Position numbers and translations under genes: made by a program. The notes under the pieces are model-generated. The model did not search any database. It saw only the letters and a program-made list of their open reading frames with translations, and was not told the DNA's origin. A DNA stretch of 64,000 bases from Platanthera guangdongensis (Eukaryota; Streptophyta; Magnoliopsida; Asparagales; Orchidaceae), in assembly GCA_039583875.1 (NCBI GenBank), contig CM077166.1, forward strand, positions 78,800,564 through 78,864,563. Reading direction: 5' to 3'. This document shows, in pieces, positions 1-64,000 of this stretch (positions are counted from its first letter, which is position 1; each line of letters starts with the position of its first letter).

Positions 1-1669
1 ATTTGTTTAAATATTTCAAGAAAGCGTTGATATTGATTATCTAATTTTTCTTGCCTAAGTCTAGCCGGATAAGGAGGTGGCGGAAATTCCTTTAGAACAA
101 TTGGAGCATCATTTTGAAAACCATTTGTCTTTTTTTCAGAATCAGAAATAATAGAGCTATCCTTTTCTTTTTCAAGTGTAGATTTTTCTTTTTCAAGATC
201 TAAGTTGTCATTTTCCATGGGGGTAAAAACAGGAGGGAAAATCACCCTTGTCTCTTCCCTTGTGGTGGGCTCGTTAACAACTTTACCGCTCCGAAGGGAA
301 ATCGCATTTGCGTGTTCCCTTGGGTTAGGCTCAGTGTTCGAGGGAAGAGTTCCAGGTGGTCTCTCATAAAAAGCCTTGGCGAGTTGGCCGACCTGATTTT
401 CTAAATTTTTAATTGATCCCGTTATGTTTCTAATAGTAGCATCGTTTGAGCTTATATACTTAGCAAAGATCTCTTCCAAAGGGGAAGGTTTTTGAAAATT
501 TTGTTGTAGTGGTGGTGGTGGTGTAAAATCGTGCGGTGGGCGTACTACGTTAGCATTATTACTCCATGAAAAATTAGGATGGTTACGCCATCCAGGATGA
601 TAAGAATTCGTAGCAGTATTAAAACCAGGAGGAGAAGAAAAATTCGAAAAAGTAGAAAAATTATTGGCAGAATATTTTGAGCAGGCCTGGGTATGTTCCC
701 CAGATAATCCACCTGCTCGGCAGCAGCAGCATTTTCATATACCTTAGCGGCGGAGGAAGCAGTCATCTCCGAAATCTTCTTGTTTAACATTTCCACTTGT
801 AGCGCCAGTTGCAAAACCGAATCCACTTCATAGATACCTGCAGGTTTAGATGGACGAGTCCTAGACGAATTCCACTGATAAGTGTTCATCGCCATGTCCT
901 CGATAAGCTCAAGAGCGGCTTCTGGAGTTTTGCGGTCCAAGGAACCAGCGGATGCGGCATCTATCATTTGCTTAGTTTCTTGATTTAGCCCATTGTAAAA
1001 TGTCTGAACCTGTAACCATACAGGCAGAGCATGATGAGGGCATCTTCTCAAAAGTTCTTTGAACCTCTCCCAAGTGTCATAGAGGGTCTCAGAAGCAATT
1101 TGAGAATAAGAAGTTATGTCATTTCTTAACTTAGCAGTTTTAGCGGGAGGAAAATATCTAACAAGAAATTTATCGACTAAAATATTCCAAGTAGTGATTG
1201 ATCCTCTTGGAAGAGAGCTCAACCACTGTTTGGCTTTAGTTCTTAAGGAGAAGGGGAAGAGTCTTAGCCTTATAGCATCATCTGAGACACCATTTATTTT
1301 GAAGGTGTCACAGATTTCAAGAAAATTTGCAATATGCAAGTTCGGATCTTCATCTTGTAATCCGTCGAACTGTACATATTGCTGCACCATTTGTATGATG
1401 CTAGGCTTAAGCTCGAAGTTATTGTTCGCAATTGCAGGTCGAATAATACTTGTTTCAGTCCCCTCCAGGTTGGGTCGAGCATAATCGGACATAGTCCTTT
1501 GCTGAGCCATTCCTGGGTTGGGATCTCCCATTTCAGGATAATTACAATCCCCGAAGGAATCCTCAACCGCTGTTTGAGAAGTGGAAGCCCCGAATCGTAG
1601 TTGTCTCCGAAAGGAGCGTTCGATTTCTGGGTCCAAATCAACAAGTAGCGACGGATTCGCTCGGGTCAT
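1..1669 (-). pseudogene. gag: Athila-type gag (frameshifted, continues off window)
   Basis: This is the capsid/nucleocapsid precursor of Athila-1. The start at 1669 opens a frame whose residues about 95-270 match the retrotransposon gag domain of Athila elements: the motifs NFLEICDTFKINGVSDD, RLFPFSL, AKQWL and RCPHH are all seen. The first frame is open to 545, but from about 695 downward the sensible sequence moves to another frame. That second frame holds HPGWRNHPNFSW and then the proline-rich linker PPPPYPARLRQEK that precedes protease in this lineage. The shift lies near the degenerate zinc-knuckle equivalent (EHTQACSK), so it is probably one indel. Downstream protease is outside the window. 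The N-terminus is rich in acidic and polar residues, as is usual for the family. Confidence 0.85.
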
Positions 1670-2013
1670 GCACTAGTAAAGAAAATGATGGAAGATGAGA
1701 ATGAAAGCTTGGAAAAGAAAGAAAAAGAGGGAAAAGAAAGGAAAATTTTTTTGTTTTGTTTTTTGAAAAAAAAGATTTTTTTTTTAGACGGCTTGGCTCT
1801 CGAACTTCCCGAGGACTACCCGGTGAAGGGTTCGCCCGGTACTAGGTAAAATGGTGGCGCTTAAAGCCCCTTACCCTTTTCGAGAGATTTTAGGTGGGGT
1901 AGAAATAAGGTGAAGTGGGTTGATTATAAATATTTAAATATATAAATTATAATTTTTTTTGATTTTTGGAGAAGTAATAGCGCAAGCGTTTTCAAAATAT
2001 TGACGAAGAAAAG
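1670..2013 (-). other. Untranslated leader of Athila-1
   Basis: This 344-base stretch lies between primer-binding site and gag start. It contains poly-purine and poly-T runs (1680-1785) and no open frame of note. I see no gene in it. Confidence 0.6.
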
Positions 2014-2031
2014 TCCCCGGCAACGGCGCCA
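2014..2031 (-). other. Primer-binding site, tRNA-Asp type
   Basis: The minus strand reads TGGCGCCGTTGCCGGGGA, an 18-base perfect complement of the 3' end of plant tRNA-Asp(GTC), which primes minus-strand cDNA in Athila elements. It sits a few bases inside the LTR end at 2038 and fixes the element's orientation. Confidence 0.93.
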
Positions 2032-2037
2032 AAAACT

Positions 2038-3119
2038 TGGTGGGCCAAAACCCGAACAGGCAAGCGTACCTGTCGACTCGTAGTACCAAGGTCGTATTTA
2101 AACACGGGGCTGTCAATTACTTCTACTCACGCTCTAACTATTATCCTACCAGAAGAAAGTGGGTTTGAGAATTTTCTAGAATAAAACAAAAAGACAACTT
2201 GCGAGACGAAAAACTTATAATAAAAAGCTAGCATTCGATCAATGATTCACCATGAAATTAGATGAGAGAGAGGGATGATTCATGCATGATATTTATGGGA
2301 AATAAAAAAAGAAATAAACTAAATAAGGGGGAATGCATGAAATTAAATGAGCATGAGAGAGAGATGAAGAAAGGGGGTGAATGTAGGGGCCGGCCATGTG
2401 ATGGAGGAATGCATGAATACAATATTAAATGATAGAGAAATAAATGAGGAGGGAGAGAGAATATTATGATGCATGCATGGATTGAAAGGTGGCAAGAGAA
2501 TAAATGAAAGAGAGGGGGTGTGGCCGGCCAATGTGGGCTTTAATGGGCTGTTTGGTGGCTCGGGTAGGCTGCTCTTGAGTGAGGGGCTCGGGTTAGAGCT
2601 AGGTGGGCTGCTTGGGCTCGGGTTGGACTAGGAGTGCTGCTTGGGCTGCATAGGGGGCTCGGGTAGCTTCAAGGGCTGCTCCAAATGTGAAGTGGGCTGC
2701 ACCATATGCTTTAGCTGCATCATGTAGGGGCTCGGGTAGCTTCAAGGGCTGCTCCTACATTAAAACAAAATAAACATTAGTTAATGATTATATAATACAC
2801 AAAACAAAATACATAATATAAATAAAACATACAACATATAAATAACATAACACATAATATTTATATTCAAAATAAAACACACGTTAAACATATAATATAA
2901 AATTAAACATAAAACATTAAATTAAACATAACATACAAGCTATAATAATATTTATAGATAAAGCTAAACATAAAATATAAAATAGCCACAAAACATAACA
3001 TAAACATTATATTAAAAAGAAGATCATAACAAGCATACAAAAAACACATAATTGTAACAAAAACTTAGGAAAATAAGCTAATAGAATAACCCAAAAACGA
3101 TGACTAAAACTAGTCATCA
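2038..3119 (-). repeat. 5' LTR of Athila-1 (about 1.08 kb)
   Basis: On the minus strand the LTR begins TGATGACTAG and ends CCCACCA next to the primer site. Its first 20 bases form an inverted repeat (GATGACTA/TAGTCATC), the same edge structure seen in Athila-3 and Athila-4. It holds an AT-rich stretch (2760-3110) and a GC-rich stretch (2540-2760) with a 29-bp exact repeat. The primer-proximal part (GGCAAGCGTACC and GTCGTATTTAAA on the plus strand) resembles the solo LTR near 4259. Confidence 0.75.
2540..2760. repeat. GGGCTCGGGTAGCTTC direct repeats inside the LTR
   Basis: A 29-bp block is exactly repeated at 2654-2682 and 2727-2755. Looser copies of GGGCTCGGGT and GGGCTGCT fill the rest of the stretch. 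It is part of the Athila-1 LTR and has no coding signal. Confidence 0.75.
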
Positions 3120-3929
3120 CACTTGTTGTGGGGTTGGTAAGCCCCTCTTTTATTACTTATGAATCTAATGCTCCACTTCTTTTCATTCTATTCTTGCTGA
3201 GATATTCTTTATTTGAATGCCTCAGGTTCAGGTTGTGGGCGATTGAGCGACTAGTGTTCTGGTGGAGCTTGCTTGTGTCCTCCGTGGCAGCTGAGTTTGC
3301 TGTTCCTCGATTTGGTGAGGTAGTTTTCTTCTTTCTGTATATACATACATACTCACCAGTGGGTTCGTGTCAGGTTGTTTACGCCCACTGGTGGCTTGCT
3401 TGTGATGCTAGATATGAACTGAGAACTGCTATTTGTTTTGCCTTTTCGAGGTTGTTTACTTGCTTCTGGGAATGTTTTATGCTAGGTTGCATGTTAGTTT
3501 TAAACCCTAAAAGCATTATTATCTGTACATCATGCACGTCATGTTTATAAAACTAAAGCACTACTTTACCAAGTAACAAAAAAAGCTATTTTTCTTATAC
3601 TATGATAAATCTAGAGTCCTTCATTCCATGAGTTGTTCTTCGGGGACGTTTACACTTATGTAGGATGTCAAATCAACTTAACCAAAGTATTTTCCGCTGC
3701 GTATAAATATATTTTTAATTGTGGACTAGCTGATCCACTGTGTCGAGGGATACCGCCATCAAACTTAATTGGTTTTCTTTCATATTAAAATTATGATTTT
3801 ATCCAAAGAATTAGAGTCTTGGGTTTTGCCTGAGCGTGTGCAGTTATCCCCTACACGATGTGGCATCATGACATGTATTTTCTCTTACTCTGATATGATT
3901 TAATTGTAGAGAAAATGCGGGTCGTGACA
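3120..3929 (+). repeat. Tekay-type LTR fragment (3' end of LTR)
   Basis: The fragment ends in GGGTCGTGACA, a Tekay/Del-type LTR end. It shares ordered blocks with 5929-6635 and, inverted, with 8462-9270: TTTGAATGCCTCAGG, GGGTTCGTGTCAG, GGGGACGTTTACAC and GCAGTTATCCCCTAC. No primer site follows, so it is a truncated LTR or the remains of a solo LTR. An apparent frame at 3128-3550 is incidental. Confidence 0.6.
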
Positions 3930-4201
3930 AGTGTCGACCACAAGTGCCTAATAAAGGTTTTGTATTTCTTCCTTATGATTTATTCATGTTGTCGCCTTGT
4001 AGCCTCGTGTGACTGGTGTACTCTTGTTATACGCGACTAATCACGTAAGGGTTCTTTTCCTATTAATGCCTTGTTTCTTTTTGTACTTTAGTTCAGTGCT
4101 TTTGGTCTTGGGTTGGTACCCCTTTGACCTTTGTTTATTCTTGGCCTATTTTTCTGCTACCATTTGTACTTTCTTGCTGAGGTGTTCTGTCTTTAGAATT
4201 C
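3930..4201 (+). repeat. Tekay-type LTR fragment, left half of an interrupted copy
   Basis: The right end (TTCTTGCTGAGGTGTTCTG at 4171) matches the part of the Tekay-type LTR that lies just before GAATGCCTCAGG. The rest of this LTR resumes at 5929. The two halves are separated by an Athila-type solo LTR. Confidence 0.55.
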
Positions 4202-5928
4202 TGATGGCTCGGCCAATGCTTAAGAAAAGCGAGCAGCCGAACTAGCAATCCAACTAGGCAAGTATACCTATCGAACTATAGTAAGGGGACACAAGTGTCG
4301 TATTTAAATCCGGGAACGGTTGAGTAAGCTTACTCATACGAAGTCTATTATTCTATCGACGGAAGACTTAGGGTTTAAAAGAAAACTACTTGCAAAGAAA
4401 GAGAGCTACTTGTAATAAGAAAGAGCATAAAAGAAATGATTACACTAAAAGGGTTGGAACGATGAGAAAGAGAAGTACTCGATCGAGAATCATCTCGGCA
4501 AAAGTCGATTAAAAATACGATAAATAAACCTAAGATTAACAAGGTAAAAGTCCTTGACCGTGGAGGTTCCATAAACATGAATACGCTTCTTTCGAAGGCC
4601 GTGCCCAACTGAGTTTAGGAAGGTCCGACCGACTTTCGCCTAAATCGGAGGCCTAAAACTCGCTTTACGCGGTGATCCCCACTATTGGATTTTACTCTAA
4701 TCCGGGAGATTTGGACGTCTGCCTCTCTTGAGGGGCGCGTACAACTCCCTTTACTCTTGAGTGCTCAATTCAAACCATCGGCCTCTCGGCTAGCCAGGAA
4801 TGAAAGCAAAGGTGGAGAGTATATATTGATGATATATCTCCAACTCTTGATAAATCAAGAGTAATTCAAGGCTAAACCCTAAAAAGAAAAGGTAAGATTC
4901 AAAGCATCATAACCTAATCACTCGAACCTCGGATCATCAAGATCGAGTACAAGGAGGATTAGTTAATCATGGTGAGGTGGAAGCGGGGGGATGAGTAGTA
5001 AAGCATAAAGACACAAAATGCTAAAGAGAATAGAAAACAACACTTTTATTAAGATTAAAGAGAGCTACACTTGGGAAGAAAATTACATGTGCATGGAAAG
5101 TAAATCATATTCTGGCCCTGTAATTAGCAACTAAAGCATTACTAAGGTTAATACAAAAGCTTAACTAAACTTGAATTAAACTAAACTAGAATGAGAGAGA
5201 GAGAAAGCATGAAAAAGAACAAGAAACAAAGGGGCAACACCTCCCCCACTCAGCCCAAACTTGCTGAAATGGAAGAGGGGGGGGGTCTGAATTTATAGAA
5301 CATTTCCATGGGTTGGTCACGCCCCATGTCACGCCCGTGACTGGAGGCGTGACAGGCACGTCAAAAACTTCGGGTGCAGAGATCTGACAGAATTACTGAA
5401 TTGATGTGTACGTCGGTGGACACGCCCATGGTCACGCCCGTGACTACGAGCGTGACAGGGCATCAATGTTCAATCACTGGTCAGAAAGCCATCAAACGCC
5501 AGAAATTGCGGGTCACACACGCCTGGTCACGGCCGTGTAGGGGGGTGGGCGTGACAGTGCTGTTGACGTGTGGCAACGGGAAGTCCATTTAATGCGGCGG
5601 CTGGTTTTGGGCAGTGGGCGACACGCCCCGTGTCACGCCCTGCGACACGCCCTGGGGGGCGTGACCGGGGATTTTTTCTGGATTTTTGTGTGATCATCAA
5701 GCATCCTCAGGATGAGCTGACATGCCCTGTGTCACGCCCAGGGAGGGCGTGACAGGGGGGCGTGATAGGCCAATTTTGGCCAATTTTCTGGAAACCTGCA
5801 AAAGCACAAGAAAAGGTTAGTTGCAATAATATTTACATAATAAAGATAAAAATAAGCATACAAGACATGATTTACACATTAACAACTAGAAAATACGATA
5901 ATAGATTAGGCTACAAAATGTATTATCA
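4202..5928 (-). repeat. Athila-type solo LTR inserted in a Tekay-type LTR
   Basis: On the minus strand it starts TGATAATACATTTTG and ends GAGCCATCA. Flanking pentamers AATTC (4197-4201) and AATGC (5929-5933) differ by one base and are a plausible target duplication. The segment 4259-4330 (GGCAAGTATACC and a TCGTATTTAAA block) parallels the inner end of the Athila-1 LTR. No internal sequence is present, which fits LTR-LTR recombination. The stretch 5310-5765 carries an array of GTCACGCCCGTGAC-like palindromes. There is no gene in it. Confidence 0.6.
5310..5765. repeat. GTCACGCC/GGCGTGAC palindrome array
   Basis: About a dozen GTCACGCC or GGCGTGAC half-sites occur in 450 bp. Two perfect dyads GTCACGCCCGTGAC lie at 5328-5341 and 5431-5444. 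The array lies inside the solo LTR. Confidence 0.75.
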
Positions 5929-6635
5929 AATGCCTCAGGTTCAGATCAGTAGCAAATAACAGAGCTGGTGTTGGAGTTTCTGGGCGACAGTGTTAGCCGT
6001 AGTTGTTACCTCGTCTTAGCGAGGTAGATTGTGGTCTATTTTGCTTTACTGGTTCAGACATACTATTTTTGTACGTGGGTTCGTGTCAGTTTGTTGACGC
6101 CCACAAAATTATTATTTTTAGATACTTGCTAGCTGCTTAGTTTTCTATATGTGGATGTGGATAACTTGCTCTCTATGAGGAATTATGTTAGGATTGTATG
6201 TTAGGTATTTTAAATTATAAAATTTACTACTATTACTTCATGCATTTCATAATTTAAAACTCTAACTTGTTATATTTAGCGACCATAAAAGCTATTTTTA
6301 CTACTATTATAAATTTAGGGTCTTACATAGCATGAGTTGTTCTTTGGGGACGTTTATACTCATGTAGGATGTTGGAGTCAATCTAAACAAGTATCTTCTG
6401 CAGCATATAATTATATTTTGATTCGTGGACTAGATGAGCCACTGAGCCGAGTGATACGACTATCTACTGCACTTAAACTGATTTTTCCTTAAATTAACTT
6501 AAAGAATCTTTCTTCATGTTTAAGTAGGTGTTGGCTTGAGCGTCTGCAGTTATCCCCTACTAACGTGGCATCATGACACACATTTTCTCTTACTCTGATA
6601 AGTTATGATATGCGGTTAAAATGCGGGTTGTGACA
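5929..6635 (+). repeat. Tekay-type LTR fragment, right half of the interrupted copy
   Basis: It resumes at AATGCCTCAGGTTCAG and runs to the LTR end GGGTTGTGACA at 6635. It matches 3190-3929 in order along most of its length. It is followed directly by the copia-H LTR. Confidence 0.6.
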
Positions 6636-6639
6636 GGGA

Positions 6640-7872
6640 TGGCATTGTGATATTGGATTGACCGACATGATAAGCGGCTTGTCATACAAATTAGCCCATG
6701 TGCTGATGCTACCACAAGATGGCTGTCCTGGGCATAAGACTCCCCTCGGGCGTGTTGTGTGTTCCGGGAGGGGGGGGTCTTACACTTATAGCATAGTGCT
6801 AGATCTTTATACGATTGTCGAGATGGATTTGTCAAGATGAATGATATACCGCCAGATGATAGCCGGGTACCGCACCGTGCTAGCACAAAAAAGTGGAAAA
6901 TAATCTTTTTTGAATATTTTTCCAAATACGCGGGACAGCTGTGACGTCGACGCATAATGACCTACCGCGAGCGATAGTCTTATCACCGGCGATAGTCTGT
7001 TTTTCAAAGATGTATAAAAGGGTTTTGTTTTCTCATTCCTTGCACGTACTGAGATAGACATGACTTCTTTCTAGGGTTCGAGAGCCGCCTTTGGGCACTG
7101 TTCCGCCATCTCCGTTAAAGGAAGAGAAACCCGCCTCCCTTCTGTTCGCATATGAAGATCTCCGGCAAGCAAAGGGCTGTAAAAACCAAGAGGAGTAGAT
7201 CAGTTGCAACCAAATGAAGATTGTTAGCACCGATCACACATCACTCAACGAAGGAATCATTTTGAGAGAGAATAAATCTTAAACCTTTTTATTTTTTTTT
7301 ACTTTTCTCATTTCTGTGTGGTTGTGGTGAGGAAAATCGACTGATGAAGGTCGTCGGAATCCGGGAAAGATTCCATGAGAAATCATCTCGGGGAAGGGAC
7401 GTCTAGATCGAGGGATTTAGCGGGGTTCTAAGACATTTTCTTATGTGAAGATGAAGAGTTGACGCAAAGGCCTTTCTTGGAGGGAAGGAGAGATAGCAAA
7501 CCGGTCTGGGTAGTGGGTCGGTATAGAAAATAAAAAGATATTTAACTTTAACCTCCTCCGATCTCCGACGTCATGGAGATCTAGTGCTTGTAATTGTAAA
7601 CCAATTTTGTTTCTGTTTGAATAAAATTATTTTTCGCTCTTCATTCTGCGTGTGACATTATGATTGTTTGTTGGTAGATATTTGAAGGGTTTGTGCATCT
7701 CCAAGGAGAAATTTGTTCAGGAAAACGAGGCCTGTGACCTACCGTCGCGCGCTAGTAAGCTAGTGCCCCGCGGTAGCTTCCAAATCTAGTTTTCTAGATA
7801 AAATAATTCTAAATTTTAATTAAATTGTAAAATCTTATTCACCCCCTATAAGGTTGGCCACTATATCCAACA
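6640..7872 (+). repeat. 5' LTR of copia-H
   Basis: The 3' end (TATCCAACA, 7872) is fixed by the primer site. The 5' end is uncertain, with TGTGATATTGG near 6647 as a candidate. A TATA box (TGTATAAAAGGG, 7011) is preceded by a doubled GCGATAGTCT. Apparent frames here are not genes. Confidence 0.6.
7011..7022 (+). promoter_or_regulatory. TATA box of copia-H LTR
   Basis: TGTATAAAAGGG lies in the LTR about 860 bases before its 3' end, which is consistent with the U3/R boundary just downstream. Confidence 0.55.
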
Positions 7873-7874
7873 AG

Positions 7875-7890
7875 TGATATCAGAGGGAGG
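7875..7890 (+). other. Primer-binding site, tRNA-Met type (one mismatch in the core)
   Basis: TGATATCAGAGGGAGG follows the LTR end by two bases. It matches the initiator tRNA-Met complement TGGTATCAGAG with one mismatch. Confidence 0.75.
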
Positions 7891-7920
7891 TTATTCCGAA
7901 ACTGTTTACCACCAGCAATA

Positions 7921-8461
7921 ATGGCAACCCTGATCTCGAATGGACTAGTGGGGATGAAAAATTGTACACAGAAAATTCGTTAGCACCATCTCTATTTACA
8001 GGAGTGAACTATAATAAAGGGAGAACACTAATGAGAAAATTCCTTATATTATTAGATATAGAAGTGTGGAATATAACTTGTATCAAGCTCTCAAATAACC
8101 TAACTAAGCACAAGTGTCATATAAATGCCAAAGCTATGAATAGTTTAATTTTGTGGGCTTGGTCAAAAAATTTTCAAACCATCTACACGCTTCCCATGGC
8201 TATGATATTTGGAAATTTCTTGAGTCTACTTATAGTTCTCTTTCTACAGATGACGTGTTTGAGCCATTTCTCATGGATCCAAGTGAAGAACCAAATGGAG
8301 ACTTGCTCTTGGAAGAAGACATGGCAACCACATCACGGGTAAGGCAAGATGAGATCTCAACGTTGGATGAGGAAACACAAGGAGTCAAAGATACTCTATT
8401 CTCCAATCTTACCTCATCCAAGAGGGTTGTAAGAAGATCAACCCGTATTTTCTCTACAATT
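7921..8461 (+). pseudogene. Remnant of copia gag
   Basis: One frame gives LFTGVNYNKGRTLMRKFL followed by a stretch reading NAKAMNSL. This fits the start of plant copia gag, where a [FL]xGxNYxxW motif and an NAKALNA-like motif are typical. The following piece moves to another frame (HGYDIWKFLESTYSS, about 8190-8240) and then to acidic sequence of uncertain origin. Several frameshifts and a large deletion are implied. Zinc knuckle and pol are absent. Confidence 0.55.
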
Positions 8462-9759
8462 AAATGACATATCAGAGTAAGAGAAAACACACGTCGTGAT
8501 GCCTCACCGTGCATGGATAACTGTAGACGCTTAGGCAAGATACCAACTCAACACTATATGAAATCCATAAGTTTAATATGAAGAAAACTATAATTTAGGT
8601 TAAGTTTTAATGGCCGTATCCCTAGGCTCAGTGGATCAACTAGTCCATAAGTAGAAATATAAATATACGTTGCGGAAAATACTTTGTTTATATAGTTTAA
8701 CATCCTGCACGAGCATAAACATCCAGACATGACAACTCATGGTATGCATACCTCTAGATTTAATATAAGTATAGAAATAGCTTTTATGTTAGTTAAAATA
8801 TAGTGACTTTGATTTAAAGTAATGCTACACATGAAATAGTCAAAAGATGCTTTTATACTTTGAAAATAACTAACATGCAATCCTAGCATAAAACCTTCCT
8901 AGAGAGCAAGTAAAACCAACCATTCACAAATAAATAGATTTAATAGCTAGCAAGCACTTAACATTCTACAAGAAAACCACCAGTGGGCATCAACAACCTG
9001 ACACGAACCCACTAAAGGTATGTATGTCTGAGCTAAAACAAAACAACAACTACTACCTCACAATCGTTGAGGTAAAGGCAACTGCAACAGCTGCAAAACA
9101 CAAGACACAACCAAATCCTAGCCACTCAACCGGATACTGCTCCGAGCCTGAGGCATTCAAAGAAAAAATACCTCAGCAAGAAAATATAAGTGGTAAACAA
9201 TAACATCAGTAGATAGTAATTAAAGGGAGATAAGAAGGGTTACCAACCACAACTATAAGTATGACTGATAAACCTCAGCTAAAAAGTCAAGTTATAACAA
9301 GTAAAGCGGGAATTTCAATTGTAAAGTAAGAGAAATTACAATAAGTGCGAAGTGAAGTCATGCTTCGATAAGATCTGCAAGAGTAAGCATTCCACAAATG
9401 ACTAAACAATAGGAGGCAAAGAGACTAAATAGCTCTAAACATGTGAATTATTAGTACTGGAAAAAACCACGATTCTGAGTCGGTGCCCGCATTGTCCAAC
9501 ACAAACTAACAGTCCCAAAAGCATCTAAAAATGGCACTGCGGTGGTGTCCACATTGTCCAACACAAACCAACAATCCATAAGAAGAGAAAAAATCTACCA
9601 AGTGCAATGATTCAGAAAATGATGTCATGTTAGTGGTCCTTTTTCCACTGCCAACCTAGCCATAGAAAGAACTCCAAAACTCCAATAAAACCTCAAACCT
9701 AACACCAAAATACTCTCACAACAAGAGGAGAGAACAACCCAAAAAATTTACCCTAAGAC

Positions 9760-10260
9760 CTATACTCGGCGAATTGACAAAATGGCGAAAATGTCCTAAG
9801 TCCAGCTAAATTCGTCAAATATACCCGACGAAACCAAGGAATACTCGACGAATTAGACTTGGCGATAAAATGCTACACCCGACGATACTCGATGAACAAG
9901 ACTCGATTCGTCGTATATACTCGATGAAAGTACTCAGCTTCCCGATCACTCAACGCCTTCTAAGCCTAAGCCATACTTGACGAATTCGTCGAGATTACTC
10001 AATGAATTTGCCTTCACTCAATGCCATGACCAATGATACTCGACGAATTTGCCTTCACTCAACTCCATGATCAACGATACCTGACGAATTTGCCTTCACT
10101 CAACGCCATGACCAACGATACTCGACAAATTTGTCTTAAATTATAAACCGTACCCGACGAATTTCGACGGATACTCGACGAACTAAATTCGACGAATTTT
10201 TACTCAACTGTACCGCACACTCAACGAATTTCGTTAGGCCAATCTTACCTATATTCAACG
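9760..10260. repeat. CTCGACGAA/TTCGTCGAG array
   Basis: Numerous copies of (C)TCGACGAA and its near variants occur, including the perfect 12-bp palindrome GACGAATTCGTC at 9979-9990. The array lies inside the Tekay-2 LTR. Confidence 0.75.
10004..10126. repeat. 41-bp tandem repeat, three copies
   Basis: Units start at 10004, 10045 and 10086 with GAATTTGCCTTCACTCAA, and a decayed fourth start lies at 10127. Copies differ by a few substitutions, mostly C/T. Each unit contains one CTCGAC-like motif. Confidence 0.85.
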
Positions 10261-11176
10261 AAATCTGGCTGAAAACTTACACTACGACTATGGATCCTAC
10301 ATGGTCGTACCCAACACTACTCCGACATTCTAAGGAGAAAAGAAAGGAGCGAAAAGAACAACAAGAAAAATAGTAAGGGGAACATTCACCACTTGCCTCA
10401 AAGCTCCGAAAATCCGACACTCCGAGCATTCCGCGGCAATGATTGGCCGTAAGATCTCCTTGACAACGATTGCTGAAACTTTACGGGAAAAATGAAGCCA
10501 AAATCGCATAACCTAACACCCAAAAATCTAAGAAACGGGAAATACTTACCACCCATGCGTAGATCTCGACGAGAGCTTTTTGAATCTACTTTCCAACTAC
10601 GATTCCGTCCACCAGAACCCCCACATTCGACGGTTGAAATCTCGCAACAACGCCGCCCTTACTCCTTTCACGAAACCGTCCGTCGGCTCGGGTAGAAGAT
10701 TGTGAATAGGGTTTTCCGTCAAATCAAAGGTTTTTTCTATATAAATATATCTATATATATTATTATATTATAATTAATTATTAAATAAACATCCAAACGA
10801 ACTGAAACCCAAACTAACTCGAAATCTTATGAAATTAGTACCATAACTAAATATCGACGCTACAAATCGAACGGCGAAGTCGAAATATAAATCAGACAAA
10901 CCAAACTTGGGCAAAAACTCTCCGAAGTCAAAACACCAAATATCCAAAAAAGGCTCCACCGAGTTCCAAAACAAACGCGGATCACAAGGGATATCTCAAA
11001 AAATACACTAGAAATTAGCCAAGCTATTCTTCTAAGTCAAAATCTCAGGTACAAAATGAGCAACATTCACGCTCTAGCAACGGTACCTGCCAACTATGCG
11101 TCAACGTAATGCCCCGTCGTCATAAATACTCCACTAAAGAAATTAAAATAAACATCGAGAAATTGGGGGTATTACA

Positions 11177-11192
11177 ACCACTCCACCTAAAA
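11177..11192 (-). other. Polypurine tract of Tekay-2
   Basis: The minus strand reads TTTTAGGTGGAGTGGT immediately before the LTR start TGTAATACC. This is the plus-strand cDNA priming position. The neighbouring text parallels the tract of Tekay-G at 49910. Confidence 0.65.
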
Positions 11193-11212
11193 TAAAGTTT
11201 TGTCCCGAAGCT

Positions 11213-11757
11213 TTACACACAAAAGATCCTACTACAGAAGGAAAAATAACCAAGGGTTATCGAAATAGAAAAAAATCTTACCCAAACAAAATAGGAGAAC
11301 AGATGAGGATGAGCCTCCCTCATAGCTGACTCCAACTCCCAAGTCACGCTCTCCACATTTTGGTTCCGCCACAAAACTTTAACCATGCGTATTGTCTTCC
11401 CTCGCAACACCTCATCTTGAGTATCCAAAATGCAAACATGCACCTCAACATAAGAAAGGTTAGGCTGCAACAGGGGCACCGAATCAAGAACATACCGGTC
11501 GCTAAGTACACATTTCCGCAGGTAGCTCACATGAAATAGATCGTGCACACTAGGAAAATTTGCAGGCAAATCCAGCCTATAAGCTGACACTCTAATGCGT
11601 TCAACAATCTTAAAAGGTCCCACATACCTAGGATCAAACTTGTGGTTCTTTCCAAACCTCTTTACACCAGACATCGGGGAAACTTTAAGACAAACCATGT
11701 CCCTAACAACAAATTCCAAATCAGTCCTCCGCCGATTGACATTCTTCTCATAATACA
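11213..11757 (-). pseudogene. Integrase C-terminus with chromodomain-like tail (Tekay type, truncated)
   Basis: The frame carries the gypsy integrase C-terminal pattern: a YADxRR-like start ([11 protein letters not shown]), GDxVxLKVSP-like ([18 protein letters not shown]), PRYVGPFKIVERI, AYRLDLP and HDLFHVSYLRK. Near residue 125 KVLWRNQNVESVTWELE is the chromodomain-like tail found in Tekay/Del elements, ending in HPHLF. The catalytic core is missing because the sequence is cut at 11757. In native context this part would guide integration to chromatin. Confidence 0.8.
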
Positions 11758-14325
11758 CATGAGATCTGGTCTACTTGCAGTCAAATACAATAGGGAGCTA
11801 ACTATCCCTCTATACAAAGTCTCATCTACAGGTTTCCCTGCATCATCTTTGCTAAGAGACATACTTGACCCCATAGGAGTTTTCATGGTACTGGATGATT
11901 CCATACCATACTTCCTTATTAATTCTAGGGTGAACTTAGACTGGCATATGGATAAACCATTCTCAGTCTGTCTAACTTGGAGACCCAAGAAGAACTTAAG
12001 TTCCCCCATACTGCTCATCTCAAATTGTCCTTGCATTAGTTTTGCAAACTTTTTGCAAAGACTACTTTCAGTAGACCCAAATATGATGTCATCTACATAT
12101 ATTTGGACTACTATGATCTTGCCTCTGGATTCCCTAAGGAATAGAGTCTTGTCTATTTTCCCCCTTGTGAATTTATTCTCAATGAGGAAACTGGACAGGG
12201 TTTCATACCAAGCCCTAGGGGCTTGTTTTAACCCATACAAAGCCTTCCTAAGTCTATAAACATAATTAGGTTGAGTTGAATCAACAAAACCTGATGGTTG
12301 TTCCACATAAACTTCTTCCTTCAGATTACCATTCAGAAATGCTGACTTAACATCCATTTGGTATACTTTAAACCCTTGATAGGTTGCGTAGGCCAAGAAC
12401 ATCCTTATTGCCTCCAATCTGGCTACTGGAGCAAAGGTTTGATCAAAGTCAATACCTTCTTCCTGCATATATCCCTTAGCAACCAGTCTAGCTTTGTTCT
12501 TCATAATAACTCCATGTTCATCCATATTGTTCCTAAAGATCCAATTAGTTCCAATTATGTTGTGGTCTTTTAGTTTAGGAACAAGCTCCCAGACATTGCA
12601 TCTTTTGAACTGCTTCAGCTCCTCTTGCATTGCCTCAATCCAATGAGGGTCTAGGATGGCTTCTTCAAATTTCTTTGGCTCTACTTGGGATAGAAAACTG
12701 GAGTAGAGTACTGAACTTAGATTTCTGCTCCTTGTTTGTACCCCTTGACTTAGATCACCAATTATTTGATTGGCTGGATGATCTCTTAGATGCATAGTAG
12801 CTGGTGGCAGCCTGGCTTCATGTTGAACTCCTTTAGCTTCTTCAACTTGCTGCACCCCTTGATCTTCTTCTACATCAGGTGCATCTAGTACTCCCCCTGG
12901 ACAGCAGCCACTATCATCTACATGATGACTTGCAGTAGATCCTTCTTCAATAGTGAGCTTGTCCATCTTCTTAGTCACACCTGTGGAGCTGCAAATACTT
13001 CTAGACAATTCATGGTTAATTAGTCTAGCTTCATCAAATACTACATGTACTGATTCTTCTACAACTTGAGTAGTCAAGTTATAGACCCTATAAGCCTTAA
13101 TATTGTTGCTGTACCCAACAAAGATCCCCTCTTGGGATTTGGCAGCAAACTTGGTTAAGTAAGACTTACCATTGTTAAGTATATAGCATTTACAACCAAA
13201 GATCCTGAAATAGGATAGGTTTGGTTTTCTGCCTTTCACAATCTCATAGGGGGTCTTATTGTGGCCCTTAGTAATGGTAGCCCTCCTATTAATTACATGG
13301 CATGCAGTATTAACTGCCTCAGCCCAGAAATATTCTGGGAGAGATGTGTCACTTAATAGGGTTCTACCAGCCTCAATCAAGGTTCTATTTTTCCTTTCAG
13401 CAATGTCATTTTGCTGAGGTGTTCTTGGTGAAGAAAATTCCTGAAATATCTCAAATTCTTCACATAGTTTTGTCATACTATCAGACTGGAATTCAGTACC
13501 ATGGTCACTTCTTATTTTTACCACTGTACTGTCTAACTCATTCTGAATTTGTTTGACAAAGCTATAAAAGATACTAGGTGTTTCAGATTTCTATCTAAGG
13601 AAGAACACCCAGGAAAATCTTGAGTAGTCATCTACAACTACAAATGTGTAGACCTTCCTACCTAGGCTGTGAACTGGCATAGGACCAAAAAGATCCATAT
13701 GCAAGAGGTATAAGCACCTCACAGTATCTTTGTTTTCAATGCTATTAAAGGTGGATCTAGTTTGCTTGCCCTTTTGACAAGCTGAGCATATTCCATCTTT
13801 AATACACTTAACCTGAGGACCATTCCTCACTAACTCTTTACTATAGAGTTGGCCAATTGTCTTGTAGTTAAGATGGGCTAGTCTCTTGTGCCATTTGACA
13901 CAATGAGAGACTTTCTCATCAGTTACAAGACACACTGGAGAAACATTGTTCTCACACATAATGTCTAGACAATAGACATTTCTCTTTCTGTAACCAGTCA
14001 GAATGATCTCTTGATCATTTGATCTCCTGATATGACAACCATCTTTGACAAATGAGATGTCATATCCTAAATCACTCAGCTGACTTATACTAATGAGGTT
14101 ATGTTTCAAACCTTTAACATAAGCCACTTGAGTAATTATTATAAGGTTGCTAGAAATGTTACCAAAACCTTTGATGATTCCTTTTTCAGAACCACCAAAG
14201 GTGACTTTAGGACCATCCTTGATTGGTGTGTAGTCCTTTAGCAATCCCCTAGTTCCAGTCATGTGCCTGGAACATCCACTGTCCAAGTACCATATTGGGG
14301 CATGGCCACTTGGACTTACCTGCAA
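11758..14325 (-). pseudogene. pol: Copia-C pol: protease, integrase and partial reverse transcriptase
   Basis: The frame continues from gag after a TAA stop at 14334-14332. It opens with aspartic protease (YLDSGCSRHMTG), then the gag-pre-integrase zinc-binding region (WHKRLAHLN and CSACQKGKQTRS). The integrase core keeps its acidic residues ([27 protein letters not shown]). A TAG stop at 13593-13591 interrupts the integrase. Reverse transcriptase follows, with [33 protein letters not shown] and the catalytic [11 protein letters not shown]. The frame ends at [13 protein letters not shown], where the element is cut off. A first-glance extension to 11662 is chimeric, since its last 32 codons are antisense-adjacent Tekay sequence in a shifted frame. 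Confidence 0.88.
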
Positions 14326-14331
14326 AATAGA

Positions 14332-16365
14332 TTAGTTAACCTTAGAACCCAAAGAATTCTTGGGTCCTTGGTGCTGGTTAGTTTGCCTCTTAACAAATCT
14401 ACCTGTAGATCTTCCAACAGGCAGTTTGCTACTCATCTTGGCACTAGAATTGTGCCAACAGTCTATGGCAAAGTGGTCTACCTTGCCACAGCACCAGCAC
14501 TCAAATCTATTGTACCTTTGCTTAGGTACAACCCTAGCTGTTCTATCTACAGCAGGCTTGTTAAGTACTGGGGCTTTGCCCTTAGACTTTGACTGAACAG
14601 TCCTAGCAGGTTTAGTAAACCCTAATCCAGTTTTACCCTTGTGAGGTATAAACTCATCTATCAGAGGTAGAACTGATTTTGGTTTAGAGAACCTTGCTAC
14701 TATATCTCTCTCCTTCTGAAGTCTAATCTCCAGATTTCTGATTTGATCATTCTTGAATGTTATAGTCCCCATCTGAATAACAGTTATGTTCTTCAGCCTG
14801 GCTATTTCATTTAGTTTTTGATCAATCATTTTATCAAAATCTGTTGCAGCCTCTTTGAGATGAGCAATCTCCTTAGCCTGACTCTTGGCCAAGGATTTGC
14901 TTTTCTTAAAAGCTTGCAACAGTACTCTATATTCATCAATCAACTGATGAATATCCCCTTCAGATTCAGATCCACTAGCATCACTTGATGCTGATGTAAC
15001 TGAATCTGAACTAGCACTAGAAATTGAACTTAAAGAATAATTTTGTACCTGACTAGGTCCAGGCTGCTCCTGGATTTTGTCTCCTTTTGATAAGGCCATC
15101 AGTCTCTGGCACTGATTGTCCTCTTGCTCATATATAGAGTTCATTAACTGGATGAAATCCTCTTCTTCTTCAGCAAACAGTCCAATGTAAGCTTCTGCTT
15201 CTGAATCAGTTTCTGAAGATGATATGTCTGACAGGCTTTTGTCCTTCTTGGCAACAAAGGACCTTTCCTTTTTGCCTTTGATTTGAGTCTTCTTCTTATC
15301 AGTTGACTCTTTCCTTTTCTCTGGACAGTCAGCAACAACATGTCCTTGTCTGTTACAGCAATAGCATACAATTTTTGATAAAGTTGCTTTGCTTGACTTG
15401 GGCCTTCTCCTGTCTTTCTTTGATGACTTCTTGTTCTGATAATAGTCATCTTTTCCCGGTGAAGTGGAGGGCTTAAACCTCCACTGTTTCTTCTTTAGAA
15501 ACTTCTGAAAGTGTCTTGTGAAAGCTGCAAAATCCTCATCACTCTCACTGCTTTTAGAATTCCTGCTTTCTGATTCATCTGACCCAGTCTCAGCCACTTT
15601 TGGAGGTGGAGATGGATACTTACTTTTATATTTCTTGGTGGCTTCTGTCTTGAATGCCACTGCTCTTTCTTTATGCTCAATTCTTGTAGTCTTCTCCTCT
15701 TCTTTCCTTACCATTAGCTACATTTTATAGGATAACAGCTTTCCAAACAATATTGGAGGAGGAATATCTGCTAACTTGGTCATTTCCCTTATGGCACAGA
15801 TCTTGGTATCCCAGTCCTTTGTTAGGGACCTCAAGAACTTATCATTCAGCTCATAATTGTTGAATTCTCTTCCATAGGACATTAACTCATTAACTATCCT
15901 ATAGAATTTCTTGTAACACTCAGTTATGCTATCAGACCTGCCTTGTCTGAAGCTCTCATATTCTTGGTTTAACAAAGACTTTCTGTCCTGTCTAACTTCT
16001 TCTGAACCCTCCATGTACACTATCAGAGTATCCCACATCTCCTTTGATGTTTTACAGTGTATCAAGTTCTGAAATGTAGCATCATCTATGGCACTTACAA
16101 TGATATTCTGAGCCCTTTTGGCCATTGTAGCTAGAATAATCTCATCTTTTGTCATTTCAGAAAAGTCCTTAGCTGTTCTCTGATTTGCATCCAGGACTGA
16201 TACTTTCATAGGCACATATGGCCCTTCTTTAACTGTGATATAGATTCTAGGGTGAGAGGCTTCCATAAACAGTCTAACACTTTCTTTCCAAATGCCAAAA
16301 ATATCCTTTCTGCAAATTGGCAACTTTATGGATCCAAGTTCTTTATGATTCTCTGTTGAACCCAT
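14332..16365 (-). pseudogene. gag: Copia-C gag with two zinc knuckles
   Basis: The start at 16365 follows the primer site by about 95 bases. The first 215 codons are a copia gag (UBN2-type) domain with MWDTLI, SLLNQEYESFRQG and FLRSLTKDWD. A TAG at 15720-15718 breaks the frame at a position where related elements have glutamate, so a single GAG-to-TAG change would explain it. The frame then runs on in phase: a basic, serine-rich segment, a first CCHC knuckle (CYCCNRQGHVVADC), a long coiled-coil-like acidic stretch, and a second CCHC knuckle (CWCCGKVDHFAIDC). Two knuckles about 290 residues apart are notable. The role is particle assembly and RNA binding. Confidence 0.85.
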
Positions 16366-16458
16366 TTTCTTGATTTTCTTGTTTATGCTGAATATGTCCT
16401 TGATTTCACTGAATCTGCCAACAGGATCTACTCAGACAGTTATGTCATTTTTGAGTAA

Positions 16459-16474
16459 CCTCCCTCTGATACCA
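16459..16474 (-). other. Primer-binding site, tRNA-Met type
   Basis: The minus strand reads TGGTATCAGAGGGAGG, two bases after the LTR end at 16477. The first 11 bases are the exact complement of initiator tRNA-Met. Confidence 0.92.
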
Positions 16475-17330
16475 CTTGAAAGAAATTGTACCTAATCACC
16501 TAGAGGGGGGGGGTGAATAGGTGACTTAATCTTTTTAAACTTTTAGGCAGATTATATCACAGATTTCATAGAGCTATAAACAGCATACACAGCATCAATC
16601 ACATACACAAAGTACACACAGTTTTATAGTGGTTCCCCAAGGTTTGGGTACATCCACTTTCCCCCTTCGCCTATCTAGTAGTGTACTAGATTCAGCCAAA
16701 CTCCTCCACTATTCCTCAGATCCTCAGATCTTACACTCAGAACCCCAAATGGTTCCTACAGCTCAGAGTGATCCCACTCCTACAACTCAGGCTCAACAGC
16801 CCTACCACTTAGTCTTCTCCAAAGACCTACACTCAGCTACAAGGCCTACACTCAGCCTACAATAGGCCTACACTTAGAGAAATAGATCTCCTACACTCAG
16901 GCACACAGGCCCTACCACTCAGCCTTTATTATTTCAGGCTTACAACTCAGATCCCTAAGGATCCTACAAGAAATTAAAAATACAAAGTGTATAACCTCAA
17001 CTCAGAATAAGAGAGAAGAGTTGATAGGTTTCTTGATGAGTTCTTGGAAGAACTCTGCTGAGATCAACCACACTTGGCTTTCTTCAAAGCTTCTTGAATA
17101 TAGAACACAATAGGGTTGATACTCACTGCAGCTGATCTTCAATCACTGCTAACTTAAGAATCAGAACTAAGTCTGAAACTTTCTTCACAGCCTGGTACCA
17201 ACAGCTGTCTTCTTGGAAGGAGCTCTCTCTCTCCAACTTCTTAGATCTTCACTTGAATTGATTCTTCAATGAATTGGTTGATCTTCTTCTTTGATTGTTG
17301 TAGATCATCTACTTCTGTTGACAGAATATG

Positions 17331-17342
17331 CCTTTATATAGG
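17331..17342 (-). promoter_or_regulatory. TATA box of copia-C LTR
   Basis: The minus strand reads CCTATATAAAGG, followed about 30 bases later by the likely start of R. The palindrome array lies immediately upstream, in enhancer position. Confidence 0.65.
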
Positions 17343-17497
17343 CTTTCTTCATTTTGACCGGCTGATCCGGTTTCTAACAGCTTTCTGACATCTCTGACAG
17401 TTGCACTAGACCGGCTGAAATGGCAACTGTCATGTCATCCAGTCACTTCTTGAAATATCTATAACTGTCTGAAAGTGTCGAGACAGTCTGTCTTTAA

Positions 17498-18405
17498 GTG
17501 TCGACACTTATAGACTAAGTGTCGACACAAGTAGACTAAGTGTCGACACTAGCCTTCAAGGTGTCGACACATCTCCTTGTGTTGTAGAATTTACTTCTCG
17601 ACACAGGTTCTTCAGAATGTGTCGACACTGATATTGTGTGTCGACACAACTCCTTATTCTTCAGTACTTAGTTGAATTCTGCTAAGTGTCGACACACCTT
17701 CTTTGTATCGACACATCTTCTTGTGTTGAACTTGTTCAGTGTCGACACATCTTCTTGGTGTCGACACATGCCTTCTGTGTTGATACTTTCTGAGTGTCGA
17801 CACAGCTCCTTGTGTCGACACATTCTTCTTTTGTTGAGGCTTTTGCTGAGTGTCGACACATCTCCTTTGTGTCGACACTTGTACTTAGAATTTGTTGAAC
17901 TTTGCTGAGTGTCGACACAGCCTCCTAGTGTCGACACTTTCTTCATGTGTTGAGTCTTCTGCTGTGTGTCGACACATTCTCCAAGTGTCGACACTTGTAC
18001 TTAGAATTTTGTTGAACTTTGCTGAGTGTCGACATAGCCTCCTAGTGTCGACACTTTCTTCATGTGTTGAGTCTTCTGCTGTGTGTCGACACATTCTCCA
18101 AGTGTCGACACTTGTACTTAGAATTTTGTCGAACTTTGCTGAGTGTCGACACAGCCTCCTAGTGTCGACACTTTCTTCATGTGTTGAGTCTTCTGGGTGT
18201 CGACACTGCTTCTAAGTGTCGACTCTGCTTCACTGGACATTTCTTCATTGAGTGTCGACACAACCTGCATGTGTCGACACTTTCCTTCTGGTGTCAACTC
18301 TGCATTCCCGGTGTTGACATAATTACTCCAAGTGTCGACACTGCTTCTCTGGGTGTCGACACAAGTCTTCTTAAGTGTCGACACTTTGCTTCTGGGTGTC
18401 GACAC
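17498..18405. repeat. Array of 30 exact GTGTCGACAC palindromes in U3
   Basis: I counted 30 perfect copies of the self-complementary decamer GTGTCGACAC between 17498 and 18405, plus about six one- or two-base variants. Spacing is irregular, roughly 15-60 bases. Between copies the text repeats loosely (TTCTTGTGTTGA, TTTGCTGA), and a 116-117-bp higher-order unit is tandemly repeated at 17881-18213. Stop-free frames on both strands here are a by-product of the repeat and are not genes. Confidence 0.95.
17881..18213. repeat. 116-117-bp tandem repeat within the palindrome array
   Basis: Units begin GTACTTAGAATTTTGT at 17881, 17997 and 18114. The third is cut short near 18205. Each complete unit holds four GTGTCGACAC sites or close variants. 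Confidence 0.85.
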
Positions 18406-18492
18406 ATGGACTTAGAAACTTTTCAGCTTTCCCTATAAATACTTGACCTGCACAACTAAACTTAAAACACATCAAATACATTTTGATGTATA

Positions 18493-19506
18493 TCATTGAG
18501 TAGGGTAAGGCTTCTTCAAATCAGGTACATTCATTCCAATGTACCCAACAATTGGAACAGAAACAATACTGGCAGAAGGAGCTATAACAGCAGGTTCAGA
18601 AACAAAAATTTCAGAAACAATAAGCTCAGATACAGCAGGCTCAAAATCAATTGCCTCTGTCATATGTACATCCTCAGAAACTGAAATAGCAACATAAGAA
18701 CTAACTAAAACATCAACAGTAGCAGCAATTTCAACATTGTCCACAGCCTGGATAGAATCTATAAAAGAGGCTAAAATGTTGTGCTCACAGCAAGCAATAG
18801 GCACAATGGCCTTAGTAAGGTCTTCAGTATGCTGGTCTGGAAGGCAGCTGAAGTATACAGAATCAAATACTGATAGCAGTGACCTGAGGTTCACTGTAAT
18901 GACTATAACTGGAGCTTGAACTGGAGTTACTGTGGCAGGCAATATCTCAGCTTCATAAGGCATCTCCCCCTGCCTAGATTCAGTGATAACTGGATCAAGG
19001 CACCCAGTAGAAGGGATTGCCTGAGGAGGAAGAATTGAGGATAGCCTGGCAGACAACTCCTAAACAGTTTTCAGAAGTGGAGCCAATGAGGTCTCCAGCA
19101 GGAGTGATAGCCTTGGAGCTATCAGCTCATATAGCTTGTCTGCAATAGCTGGAAGGTCTACTTGCTTAAGAGGGACTTGAGTAGAGGTAGGGATGGATGT
19201 GGTAGAGATGAAATTTGGAGCAGTAGGAGATGTTGTTGGAGAAACTGTGGATGGTAGAAGTGATGGTTGAGATATTGGAATTGTGGAGATGGAAGATAAT
19301 GGAGTGGAGATGGATGGTGTGAATGATGGTTGATCAATGATGTCCTGAAGTAATTGTTGATAAGAAGTGGATGATGATGGTGGCTCAAGAGGGGATGAAG
19401 GAGAACCATCCATATAGGAATCATCTAGAAGAGTGAATGATGGAATATGAGATGATGAGTCAATGTCCATGTGTGGGTAATGATGTAGTGGATTAGGCCT
19501 CCCCAT
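18493..19506 (-). pseudogene. Env-like third ORF of a SIRE-like element (one in-frame stop)
   Basis: Two pieces (19506-19060 and 19056-18493) are in the same frame, separated by one TAG, giving about 338 codons. The first part is proline/serine-rich (SPLEPPSSSTSY and many STS/PTS runs). The second has a conserved block resembling the copia-B frame at 35399-35034: RSLLSVFDS here, YSLLSVFDT there, both followed by an acidic stretch, and both preceded by a RQGEM motif. SIRE-lineage elements commonly carry such an ORF after pol. Its function is unknown, and an envelope role is only a suggestion in the literature. I see no clear signal peptide or transmembrane segment. Confidence 0.6.
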
Positions 19507-19510
19507 TACC

Positions 19511-20766
19511 CTACGCCGTCACGACTCAATTTTTGTAGTTGTGGATAGGTTTTCAAAGATGGCTTATTTCATCCCGTGCAGTAGGACAAATGATGCGTCT
19601 CACGTCGCTAAGCTTTATTTTAAAGAAGTCGTTAGTCACCGTGGAGTGCCCAAGACCATAGTGTCGGATAGGGACGTAAAATTCACTAGTTATTTTTGGA
19701 AGACTCTTTGGATATTAATGGGAACGAAATTATTGTTTTCCTCTGCCTATCATCCCCAAACTGATGGGCAGACGGAAGTGGTTAATCGGAGCTTAGGAAA
19801 TTTGTTACGATGCCTCGTGAGTGATCACAAGAGCACTTGGGATCTTCTCCTTCCCCATGCCCAATTAGCCTACAATAATTCCAAGAATCGGTCTACGGGT
19901 CTGTCTCCAAATGAGATTGTCCACGGGTATAAGGCTCCTGTGCCGCTTGACTTGGTGTCGTTGCCCCAACGTACATGGCAAGTCAGTTTGCACAATCCTT
20001 CGCCCAGCACATCCATGATTTACACGCACGTATACGGGACACCTTGACTACGCAATACGACTCTTATCAAGCGCACGCTAATTTACATAGGAGAGTATCA
20101 GACTTCAAAATTGGCGATCTAGTTTTAGTCCGTTTTGTTCCCGAACGCTTGCCAACTGGCACCGTTAAAAAGTTAGCACCAAAGCGCGCCGGCCCTTTTC
20201 GGATTATTAAAAAGCTAGGTGACAACGCTTTCGTTTTGGACTTGCCTGCTGATTGGGGTATCTCCCCCATTTTTAATGTTTCGGATTTAACGATGTTTGT
20301 GTCACCACCACAAGAGTTGATTTCTTTGTCGTCTTCTTCTCCCACTAAAAATTCTCATGGGTTGGGGAGTGGTAGTACGGATGATCTCTCTCTTTCGGTC
20401 CCCACAGGTATATCATCGGATGGTAAGTTGCCTTCTTTCCTGCCTACTGCTAATATGTTCCCCAGGTTTCCACGGACGTTCTCCACTCCAGAGATGATAC
20501 TTGATGCTGAGCCTGTTACCACTGCTGATGGCGACACCCACCGCTTTCTCATCCGTTGGTGTGATCGGCCCCCTTCGGATGACTCTTGGGTACTCGAGAC
20601 GGAGCTGCAGAGTTTGGATGCCGCTCTCCTTCACCGCTATCGCTTGGACCACGCAACGGAGATGCGTGCATTTGAGCGGGGGAGGATTGATGGCGCGGCC
20701 CCTCCTCCACCGGTTGAAGACGATGCTGATGATGCTGTTGATGATCCGGTTGCTAAGGCCATATGA
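19511..20766 (+). pseudogene. Integrase (partial) with C-terminal chromodomain
   Basis: The first part (frame at 19541-20047) holds VVVDRFSKMAYF, the second catalytic aspartate in VSDRDVKF and the third catalytic residue in HPQTDGQTEVVNR. The first aspartate lies in the missing 5' portion. A frameshift near 19975-20040 moves to the frame that ends at 20766. That frame has the integrase C-terminal GDLVLVRF and GPFRIIKKLGDNAFVLDLP motifs, then a chromodomain at about residues 160-220 (RFLIRWCDRPPSDDSWV). Such chromodomains direct insertion to marked chromatin. It differs from the Tekay type in this window, and I cannot place it in a clade with confidence. Confidence 0.8.
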
Positions 20767-21819
20767 CTCAAGGACGTGAGGCGGCACGATGACGCTAACA
20801 GACGGCTACGCTACAACCTCCGCCCGCGCCGTGCTACCGCCACGGCAACGCCTTAGTTTTATTTATTTCCTTTTCGTGCACTTTATTTTATAATTGGAAT
20901 ATAAAATTATCCTATGCTTATGTGATAATTTTATATTTATTGCATGTGTTGTTGTATTTTCAATTTGAACTATTTTAGTTTTGGTGTGCAATTAGCCATT
21001 CGGATGGATGAGATTAAATCTCCATCATGAAGGGCTAAGGCTTATTTGTAACTCCTTTTAGCCATTCGGATGGATGAGATTAAATCTCCATCATGAAGGG
21101 CTAAGGCTTATTTGTAACTCCTATTTAAAGGAGGCTATCATGAAGAGTTAAAGCAATTGGAAAAAGAAACCTAAAAAAAACCCCCTTGTGGAAATTTCGG
21201 CCACCATGGAGAAGTCCATAGCCGCCCCCTCCCCTTTGGTGTGAAGCCAAGCCTTGCCTCCTCCATCCCCGTTCGGTGCGACTCCGGCGTGGCTTCCTTC
21301 GGTGCAACTCCTTGGAAGAAGGTTGCAAACCATTCGGTGCGACACCGGTGGATCCGTGGAGAGAGTGATTCTCCCACAGTTATCTCGTGTGAACGTTTTC
21401 CGATTGTGTAATCTCTTTCCCCTCCCTTGTGTGATTTCTTCTCTTTAGTTGTGGTGGATTTCGCTCATCGTTTTCTCCGGATCTTTAATTTAATCGCTGC
21501 AAGTTTTGAATCGAAATCGCCGTTGCAAGGCTTTTATTTCCGGATCGGGTGGATCCTATTTGCTTGAGCGGATCTTGGCCTATAGCCTTGGTCTTGCTCT
21601 CAAAAAGGAGTGGCAACCTTTGTGTTTTCTTGGGGAATAATCCGACTCAAATTTCCGATCGTTGTTTTCGAGTCGACCATTCCTCCTTTGTTGTTTGTGC
21701 TGCGTTTTGTGACGAGGAAATATTGTGGGCGATAGGTGCTGTGTATGTGCGGTAGATCTACGACGTGTTGTGCGTAGGGAGAGCGTTAGCTTCGCGGAGA
21801 TCTCCGTTTCCGGATAACC
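20767..21819 (+). repeat. 3' untranslated end and LTR of gypsy-F
   Basis: This stretch follows the stop codon and ends TTCCGGATAACCCTACA. I cannot fix the LTR start. It includes a perfect 66-bp tandem duplication (20992-21122) and then CTATTTAAAGG (21121), a likely TATA box. No gene is seen; short frames at 21125-21755 are incidental. Confidence 0.6.
20992..21122. repeat. 66-bp tandem duplication upstream of a TATA-like box
   Basis: Two copies, 20992-21057 and 21058-21122, both begin TTAGCCATTCGGATGG and read AAATCTCCATCATG inside, with no difference that I can see over about 65 bp. TATTTAAAGG follows immediately. Confidence 0.92.
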
Positions 21820-23382
21820 CTACATCAAACTTCCTCCATCTAACATTCCTAACTGATTCAGCAAGAATGTATGTTTCTTTTCATCCAAAGATTTGGTGAA
21901 AATATCTCCCCTTTGCAAATCAGTTGGGATATATTGAAGTTCAATTTTATTTTTCTCAACATTATCCCTTAGAAAGTGATGTCTAATTTTTATATGTTTT
22001 GTCCTACTATGGAGGACTGGATTTTGTGTAATGGAAATAACACTAGTGTTATCACAAAATATTTTAGACTTCTCTAAGTTGCAGCCATAGTCTAGGAGTT
22101 TGTTTTGAATCCACAAGATTTGTGAACAACAACTACCTGCAGCCATATATTCAGCTTCAGGAGTTGAAGTTGACACAGATGTTTTTTTCTTGCAAAACCA
22201 GGAGACAAGTCTGTCACCAAGAAACTGACAAGTTCCACTGGTGCTTTTCCTATCTATTCTGCATCCAGCATAATCAGCATCTGAAAATCCAGTTAAGTTA
22301 AATGCTGAATCTTTTGGATACCAGAGACATATATTTGGACAACTTTTCACATACATAAGAATCCTTTTTACTAAGGTTAAGTGTGACTCTCTAGGGCTCA
22401 CTTGGAATCTAGCACATATGCATGTAGCAAACATTATGTCAGGTCTACTAGCTATAAGGTACAATAAAGAGCCAATCATTTCTCTATATGTTGTCTGATC
22501 AACAGATTTCCCATGTTCATCAGCATCTAATACAGCATTAGTAGGCATAGGTGTTTTCATACATGATGCTTCAGACATACCAAATTTCTTAACCAATTCT
22601 TTTGCATACTTGGTTTGAGAGATGAATATGCCTTCAGCATGTTGTTTGACTTGCAATCCTAGAAAGAAGGATAGCTCACTCATGCTACTCATTTCAAATT
22701 TAGAATGCATTAGGTTGGAAAACCTTCTACACAAATTTGAATCAGTAGAACCAAATATAATATCATCTATATAGATGTGTACTAGTAGGGTATGGGACTT
22801 ATGGGTTCTAATAAAAAGAGTTTGGTCTACTCTACCCCTTATAAATTCATTTTTCAGAAGAAAGCATGCTAGGGTCTCATACCATGCTCTAGGAGCTTGC
22901 TTTAGACCATATAATGCTTTATGCAATTTGAAAACATAATCAGGATGAGTTGAAGAGATAAAACCTAGGGGTGGTCTGACATAGTCTCCTTCTTTGATAT
23001 TTCCATTGAGAAAAGCACTCTTTACATCCATCTGGTATACTTTGAATCCTTTGTGTACTGCATATACTAAGAAGATTCTTATGGCCTCTAACCTTGCAAC
23101 TGGTGCAAAGGTCTGGTCATAGTCTATCCCTGCTTCTTGAGAATACCCTTGAGCAACTAGCCTTGCCTTGTTCCTTACAATGATTCCTTGATCATCCAAT
23201 TTATTTCTGAACACCCATTTTGTTCCAACAATGGAGTGATCCTTTGTCCTTGGCACTAGTTCCCAAAATTTGTTCCTTTCACATTGATATAACTCCTCGT
23301 TCATTGCAATGATCCAGTGTGGATCTTGCTCTGCATCTTGAATGGATTGAGGTTCAATTTGAGAAAGAAAGCAAGTGTGCAT
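21820..23382 (-). pseudogene. pol: Copia-A reverse transcriptase and RNase H
   Basis: The final part of pol is open over 520 codons. Reverse transcriptase shows [48 protein letters not shown] and the catalytic [11 protein letters not shown]. RNase H follows with [10 protein letters not shown], the catalytic glutamate region [12 protein letters not shown] and IFCDNTSV. It ends [23 protein letters not shown] and a stop at 21820. It is in the same frame as integrase upstream, separated by a TAA. This segment on its own could encode an intact enzyme, but the polyprotein it needs is broken. Confidence 0.9.
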
Positions 23383-23388
23383 CAGGTT

Positions 23389-24984
23389 TTAGTTGACCTG
23401 ATTTCTAGTTTGCACACCAGCTGAGATGTCTCCAATCACTTGGGAGATTGGATGGTCTCTTGATGTTACTAAATCAACAGGGGGTGTTGATTGTTCACCA
23501 ACCTGTGTTATTGTTTCCTCTTGTGGTATAACAACTGGCTCTTCAAGAAGATTCTCTTCAAGATGTTGAATGACTTCTTCATCATCACTGCTTTCATCTT
23601 TTTGTATAATTTGTAACCTGTCCAAGTCTTCAGCAAGAGAGTGTACCTGCAAAGGTTCTATGGTAGAAGTATTCTTTTCCTTGAAAGACATGTTAGATTC
23701 ATCAAAAGACATATGAACAGATTCTTCAATTTTGAGAGTAGATTTATTATATATCCTATAAGCTTTACTGATCATGGAGTATCCCAGAAACACTCCATCA
23801 GCTTTAGCTTGAAATTTTACTAAGTATTTCTTGTCATTATTATGAATGTAGCAAATACAACCAAAGATTTTGAAGTAGTCTACTTTAGGTTTCTTCCCTT
23901 TGAGTAATTCATAGGGAGTCTTGCCCTTCAGTTTATGTATTAAACATCTATTCAACACATAGTTGGAGGTGTTCACTGCCTCTACCCAAAAGGATAGAGG
24001 AAGATGAGCATCTAACAACAATGTAATAGCAGATTCAATAAGGGTTCAATTTTTCCTTTCATCTACCCCATTTTGTTGAGGAGTTCTAGGAGCTGAGAAA
24101 GTGTTCATGATCCCTTCACTCTGACAGAACTCTTGCATAAGAAGAGAATCAAACTCTGTCCCATGATCACTTCTGATCAGGGCAATGTGAGTATTGAACT
24201 CACTCTGTATGCATTTGAGAAACTCTGTCAAACACTTAAAGTTATCATGCTTCTTCCTCAGAAAGAACACTCATGTGAATCTAGAGAAGTCATCTACAAC
24301 CACTAAAGTATAGGATTTCCCTCCTAAGCTTTGTACTGTAATGGGTCCAAAGAGATCCATGTGTAACAGATACAAAATCCTATGTGAATCACTCTTATTA
24401 AGTGATTTGAAACTATTTTTGGTTTGCTTGCCTAATTGACAAGCCCTGCAAAGTCCTTCCTTCTTGTAGGGGTCAGAAGGTAGTCCTATAACAAGGTTAT
24501 CCTTGGATAGCCTAGTAATGGTTCTAAGGTTTATATGTCCTAGTCTCTTATGCCATAATTCATTAGGTTTACAAATAGAGTTGAACAAGCATATATCTAC
24601 CTTAGTTGAAAGAAAATCTACAAGATAAATGTTACCTTTCCTTTTACCTGTCAACACAGTTATGTTGTCCTCTGATTTGATTTTGCAGTAGGATTTGTTG
24701 AAAGTCACTTGATAACCTTCATCACACAGTTGACTGATACTGATTAAGTTGTGCTTCAGTCCTTCCACATAGGCTACTTTCTTGAAAGTGACTGTGCCAA
24801 TCTGGACTTCACCATATCCTTTTGTTAGTCCAAAGTTTGAATCACCAAATATTACTTTGGGTCCAAGCTTGGCTTTGAAGGATGTGAATTTGTCCTTGTT
24901 TCCTGTCATGTGCTTTGAGCACCCACTATCCAAATACCATTGCTGGGTTGATGTTAGATAGGTCTTCTCCTGCACATAAAACAA
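23389..24984 (-). pseudogene. pol: Copia-A protease and integrase
   Basis: One frame broken by two TGA stops (near 24271 and 24046). Protease is seen as WYLDSGCSKHMTGN. The zinc-binding region has WHKRLGHINLR and CRACQLGKQTK. The integrase keeps the acidic triad in [17 protein letters not shown] and QQNGVDERKN. Both TGA codons fall where related elements have tryptophan (RFT-stop-VFF) or arginine (RKN-stop-TLIE), so each can be one transition. The C-terminal part carries KTPYELLKGKKP, FKIFGCICY and GVFLGYS, then an acidic linker. Confidence 0.88.
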
Positions 24985-25189
24985 TTTATTTATTTTTGAC
25001 CCAGTTTACCTTGGGCTTAGGTTGATAACCTTTAAATTCTGAAATAAAAGACATCTCTGGTTGACTCTTATAGCCTTCTGGATGATATCTCCTAGGAGGT
25101 ATTATCCATTCAGTATAAGGGTTAAACCATTGAGATGTAGGACCTCTACGATTGAAGTTTGATTTACCTTTGGAGGATTTTTCAAAACT

Positions 25190-25366
25190 CTGAGCTCTGT
25201 TCGACGATCTCTGGGCTAAGTTCGACGATCTTGGGTCGGATCATCGAGCTCCGTTCGAAGATCGACTATGCCAGAGTTCAGGGTTCAGAAATCATCGACC
25301 TGAGTTCGACGATTCAGCCTGAGATCGTTGAGGTCCATTCGGCAATCGTCGAGCTCCGTTCGACGT
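25190..25366. repeat. GTTCGACGATC/TCGTCGAGCTCCG array inside the coding region
   Basis: Seven or more copies of TTCGACGA or TCGTCGA-type half-sites occur, including TCGTCGAGCTCCGTTCGACG at 25347-25366. The array lies between gag and protease, where the frame also changes. In the gag frame it encodes repeats of SSNGAR/SSNLAQ. Confidence 0.8.
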
Positions 25367-27001
25367 TTTCTGTTGAACTTTTGTTTTCTTAGGTAAATCA
25401 GAATTCTTCATAGGCACCTCTACAACTCCATTACCTTTATCTGAGATAAACTTGATTGGGGTTGTTAATACTATGGGTTGGCTAGATGAGGCACCCAAGC
25501 CCAGTGTACTATTGAATCTTGAGTTCAATGTGCTTGTGATGTCCATTAGTTTGATACTTCTCCCATTAAGGGATTCTTCAAACTTTTTGGCCTCTGATAG
25601 CTCACTTTTCAATGAAGCTATCTGCTCCCTACAACATTCCAACTCCTCAGAGAGTTTGAGGTTTTCTGATTTTAAAGTGCAGTGTTCAGATAACTAGTTT
25701 CTGAGAGAAATGATTTCCTTCTCAGATTTTAATAAATCTAAACACAGTGCTTTAAACTCACACTTGAAGTCCTCAGAATTAAAATCAAAAGAATTTATTA
25801 CCTGGTCCTCTTTAGATTGAATCTCTGATTCTGACTATGACTCTTCTGCATCAGAATTTTGTTGTAAGGCATTGATAGCCATCATGCAGAATTCTTTTTC
25901 ATCAGCATCATCTTCATCATCACTAGAGTTGGATGAAGATTCAGATTTTTCTTCTGTCTCACTCCAAGTTTCAGCAACAAACCACTTCCTTGTATTTTTA
26001 CTCTTGCTGGAGGAGGGTTTGTCATTGCTATTTTTCTTGAAGTCCTTTTCTTTTTTGCTTTCTTTCCTGTCTTTCTTGTCCTTATTTTCATTTTCTGGAC
26101 AGTCAGGCACAATGTGGCCTAGTTTCCTGCATCCAAAACAAATAATCTCTTTGTTATTTGATTTGTCATACCTTGGCTTATCATGCCCTCTGTATGATCT
26201 TTTCCTGAAATCCTTCCTGGCCATTTTATAAAACCTTCTGGCCAGTAAGCTTAGCAGCTCTTCATTGTCTGTGACCTTGTCTTCAGGCTGATCTTCAATA
26301 GCTTTGAATGCTATTGATTTCTCTTTTTTGACTGCTGGTGAAGCAGCCTTCTACTATTCTTCTCTATTCTTGATGAGCAGCTCATAAGACTTGAGCTTGC
26401 CCAAGAGAGCTTTAGTTATGATCTCATTTAGGCTTCTGGCATCCTTGATTGTCCAGATCCTTGATTCCCAAGTGCTTGGGAAGCACATTAGGATTTTATC
26501 ATTGAGCTCAGTCAATGAGATCTCTTTGTCCAATATTTTCTGCTCATTGACTATGAGACTGAGTCTATTATACATATCTGCTACTGACTCAGCTTCTCCT
26601 TTCTTGAAGTTCTCATATTGGGTTATGAGATGAGATCTTCTATCTTTTATGTCATTAGCAGATCCTGAGACTATCTCAGATAACTTGTCCCAGATGTCCT
26701 TTGTTGAGTTGCATTCATCTACTTTTTGAAATATTTTATAAAACATAGTCTGGGCTAAAATATTCAATGCCTTAGCATCTGCCACATTCCATTTCTTGAT
26801 TTCTGCATCTGTTCCTGAAGGAGGTGGAACAACACTTGTACTTGTATTTTCTGGTTGTCTTGGACACACTGTCAAAAGAGAATTAAAAATATCTTCATCA
26901 ATAGAATTCATGTACAATCTTATCCTTGCCTTCCAAAGTGCAAACTTAGATAGATTGCACACTGGAGGTCTGGTGCTAGCATAATCTTTGCTCTGTGCCA
27001 T
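25292..27001 (-). pseudogene. gag: Copia-A gag
   Basis: The start is at 27001, about 140 bases after the primer site. Codons 1-215 form a UBN2-type gag domain (LSKFALWKARIRLYMNS, NSTKDIWDKLSE, ITQYENFKKGEAESVADM). Two adjacent TAG stops follow near 26356. The same frame then gives a CCHC knuckle (CFGCRKLGHIVPDC), a lysine-rich and then serine/acidic stretch, a TAG near 25837 and another near 25694, and a coiled-coil-like segment (25642-25292). The frame is lost in the CpG array at 25190-25366. Pol resumes in another phase at about 24984. Confidence 0.82.
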
Positions 27002-27140
27002 GGTTTTATATAAGGATAAATATAATACGAATAATAAAAATAAAAACTCTCTATGAAAGCTTGATCTTATCAGAGATCTTTTGGTTCAGGTGTTAGCCTG
27101 TAGGAAAACAACCAACCAATTAAGGTGTGGTATTTTTAAC

Positions 27141-27160
27141 CAACCTCGCTTTAATACCAA
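27141..27160 (-). other. Primer-binding site of copia-A (degenerate tRNA-Met type)
   Basis: The minus strand reads TTGGTATTAAAGCGAGG, one base after the LTR end. TGGTAT matches the tRNA-Met complement, but the following bases differ, so the site is weaker than that of copia-C. Confidence 0.65.
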
Positions 27161-27161
27161 T

Positions 27162-28086
27162 TGAAAGTGGAGGATACAATCTACCTTAACTCTAGAGGGG
27201 GGTGAATAGGGTATATTAAAATAATTTTCTAGTTAAAAACTATTTGCAACGGAAGACTTAATTTAAGTATAGGTGTAAGGTGCTTGCAGTAACTAAAAGA
27301 AAATGAATGCAAGAAATAAAACAACACAGTACACAGCAAAACACAAAGAAGCAACCAGAGGACACAAGGAGCTATAGTAGTTCCCCAATCAATCTGAGTA
27401 CATCCACTCTTCTACCACCCTATGTAGGAATCCACTGCAGGATGAGTTGATCAGGTGTCCTGGGCACCAATGAGCTTTTGATAAGGTGCTCAAAAACCAA
27501 ACCAGATTTTTTGATCAGGTGTCTTGCCACCACTGACTTTTGACAAGTTCTTAGAAACCAACACAAACTTTTGAAAGGAGTTTGAGAAACCCTTTACAGC
27601 AGAGAGAGAGAGAGGTGAGATGATCTTCTCTGTCAATAATCAGAGAGAAGATAGTGGATGTTGTCAAAGCTCCCCCTGAGATCTTGAGTTGTTCAGGAAG
27701 TGAAGCTTTATAATAGGGTGATAGACCTTCAGAAGATTTGATCTCCAGCAAAAGATAATTCCAGCAGCAGCTGAAATGTGTGGTGTCTGGAGTCTTGAAT
27801 GATAAGGCCTTTGAACACTGGAATCAAAAGGGGATCTAGAAATTTCAGTATATTGATCTCCTTCAGTGATGTGAGTTCGACGATTTGTCGACCTGAGCTC
27901 GACGAAATTACTTAGTCTCCTGAACTGAAATATCTGGTCTTGAGGGTCTTGAGGGCAGCTTTCAAACCTAAATACTAACCCTTAGACTCAATCTAATTGA
28001 CCTTTAGATCTATACAAGGAGGTCAAAACAAATTTCCTAAAGGACATAGTGATCCTTGCCCAAATCAGTAATAGGGTGTTCCAACA
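27162..28086 (-). repeat. 5' LTR of copia-A (925 bp)
   Basis: The minus strand begins TGTTGGAACACCCTATTACTG and ends CCTCCACTTTCA. Both ends match the copia-B LTR (32503-33943), including CTAGAGGGGGGTGAATAG. A TTCGACGATTTGTCGACC stretch lies near 27874. Copia-A is 0.5 kb shorter than copia-B in this LTR. Short frames inside are incidental. Confidence 0.85.
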
Positions 28087-28956
28087 GAAGGGTTCTGCCA
28101 TTTCCCTTCATCCTCCACCTTAGGGAGGTGCTTCGGGCAAGCTTTCAATGCCATATTAAGGCCCGAGCTTCCTCTAGGCCTCCTCCTTCATCCTTGAGCT
28201 TCAAGAAGATTTATATCTAGCTTTCTCCATCAAGCTAGGAGAAGTTTGTGTCATCTTCCACTAGATCGTGACACGAAGAAGACGGGTCCATTGGGTGTGA
28301 GTGACAGCCTCCTCTACCCCGGACGCGGTTGAGGACCGAGCTAGGATGCGGATTGACAACCCGGCGATTCCTTCCGTAACTCCTCTGCAAGACTATGGAT
28401 CCGGTCGATTTCACACACTTTTCTTCTCTTGTTGTTGATAGTGTATCTTAATCACTTGTATTTGATGAAGTATGTTTAGTTTGTAAAACATTTGTATACA
28501 ATCATATCTATGTGATTTTATATTTTCATTATTTGCCTGAGGTGCGCCTTTATTTTCCTTCCGCCTCCACATCTGGTTGTGTCGTACTAGCGATTTCTAG
28601 TGGCGTGTGTAGCGAAGAGGTGCTCTTGAACCTCATTCCACCGTTCTCACCACCTCATCTGCAAGCCTGCTTGTCCACCCGCCTATCAATTCGGTGCATA
28701 GCGGCCCGTGTAGTCTTACATCCCTCCTGGCGAAGCATCAAATAGTGGCATTGCATAGGAATAGTTCTTAGTGTTTTTTTTTCTGTTTCCGCTAGCATCA
28801 AAATCCCCCTTAGTTAACTCCGACCAAAGGACTTCAATCTCAAGTCCTCCTCGAAATTAACTCCACCTTACTGTGTTCCTTGAAGAGATCGATACTTGGG
28901 CAAATTCACCCATTTTATATTACTTATGTGACTGGTACACTTGCCGAGTGTGCATC
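28087..28956 (+). repeat. 3' portion of the 5' LTR of Athila-3
   Basis: It ends CCGAGTGTGCATCA next to the primer site, as the Athila-4 LTR ends CCGAGAGCGCACCA. The 5' portion is missing, replaced by copia-A. A frame at 28512-28745 is incidental. Confidence 0.75.
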
Positions 28957-28963
28957 AAGTTTT

Positions 28964-28981
28964 TGGGGTCGTTGTCGGGGA
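28964..28981 (+). other. Primer-binding site of Athila-3, tRNA-Asp type
   Basis: TGGGGTCGTTGTCGGGGA differs from the perfect tRNA-Asp complement of Athila-1 at three positions, two of them C-to-T. Confidence 0.75.
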
Positions 28982-29280
28982 ACATAGTCGTGTGAGATTT
29001 TGGAGAGGGAGATAAGAGATAGAGATGCTCTTTTCCATTTGTACATTGCATCTTTATTCTTTGCTTTAGATTTAAAATTTATTTCTTATTTTTCTTTTAC
29101 CCTTTGCTGATTTGTGATTTAGATAGCAGATCCGTGCTTTTTTTTTCTAGTTGTGTAGCACCCTTTTGGTATTTATTTTTGTTCGCTATGTATTTTGTTG
29201 CCGAGTGCAGTCTTTATGACGCTATGCGCCGATGCATCGATGTCATGGCTGATATGAAAGCCGAGCATTGAATTAGATGT

Positions 29281-30206
29281 TTGTTATGTCAAGGTGTAGG
29301 CGACATGTTGAAGGATTTCCCTCGCTTGTGCGAGCCTTCCCCCTCTAAGGGAGTGCGCGCAACAGCCTCCCGTTCACGGAAGACTGTTGTGGACAGGCCT
29401 ACCAGGGTGTTACCTGGCCCTTATACTAACATAAAGCACCTTGCTCGTTCTATAACCGTTGAGATTATAGAAGAATCTCTCGCTGCATACAGATCCTTCA
29501 TGGGTCCATCGCTCCCTTTTTTCGAGCTTCCCTTGAGTGATGACGATCACTCTTGTGCTAGCCAGCAAAAAGAGGATCAAGAATTCATGGGCGCTCCTGT
29601 ATGGGACGCTGAGATTATTCCTGTCAACGGGGTGGAGTCAGCGAATGATTTTGGGATGGGGCTTGCTTATTCAGCGCTCGATTTTGAGAGCAGTTTCGCC
29701 CCTCCGCAATTTTTGCCTGAGTTTTCTACTCCATTTTCTTGTGAGAGGCTGATGATGTCATATTTTTGGATGATTCGGTGAATGAGGTTGTGCCGAAGTG
29801 GGATGAGGATTCTTCTATCTCCAACAGAGAAGGTGGATCTTCGGTGCACTTTTACGCCTCCCAGTGGGATGAGGAATGTTCCCTTTCCGATGCGGAGGTT
29901 AGCACATCCTTATTGGACGAGGCCGTCCCTATTACCACCATGGACCTTGCGTTCTCGGATTCCCCACGATACGACTCATATGATACCTACAATGATCTCT
30001 GCCTGGATCCTGCTGAGAGTGATACCGGGATCGCTCTCCCTTATTCTGATTATTTTAGTTCTTATTCTATTTTATTACTTGATTCCCCTTCTTTATCTGA
30101 GAATGTGCAGGTTGAGCCCCCACGGGTATGCTGGGATAACGATGAGCCTGGTGTTCATGCCGTTGCCATCGCTTCCTACACATCTGTGGTTGATGACGCC
30201 TTGTAA
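29281..30206 (+). pseudogene. Acidic ORF of unknown function in Athila-3 (one frameshift)
   Basis: I do not recognise this gene. Two overlapping frames (29281-29781 and 29766-30206) read as one ORF of about 308 codons after a single shift near 29745, since the second frame continues sensibly upstream to EADDVIFLDDS. The N-terminal segment CLLCQGVGDMLKDF resembles a CCHC zinc knuckle in which His and the last Cys are lost. The rest is strongly acidic and serine-rich (WDEDSS, WDEECSLSDAE, FSDSPRYDSYDTYND), with no signal peptide or clear membrane helix. It sits where gag would be. It may be a remnant of gag and linker, or a captured sequence. Confidence 0.5.
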
Positions 30207-32171
30207 GGCAAGGATTTATTTTGTGGTAAGATGAGCGAGGACCAGCGCTCCTCCTCTTCTTATTTTTTTATTTCCTCTACCTGTATTGGGCAGGTATTAT
30301 TATTTAGGTAGAGGGGTAACTGTTTTATCTCCGTATCGATACCCATTACCGAAACGGATATTGGAACAATTACCTGTGCATTTTTTATTTCATAGACCCA
30401 TTAGCTAGAACCTTTTCCTTAGCTGAATAAGTCGTGCTGGGATGACAGAAACCCCAGTACTTATCTTTTAAGTCCTGTATTTTTATTTCTCATATCTAAC
30501 TTAGTTTAGTATTTCTTTGTATTTTATATATTTTTCTTTTTTTTGCGAAGCTCACCCCTACATTTATACATGGTAAATTCGTATTGGCGGGGTTGTGATT
30601 CTTCATATGGCGGAGCTGCTTCTGCTTGTCACGCATCTTCTGGTATGCTCACTGGCTGAGCATTGGGTAACCTCTTCCCTTGTCTCTACCTGATTTAAAT
30701 TTCTATATCATATGCTGTGTAACTTAGTTTATGTCTGGGGGAGAGTCAGTATGTGTTACCTTTTGCACGCGCACATTTCATGTCCATACTCGAAGCTTTT
30801 ATTGTTTTATTTTTATTAGTTCATCGCATCGCACACCACTGCACCCACATAAGTGCGTGCTTAGTTGTTTGCGTGTTGCGAGTTAAACTCGTTTCTTTTG
30901 TATGATTTGGGAAAATTATTGTGTTGGCATAGGATTGTGAGACGGAGTAAAATGTTGACCTTGCTCTGCTCCTAGTCAAGTGCTCTCATCTTATGTAGAA
31001 ATTGGACTAGATTTATTTTTTTGTGTGCTTATAGTTTTATATTTTTCTACTTGCGTAAAGACTTTTTACTCCACTCAAAAATTGGTGAATCCGGTGTGAA
31101 TCGAACAGTAGTGTTGGGATGTGTGTAGCCTTCACTAGACTTGTTCTGCTCGACTCGGGAGGAAGGATCATCTTTCTCGGTGGCTAAGAACTTGCCCCAA
31201 GCTACTCTCGGAGCATTGGTGCATGGTTAGTAGAGCGTGAGCGTGATGTAGGCCATCATTTTGGCCATATTTAGCTTTGTACTATTCCTAACGTCTTATC
31301 CTCGCTAAGCCCCGTTGTGCCTACCCCTTCTTTTGATTCAGCTCCATCATTATTTCACCAAAGCCTCTTAGCCAATCCTAGTCGCACACCCAAGTCGAGC
31401 TTTAGTGTTTTACATTTTTATGTTGGGGTGTTGATGTGGTGATATTCATTGTGAATATGTCGATGTGCTCCAAAGTTTATATTTGCTGAATTTGTTAAAA
31501 TAAAAAGATGACTTGAAATAAATATATGAAAATGAATTGTGAATTAAAAAGTGAAAAGAAAAAGTATAATTGAAAATCCTATTTGTGATGAGTTTGTATT
31601 TGGAGTAGGCAGTGCACACACCCATATTTTAAAAATTAAGTCTGGGGGTGTGGTGTACATGCGTGTATTTTAGTTAGCGGTAGATTTCTTTTTATGTTAG
31701 CTCATTTGGGTTAGGTGTGTAGCCTTCTTATTTATCTTTGTTTACCTCACCAAAACCCAAGCCCCATGATTATCAAATGTCCTACAGATTCATGCTCGAG
31801 TCAAACTAGTACCGTGGAGAGAGTGTAAACGGGCAAGCGTATGGTCTCCAACATTGATGGACTTCTTTGGAGGTGATCCTGAGCCCCGGTCTTTGGCAAA
31901 GCTCACCTTAGTGGCCTGCCTACTTTCTTCCTTCGCGTGACCAGAAGATTCATTGTGATTCCATTTTTGAGCAATAATAAAGTATTGATACGCATTGTGA
32001 AAAGTATAAACTATTTTGCATACTTAGAAATTTCCTTTATTATATTTTTATGCCCGTGAGCACGCGACTTCGCATGGTACTCCATACCACAATTTCTAGT
32101 TAGCTAAATCACTTTCCCTATCTGCATAGATTTTGTTTTTTCGGGACGCGCAAACAGGTAAGTGTGGGGTG
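30207..32171 (+). other. Long noncoding 3' region of Athila-3
   Basis: About 2 kb without a gene. It contains two purine tracts (GTCTGGGGGAGAG near 30733 and AAGTCTGGGGGTGTGG near 31640), a 41-bp block identical to Athila-4 (31158-31198 versus 60891-60931), a second conserved block (31795-31910 versus 61530-61640), and the final tract AAGTGTGGGGTG (32160-32171) just before the LTR. Confidence 0.75.
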
Positions 32172-32502
32172 TGATGAGTCCAATTTATATAGTGTTTTTC
32201 GGACTCATCTGGGCAAGTTTTCACGCACTTGCACTTTAAATGCAATCCTGTAGTTTTTTCCCAAGCTTAAAGCCAGCCACCCAGCCTCCTCCCTAGGCAG
32301 CCATCGCCAACACCACCTCCATTGAGGTGATGGCTATCGCCTGATGGTGGTTTGGCCGCCGAAGGTGGTTGTTTCCGGCGAACCCTCCACCATGATTTTT
32401 TTGGAAAATCTCGATTTTTTCTCACCGAATCGGTCTCAATTGAGCCTGATTTCTCTCTTAATGGTTATATGATACTAGCCTAAGGGGAGAGGAGGAGAAG
32501 TT
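32172..32502 (+). repeat. 5' portion of the 3' LTR of Athila-3
   Basis: It starts TGATGAGTCCAATTTATA and carries the edge inverted repeat GATGAGTCC/GGACTCATC. It is cut at 32502 by the copia-B LTR. The rest would lie beyond copia-B. Confidence 0.82.
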
Positions 32503-33943
32503 TGAAAGTGAGGGATAGATCAACTTTACACTAGAGGGGGGTGAATAGAGTATATTAAAATTTTCAATTTATTTTTAAAGTGGATTAAAAGTAGTGGTAT
32601 ATATATAGAGAGAGAGAGAATAACCAAAACACACAAATAAGAAGAATAATAATGACAGACGACACAAGAAAATTTATAGTGGTTTTCCAATAAATCTGGG
32701 TACGTCCACTCTTCTACCACCCTGGCAGGAATCCACTATAGGTTTTTTATCTGGAGCCCTGCCACCAGAAGATCTAGTTTCCCACAGAAATCTAGCAACC
32801 CTTTGAGCTTTTGATCAGGTGCCCAAAAACTAAGCTAAGTCTATTGATTAGGTGATTTATCAACCAAAAGATAACTTTTAAAGGGAGTTAAAAACCATGT
32901 ACACAGTTTATGAAATAAACAAAAAGAAACGATGTTGTCTTCTCTGTCAACAGTCTCTGAGAAGACTAAGTGGATTGATGATTCAAAAAGCTCGCATTGA
33001 TTTGTGTAGAGATTATGATCAGGAGAGGGAGACATTACTTCAGGGTGTAGGCCTTCAAGAATATTATTTATCTCTAGTTGAAATTTCAGACTGATGTGAA
33101 ATTGATTGTCTCTTGGAGAGTCAAAAGCAAGTTATCCAAGAACTCTGTGTGTGTCTCAGTCAGTAACCACAAAATCCATTTAATAATAACCAGCAATTTT
33201 CTAAATATATATATTGGGAGACGATTTCAAACATTTGAATTTTAAAAACATTCCTTGAAACGTCTGACGAATCTCTGAGAATTTGTAACAGCTATATTCA
33301 AATATTTGGAATAAAACCATTCCTTAACTGTCCTGGTAATTAATTATAATAATAACTCTGTGATAATTCCTTATTTAATGCTGCCAGAAATGGATATATT
33401 CGTTAAGAATATTTAGCCTTAAATACCAGAGTATAACTGACTGAAATTAAGCCTGAAATCATTCTGCCTTTGAATAAATATAACTGCTAAAACACTGCAA
33501 AGAATTAGTCGAACTGAACTTGGATAACATTGATCAGAGCTTGGAGTTCGTCGAGCTAAATATGTCATTCATCAAACTGAGATTGGCTATTGTTGAGCTG
33601 AGCTACAGAGTTGAGGTCAGACTTCGTCGACCGGAGCACGGCTTTCGTCGAGCTGAACTGCAGAGTTGAGGTTAGAGTTTGTCGACCGGAACTCCGCTTT
33701 TGTCGTGCTGAACTCAGAGGTAGAACCCTGAGTTCATCGAGCTGAGCTCGGCGATCATTGAACTGTGCTTAGCTTTCATTGAACTGAATTTTGCATTTGT
33801 CTAACTACATTTCTCTGTAGTTCTTCTGAAGTAGCAACCCTGGAAAGAATAACTATGACCCTAGACTATATATATTGAGTCAAACTAATCATCCTAAACA
33901 AATAATAGTGATCCTAGCACAAATCAGTAAAAGGGTTCCAACA
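32503..33943 (-). repeat. 3' LTR of copia-B (1441 bp)
   Basis: The minus strand begins TGTTGGAACCCTTTTACTG and ends CCCTCACTTTCA. Both ends match copia-A. The stretch 33507-33790 carries TTCGTCGA/TCGTCGACCGGA repeats. Short frames at 32526-33094 are incidental. Confidence 0.85.
33507..33790. repeat. TTCGTCGAGCTGAACT array in the copia-B LTR
   Basis: About ten copies of (T/G)TCGTCGA followed by GCTGAACT or CCGGA, more or less decayed by C/T changes. One copy, ATCGAGCTGAGCTCGGCGATC (33736-33756), nearly matches a segment of the Athila-4 LTR at 38596-38616. Confidence 0.75.
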
Positions 33944-34094
33944 ATCTTCCTGTATTTGGTTAAGGATACTATCTATAATAGAAAAACACAAAGCAAAAAA
34001 TATCTAGCAGAAATTAAACTTTCAGCAGATATAAAGTAAAGTGCTTTCAGAGTTTAAAAACATAAATACAGTTTTAAAGATATAAAATAAGAAA

Positions 34095-36608
34095 TCAGTT
34101 GTCTTTCTTAGGAGCATCTGAGGAAGATTCTGAAGATGGTTTAGTGAAGATTAACTTCCAGTTTGGATCTACAGCTTCCCTTTTGCTCATCTTTAAATCC
34201 TGAGCTCCAATGATCTTCAGAGAGGTAGTCCTTGGCACAACTGCCTCTGGATGCAAGCTCATGTACTTGTCCACATTGAACAAGTTCTTTACCTGATATT
34301 AGTCAAGCTCCTTCTATCTATAAGAGGAGATGGTGGAGAATTGAGAGGTGTCCTTTCCTTCTGTTCTAGCTTTCTTAATTTGTGATAGAGCAACAAGCTC
34401 ATTAAACCTTGCCATTCTAAAATTTGGATCCATCTATGGATCATAAACTGGTGAAGGAGGCCTCTCTAGATCAGATGGTTGTGAACTAGACTGCTGGCTG
34501 CTTTGATTTGTTTGCTGCTACTGACTGCTTTGAGAACCTGACCATGAAGGTCGATACTTTCTGTCTTGAGAGAATCTTGAATAATTTGAAGTAGGCCTCT
34601 AATAATGAGAAACATTTCCTACTGCTCCTGCTGCTTGAGGAGGAGGAGGATTTCCTCTCCAAGTTTTTGGAGTTGAAGAGTATCTCCTCATCTTCTTCCT
34701 GTTCTTTTGCTCATTCTTAAAGAACCTCACCTAGTGGTGGAGGTCAGGAGTGAGGGGTATTCCATGCAGAATATAGTATGGAATATCTGCATTAGATGAA
34801 GGTTTAAGAGCAACCTTTGCAAGGGCCTTCTTCTTTAATTTCCTTTTCTTAGATTTAGAATCTTCTGAGTGATCTGACTTTAAGTCATCATCAGATTCTT
34901 CTGCAGGGAGATCGTATAAATCATCTAACTACTTATGCAAATCAGACTGATCAAAAACTTGAACTTCTGGCTGTAAATGAACAATATCTATTTCAACTTG
35001 TATATGTACATTATCATCTTCTTATTCCATGTCTTAAAAAAGAATATCTTCAAAATTGAGCATTGGAGATTCATACAGTGTAAAGGTGGGAGGGGAAGAA
35101 ACTTGCTCTATAATATATATTATATTATCTGCTACTAGAGTCTCAAAGACTGGATTATTATTGGTAGAAAAATCTTTAAGGCTATTCCTTAGCTGTTCTA
35201 AAATGGAAAGATCAACAGGGGCAGTATAACATATTATGGCTCTAGAAAGATCATGCTCAAAAACCGAAAGATTACTATGTAGAGTATCAAAAACTGATAA
35301 TAAAGAATATAAGTTGATGGTGGGATGAGTAGAGGCATCACAAATAGTAACAACTTCTTGAATTACTGCTACTTCTTCATCTGAAAAATCTGCAATCATT
35401 TTTATATCCTATATATCATCAAACACTGCTGCTGCTAGACTGTCTGGAGCTTCTGCTACTGCTACAACTTCAACTGTTGGAGCTTCTTCATAAAGCATCT
35501 CCCCCTGCCTATATCCAGGGAGACCTGAATCTAGGACCCCAGAAGAAGGGATAGTTTGGAGGGAGTCAATTCTAGAAGACAGTTCAGATATGGAAGCTAT
35601 TATAGGTGCTAAGATGTCATCCAATAAATTCTTAAGTATTTGAGTAATAAAATCAAGAAGATTAGAAGCAATAGAAGAAAAATCCAAATACATATATTCA
35701 GTAGTGGCCTGAGCAGATGTAGAGGATGGAATTTGAGTTGAGGTAGATGGAGCAGATGTGGTTGTATGGGTGGAACAGATAGTGAATGCCTGAGAAATGG
35801 ACGTAGGAGGAATGACAGATGGGATGTCATCTGGAATGATTTCCTCCTGGATAGGTGATTGTGGTAGAGATATTTGAGGTGGAGTTGAATGTGGTGGAGA
35901 GAAGTGACGAGGAGATAAGAGTAGTGGAGAATGAGGTGGAGACTAATGAATTGGTGATTCTGGATGAAAAGAGGTGGATGGGATATCTTTAGAAATAATA
36001 GGTGGTATTGTTGTCTAAGGAAGAGGGGAATCATCATGTAGAGTTGATGATGGAATTTCTATAATAGAGATGCTAGGTGAGATGGTGGAGATACCTGCCT
36101 AAGGGAATGGTGTGGAGATGGCAGAGGAGAAGAAATATGAGAAGCAAAAACTTCTGCTGGGGTTGGGAGATTGGCTGTAATAGCCCATGTGCTTTCAAAA
36201 GCTATCCTGAAGGAGGTAGCCCTGGATGTCTTAGGGATGACCCTCTCCCATCTTCCAAAGAGGGCAGAGGTTAGCCTCTTTGAAGCATTAATATAAATGG
36301 TCTTTGAGACCAAGAGTTCAGGACACTTAGATTGTAAGAATATCCCCAGTATTCTGCCATAAACAACATCCTTTTTATTAATCTTTTTCTTAATGGAATC
36401 AAACAAGATTGATCCCCCAATTCACTGATTTTTGATTACCCAAGGCACACATAAAGAGAAACTGGTGCTTGGTTATATAATCATGAGTAGAATGTTTGTC
36501 TAACAGAACCTTACCAACAATATTAGCTAAGAATTTATATTCAATTGAGAAAATCGTTTTCAGTAAATGGTTAGGATTTCCTTGTGAATGACCCAACCTT
36601 TCTAGCAT
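34095..36608 (-). pseudogene. Env-like third ORF of copia-B, heavily mutated
   Basis: The readable parts are 36608-36399 (YITKHQFLFMCALGN), 36406-36059 in another phase (KKDVVYGRILGIFLQ, ALFGRWERV), a proline/serine-rich stretch, then a long phase from about 35950 to 34095 with IASNLLDFITQILKNLLDD, LLSVFDTLHSN and an acidic-then-basic region KSKKRKLKKKALAK. The YGRILxxILQ-like segment resembles a domain found in uncharacterised proteins of plant retrotransposons. About a dozen stops interrupt it, most of them TAG. It is related to the shorter frame at 18493-19506 and shows how much of that one is missing. Function unknown. Confidence 0.6.
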
Positions 36609-37337
36609 TTCATCAAACTCAGAACAAGATAACCCTATTTCATCTTCACCATTAACAAAACCAAAAACTTCAAAAAGAATTTCAGGAGTGAGAGTAACAT
36701 GATTTCCTGAAATAGATCAAATAATATTTGCAGTATCTTAAATCATGGATTTATGTACCCATTCTTTGATCTCTGCAATTGGATGTTTGATCCTTGTAAT
36801 CATAAAATACCGTAGATTTTGAGCCTAAAATATTTTCAGTATGTCCTGCAAGATTTGATCAGAATGACTAAATGATTAAATATCTATGTCAAATCCTACA
36901 TCGAATTTCTTGGCAGAGAGAGTCGCTTGAGAGATCGTCTTTTGCCTGCAAAAAAAGAAAGATCAAGTGCAAAGGAAATTGAAAAGGAGAAAGCGTGGGA
37001 TAGAGTTCGATGAAAACCTAAATATAAGATTTTCAGAAGTTGAAAAGGTGAACTCCATCCGACGCAAGACAAAACATCAAACCCTGTTTGATCAAAAATT
37101 CTCAAAAGAAATACATTTCATCGATCTCTGGTTGACGAAAGTTTTGCGAAAGAAATATATTTCGTCGAGCTCCGTTTGACGAAATATACTTGAAACTAAT
37201 CTGTCGATCTATGTTCGACAAAAGTTTGTCAAAGAAAGTTCATCGATCTCCATTCGACGAATATTTCACAAAGAGTTCACAGTTTGTCGATCTCCGTTCG
37301 ACGAAAGATGTCCAATTCGTCGAGCTCAGAACAAAAA
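36609..37337 (-). other. Spacer between pol and the env-like frame of copia-B
   Basis: No gene. It holds the dyad array at 37118-37328 and, near 36950, a minus-strand CTTTCTTTTTTTGCAGGC that looks like a splice acceptor ahead of the env-like frame. Confidence 0.55.
37118..37328. repeat. TTCGTCGAGCTCCGTTCGACGAA dyad array
   Basis: Five dyads follow one plan: (T)TCGTCGA or TCGATC, a 6-7-base spacer reading GCTCCG or TCTCCG, then TTCGACGAA. The clearest spans 37161-37183 with arms TTCGTCGA and TTGACGAA. Similar units occur in copia-A at 25190-25366. Confidence 0.85.
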
Positions 37338-38197
37338 TCAAATTAATGATTCTCCATTTGTCATTCCTAACTTATTTAAGAATAAAAGATGTTTCTTTTC
37401 ATCTAAGTGTTTAGTGAAAATATCTGCCCTTTGTAAATCAGTAGAAATGAAAACAAGATTAATTTTATTTTTGTCTACATTATCTCTAAGAAAGAGATGT
37501 TTTATTTCTATATGCTTACTCATACTATGATGGACTGGATTTTGTGCAATTGATATTGCATTGTTATTATCACAAAATATTGTTGAATTAGTTAAGTTTT
37601 ATCCATAATCTAGTAGCTGATTTTGAATCCACAAAATCAGTGAACAACAACCAAAAGCTGCAATGTATTCAGCTTCAGCAGTTGAAGTAGACACCGAAGT
37701 TTGATTTTTGCAAAACCATGACACAAGCCTATCACCAAGAAACTGACAAGTTCCTGATGTACGTTTTCTGACAATTCTGCATGCAGCATAGTCAGCATCT
37801 GAGAATCTAGTTAATTCAAATTTTGACTCAGTAGGATGCCAGAGTCCTGGATTAGGGTAACCCTTTATATATCTCAAAATCCTTTTAACTAAAATTAGGT
37901 GAGATTATTTAGGATTTACTTGAAACCTAACACAAATACAGCTAGCAAACATTATGTATGGTCCACTACTTGTTAAGTATGATAAGGACCCAACAATAGT
38001 CCTATATGTTTTCTGATCAATAGGTTTACCCTGTTCATCATTATCAACTTCAACATTAGAGGGCATGTGTGTTTTCATAGCTGAGCCATCTGACATCCCA
38101 AATCTTTTAATTAGCTCTTTAGCATATTTTGATTGGGATATTAAAATACCATCAGGAGTTTTCTTCACTTGTAAACCAAGGAAGTAGGATAGCTCAC
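37338..38197 (-). pseudogene. pol: Copia-B reverse transcriptase C-terminus and RNase H
   Basis: The frame starts at the junction with GELSYFLGLQVKKTPDG. It includes [27 protein letters not shown], the RNase H glutamate region STAEAEYIAA, FCDNNNAIS and FTKHLDEKKHLLFLNKLGM. Two in-frame TAA stops (near 37905 and 37599) disable it. It is close to copia-A in sequence. The reverse transcriptase active site is missing, lost at the Athila-4 boundary. Confidence 0.85.
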
Positions 38198-39848
38198 CGA
38201 TGAGTCTGATATTTATAAGGATTATCGGACTCATCTGTGCTGGTTTTCTCACTCGTGCATTGCATTTCAACTAGATATCTGTTATATTTGCATCGTTCGG
38301 TCATGGACCATTTTGTGCACTGTTTTGGCCCGAGGGTGTGCCATTGCACATTCTGTTATTGGGGGTATGCACATGGTGCTCCCCGTGGCTCTTTCCTGGT
38401 GTTTTATTTGCAGTATTTGTTGCTGGGAGCTTGTGCTCCAGCTTTTGTTTTGTTGTGCAGGTGGTGTGTTTTCCCCCTAGGTAGGAATTCTGTCTTAAGG
38501 AAAATGCACGGTTGTGCGTTTCTTTCAAGCATAGTTTGCATGAAATCGTGCGTTTTAGTCAGCTGGAAGAATGTCCAGCCGAGCTCGACGAATTTCGTTG
38601 AGCTGAGTTCGGCGATCTTCATGCACGGTTGACGCACGGTTTTTTCGAAACCGTGCGCGAAAGAAACGGACGGATTTCCTGTAGCCTTTTTACTTGTGCC
38701 TTCTGTGGTTAGTCGTGCACTTTGTTCATGCACGGGCGGCAGCGCCCGTGCGCAAGTAAAACGCACGGTTCTCCTGTGTTTCCCAATTTTCCAACTCTCT
38801 GTCGCTAACCGTGCAATGTCCTTCGCGCACGGCGGAACTGCCCGTGCGCGAAGGAAAATGCACGGGTCAATGCATCTCCTTCCTCGGGTCTATTCTGAAA
38901 GTTAATATTGTATGATTTGTGCACGACCGTGCGGCAAATCGTGCGTGACCAGTTTTTCTAACTTTTCTATTTAAGTTGCAGATTTCCTCTTTCGAAATAT
39001 CCAGCTCTGCTCCCCTGCCATTTCCACTCCTTCGAGCGGTAAAACTCGCCTCCAGTCATCATTTTCTCTCTCCTCCTTGGAGAGTCGATCCAACAACTAT
39101 TTCTCCTCAGAAAGCTTACAATAGTTGCATCTCTGGTCACCTTCATCTTCTCCGACCACCAAGCTACCATCCGAGCTCATTGTTGCTACACTTGCGGAGT
39201 TCTTCCGTCAGAACTAGCCCAGCGATCAAACACAAAGAAGACGGGTTATAGGGAGGAGGTGACAGAACTTCTGGATCCCGGACGAAATCTGAAGATAGAG
39301 CTCGGACATGGATTGACAACCCTTGAATCCGGCCGAAAATCTCGGAAAGCCTTCGTGCTCTCGGTTGTATTTCTCCACCTCTTCTTATGGTTACTTCATT
39401 CTTAACTTGCGATAGTGGGATTGTTGCTTGAGAACAATGTTTTGCTTAAGGTTTCAACATGTCAATATATTGTTATGTCTTAATCACTGCTTTTGTTGTT
39501 AAGCTTCAGTTTTTCCTGTGCTTGTTGTGATCGAGTCATTCTAGCGCTTGCTAGGAGCGTGCATTGCGATGAGGTGATTGCGACCCTCGCTGTTTCGTCC
39601 ATCGTCCGTACTACTCTCCATAGTAAACAACCCAAGCAATGTGGTAATGGCGACCCGCATTAGTTTTATTAGCATTATGCTTAGGAAACCAAAACTAAAC
39701 CCCCTTTGTCACGTTAACACGTGCAATCACTTTTCCAATAGCAAAACCACACTCCCTACTTGCACTCCTCGAGTGATCGATATCCGGGGATTAAACTCCT
39801 CACTTTTATTAATTGACAGAGATCGGCCCACTTGCCGAGAGCGCACCA
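38198..39848 (+). repeat. 5' LTR of Athila-4 (about 1.65 kb)
   Basis: It starts GATGAGTCTGATATTTATA with the edge inverted repeat GATGAGTC/GACTCATC; the usual first T is C or lost at the junction with copia-B. It ends GAGCGCACCA before the primer site. The stretch 38480-38960 is full of GCACGG/CCGTGC motifs, with two strong hairpins (38730-38751 and 38820-38854). Frames at 38237-39251 are incidental. Confidence 0.82.
38730..38854. repeat. Two GC-rich perfect inverted repeats in the Athila-4 LTR
   Basis: GCACGGGCG (38730-38738) pairs with CGCCCGTGC (38743-38751) over a 4-base loop. CCTTCGCGCACGG (38820-38832) pairs with CCGTGCGCGAAGG (38842-38854) over a 9-base loop. Confidence 0.92.
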
Positions 39849-39854
39849 AGTTTT

Positions 39855-39872
39855 TGGCGCCGTGGCCGGAGA
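39855..39872 (+). other. Primer-binding site of Athila-4, tRNA-Asp type
   Basis: TGGCGCCGTGGCCGGAGA has two mismatches to the tRNA-Asp complement and lies six bases after the LTR end. Confidence 0.85.
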
Positions 39873-39986
39873 GTGCAACCGTGCTGTGTTTTTTTTTCTT
39901 TTTGAGATAGATGAGTGTTGTTTGACCATTCTGTCTTCTTCGTTACTCGTTCTTCATAGTTCGATTTTGTCCACGGCTAATTCAAA

Positions 39987-41469
39987 ATGCAGGAACCTCA
40001 GCTAGCCTCCGACCACGATGAGGACAACTTTGAGTATCTGCGGAGCTAATCAAGTTTATCTTGGAGCATTGTTTGTTTCATGGGCTCCAGGGAGAGAATG
40101 CCCATGTTCATATTGATAGCTTCTTGGAGCTTTGTGGCACCTTTTGCTATGTTGGGGACGTGCAAGACAAGGCTATGATTAGGATTTTCGTATTTTCTCT
40201 TGCTGGAAAGCTAGACAATGGTATAGGTATATCCTCCAGAGCGAGCTAACTTCATGGAAGTGCGCTGAAGTCCAATTCCTTAGAAAGTATTGTTCGCGTT
40301 CGCGGTTGACGCAGGCAAATTTAGATTTGGCCACATTCACGCAGATTTCTAGCGAGTCTCCCTGTGAGGCTAAGGAAAGATTTTGTTTGCTATAATCCTA
40401 GTGTTCTGGTCAGGACACGTTTGGAATATCATTCTTGCAAATATTTTATTTCAGTATTCATGAGCAATTTCGGTACCTGTTCGACACCGCCACTGGAGGC
40501 GCCCTCTATAATCAGTGTATGGCTGATGCTTGGCGGATAGTGGACGACGTGGTGCGCTCCAGCAGTTTGTGGAACATTCCTCCCATGCTCGAAGCCGTGG
40601 GGGACTCTCAGTTCATAGATAGCAATGCCGAGGAGAGCGAGCTGCTTATCCATCATTTTATGGTATGGGTTGGAAAGTGGTGGCGGTCTCAAGAAGTGAT
40701 ATTGGAACAGCTACGAGATATTATTTCTGTCATCGATAAAATGTTGGAATTATGGGTCTGACGTCCTGCCAAGACAGTAAATACTTTGAACCTCAGAAGC
40801 GGTAGGCTGGTGGATGAACTTGTATGTCGGGAGGACCAACCCTTTGAACGTAGGGATGAGCAGTGTACTGATGAGACACCCAAGGATTCCTCGGTGGCTA
40901 TTACACCTGAAGTCCAACTGCCACAGGCAAGGCCTCCATTTTCGAATAGGCTGCAAAATAACAGAAAACAGAGGCAGCAACAAACGTTTCAGGACATTAG
41001 GAAGGGTGTTCAGGTGAGCATTCCCATGGTCGACCTGCTGACACAGGTGTCGCGCTATGCGAAGAACTTGAAGGATCTTCTAGCAAAAAATCGGGCTTCT
41101 GAGTTATGCAGGATTGGCCCATAAAATAAAAGGATCAATGGAGCTTCACGATTGCATGTACCATTGGGCGATCTGCGCTTAGTCATGCGTTTTGTGATTC
41201 TGGAGCGTCCATCAATCTCATGCCGTTATCCATCTTCTGTTAGCTCGGCTCTGGAATTCTTCGACCCACTAATGTCATTCTACAGCTGGCTGATCGATCA
41301 AAGAAGAAACTGGTTTTACTGGTTGAGGATCTCACGGTTGAGGTTAACGGGTTATCCTTTCTGGCTAACTTTGTTATCCTCGATATTGAGGATATGGATG
41401 GGACATCCATTCGTGGTCACTGCTAGAGCCATCATCGATACGAAAAAGTGTTTGCTGACATTGCGCCTA
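39987..41469 (+). pseudogene. gag: Athila-4 gag and protease start (decayed)
   Basis: ATG at 39987 is soon followed by a stop. Recognisable gag pieces are HIDSFLELCGTF (40090-40140) and a segment 40435-40761 corresponding to the end of the gag domain. A linker at 40786-41124 has the conserved NLRSGR start, RPPFSNRL and VDLLTQVSRYAKNLKDLL, typical of this lineage. Protease is visible near 41196 as CDSGASINLMP with the catalytic aspartate kept, and goes on to QLADRS. The frame is broken many times. The Tekay-G insertion interrupts the codons just after the protease domain. Confidence 0.78.
41465..41469. other. Target-site duplication of Tekay-G, left copy (GCCTA)
   Basis: GCCTA here and at 56964-56968 flank the element exactly. 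The LTR begins TGTAAC at 41470 and ends GTTACA at 56963. Confidence 0.93.
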
Positions 41470-43555
41470 TGTAACACCCCCTATCTGTCGCATAGCATAT
41501 AGTAGTAGGTCCGGCTGGGGCCCAACGCCATATACCATAGATAGACCGGGTGGTTACTCAATGGAAACCATCCAACTAATATACAACGTCCTACACAGAG
41601 TCATTCTAGTGGAAGCAATTTTAATAGTTGCAAATAAAAGAACCCTGCTACTAGCATGAATGTCCACTACAAAGCCAACAGGAATGAAGTACAATACACA
41701 AGTACGATGGACTTAAGGCCTTACATCAGTTTACTCATATAACATGTTTTCCAAACCTCGGCATGCAGGCCGGTCACACATGAAAAAAGCTAGTAAACAC
41801 TCAATTTAGGCCTTTGAGGGTCGGCTCAGCAACTTGGGCTTTAGCCCGCTACTTAGCACTCGGCTCTGCAGCACCTGCAAACAACAATCCACCGAAAGGT
41901 GGCAAACAAAGGCAACGGTCAGCTATGCTGACCAAATTATAATGAACCCGCCCCCAACTCGGGGCGGCGATGCTCCTTCCCTGCACTTTGTTAACATAAT
42001 CCAGCAGTATAGTGTAATAACACAACAACATAGGCGTAGGCACTCACGACCACACAGCCCGTGCACTCATGGCACAATCTCGGTGAACTGGTCAATGTCA
42101 CGTCAGTTTAAGCCATAGACATCTCGGTCTCACCACCGCCACTTGGACGACCGATCTCATGAGCATTTAGTCTTTCCTGTATTGGTCACGTCATTTTAAG
42201 CCATAGACCGCCTAAGACCCTCCATTTATGCCAACGGCTCCAACCAAACGACATAGAGCGGGTACAGTTCCGCCTAACCCGTGCTCACATCGCAACGACA
42301 ATTTAAGCCATATGCGCGGGTCAAACATCCCCGAGTTCCAATCCGATTACATACTTTACACGACCTACTCATGTACAAGTTGGCTCCCAGGCCACCATGT
42401 TGGCAGAATCACGCATCTGCCCAGTTTTCCCGGTGCACATTGGAGTTAATCCCCAAGGCTCCGTGTTGCAATCTACCGCATAAAAAACCGGAAAAACCCA
42501 CATTCGCGCGGAGTCTTCTCCGGCCATTCATGCAATGCAACATCACCGATCCAGACCAACTTGTCCAGGTAGGCTTCACACATCATGCTTATATCCGTTC
42601 TCGATTACGGACTCTACATGTACACAACCGGGACTATTCATGTCTACCCGAAGGAATGCCTCAACTCACCGCAAACTCGCGAGAGCGGGCTTCCTATGCA
42701 AAGGAAAAGAGAGCTTCACAAGCTCAAGTAGAGAATAGTTACCCTAGCATTTTTCCTTGGCACCATGGAAATGTATGCGGATGGAAAGCACCACAATCTC
42801 CTTGCCTCCGTAGATCGGAAGTCGGCTCGCGATTTGGAGCTCTGAAACTCCGCCGGTAACAGGATCTAGCCTCCTTTCTTCTTCCTTACTCTCTCTTCTC
42901 TCTAGACTTTTAGAAAGAGACTAAGTGAAAGAAGCGAGGGATTTGAAACCCTATTCCCAGGTATATCCTAGTATGAACAACCCCCAGTCATCTAATCCCA
43001 AAATAAGGAAACGAACGGCCACGATCCGTAGATGAAATTCAAAACCTGGGCCGAACACGGCCTGTGACACGCCCGTGTCCAGGGCCGTGTCCCCCATTCG
43101 CCGTCGAAACCGACGCGTCCCAAAATTCACACGGCCACCCGACACGCCCGTGTTCGACCTGACACGCCCGTGTCATGCAGTACACGCCCGTGTTCCCGGG
43201 CTTGTTCCTCCATCAACATAGGACCAACACCAACCCGAGACTTACACGGGTCTTGGACACGCTCGTGTCCTATTTGACATGCCCGTGTCATACCCGAACA
43301 CGCCTGGGCTCCAGGCTGTGTTCACTGTCTCGATAATTCGTCTCCACAATTCGTCGACCACCTGACACGGCCTTGGACACCCCCGTGTCCTAGGCTGTGT
43401 TCCGTGTCTCGACACTTCATCGAACAAAATCGTCGACTTCCCTGGCAGATCATCGACATGAGCTCGACACGCCCTGGGACAAGCCCATATCTCAGGCCGT
43501 GTTCGCTGCTCGACGATCGTCGACTCCAAAATTCGTCGACCTCTCGGCCAAATCG
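41470..43555 (-). repeat. 3' LTR of Tekay-G, larger part
   Basis: It runs from TGTAACACCCCC at 41470 to the copia-D insertion and resumes at 49786. It matches 54760-56830. The part 43060-43550 is rich in GACACGCCCGTGTC and contains the perfect palindrome TCGACGATCGTCGA (43510-43523). Frames inside are incidental. Confidence 0.92.
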
Positions 43556-45504
43556 TGTTAAAAATCAACAAACCGCAGACGCCCCCTTGGATACCCTGCT
43601 GAAAACTCAACAAACCGAAGGAGAATACGCCCACTTATATGTTGAAAGTTTTCCCGGATCGTGGAGTTAACAGTGGTTATCTCAACAAAGCAGTAACAAC
43701 CAGCAACACATGCAGCACAAGCTTCTTTATTGATCAAGAGCAAACTTCTTTACAAGGCGAGACAAACATGGCGAGACATGCTTCACCAAAAACCAACACC
43801 GGGAGAGCAGAGACAGTTACAAAGACAAGAACAAAAAACAAGCCGCGCGGACTCAAACAATCAAGCCGCCGACCTACTGCTGTGGAGTCCGCTCAGTCCG
43901 CCAGGTCGCCAGACCGCAACCCAAGCCGCGCGGACTCACCCTTACTCCAATGCTTAGCTCTGGACTCACCCTTACTCCAATGCTTAGCTCTGGACTCACC
44001 CTTACTCCAATGCTTAGCTCTTCACCGCCGGTCTGCACGCCGCCAGACCGCACAAGCTGCGCCACCGAATGGAACAGTCCGCCAGAAACCGGCGACTTCC
44101 TGAACTCCGAACCAAGTCGCCAAAGAGAAGACCGCCTGGCCGCTATCCGCGACCTGCTGTTTACCGCCTGTTGCTTAACCGCAGAGTCCGCACTGTCCCT
44201 GACCGCAATCAGAGCCAAGTCCTGGCTTTCCAGCGCTATCCGCACAACCTGCACAGCACAACCGGGTCAACTCTCTATCCGCGCGGACACAAAGTCCAGG
44301 CCGCAGCAACTTACGCGAGCTCAAAAACTGTTCACTTACTTCGGTCTAGGTTCCCCCATTTCCTGATTTGACATGGGTCCTATTTATAGGCACGACGATG
44401 AGTATGGTCACCGCCCTTCCCGATAGAATCACCGCCACAACCCGCAGCTAGAACATAGTGTGTCCGCCAGCCCGCGGACACACAATCCAGTCCGCCGCTC
44501 CTGTGCAGATAGCCAGTCCGCTCCAGCTTCTCCAAGGCCGGACTCCAATATCCAGCCCGCCTTGCCGCCAGAGACCAAGCCAGGACCACCACAGCCGGAC
44601 TCCACAAAAGCCGTGTCCGCCAATCTGCGGACAAGGCATCAGCCCGCAAACCCCGAGCCCGCAGCCACGCCATCAAGGCACCTGCCGGACTCAGCGGACA
44701 CCCGGCTTTCGTCTGCATCTCCCAAGTCCATTACCTCAACACCAAGGCACCTCCGGACTTAGCGGACACGCCAATCCAGTCCGCTAACAGCAGACCCCAG
44801 TCCGCGTATACAGCGAACTCCAGTCCGCTTCCCTGAGTCCATAACCTCATCACAAGGCTCAACCGGACTCAGCGGACTCTGGCTCCAGTCCGCACGCTCC
44901 TGCACAAGCAATTCTCCAGTCCGCATATCTCCAAGCTAGCACACAAGGCAACAGCACTTCTACTAAGCTTGGCGGACTGAGAAACCAGCCCGCGCTCCAC
45001 TGCGCGATCTCCCCGGACTGAGCCATCCTGGACTTGGTTCAATTCCCACCAAGTCCAGCCCACTGGCCGCAAGGGCCAGTCCGCACTTACAGGCGGGCAC
45101 TGGATCTAGCCCGCCATACCGGGCGACCTCCAGTTCCTGTCCGCGCTGACCGGCGGTCTCCACGGCTTTCACTTGCCGCTTCACTAGAGCAAGACCAAGG
45201 CATCTGCCAAACCGGTCTGCCGAGCTCCAGTTCTTCAGTCCGCTTCAAGCCGGACTCCGCGGATAACATTCCTATCCGCCTGGTTACTTCCTGGGAGTAA
45301 ACCGCCTGCTGAGCATACACTGGCCTGTCAGACCGCCGCTGTAGTCCGCGCCGTCCGCGCGAACAGACCGCCCAGGCCGCCACAGAGCAAACCGCCTGCA
45401 ACATCCCTGCCGACCTAGCAGTCCGCCAACCCAGTCCGCGTAGTCCGCGCGGATAGGTTTCCCAAGCCTTCCATTCACCCACTTTCACTTCACAGAATTC
45501 AACA
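43556..45504 (-). repeat. 3' LTR of copia-D (1949 bp)
   Basis: The minus strand runs from TGTTGAATTCTGTG to GATTTTTAACA. It is GC-rich with many AGTCCGC and CCGCGCGG motifs and has a 30-bp triplicate at 43932-44021. The end of the copia-D ORF lies in it (45504-45087). Other frames in it are incidental. Confidence 0.95.
43932..44021. repeat. 30-bp tandem triplicate in the copia-D LTR
   Basis: Three exact units beginning GGACTCACCCTTACTCCAAT at 43932, 43962 and 43992. The same triplicate is in the other LTR at 48213-48302. Confidence 0.95.
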
Positions 45505-47750
45505 CTCCCCCTTGAAGTGAGAAGTGGTGAATAACTCCAGCAGCTCCCGTAACCTTGCACCTGGTCCTTCCGATAGCATCTACGAAGAGATGTCCAAGAC
45601 ATAGTCCTCGCCCCGCATATCATGGACCATGAGGGAGCCCTCCAGCATCTCCCAAAAGGAGCCATGCTTCCCTCTGCCTTCTTCAGCTTCAACCTCCACT
45701 CATGCATCACAGGAGTATCACCAACTTCCTTGGACCCAGAAGCCCAAGCCTCGTTGCCTCTGAGAGAAGTCACCTCATCAGACTTGGTGTCAACCACCTC
45801 CTTGATTCTAGTGGGGTCATCACAGCCAGAAGTCCCTTGCTCGACCTGAGGGCTAACAAGGAAACACGGGACCAAGTCCACCGTGTTCCCTTCGCTATAT
45901 CGAGCTGGTGGCTTACTGATCCTCTTCGATCTCCGAAGAACCTGATCATGGCTAACCACCTCCGCTGCTTTTGAACCAGCTCCGTTCCCGGGCAAACCCG
46001 GAACAATGCTCCCTTTGTTCCCTGAACAAGACGCCTCCTTACTGGAACCAAGAGCACCTGGAGCAACGCTCCCCCTGCTACCTGAACCAGAAGACTCCCC
46101 TCTTGAACATGAACTGCCTGGAACATCGCTCCCCTTGCTTCCTGAACAGGAAGCCTCCGCCTTTGAGCCAGAAGGTCCTGGAGCATCGCTCCCCCTTCTT
46201 CCCGACTCTGACGCCTTTGCCCCGGAGCTAGAACAACCTGGAGCACCTGGTGACTCAGGCAACTCCACTTCCTTAGCAGCAGCCTCCTTCAGCCCACCAT
46301 CTGACCTGCTTAACTCTAGCTCCACATAAGAGCTACCCCAATACGGCGTCAACTCATCAAAAACAATGTCTCTCGACACTATGAGTTTCTTTGTCGCAGG
46401 ATCCATACACCTCCATCTTCTTCTCTGCTCATCATACCCTACAAAGACTAGCTTTGTTTTGAGAGCACCCGGAGAGTGTAAATAGCAGGTAGATCCAAAC
46501 ACCCGAAGGTGCTTCACTGAGGGCTTCACTCCGAACATTAGCTCATAAGGAGTCTTTACTATGATCGGAATAAGAGGCATCCGGTTGATGACATGAGTAG
46601 CACAAGCTATTCCCTCCGCCCAAAGAGCCTTCGGAACGCCTTTACTCCGAAGCCAACACTTGCAGGTCTCCGTTAACCAACGGATCATCCGAGCTGCAAC
46701 ACTACCCTGTTGTGAAGTATGTCCACAAGAAGGCTCCATCCGGATCCCTTGCTTCCTGCAAAAGCGTGAGAACTCGGTTGAGGCAAACTCACCACCGAAA
46801 CTTGTCCTCAACACCTTGATCCTCCGGCCAAGCTGGCCTTCGACAAGCTTCTTGAACTCCACAAACAAGCGTATCATGCTGGACTTCGTCTTCATAAAGT
46901 ATACCCAAGTATACCCAGAATAGTCATCAACCAATATCAGCATGAACCTGCTGCCTCCAAGACTGGCCGTGACGGTCGGTCCCACCAGAGCACAATGGAC
47001 AACCGCCAATGGTGCTTTACTCCTGGATTGTGCTTTGTCGACCATGAAGCGATAGGCTCCACTTTCCTGACATTCCGCACACCCCCGACCATCGCCATAG
47101 GATGACAATCTAGGCAAGCCTCTTACGAGTCTTCTTTCCGCCATTGCTTTCAGCTTGTCCATCCCTACATGCCCCAGTCTTTCATGCCAGATAGCAGCAC
47201 TATCCTTGGCATCCAGCCGATCAGATCCAGAACTAGTTGAAGTCCCAACTACGTTCTTCTCCTTCCTCCCTACCTGAGCAACGTTCGCCGAGAGCAAGGT
47301 AACCTTGCACTCCTTCCGAAGATGACCTTGCTGCTTGCATTTATAGCACCGTGGTCCTTCCTTCCTCTTCCTATCACGCCTAGGAGAAACACTCCTTTCT
47401 TCCTGATATGAAGTAGAGGGACCATCATCAGCAGCAACCTCCTTCACCTTCTTCCTGAACAACCCATCAAGGGAAGTCCAGACCTCCGCAGCTGACCGAC
47501 ATCCACTGATGTGGTCCAAGAGCTCCGATGAGATCACCTGCCTGAGAATAGACTCCGCTTTCGCATTTGCCTCCTTCCAAGCTCTCATCGCCTCAGCATT
47601 ACCAGCAGTATCCTCTTGTCTTCCTGCTCCGCATACAACCTCCCAAAGGTCCTCGCCAAGAAGAAAGCTCTTCATACAGGACTTCCACCGTTCACAGTTC
47701 GCCTCTGTAAGAAGATCAATACCAAGACAACTTGCATCCTCCACTGCCAT
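45087..47750 (-). CDS. Copia-D ORF: short gag, zinc knuckle and catalytically dead integrase
   Basis: An open frame of 887 codons. ATG at 47750 is chosen because the longer frame upstream runs through the primer site into the LTR. Residues about 1-100 are the start of a copia gag domain (RWKSCMKSFLLGEDLWEVV); its second half is missing. A CCHC knuckle follows (CYKCKQQGHLRKEC, 135-148). No protease motif exists before the zinc-binding region (WHERLGH at 188, CAEC at 224). The integrase core (about 245-400) is well preserved in fold motifs, but the three catalytic acids are replaced: VHCALVGP (Ala254), RTSFGGEF (Ser317) and QQGSVAAR (Ala353). Residues 500-600 are degenerate Gly/Ser repeats. No reverse transcriptase follows; residues from about 749 lie in the LTR. 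It may supply particle or nucleic-acid-binding function, with enzymes from elsewhere. Confidence 0.85.
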   Translation of the reverse strand: MAVEDASCLGIDLLTEANCERWKSCMKSFLLGEDLWEVVCGAGRQEDTAGNAEAMRAWKEANAKAESILRQVISSELLDHISGCRSAAEVWTSLDGLFRKKVKEVAADDGPSTSYQEERSVSPRRDRKRKEGPRCYKCKQQGHLRKECKVTLLSANVAQVGRKEKNVVGTSTSSGSDRLDAKDSAAIWHERLGHVGMDKLKAMAERRLVRGLPRLSSYGDGRGCAECQESGAYRFMVDKAQSRSKAPLAVVHCALVGPTVTASLGGSRFMLILVDDYSGYTWVYFMKTKSSMIRLFVEFKKLVEGQLGRRIKVLRTSFGGEFASTEFSRFCRKQGIRMEPSCGHTSQQGSVAARMIRWLTETCKCWLRSKGVPKALWAEGIACATHVINRMPLIPIIVKTPYELMFGVKPSVKHLRVFGSTCYLHSPGALKTKLVFVGYDEQRRRWRCMDPATKKLIVSRDIVFDELTPYWGSSYVELELSRSDGGLKEAAAKEVELPESPGAPGCSSSGAKASESGRRGSDAPGPSGSKAEASCSGSKGSDVPGSSCSRGESSGSGSRGSVAPGALGSSKEASCSGNKGSIVPGLPGNGAGSKAAEVVSHDQVLRRSKRISKPPARYSEGNTVDLVPCFLVSPQVEQGTSGCDDPTRIKEVVDTKSDEVTSLRGNEAWASGSKEVGDTPVMHEWRLKLKKAEGSMAPFGRCWRAPSWSMICGARTMSWTSLRRCYRKDQVQGYGSCWSYSPLLTSRGSVEFCEVKVGEWKAWETYPRGLRGLGWRTARSAGMLQAVCSVAAWAVCSRGRRGLQRRSDRPVYAQQAVYSQEVTRRIGMLSAESGLKRTEELELGRPVWQMPWSCSSEAASESRGDRRSARTGTGGRPVWRARSSARL
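45505..45513 (-). other. Polypurine tract of copia-D
   Basis: The minus strand reads AAGGGGGAG directly before the LTR start TGTTGAATTC. Confidence 0.88.
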
Positions 47751-47820
47751 GGTTCTACCACTGGTTTCCTCGACAGACGAGCAACTACTTCCATTGAGCA
47801 CTGCTTGACCACTCCAACAA

Positions 47821-47836
47821 CCTGGCTCTGATACCA
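47821..47836 (-). other. Primer-binding site of copia-D, tRNA-Met type
   Basis: The minus strand reads TGGTATCAGAGCCAGG directly after the LTR end AACA. The first 12 bases are the perfect complement of initiator tRNA-Met. Confidence 0.95.
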
Positions 47837-49785
47837 TGTTAAAAATCAACAAACCGCAGACGCCCCCTTGGATACCCTGCTGAAAACTCAACAAACCGAA
47901 GGAGAATACGCCCACTTATATGTTGAAAGTTTTCCCGGATCGTGGAGTTAACAGTGGTTATCTCAACAAAGCAGTAACAACCAGCAACACATGCAGCACA
48001 AGCTTCTTTATTGATCAAGAGCAAACTTCTTTACAAGGCGAGACAAACATGGCGAGACATGCTTCACCAAAAACCAACACCGGGAGAGCAGAGACAGTTA
48101 CAAAGACAAGAACAAAAAACAAGCCGCGCGGACTCAAACAATCAAGCCGCCGACCTACTGCTGTGGAGTCCGCTCAGTCCGCCAGGTCGCCAGACCGCAA
48201 CCCAAGCCGCGCGGACTCACCCTTACTCCAATGCTTAGCTCTGGACTCACCCTTACTCCAATGCTTAGCTCTGGACTCACCCTTACTCCAATGCTTAGCT
48301 CTTCACCGCCGGTCTGCACGCCGCCAGACCGCACAAGCTGCGCCACCGAATGGAACAGTCCGCCAGAAACCGGCGACTTCCTGAACTCCGAACCAAGTCG
48401 CCAAAGAGAAGACCGCCTGGCCGCTATCCGCGACCTGCTGTTTACCGCCTGTTGCTTAACCGCAGAGTCCGCACTGTCCCTGACCGCAATCAGAGCCAAG
48501 TCCTGGCTTTCCAGCGCTATCCGCACAACCTGCACAGCACAACCGGGTCAACTCTCTATCCGCGCGGACACAAAGTCCAGGCCGCAGCAACTTACGCGAG
48601 CTCAAAAACTGTTCACTTACTTCGGTCTAGGTTCCCCCATTTCCTGATTTGACATGGGTCCTATTTATAGGCACGACGATGAGTATGGTCACCGCCCTTC
48701 CCGATAGAATCACCGCCACAACCCGCAGCTAGAACATAGTGTGTCCGCCAGCCCGCGGACACACAATCCAGTCCGCCGCTCCTGTGCAGATAGCCAGTCC
48801 GCTCCAGCTTCTCCAAGGCCGGACTCCAATATCCAGCCCGCCTTGCCGCCAGAGACCAAGCCAGGACCACCACAGCCGGACTCCACAAAAGCCGTGTCCG
48901 CCAATCTGCGGACAAGGCATCAGCCCGCAAACCCCGAGCCCGCAGCCACGCCATCAAGGCACCTGCCGGACTCAGCGGACACCCGGCTTTCGTCCGCATC
49001 TCCCAAGTCCATTACCTCAACACCAAGGCACCTCCGGACTTAGCGGACACGCCAATCCAGTCCGCTAACAGCAGACCCCAGTCCGCGTATACAGCGAACT
49101 CCAGTCCGCTTCCCTGAGTCCATAACCTCATCACAAGGCTCAACCGGACTCAGCGGACTCTGGCTCCAGTCTGCACGCTCCTGCACAAGCAATTCTCCAG
49201 TCCGCATATCTCCAAGCTAGCACACAAGGCAACAGCACTTCTACTAAGCTTGGCGAACTGAGAAACCAGCCCGCGCTCCACTGCGCGATCTCCCCGGACT
49301 GAGCCATCCTGGACTTGGTTCAATTCCCACCAAGTCCAGCCCACTGGCCGCAAGGGCCAGTCCGCACTTACAGGCGGACACTGGATCTAGCCCGCCATAC
49401 CGGGCGACCTCCAGTTCCTGTCCGCGCTGACCGGCGGTCTCCACGGCTTTCACTTGCCGCTTCACTAGAGCAAGACCAAGGCATCTGCCAAACCGGTCTG
49501 CCGAGCTCCAGTTCTTCAGTCCGCTTCAAGCCGGACTCCGCGGATAACATTCCTATCCGCCTGGTTACTTCCTGGGAGTAAACTGCCTGCTGAGCATACA
49601 CTGGCCTGTCAGACCGCCGCTGCAGTCCGCGCCGTCCGCGCGAACAGACCGCCCAGGCCGCCACAGAGCAAACCGCCTGCAACATCCCTGCCGACCTAGC
49701 AGTCCGCCAACCCAGTCCGCGTAGTCCGCGCGGATAGGTTTCCCAAGCCTTCCATTCACCCACTTTCACTTCACAGAATTCAACA
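47837..49785 (-). repeat. 5' LTR of copia-D (1949 bp)
   Basis: Same length as the 3' LTR and nearly identical. Differences seen: 48998, 49168, 49254, 49371, 49581 and 49620 region, all C/T or G/A. Confidence 0.95.
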
Positions 49786-49909
49786 AATCGTCGACCCAAA
49801 CACGACATGCCCTGGGACACGACCGTGTCCCAGGCCATGTGCCCCCTGCCAAATTCCAAACTTGGCTCAAAATGCGTCCCGTCGCTCTTTTGAGTTTCGG
49901 GGCGTTACA
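49786..49909 (-). repeat. 3' LTR of Tekay-G, remaining part
   Basis: It continues the LTR after the copia-D target duplication and ends GGGGCGTTACA on the plus strand, which is the LTR start on the minus strand. Confidence 0.92.
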
Positions 49910-49928
49910 ACTCTCTCCCTCTTAAAAT
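49910..49928 (-). other. Polypurine tract of Tekay-G
   Basis: The minus strand reads TTTTAAGAGGGAGAGAGT directly before TGTAACGCCCC. It parallels the Tekay-2 tract. Confidence 0.85.
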
Positions 49929-49989
49929 AATTTCGTCCTCGAAATTACATAAAGGAAAGATAATCATAAACTTAAACGGTACGTGAGTG

Positions 49990-51517
49990 AAACAACTCCG
50001 GGTACTCCTCAAGCATGGTCTGCTCTCGCTCCCAATAGAGTTATTCCCGACCGCAATTGTCCCAACGGACCTTGACCATCCTGATCTCTTTGTTGCGTAG
50101 CCGCTTTACTTCCAAGTCCTCAATTCGAACGGGCTTGACCTTCGTTGTCAACCTATTCTTGACCGGCACTTGATCCACCGCGATCACATGCGAAGGCTCT
50201 TGCACCGCCTTCCGTAGCACCGATATATGGAATACATCATGTAGACCACTAAGCTCCACTGATAGCTTCAAACGATAAGCTGCTTCACCAATCCGCTCCA
50301 GAACCTCAAACGGTCCAAGGTACCTCGGGCTTAGCTTCTTCAAGTACCGCACCCGCGAGACTCCCTTAAACGGCTTGATCTTCAAGTACACCCAGTCGCC
50401 AACAGCGAACTCCACATTCCTGTGCTTGGTGTTATAGTACTTAGCCTGGAGGTCTTGAGCGATTAGCAACCTCTCCCGAATGGTTCGTACCAAAGAAGTA
50501 GAATCTTCCACCTCTTGTCGCTTGTACAACTTTGACTCGCTCGTTTCCAACCAAGACAACGACGTGCGACATCTTCTACCATAAAGTGCCTCAAAGGGTG
50601 CCATTTGTATGCTTGCCTGGTAGCTATTGTTGTACGCGAACTCCACCAAGTATAGGTGGTCTTCCCACTACTTCCCAAAGTCCAGGACACACATGCGAAG
50701 CATGTCCTCCATTGTCCTATTGAAAGGCTGTGTTGAAACTCAGCTTTGTTCCCAACATCTGCTGCACCAGCCTCCAATCATTGGATGTGAACCGCCCATC
50801 TCGATCACTCACGATGTTCCTGGGCACACCATGAAGCCGTACTATGTTATCCACATATAACTTTGTCAATTTCTCAACCGGATCATCCTTCCTATGCGGA
50901 ATGAAGTGCGACACCTTCGTCAGGCGATCTACGACCACCCAAATGGCGTCAATTCCCTTCTGTGACCTCAGTAACCCGTGCACAAAGTCCATAGTAATGT
51001 CGTCGAACTTCCACTCCGAAATAGGCAAGGACTTCAAGAATCCTCCCGGCTTTTGGCACTCTGCCTTCACCAAGGCGCATGTCTGACACTTCACCACGTA
51101 TAGTGCCACATCCTTCTTCAGTCCTGGTCACCAGAACAATTTCTTCACATCAAGGAACATCTTCGTGCTCCCCGGGTGAATCGTGTACTTGGTATGATGT
51201 GCCTTGTACAACAATTCCACCCGCAAAGTGCCCACATTTGGGACGCACAGATGACCGTCTTTCCAAAGTAATCCGTCCACAACCTCATATTGGGAATTTG
51301 ACCCATCCGGAGCCTCTATCATGAGCTGCTTCATGCTGATATCCACATCCAAAGACTGCCAAATCCAATCAGCCAGATCATACTGAACTTCCATCCAGTT
51401 CAATAGCGCTTCAGCACTCGTCTGCTTGTCTATGCAAGAGATCTCCAACGCCTCCAACTCCCGAACCAACCCCTCCTCATGGACCGACAGCCAATTGTCT
51501 TGAGCTGGGGCCGGCAA
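49990..51517 (-). pseudogene. pol: Tekay-G integrase with chromodomain-like tail
   Basis: Pieces in two phases. 51517-50717 has the zinc-binding region (HHTKYTIHPGSTKMF, CQTCALVKAECQ), the first catalytic aspartate (DDITMDFVHGL), VVVDRLTKVSHFIP and the second aspartate (NIVSDRDGRFTS). A stop lies at 51128. Just after the NTAFQ motif the sequence jumps to RTMEDMLR, so a deletion of about 25-30 bases removes the segment that holds the third catalytic residue. 50649-50041 has YNNSYQASIQMAPFEALYGR, GDWVYLKIKPFKGV, GPFEVLERIGEAAYRL, HDVFHISVLRK and the tail MVKVRWDNCGRE, then a stop with the tail continuing past it. Confidence 0.85.
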
Positions 51518-51518
51518 C

Positions 51519-53347
51519 TCAACGCGTCTGCAATCGCATTGCCTTTACCAGGCACTTAATGAATGTGTACTCCCCCAGGAACTCCATCCATCTACGCTGC
51601 CACATGTCCTGATCTTTTTGATCCAACAAAAATTTCAGGCTCTTATGGTCGGTATAGATATCGACCCTTACCCCATACAAGTAGTGCCTCCACAGCTTCA
51701 AGGAAAAAATCACGGCCTCTAACTCCAAGTCATGGACCGGATAATTCCTCTCGTGCACTTTCAACTGTCTCGAGCCATACGCTATACGCTTCCATGCTGC
51801 AGTAGCACGTAACCCAAACCACTGCCCGAAGCATCGCTGTAGATTTCAAAGCCTTCGGTCCCACTCGGCAAACTCAGCACAGGCACCGTGGTCAACCCAC
51901 ACTTCAACTCCTCAAAAGCTTGTGCGCACTTTGGCGTCCAAACAAACTTCTGCTCCTTCCTCGTCAAAGTAGTGAGAGGTAACGTTATCCGCGAGAAGTT
52001 CTACACGAAGCGCCTGTAATAGCCGGCAAGCCCCAGAAAACTCCGGACTTCCGCAACCGTAGAAAGCACAGGCCACTCTCGTATCGCAACAATCTTTGTT
52101 GGATCCACCGCAATCCCCTCTCCACTCACTATATGACCGAGAAACACCACTGAGGACAAACAAAACTCGCATTTCGAGAACTTGGCGTACAATTGATTCC
52201 TCCTCAGTGTCTCCAAAACCAAGTGAAGATGCTTGAAGTGATCTTCCTCACTCTGCGAGTACACCAAAATGTCGTCGAAGAAGACGATCACAAAATGGTC
52301 CAAGTACTCCCTGAAAGTCCCGTTCATCAAATCCATGAACACTGACGGCACATTCGTCAGCCCAAATGACATGACCGTAAACTCGTAATGTCTGTATCTC
52401 GTACTGAACGATATTTTAGGGATATCACTCTCCCTTATTCTCAACTGATAGTTACCGGACTTAAGATCCAACTTAGAGTACACCGTCGACCCGACTAACT
52501 GATAAAATAGACCATCGTTCCTTGGGATCGGGTACTTGTTCTTTTTCGTTAGCTTGTTCAGCTCCCGATAATCAATACAGAGTCTCAAGCTCTCGTCCTT
52601 CTTCTTAACAAAGAGGACCGGTGCGCTCCAAGGCGACGAACTCGGACGCATATCACCTTGCTCCAAAAACTCTTGCAGTTGAACTTTCAGTTCCGCCATT
52701 TCCTTAGGCGCTAGCCGATACGGAGAGCATCACACAGGTTTAGCACCTGACACTATCTCAATTGTGAAATCTATCTTTCGTTGAGGCGGGGCTCCAGGAA
52801 GATCGGCAGGGAACACATCAGGGTACTCCGATACGACTGAAATACTATCCAATGTAGGTTTAGTCTTTGCAACCTCCACTAGTGTAAAGAACAGCTCTAC
52901 ACCAGCACGAATAACCTTCACCACCTTAAGAGCAGACATCAACCTCTTGCTCGACCCTTTCAAGCGTGTAAAAGTCATCTCACAACCTGTTCCCAACTTG
53001 ACTTCCTTGCGACCGCAATCGATATGAGCTTGCTGCTCCGAGAGCCAGTCCATGCCAAATATTACGTCGAACTCCACCAGCGGCAGTAACGACGCTAGCA
53101 AATGGAACTCCTGACTCCCAATACGAATCTGAACGGCACAGATTCTCTCCATGCGCATCGAACACCCATTCGATAACAACACATCCAGTTTGTCCTTCGC
53201 CATCGAAGAAGGTACTCCGATGCGCGATATGAATTCTTCGGACAAAAAGGTGTGCGAAACTCCCGTACCAAAGAGTGCTCTCGCCGGATTATCACAAATC
53301 AAAACAAATCCTAAACAAGCAGTGGTAAGGTAACACGCACATAACAA
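51519..53347 (-). pseudogene. pol: Tekay-G protease, reverse transcriptase and RNase H
   Basis: Protease (53347-52730) reads ALFGTGVSHTFLS where the family has a DSG triad, so the catalytic aspartate is glycine. FDVIFGMDWLSEQQAHIDC is conserved. After a TGA stop, reverse transcriptase (52699-52001) shows [59 protein letters not shown] and the catalytic [10 protein letters not shown]. RNase H is split by stops and a frameshift: [15 protein letters not shown] (near 51850) and [23 protein letters not shown] (51764-51519). Confidence 0.88.
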
Positions 53348-53540
53348 GTATGAAACAATTTCACTTGCTATAAATTTAAACCATACTTGTCACCACATCC
53401 GCTTGTTTAATGGCCTCCTGTTGGCCAAGATTATAAACTCTCAGTTGAGCCGGAGCATAATGGGATGCAGTTGACTCCACGGCCTTGCCCTTCACTTCGT
53501 AAGTTGCTCTCAGCTTCATTTCGGACTTGGGACGTCCGCT

Positions 53541-54540
53541 CTAGCAATTGCGGGCATAGTGCCTCGGCTTTCCACAAGTAAAACATGCACTTGGGGTCCA
53601 ACCCGTAGTCGCCCCAGAAGCAACGAAAGAAGGAGCTGGACCCGAAGTCCTAGCCTTCTTAAAGAACTTACGGTACGCAGACTTTGAGGTAGTCGGCACC
53701 TTGAACTCAGACTTCTTATCACCAAAGCTTTTCTTTGCCTGTACATTCTTCAAGTCCTTCTCCAAAGATCGGGCCGTGTTGACCAGGGTCAAGAAGCCCT
53801 GCGTCATCGGCCACGAGAGTAGTAGCCTCAAGTCATCCCTCAGACCTTCATAGAAACGGTTGGTCTTACGCTCCTCATCCGCAAACGTAGAGCTAGCATA
53901 CCGACCCAATCGAGTAAACTCATGGAGATACCCGTCCACACTACTCTCTCCTTGCATCAATTTCAGGAACTCATTCTCCAAAGCTATCCTTTGTGCCGAA
54001 GGGAGGTACCTTGACAAGAACAGTCTCTAGAACTCTTCCATCGAGATGTCTGTAAGTTTCCTTCCTCTCAAGAGATGCAGCTCCAAACCCTCCCACCACA
54101 GCCTAGCGTCTCCATCCAATAGGAACGTAGCTATAGTGGTCATCTGCCACTCCTCCGTTTTAGTAGCTGTCAGGACTCTCTTCACTCGGGAGATCCAGTC
54201 TTCAGCTGGAGATGGGGTTCCCAACCCCGAGAACACAGGAGGATTAAAGCTCATAATGTTCTTGAGCTGTCTTTCAGTTGCTTGCCTCAGCACCAAAGGC
54301 TCCACTACTACCTGCTCCACTCTTCTCGGTTCATCCCTTTGTAGCGGTACCTGCTACATCGTAGGAGCGGGCTGCTGCATTTGTCGTACAGGCTGCGCAT
54401 TGATCATGGCAAACACTGCTTCGGCAACTAGTCGTATGGTTTCAACCGAGAGAGGTGTTGTAGGAGCATCGTTTGGTACACTACTAGCCTTAGAAACTCG
54501 GCGTTTTGACGGCCCAACGCCGCTTCTGGTCACCTATAGT
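53541..54540 (-). pseudogene. gag: Tekay-G gag
   Basis: One frame with stops near 54358, 54027 and 53541. The gag domain reads FSGLGTPSPAEDWISRVKRV, LLDGDARLWWEGL and FLKLMQGESSVDGYLHEFTRLGRY. A CCHC knuckle follows (CFTCGKPRHYARNC). The likely start near 54540 is GTG in place of ATG. The stops at 54027 and 53541 are TAG. The region 53348-53540 links gag to protease and involves a change of phase. Confidence 0.82.
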
Positions 54541-54739
54541 TGTATAAAACACCGTTAAGCGACCATACAAAATTGCAAAAAGCAATTATAGGAACACGCA
54601 CGTTCCTCAAACACCTGTATTTTCATTCCTAAGTGTACATTCATGGGTTCTTTTGATGTTATAACGATGACGCACACACATGTGCTCACCACCTCTTAAA
54701 ACGAATTCGTCCACGAATTCATTTTAATCCCGACTGAAA

Positions 54740-54757
54740 CTAGGAGTCTGATACCAA
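54740..54757 (-). other. Primer-binding site of Tekay-G (degenerate tRNA-Met type)
   Basis: The minus strand reads TTTGGTATCAGACTCCTA, two bases after the LTR end. TGGTATCAGA matches the initiator tRNA-Met complement, then it departs. Confidence 0.78.
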
Positions 54758-54759
54758 AT

Positions 54760-56963
54760 TGTAACACCCCCTAATCGTCACATAGCATATAGCAGTAGGT
54801 CCGGCTGGGGCCTGACGTCATATACCACAGACAGACCAGGTGGTTACTCAATGGAAACCATCCAACTAACATACAACGTCCTACACAGAGTCATTCGAGC
54901 GGAAGCAATTTTAATAGTTGCAAATAAAAGAACCTCGCTACTAGCATGAATGTCCACTACAAAGCCAACATGAATGAAGTATAATAAACAAGTACGATGG
55001 CCTTAAGGCCTTACATTTGTTTACTCAAATAACATGTTTTCCAAACCTCGGCATGCAGGCCGGTCACACATTAAAAAAGCTAGTAAACACTCAATTTAGG
55101 CCTTCGAGGGCCGGCTCAGGAACTTGGGCTTTAGCCCGCTATTTATCACTCAGCTCCGCAACACCTACAAACAATAATCCACCGCACGGTGGCCAACAAA
55201 GGCAACGGTCAGCTATGCTGACCAAATTATAACGATCCCGGCCCCAACTCGGGGCGGCGATGCTCCTTTCCCGCACTTTGTTAGCATAATCCAGCAGTAT
55301 AGTGTAACAACACAACAACACAGGCGTATGCACTCATGCCCACACACCCCGTGCACTCAGGGCACATTCTCGGTGAACCGGTCAATGTCATGTCAGTTTA
55401 AGCCATAGACATCTCGGTCTCACCACCGCCACTTGGACGGCCGATCTCGTGAGCATTTAGTCTTTCCGACATTGGTCACGTCATTTTAAGCCATAAACTG
55501 CCTAAGACCCTCCGTCTATGCCAACGACTCCAACCGAACGATATAGAGCAGGTATGGTTCCACCTAACTCGTGCTCACATCGCAATGACAATTTAAGCTA
55601 TATGCACGGGTGAAACATTCCCGAGTCCCAATCCGATTACACACTTTACACGACACAATCATGTACAAGTTGGCTCCCAGGCCACCATGTTGGCAGAATC
55701 ACGCATCTGCCCAGTTTTCCGGGTTTACCTTGGAGTTAATCCCCAAGGCACCCTGTTGCAATCTACCGCGTAGAAAGCCAGAAAAACACACATTCGCGCG
55801 GATTCTTCTCCGACCATTCATGCAATACAACATCACTGATCCAGACCACTAGTCCCGGTAGTCTTCACACATTATGCCTATATCCATTCTCGATTACGGA
55901 CTCTATATGTACACAATGGGGACTATTCATGTCTACCCGAAGGAACGCCTCAACTCACCGCAAACTCGCGAGAGCGGGCTTCCTATGCAAAGGAAAAGAG
56001 AGCTTCACATGCTCAAGTAGAGAATCATTACCCTAGCATTTTTCCTTAGCATCATGGAAATGTATGCGGATGGAAAGCACCGCAATCTCCTTGCCTCCAT
56101 ATATCTGAAGTCGCCTCGCGATTTGGAGCTCTGAAACTCCGCCGGTAACCGGATCTAGCCTCCTTTCGTGTTCCTTGCTCTCCCTTCTCTCTAGACTTTT
56201 AGAAAGAGACTAAGTGAAAGAAGTGAGGGATTTGAAACCCTATTCCCTGGTATATCCTAGTAGTAACAACCCCTAGCCATTAGATCCCAAAATACGGAAA
56301 CGAACGGCCACGATCCATAGCTGAAATGCAAAACCTGGGTCGAACACGGCCTGTGACACGCCCGTGTCCAGGGCCGTGTCCCCCATTCGCTGTTGAAACC
56401 GACGCGTCCCGAAATTCACGCGGGCACCCGACACGCTCGTGTTCGACCTAACACGCCCGTTTTATACAGTACACGCCCGTATTCCCGGACGTGTTCCTCC
56501 ATCAACATAGGACCAACACCAACCTGAGACTCACACAGGTCTTCGACACGCCTGTATCCTATTTGACACGCTCGTGTCATACCCGAACACACCTGGGCTC
56601 CAGGCCATATTCACTGTCTCGACACTTCATCTCGACACTTCGTTAACCACCTGACACGGCCTTGGACACGCCCGTGTCCTAGGCCGTGTTCCGTGTCTCG
56701 ACACTTCGTCGAGCAAAATCGTCGACTTCCCTGGCAGATCATCGACACGAGCTCGACACTCCCTGGGACACGCCCGTGTCTCAAGCCGTGTTCGCTGCTC
56801 GACGATCGTCGAGTCCAAAATTCGTCTACCTCTCAGCCAAATCGTCGACCCAAACACGACACGCCCTGGTACACGCCCGTGTCCCAGGTCGTGTGCCTCC
56901 TGCCAAATTCCAAACTTGGCTCAAAACGCCTCTCGTTGCTCTTTTGAGTTTCGGGGCGTTACA
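54760..56963 (-). repeat. 5' LTR of Tekay-G (2204 bp)
   Basis: TGTAACACCCCC at 54760 to GGGGCGTTACA at 56963. Contains the CACGCCCGTG array (56340-56790) and the palindrome TCGACGATCGTCGA (56799-56812). No gene; frames inside are incidental. The spacer 54541-54739 between gag and primer site is the leader. Confidence 0.93.
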
Positions 56964-58730
56964 GCCTAGGATTAGAGAAGACTGTTTTTGACATGTATAA
57001 GGGGTCAAGAGGGGATATTCGTGCGAAGCTGGGTACTATGGAGATTGACAACGACCGTACTTTTCAGCCTGATGTGGTTGAGAGTGAGTTTTGTGACCCC
57101 GATATAAATATTCAGGAAGGGTCGTGCGAGGCGTCGGTTGGAGATCCCAAGCTTTTGGTGGTACCCCCGTTTGACTCGGACGGATCTTGTGAGCTCAAGT
57201 CACTCCCATACACGCTGAAGTATGTCTTTCTAGGAGAGAAAGAAACTCATCCTGCCATTATTTCGGCTCTTCTTACATCTAATCAGGAGATCCGTCTCGT
57301 TGAAGTGCTAAAGTTACATAGAAAAGCCTTTGGGCGGAAAATCTCGGATGTCAAAGGAATTAGCCCCACAGTGTGCGTGCACAAGATATTGCTGGAAGAT
57401 AACTTCAAGCCTTTAGCTCAACCGTAGCGCAGATTGAAACCTATGTTGCAGGAAGTGGTGAAGAACGAGGTTATCAAGCTTTTGGATGTCGGTATTATAT
57501 ATCCCATAAGCGACAGAAAATGGGTGAGTCCAGTGCAGTTGGTGCCCAAAATGGGAGGAATCACGTCGTTCGTAATGAGAACGGCGAGCCGCTTACTACG
57601 AGGCCTGTCGTTGGATGGAGAGTTTGTCTCGATTATCAAAAGCTTAATGCAACAACCAGGAAAGACCACTTCCCGCTACCGTTCATCGACCTGATTCTTG
57701 AAATGCTGGCCGGGCATGATTACTACTACCTTCTAGATGGCTACTCGGGTTATTATCAGCTTGCGATTACAACAGATGATCTGGAGAAGACAACGTTTAC
57801 CTATCCGTCTTGGACCTTTGCTTTCAGGCGGCTACCTTTTGGGTTGTGTAATGGGGTATCCACCTTCCAAAGATGTATGATCGCAGTTTTTTGCGAGATG
57901 GTTGGGGATTTCTTGGAGGTGTTTATGGATGACTTCTACCTGTTTTGTGATAGCTTCGAAGAAGCGCTGCATCTGCTCGCTTTGGTCTTTCAACGTTGCG
58001 AGGATACTAATTTAGTGCTCAATTGGGAGAAGTGTCATTTCATGGTGCGTGAGGGGATCGTTCTGGGGCTCAAGGTTTCTCAGCAGGGGCTTGAGGTTGA
58101 TCCGGTAAAGGTAGAGGTGATTAGAAACCTGCCCCCTCCGTCGACACTTCATGGTATTCGTAGTTTTTTGGGGCATGCTGGATTTTACCGGTGTTTTATT
58201 TGAGACTTCTCGGCTATAGCTAATCCCCTATCTAATCTATTGGCAAAAGATGTCAGGTTTGTGTTCGATGACGAATGCAATCAGGCGTTTAATTGCTTGA
58301 AGAATTGATTGGTTTCAGCCCCGATTCTCTCATCCCCGGATTGGGCATTGACTTTCGAGCTGATGTGTGATGCTAGCGACGTCGCGGTTGGGCCTGTGTT
58401 GGGCCAGCGTAAAAATAAGATCTTTCATACTATTGCCTAGGCAAGTCGGACATTGAATGATGCACAACTGAACTATACCATGACCGAGAAGGAGTTTTTA
58501 GCTATTGTTTTCGCCTTTGAGAAGTTCCATTCTTATTTAATTCTTTCCATGGTGGTGGTGCATTCGGATCATGAGGCTATTCATTTTCTCATGCACAAGA
58601 AAGATGTTAAGCCGCGGCTCATGTGTTGGATTCTATTGTTGCAAGGATATGATATTGAAATCCACGATCACCGTGGAGTTGACAATATGATTGCGACCAT
58701 CTTTCGAGACTTGAAGGGGTAGAATGCGAG
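56964..58730 (+). pseudogene. pol: Athila-4 reverse transcriptase and RNase H
   Basis: Pol resumes after the right GCCTA copy (56964-56968). 56993-57427 is the linker after protease, with a short conserved LGEKETHPAIIS. After a TAG, ahead of RRLKPMLQEVV, reverse transcriptase begins with VIKLLDVGIIYPISD and WVSPVQLVPKMGG, shifts phase near 57560, and continues with CLDYQKLNATTRKDHFPLPF, YSGYYQLAI, PFGLCNGVSTFQRCM and the catalytic FMDDFYLF. 58203 ends in a stop. RNase H is seen as MCDASDVAVG and then NYTMTEKEFLAIVFAFEKF (58453-58722), after in-frame stops near 58308 and 58440. Confidence 0.85.
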
Positions 58731-60109
58731 GGTTCACAGCGAATTCCATTTTCTGATGCTTTTCCAGATGAGGGCCTGTTCGCCCTTTCTTCTATTGCTT
58801 CTACTCCGTGGTATGCTGACTTTGCTAACTTTTTAGCAAGCAAGGCGCTGCCGCCGCATTTAATATATCAACAAAAGAAGAAGTTTTTCTCAGACGTCAA
58901 GTATTATCTCTGGGTGGATCCCCTACTATTCCACACATGTGCTGATGGGGTTATCTGACGTTGTGTCCCCAAGCGGAAGTTAAAGAGATTACGAGGCATT
59001 GTCATGATCGTGAGGCTGTAGGGCATTTTGGAGCCGCACGGACTGCCCACATGGTTCTACAGTGCGGTTTGTTTTGCCATACGTTATTCCGTGAATCTTT
59101 TATACACATTAAAGAGTGCAATGAATGTCAGTGCACGGGGAATATTGATTGACGAGACGAAATGCCCTTGAACAATATGCTAGTTTGCGAGTTATTCGAT
59201 GTATGGGGGATTGACTTTATGGGTCCTTTCCCCATGTTGCATGGGAAGCATTACATCCTAGTTATTGTGGATTATGTGTCTAAATGGGTGGAGGCGGAGG
59301 CGGTTGCATCGAATGATGTGCGCACCGCACCGTACTCCACTTTATTCATAGGAATATCTTCTCCCGCTTTGGCGCACCAAGAACTATAATTAGCGATGGG
59401 GCAGTCATTTCTTCAACAAGCAATTCGCGCGACTGCTGAAACGGTTCGGTGTTCACCATAAGGTTGCTTTGGCCTACCATCCTCAGACATGCGGGCAAGT
59501 GGAAATTTCAAATAAAGAACTGAAGCATATTTTAGAAAACTCTATCCACTTCAAACGGAAGGAGTCGGCAAAGAAGGTGGATGATGCTATTTGGGCATAC
59601 CGAACTGCGTTCAAGACACTGATAGGGACATCACCCTTCCAACTGGTATATGGCAAATCATGCCACCTTCCAGTCGAATTGGAGCACAAGGCATTGTGGG
59701 CCACCAAATTGCTTAACATGGAATTTAGAGAGGCTTTTGACAAGTGATGTGTCAGCTTTGCGAGCTCGACGAATTTGGCTTGGGCGCTTATGAGAGCACG
59801 AGCATATATAAGGAAAGAACCAAGCGCTGGCATGATAGATGGATCTCGCCTAAGGAATTCAAGCCGGATGATCAGGTTCTTTTGTATAATTCACGCCTGC
59901 GGCTATTTCCAGGGAAGTTAAATTTCAAATGGAGTGGCCCTTACACGGTTGTGATTGCCTCTCCATATGGCGCGATAGAGATTCGGGATGACAAGGACAA
60001 CACTTTCAAAGTAAACGGGCATCGCTTGAAGCGATTTGAAGGGAAGGTCGCCAAAAAAGATGTGCACTGCATATTACTGCAAGACCCCGATGGATGTAAC
60101 CTCAATTAG
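58731..60109 (+). pseudogene. pol: Athila-4 integrase (several frameshifts)
   Basis: Zinc-binding region near 58985-59150 (REAVGHFGAARTA and CNECQCTG). Core with first aspartate in [10 protein letters not shown] (59200), [15 protein letters not shown], second aspartate in ISDG (near 59390, another phase), third residue in [12 protein letters not shown] (59480). [27 protein letters not shown] is conserved. C-terminal part 59744-60109: RTKRWHDRWI, VLLYNSRLRLFPGKL, WSGPYTVV, FKVNGHRLKRF. All three catalytic acids survive, but at least three changes of phase separate them. Confidence 0.85.
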
Positions 60110-61883
60110 TTGTTTTCCTTACGTTTATTGCTTGGATTTGCGCTTGGCTAGGATTGAAAAACATTATATATATAACTGTTAATAGAGGTATTTGGTCCAC
60201 CGTAAGGACGGTAAAGAAAAGGGTTTATGGGAGACGACCCAATGTTGCTGCTTGCTTTAAATTTTTGTAATTTAATTGTTGTGCTTAATTGTGTATAGCT
60301 TTTTATGGTTGGAGATATTCTATTTTGCAGGTGGAATTTGTTTGGGTTGTGGGTTTATTGCTGAAGTTTAACGCCAATCTTCAGGTATGCTCATTAGCTG
60401 AGCATGAGGTAACCTCTCCCCCAACTTTCATTTCTTTAATTTTACTGCAAATCATGGATATATTGTTTAGTATAAGTCTAGTGGGGGAAAGTTGTGCGAG
60501 TCACCTTTGCATGCACTTGCATACCACAAGAGTATTTTCATTTTCAGTTTTTATTTTATCATGATAGCATTGTGCACCTACACCGCATGAGCACGCACTT
60601 AAGCACGCGCTCGGCCTAAGTTTAATTTATTTCTTTTGTGTTAACTTAAAGATAGTGGTGTTGGCTTAGGATTTTATGATAGGGTAGTGTGAAACTTGTG
60701 CAGTGCTCCTAATCGAGGACTCATGATGTGTAGAAATAGTATAGATTTAATTTTTCTTTATACTAGTAGATTTATGTTTTATTGCATTTGTAAATAATGT
60801 TTGTACTACTCAAAACTAAGGAATCTGGAGCAATCAAACGGTAGTGTAGGAATGTGTGTAGCCGCCACTAGCCTCATATTGCTCGAGTAGGGAGGAAGGA
60901 TCATCTTTCTCGGTGGCTAAGAACTTGCCCCCAATCTACTTTCGAATATTTGGTGCATGGTTAGTCAAGCGTGAGTGTGATGTAGGCCATCATTTTGTCC
61001 CGATTGATCCTTGTACCCAGTCCTAACGTAATCCTTGTTAGCCTATTTTGAGCCTACCCCTCCTGTTGATTCAGCCCCACTCGGTGATCACCAAAGCCTA
61101 AAAGCCTATCACAGTAGCACGCCCCTAGCTTGAGCTATTAGTATATCACTTATTGCATTTGGTGATGTTGCTGAGGTGCTGTTTTGTGTATGTGAGGTGC
61201 AGATTTCATGATTATGTGGATAAATGTGATATAAAATTTTTTTTGAAAAAAGAAAACAAAAAAGAGAAAAAGAAAGTAGATTGATATGAAAGAAGAAAAA
61301 AGTTTAAATGAAAATTCCATTTGAGATTTTGTCCTGGTATGCGGTGCATGCACCTGTTTTTCAAGTCCAAGTCTGGTGGTGTGGAGCACCTGTATGTATT
61401 GCTTGGCGAGAGGATTTTTTGTATAAGCTCATTTGGTTTGTGTGTAGCCATTGTTTACCTTTTGAATCCTTACCTACGTATACGCCTAAGCCCCATTATC
61501 TTCCTATAGTCCTGCAGATTCGCGCTTGTGTCGAACTAGTGCCATGGAGAGAGTGTGAACGGGCAAGCGTATGGTCCCCGACATTGGTGGATTCCTTCGA
61601 AGGTGATCCTGATCCCCGGTCTTTGGCAATGCTCAACTTAGTGTCCTGCCTACTTTCTTCCAACGCATGACCAAACAATTCTCCAGAATTCTATTTTTGA
61701 GTAGTTACGATACTTATTTACACTTGTCAAAATTTATAAACTTCGTAGCATAATTAGAAAGTGTATCTATTATATTTTTATGCCCATGCTGTTTTTTCGA
61801 TTTCTCGCTTTACCATATTTTTGAAATTTCTAAGCCAGCTAGCTATTTTCTAGTCCACGCAAAGATGATTTGCTCGAGACGAG
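60110..61883 (+). other. Long noncoding 3' region of Athila-4
   Basis: No gene in 1.8 kb. It aligns in order with 30207-32140 of Athila-3. It has two purine tracts (GTCTAGTGGGGGAAAG near 60477 and AGTCTGGTGGTGTGG near 61371), the 41-bp identical block (60891-60931) and a second conserved block (61530-61640). Copia-E cuts it at 61884, before the polypurine tract and 3' LTR. Confidence 0.78.
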
Positions 61884-62264
61884 TGTTGAAGTTGGTGACC
61901 GGGCGGTCTGGCGGTTTGTCTTGGCGGGTTGAAGACCGCGCGGTCTGGCGGTTTGTCTCAGTCGGCTTGGAGACCGGGCGGTCTGGCGGTCTTCCCTAGC
62001 AGTCTCTCTTCCTCTCTGGTGGTAGCCGTGCGGTTAGCCCTGCTGTCTAACCGCGCGGCTTGTGCGGTTTGTTTTGTATAGTCCGCTTGTCCTGTAAATT
62101 ATAGTCCCACATCTCTTATTTGTATTCTCTCATCTCTCCTCCATTCTATATAAAGGAGGGCATACCTTTGTAATAGATACCTTTTTTGGATAATAAAATT
62201 TCAATTATTCTAAAGTTTATTCGCTTGTTCTCTACTTTTCGCTTCTTTTCTCTACTTTCTAACA
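61884..62264 (+). repeat. 5' LTR of copia-E (381 bp)
   Basis: TGTTGAAGTTGG to TTTCTAACA. It contains repeated GCGGTCTGGCGGTTTG units (61905-62060) and the perfect palindrome GACCGCGCGGTC (61934-61945). TATATAAAGG at 62147 is the TATA box; AATAAAATT near 62192 is a candidate polyadenylation signal. Confidence 0.9.
62147..62156 (+). promoter_or_regulatory. TATA box of copia-E LTR
   Basis: TATATAAAGG in the LTR, about 110 bases before its end. The transcript probably starts near 62180. Confidence 0.72.
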
Positions 62265-62276
62265 TGGTATCAGAGG
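62265..62276 (+). other. Primer-binding site of copia-E, tRNA-Met type
   Basis: TGGTATCAGAGG directly follows the LTR end AACA. The first 11 bases are the exact tRNA-Met complement. Confidence 0.93.
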
Positions 62277-62975
62277 ACACGGTCATTTCCTCCTGATTCT
62301 GTGTGCCCTCTGTTGTTCGCGGCTTGTTTTCAGCATTCTGCGACTTGCTTCGCGACTTGGCTTCTCTCTGTCCGCGCGGCTTGTTGCTATCCGCGCGGCT
62401 TGTTTCTGTCCGCTGCTCTATTCGCGCGGCTTGCTTCTTCTTCTCTTCTCCTACTGATCTTTGTCGCGGCGACCTGTTTCCTTGTCGCCGCGCTCCTTGC
62501 TCTTTCCTCCCGCTCCGACTTCCTAGTCGTTGCGGTCTGTTCCTATCCGCGTGTGTTGTCTATCTACTCGCGGCTTGTTGCTGTGATCTGCCTGACCGTG
62601 CGGGTTGTCCCTTTCTCACCCGCATCTTGGTCGCGGTCACCTGCTCTTCTCTTCTCTTCTGTTCGCTCGGTCTTCTCAGTCCGCGCGACCTCTTCCCCGC
62701 TGGACCTTTGCCTGTTTTTTCGCCGCTTTCTTCTTGTTGCCTTCTACCCGCTCCTGCTTGCTAGTCGCCTCGGCCTCATCTTTGGCCGCGCGACTTGTTC
62801 TCCTCTGTTCGCCCGACTTTTTCAGGTCGTGCAACTTCTTTCCCTCTGCTTTGCTCGGCTTCTTGGAAGCGGCCTTTCTAGCCGCCCGACCTATTTTCTG
62901 GTCGCCCAGCTTGGTGCTCTATTCTCTTCTCGCGGCTTGTTCTTCTCGTAGCGGTTTGCTACTCTCTTGCTTCCA
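62277..62975 (+). other. Pyrimidine-rich repetitive leader in place of gag
   Basis: This 700-bp stretch is made of loose repeats around CGCGCGGCTTGTT and CTTCTCTTC. Two overlapping frames are open (62301-62951 and 62303-62764), but both are low-complexity and have no gag motif or zinc knuckle. I read it as noncoding repeat expansion. Confidence 0.6.
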
Positions 62976-64000
62976 TGGCTTTCCTCTCCTCCAGCCCGTC
63001 AGCCTCCGTGGTCACCTCTTCTGGTAGTGCTCATGTTGTGACTCGCGGACGATGGCTCATCGACTCTGGTGCAACAAGTCATATGACAGGCAACCCTCAA
63101 TTTTTCTCTCTTCTTGACACACAGGCTCAGTTGCTCCCAGTCATTGTCGCTGATGGATCTCCCTCCCCGGTCCATGGGACGGGCATGGTTCAAGTCACTC
63201 CGTCTCTCTGCTTGGCTGATACCCTCTATGTGCCCAAGTTTCCGTGCAATTTATTATCGGTTACTTCTTTATGCAAGCAACTACAGTGTTCTGTCACATT
63301 CACCCCTACCTCTTGTGCTTTTCAAGATCCGGACTCCCAACGGACGATTGCTACCGGGACTGAGAGTGGTGGCCTCTACTTCCTTGACAACGTTTCTGCT
63401 CTATCTGTCTTCTCCTCCTCCTCTACAGATCTTCTCCAATGGCATCTTCGCCTTGGTCATGCTCCTCCCTGCATTCTACGACAACTCCTGCCGCACCTCC
63501 CTCCTCATCATCCTCCTCTAAACTGTGATGCATGTCAACTTGGCAAACATCACCGCTCCTCCTTCCCACCAACGCAGCGTCGGGGCTCCTCCCATCCGTT
63601 CGACCTCGTTCACTCTGACATATGGGGTCCCGCTCCTACCCTCACCATCGGTCGGGGCAGTTCCTATTTTGTCACCTTCATTGATGATTTCTCTCGATCT
63701 ACGTGGGTATATCTTCTTAAAGATCGCTCCGAGTTATTCTCTGTTTGGACCTCCTTTTATTCGATGGTTAAAACTCAGTTCGCTACGTCTATTAAAATCC
63801 TTCGTTCTGACAATGCTCAGGAGTATCTTAGCCACGACTTCTCCTCCTTTTGCACTCACCATGGTGTTATTCGTCAAACCAGCTGTGTCTACACTTCCCA
63901 ACAAAATGGGGTGGCGGAACGCAAAAACCGTCACCTCCTTGATGTCGCTCGCACTATGATGAATCAAATGCATGTTCCTCGCTCCTATTGGGGCTATGCT
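62976..64000 (+). CDS. pol: Copia-E protease and integrase (open, runs off the window)
   Basis: ATG at 62976 is the first after an in-frame stop at 62949. No stop occurs in 341 codons. Aspartic protease begins at residue 27 (RWLIDSGATSHMTGN). The gag-pre-integrase region has WHLRLGHAPP and CDACQLGKHHRSSF. The integrase core keeps all three acids in LVHSDIWGP, RSDNAQEY and QQNGVAERKNRH, with VTFIDDFSRSTWVYLLKD between. The last residues lead into SYWGYA, where the family continues to the integrase C-terminus. The N-terminal 26 residues (FLSSSPSASVVTSS) are not gag. The frame seems intact, so the element may be recent. Confidence 0.9.

Follow-up and report, generated by a model that had tools for sequence, protein, structure and literature searches.

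A young, high-copy, non-autonomous Ty1/copia family of Platanthera guangdongensis with a single reading frame and a replaced integrase catalytic triad

Described non-autonomous elements and the Platanthera locus

LTR families that are non-autonomous yet retain an open gag have been described and interpreted as gag suppliers. The element characterized here was found in the window, the whole stretch of 64,000 nucleotides of Platanthera guangdongensis DNA that was analysed. TR-GAG elements, such as AT5TE33540 of ATCOPIA63, are in the available part of the source likewise non-autonomous, with a single gag-first ORF and most of pol missing, and they can transpose (PMC8704663). A TR-GAG encodes gag only, whereas the present element has a half-deleted gag and a full-length but dead integrase. 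With about 120 gag codons missing and integrase domains present, it falls outside the TR-GAG definition of a single gag ORF without pol domains. The semi-autonomous wheat families RLG_Quinta and RLG_Sabrina are abundant, have LTR termini and a primer site in common with a partner, and carry an ORF thought to supply a protein, as far as the accessible portions of the reports describe them (PMC11302176, PMC9744471). They are Gypsy elements that encode gag (with a DUF or a protease) and no integrase, whereas the Platanthera element retains a dead integrase. A non-catalytic role of HIV-1 integrase, which binds RNA and anchors it to the capsid, is described in the portion available of a further report and shows that an integrase can function beyond catalysis (PMC13102720). 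The HIV-1 protein is a retroviral enzyme with its active site kept, unlike that of the element. Among the papers listed by the literature searches, none was recognised as describing a plant LTR family that is non-autonomous and carries a dead integrase, which does not prove that none has been published.

Layout of the element and its single ORF

The copia element lies on the minus strand at 43556-49785, is flanked by the TSD CGATT and has LTRs of 1949 bp. The top protein-database match of its ORF was P0002, a polyprotein of Platanthera zijinensis, with which some of the following features are compared.

43551..43555, no strand: TSD on the 3' side, CGATT on the element's strand, read from the flanks
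43556..45504, minus strand: 3' LTR, TGTTGAATTC...TTTTTAACA, 99.7% to the 5' LTR by self-comparison
45087..47750, minus strand: single ORF, 887 codons and stop, the final ~139 codons extending into the 3' LTR
45505..45513, minus strand: polypurine tract (PPT) AAGGGGGAG, from the sequence; identical tract before the LTR of the complete family
45507..45650, minus strand: out-of-frame pol-end remnant past the RT-RNase H deletion (tblastn block 701-748, different frame of L047)
45654..45854, minus strand: in-frame linker end and reverse transcriptase (RT) start, a remnant (blastp block 150-699 to P0002 409-907)
46347..46535, minus strand: SH3-like C-terminal integrase domain (SH3_retrovirus, E 5.5e-19), 7 residues shorter than in P0002
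46575..47030, minus strand: integrase core fold with Ala254/Ser317/Ala353 replacing D, D, E; limits 241-392 set by the analyst
47064..47243, minus strand: integrase N-terminal HHCC (gag_pre-integrs) domain, Pfam; H189, H194, C224 and C227 retained
47304..47351, minus strand: CCHC zinc knuckle, zf-CCHC just below the Pfam cut-off
47448..47711, minus strand: N-terminal half of copia gag (DUF4219 and gag_2, profile 1-76 of 172), Pfam and alignment to P0002 and same-genome copies
47825..47836, minus strand: primer-binding site TGGTATCAGAGC, from the sequence
47837..49785, minus strand: 5' LTR, by self-comparison
49786..49790, no strand: TSD on the 5' side, CGATT on the element's strand, read from the flanks

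The TG...CA LTR ends, the primer site (which we take to be of the initiator-Met tRNA type), the PPT and the 5-bp TSD are those of a Ty1/copia LTR retrotransposon. The order is of copia type, with gag and integrase before RT (Pfam gag_2, gag_pre-integrs and SH3_retrovirus, then the RT-start remnant). A recount of the LTRs at 43556-45504 and 47837-49785 gave 6 differences in 1949 positions, all transitions, in line with the initial annotation. The 887-codon frame reported there is indeed open; when the bases of the stretch were shuffled 500 times, no stop-free run exceeded 183 codons, the maximum reached.

The claim that the ORF keeps gag held for the N-terminal half only. The gag_2 match (Pfam) spans no more than profile positions 1-76 of 172, and about 120 codons of the second half are absent compared to the nearest full polyprotein. 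The zinc knuckle scored 20.5 bits against a cut-off of 20.8 (Pfam), and its residues C135, C138, G142 and H143 were invariant among the aligned sequences. Neither protease, RT nor RNase H was detected in the ORF by a Pfam scan at E 0.001, as initially annotated; the scan and the deletions relative to P0002 set the element apart from autonomous copia elements, which encode all three. A remnant of the end of pol, out of frame, makes up ORF codons ~701-748, and codons 749-887 lie inside the 3' LTR. The rve match reached 23.6 bits (Pfam cut-off 32.6). The structure model, which depends in part on the homologs aligned for it, predicts a DDE integrase fold with an RNase H-like core.

Catalytic triad, family and candidate partner

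The D-D-E positions of the window integrase read Ala254 (GCT, 46991-46989), Ser317 (AGT, 46802-46800) and Ala353 (GCT, 46694-46692), exactly as first described. The three residues align with the D, D and E columns in 32 of 33 homologs, the remaining one having a gap at the second, and also with the Ty1 integrase. At columns at least 90% conserved in the 33 homologs, the element's integrase departs at 13 of 54, all three catalytic residues being among the 13. This is not extreme in itself, because some homologs that retain D-D-E depart about equally often (14/58, 13/59 and 10/57).

The substitutions were found to be common to the copies examined, a check that the initial annotation had proposed. 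Among 33 copies, codon 254 was GCT in 32 and GGT in 1, codon 317 was AGT in 17, GGT in 15 and GG- in 1, and codon 353 was GCT in 32 and ACT in 1. Thus no acidic residue occurred at any triad position in the 33 copies read, one of them gapped in the second codon, nor at the third position in the 100 listed of 745 exact-flank sites. With A-S-A in the window and no acidic residue in 33 copies, the residues of an active DDE integrase are missing. A single decayed copy was ruled out as explanation because the copies examined share the loss of the triad.

The element belongs to a non-autonomous Ty1/copia family that is young and present in high copy number. A genome search ranked by protein score gave 51 scored matches, 45 of them without a stop, and a codon-blind pattern found the 745 exact-flank sites around residue 353. 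Twelve copies were selected blind to the ORF, through their LTR and leader DNA and for the similarity of their LTRs to those in the window, and all 12 had the identical deleted structure. In 20 fetched copies the LTR-LTR identity was 98.9-99.95%, and 17 had an exact 5-bp TSD.

An RT search of the genome returned 150 scored matches, many in 1383-codon frames. These complete copia elements have the PPT, the LTR terminal motifs and scattered LTR blocks in common with the dead-integrase element; the largest such block covers 320 columns at 69%, and two positions differ within the 16 bases that follow the LTR. One complete copy has a 3' LTR of which 786 bp were 99.87% identical to its 5' LTR. The complete elements and P0002 resemble the element in PPT, LTR terminal motifs and a near-identical primer site, as well as in the domain order of the retained parts, and their integrase is 66-67% identical to that of the element. 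Unlike the element, they have D-D-E, full gag, protease, RT and RNase H. Candidates for the partner looked for are these complete elements with the same LTR ends and PPT and nearly the same primer site. Among the best genome matches listed, no copy combined the ORF with intact D-D-E and full pol, and no closer autonomous family sharing it appeared (queries P0002 RT and P0006 protease-integrase). It is plausible that the complete elements mobilise the family. Proteins supplied in trans would carry out reverse transcription of the element RNA and integration of the cDNA. Their most plausible source is the complete copia elements of this genome, the shared motifs being observed and mobilisation proposed from them.

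The product might instead interfere, truncated gag and dead integrase poisoning the particles of the complete family so as to limit the element itself or a competitor. Truncated Gag poisons Ty1 particles, and a protein in which the first half of gag is retained together with the knuckle and the integrase domains could co-assemble without functioning. Yet the family is very abundant while relying on a partner, and interference is considered very improbable.

Constraint on the frame

The integrase of the element evolves about 3 times faster than that of the complete family. Lineage-specific changes numbered 42 v 13 (element v complete family) with one outgroup pair; the four remaining outgroup sets gave counts between 38 v 5 and 52 v 18. 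On the integrase branch dN/dS was 0.29-0.36, compared to a background of 0.075-0.12, and dN/dS = 1 was rejected with P values of 0.0014, 0.0009 and 1.4e-5 in three taxon sets. Over the long term the integrase is therefore relaxed, not neutral; a value near 1 would have spoken against the role first proposed for it. Up to codon 699 all indels are frame-preserving: three gaps, of 120, 139 and 7 codons, and two insertions, of 40 and 19. Selection on gag only, offered initially as an alternative, is disfavoured because under it the stretch from the zinc knuckle to codon 699, ~550 codons long, would not have stayed in frame through the inferred relaxed period.

The coding region could instead be a passenger, the element moving by cis signals only (LTR ends, primer site, PPT and packaging) while an idle ORF is open through youth and an open founder. 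The threefold faster integrase fits such a history, and wheat has non-autonomous RLC_Angela subfamilies with entirely degenerate coding sequence, as stated in the available part of the report (PMC9744471). The recent copies fit as well. In the ORF-blind copies the shared N:S was 40:18 (42.1:14.7 expected, synonymous P 0.18) and the singleton N:S 72:33 (76.8:28.9 expected, synonymous P 0.19), neither significantly different from neutral. Stops or frameshifts were carried by 8 of these 12 copies; the internal frame was fully open in only 4, one of which has ATG changed to ATA, and the window itself was selected for its open ORF. A singleton synonymous excess, suggestive of strong recent purifying selection, was seen in copies chosen by protein score and in all 33 pooled, but is attributed to that choice because it did not reach significance in the ORF-blind set. 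Against a passenger, the neutral phase needed to explain the excess change should have burdened the 302 codons of integrase alone with 4.7-5.9 stops and 9.8-12.4 frameshifts; the window has none there, no indel up to codon 699 breaks the frame, and dN/dS = 1 is rejected across the whole branch. Moreover, the ORF-blind copies had 14 private frame-breaking events and no shared one (P = 0.003), a test that can be aided by repeated mutation at hot spots and that used copies picked for their LTR similarity. A passenger is thus judged rather unlikely.

The frame might also be kept for a reason at the RNA level, where a long frame ending near the 3' end allows escape from nonsense-mediated decay or co-translational packaging and the amino acids matter little. 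Shared mutations without frame breaks at a near-neutral N/S agree with this, as does the extension of the ORF beyond the usual pol stop into the 3' LTR. However, long-term dN/dS is well below 1 in gag-N (0.17) and integrase (0.29-0.36), so the amino acids themselves were under constraint along much of the branch. A plant non-autonomous element lacking long ORFs, AT2TE84980, is also reported to transpose in the portion available of the source (PMC8704663). This explanation appears improbable.

We conclude with moderate confidence that the element retained a frame for a non-catalytic integrase-like protein once catalysis had gone. The best explanation as a whole, mobilisation in trans of an element whose frame was selectively kept as a non-catalytic binding factor, is given a probability of about 0.55. 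Protease, RT, RNase H and part of gag have gone from the ORF, and what is left is one frame in which half-gag and the zinc knuckle precede an integrase whose active site is dead; selection would have kept this frame after the loss of catalysis. The product would be a non-catalytic factor binding nucleic acid and integrase, which could help package the element's own RNA or, alternatively, join the partner's integrase in complexes as a structural subunit. Binding of RNA or cDNA, or a place in mixed integrase complexes, may be the best-fitting role. The non-enzymatic role proposed initially agrees with the long-term dN/dS below 1 and the family-wide dead triad, but recent N/S was not significantly non-neutral. 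Since that N/S is near neutral and gag is half deleted, we therefore only infer such a function. If true, an element that gave up half of gag and all RT and kept a dead-integrase frame would amount to a natural experiment in which the structural role of integrase is set apart from its enzymatic one. Roles besides cutting could then be tested in a plant element that offers hundreds of natural copies.

A more specific proposal is that integrase turned into a dedicated structural protein: catalysis was lost family-wide, and the fold would be maintained because the pseudo-integrase, with the gag N-terminus and the knuckle, packages RNA or builds mixed intasomes. The parasite would then repay its partner in structure, not in gag. 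This is put forward tentatively and regarded as doubtful.

Separate codon models gave dN/dS of 0.17 for gag-N and 0.16 for the SH3 domain. Stronger constraint on SH3 than on the core (0.16 v 0.47) is not claimed because a protein relative-rate test gave no backing (11 v 4, core 18 v 8). The value of 0.47, obtained for the HHCC domain and core alone, was weakly different from 1 (lnL difference 2.16).

Structure of the copia element and its reading frame

LTR self-comparison placed a copia element on the minus strand of the window.

Features of the window element
49785 to 43556, minus strand: whole copia element, by LTR self-comparison
adjoining the 5' LTR, minus strand: primer site, TGGTATCAGAGC
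preceding the 3' LTR, minus strand: tract AAGGGGGAG

The element is flanked at both ends by the target-site duplication CGATT. It interrupts an LTR of an older gypsy element, with LTR pieces at 41470-43555 plus 49786-49909 and at 54760-56963 (91-92% identical) and pol fragments on the minus strand from about 50041 to 54026. Its LTRs, 1949 bp each, show six differences, all transitions, and the internal region is only about 2.3 kb. The sole ORF starts at the ATG at 47750 and is open through 887 codons, compared to 183 codons for the longest stop-free run among 500 base shuffles. The open frame and the near-identical LTRs described in the initial annotation were both borne out by this recount. 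A 30-bp unit, GGACTCACCCTTACTCCAATGCTTAGCTCT, forms head-to-tail repeats in both LTRs (43932-44051 and 48213-48332). When the copies from the protein-score ranking were compared, the initial ~1.5 kb of the LTR was more variable than the ORF, indels included.

Pfam analysis of the ORF identified DUF4219, positions 1-76 of 172 of copia gag_2, the gag_pre-integrase HHCC and a strong SH3-like domain. The zinc knuckle scored slightly below the cut-off and the rve core was sub-threshold. The top protein-database match was P0002, a copia polyprotein of Platanthera zijinensis (62% identity, 70% of query). Relative to P0002, the ORF lacks 120 gag codons, 139 codons including the protease, 7 codons of the SH3 domain and a stretch beginning just inside the reverse transcriptase (RT) and reaching almost to the end of RNase H; its linker has 40 + 19 additional codons. 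As far as codon 699 the remaining gaps measure 1 or 2 codons each, and no indel in this span breaks the frame. 3' of the RT-RNase H deletion the end of pol is read in a different frame, and the ORF then continues into the LTR. These deletions agree with the earlier reported absence of protease, RT and RNase H; gag, reported as kept, is retained in its N-terminal part only. Past the SH3-like domain, the linker carries a ~60-bp repeat in degenerate form (45996-46202), in a region that has 59 codons more than P0002.

Copies in the genome and the catalytic triad

The family is a non-autonomous, recently amplified copia family, and a dead integrase site is encoded, or retained in broken frames, in every copy examined. 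A protein search of the genome (4.2456 Gb, 274 contigs) scored 51 copies, 45 of them stop-free. Because this list was ranked by protein score, sampling was repeated blind to the ORF, using the LTR end plus leader as query. Of 2787 first-look candidates 40 were scored, and of these twelve were read, the remainder being the window's own site and 27 others. All twelve shared the deleted structure.

The D-D-E codons were tallied in 33 copies: that of the window, 20 taken by protein score and 12 sampled blind to the ORF. Codon 254 was GCT in 32 and GGT in one, codon 317 AGT in 17, GGT in 15 and GG- in one, and codon 353 GCT in 32 and ACT in one. Two distinct replacements, Ser and Gly, thus coexist at the second catalytic position. 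A codon-blind pattern search for the surroundings of residue 353 found 745 sites; among the 100 listed, a hand count of rows gave GCT 96, ACT 3 and GCC 1, with no acidic residue. The initial annotation asked whether the replacements are common to the copies: loss of the acidic residues is common to the 33 copies, one of which has a gap in codon 317, and, at position 353, to the 100 listed sites.

LTR-LTR identity was 98.9-99.95% in the 20 whole copies fetched. The 5-bp target duplication was exact in 17 and one base off in two more; the 5' end of the remaining copy (L024) was not located. The fetched copies look like recent, independent, regular integrations. Same-orientation sites ~4.2 kb apart were also observed in the host genome (G000 C1:110808034, 110812227 and 110816412; C1:49615191 and 49619402). 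This spacing equals one LTR plus one internal region and suggests LTR-sharing tandem chains from recombination.

A candidate mobiliser

With a piece of the P0002 RT as query, 150 matches were scored in the same genome, many within 1383-codon frames. In a copy of this complete family (L047, L051) D-D-E is present. The PPT and LTR start, CTTCAAGGGGGAGTGTTGAA followed by TGTGAAGTG, are common to this copy and the window element. Their LTRs otherwise share scattered similar blocks, the largest 320 columns at 69%. Of the features sought earlier in an autonomous partner, the LTR ends and, within pol, D-D-E were recovered, and the primer-site junction was alike but not identical (TTTAACA/TGGTATCAAAGCGAGG in the complete family, TTTAACA/TGGTATCAGAGCCAGG in the window element). 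Criteria for wheat partner pairs include common LTR ends and primer site (PMC9744471 and PMC11302176). As integrase identity is only 67%, the complete family is a plausible candidate mobiliser of the window element and not its parent. A closer mobiliser may exist.

Evidence for and against selection on the frame, and a possible role

The main rival explanation is a passenger element whose frame is open through youth. Only 4 of the 12 ORF-blind copies had a fully open frame. In the window plus these 12 copies, N/S significantly below neutral was found neither for shared (40:18, expected 42.1:14.7) nor for private changes (72:33, expected 76.8:28.9). Frame breaks were unevenly distributed in the same sample: private mutations comprised 5 stops and 9 frameshifts alongside 105 other substitutions, and shared mutations zero alongside 58 substitutions (Fisher P 0.003, one private 3-bp deletion excluded).

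Codon models, each run on four integrase sequences with three choices of relatives, gave dN/dS on the branch to the window element of 0.357, 0.349 and 0.292 (background 0.075, 0.080 and 0.119). A value of 1, named earlier as the check on constraint, was rejected in all three (P 0.0014, 0.0009 and 1.4e-5), so long-term dN/dS is not near 1. A neutral phase explaining the excess integrase change would need 0.4-0.5 substitutions per codon and predicts 4.7-5.9 stops and 9.8-12.4 frameshifts in 302 integrase codons (stop rate via shuffles, frameshift rate via private mutations); the window element has none. In the window element 42 lineage-specific amino-acid changes were counted, compared with 13 for the complete family (P 0.0001); four further outgroup sets gave 38 v 5 to 52 v 18. 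Taken together, these sequence comparisons indicate that the integrase is relaxed, yet not free of constraint. Domain-by-domain contrasts disagreed between methods and were set aside. The passenger explanation is weakened but keeps some probability, and a frame held by selection after loss of catalysis is supported.

The ORF product would then act without catalysis. TR-GAG and wheat semi-autonomous elements are usually read as gag suppliers; such a role is unlikely for the window element, because about half of its gag is missing. In retroviral intasomes the outer integrase subunits are structural. Separately from integration, the integrase of HIV-1 has an RNA-binding role in which it anchors the RNA to the capsid (PMC13102720). 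By analogy with both, an RNA- or complex-building role for the ORF product would be reasonable.
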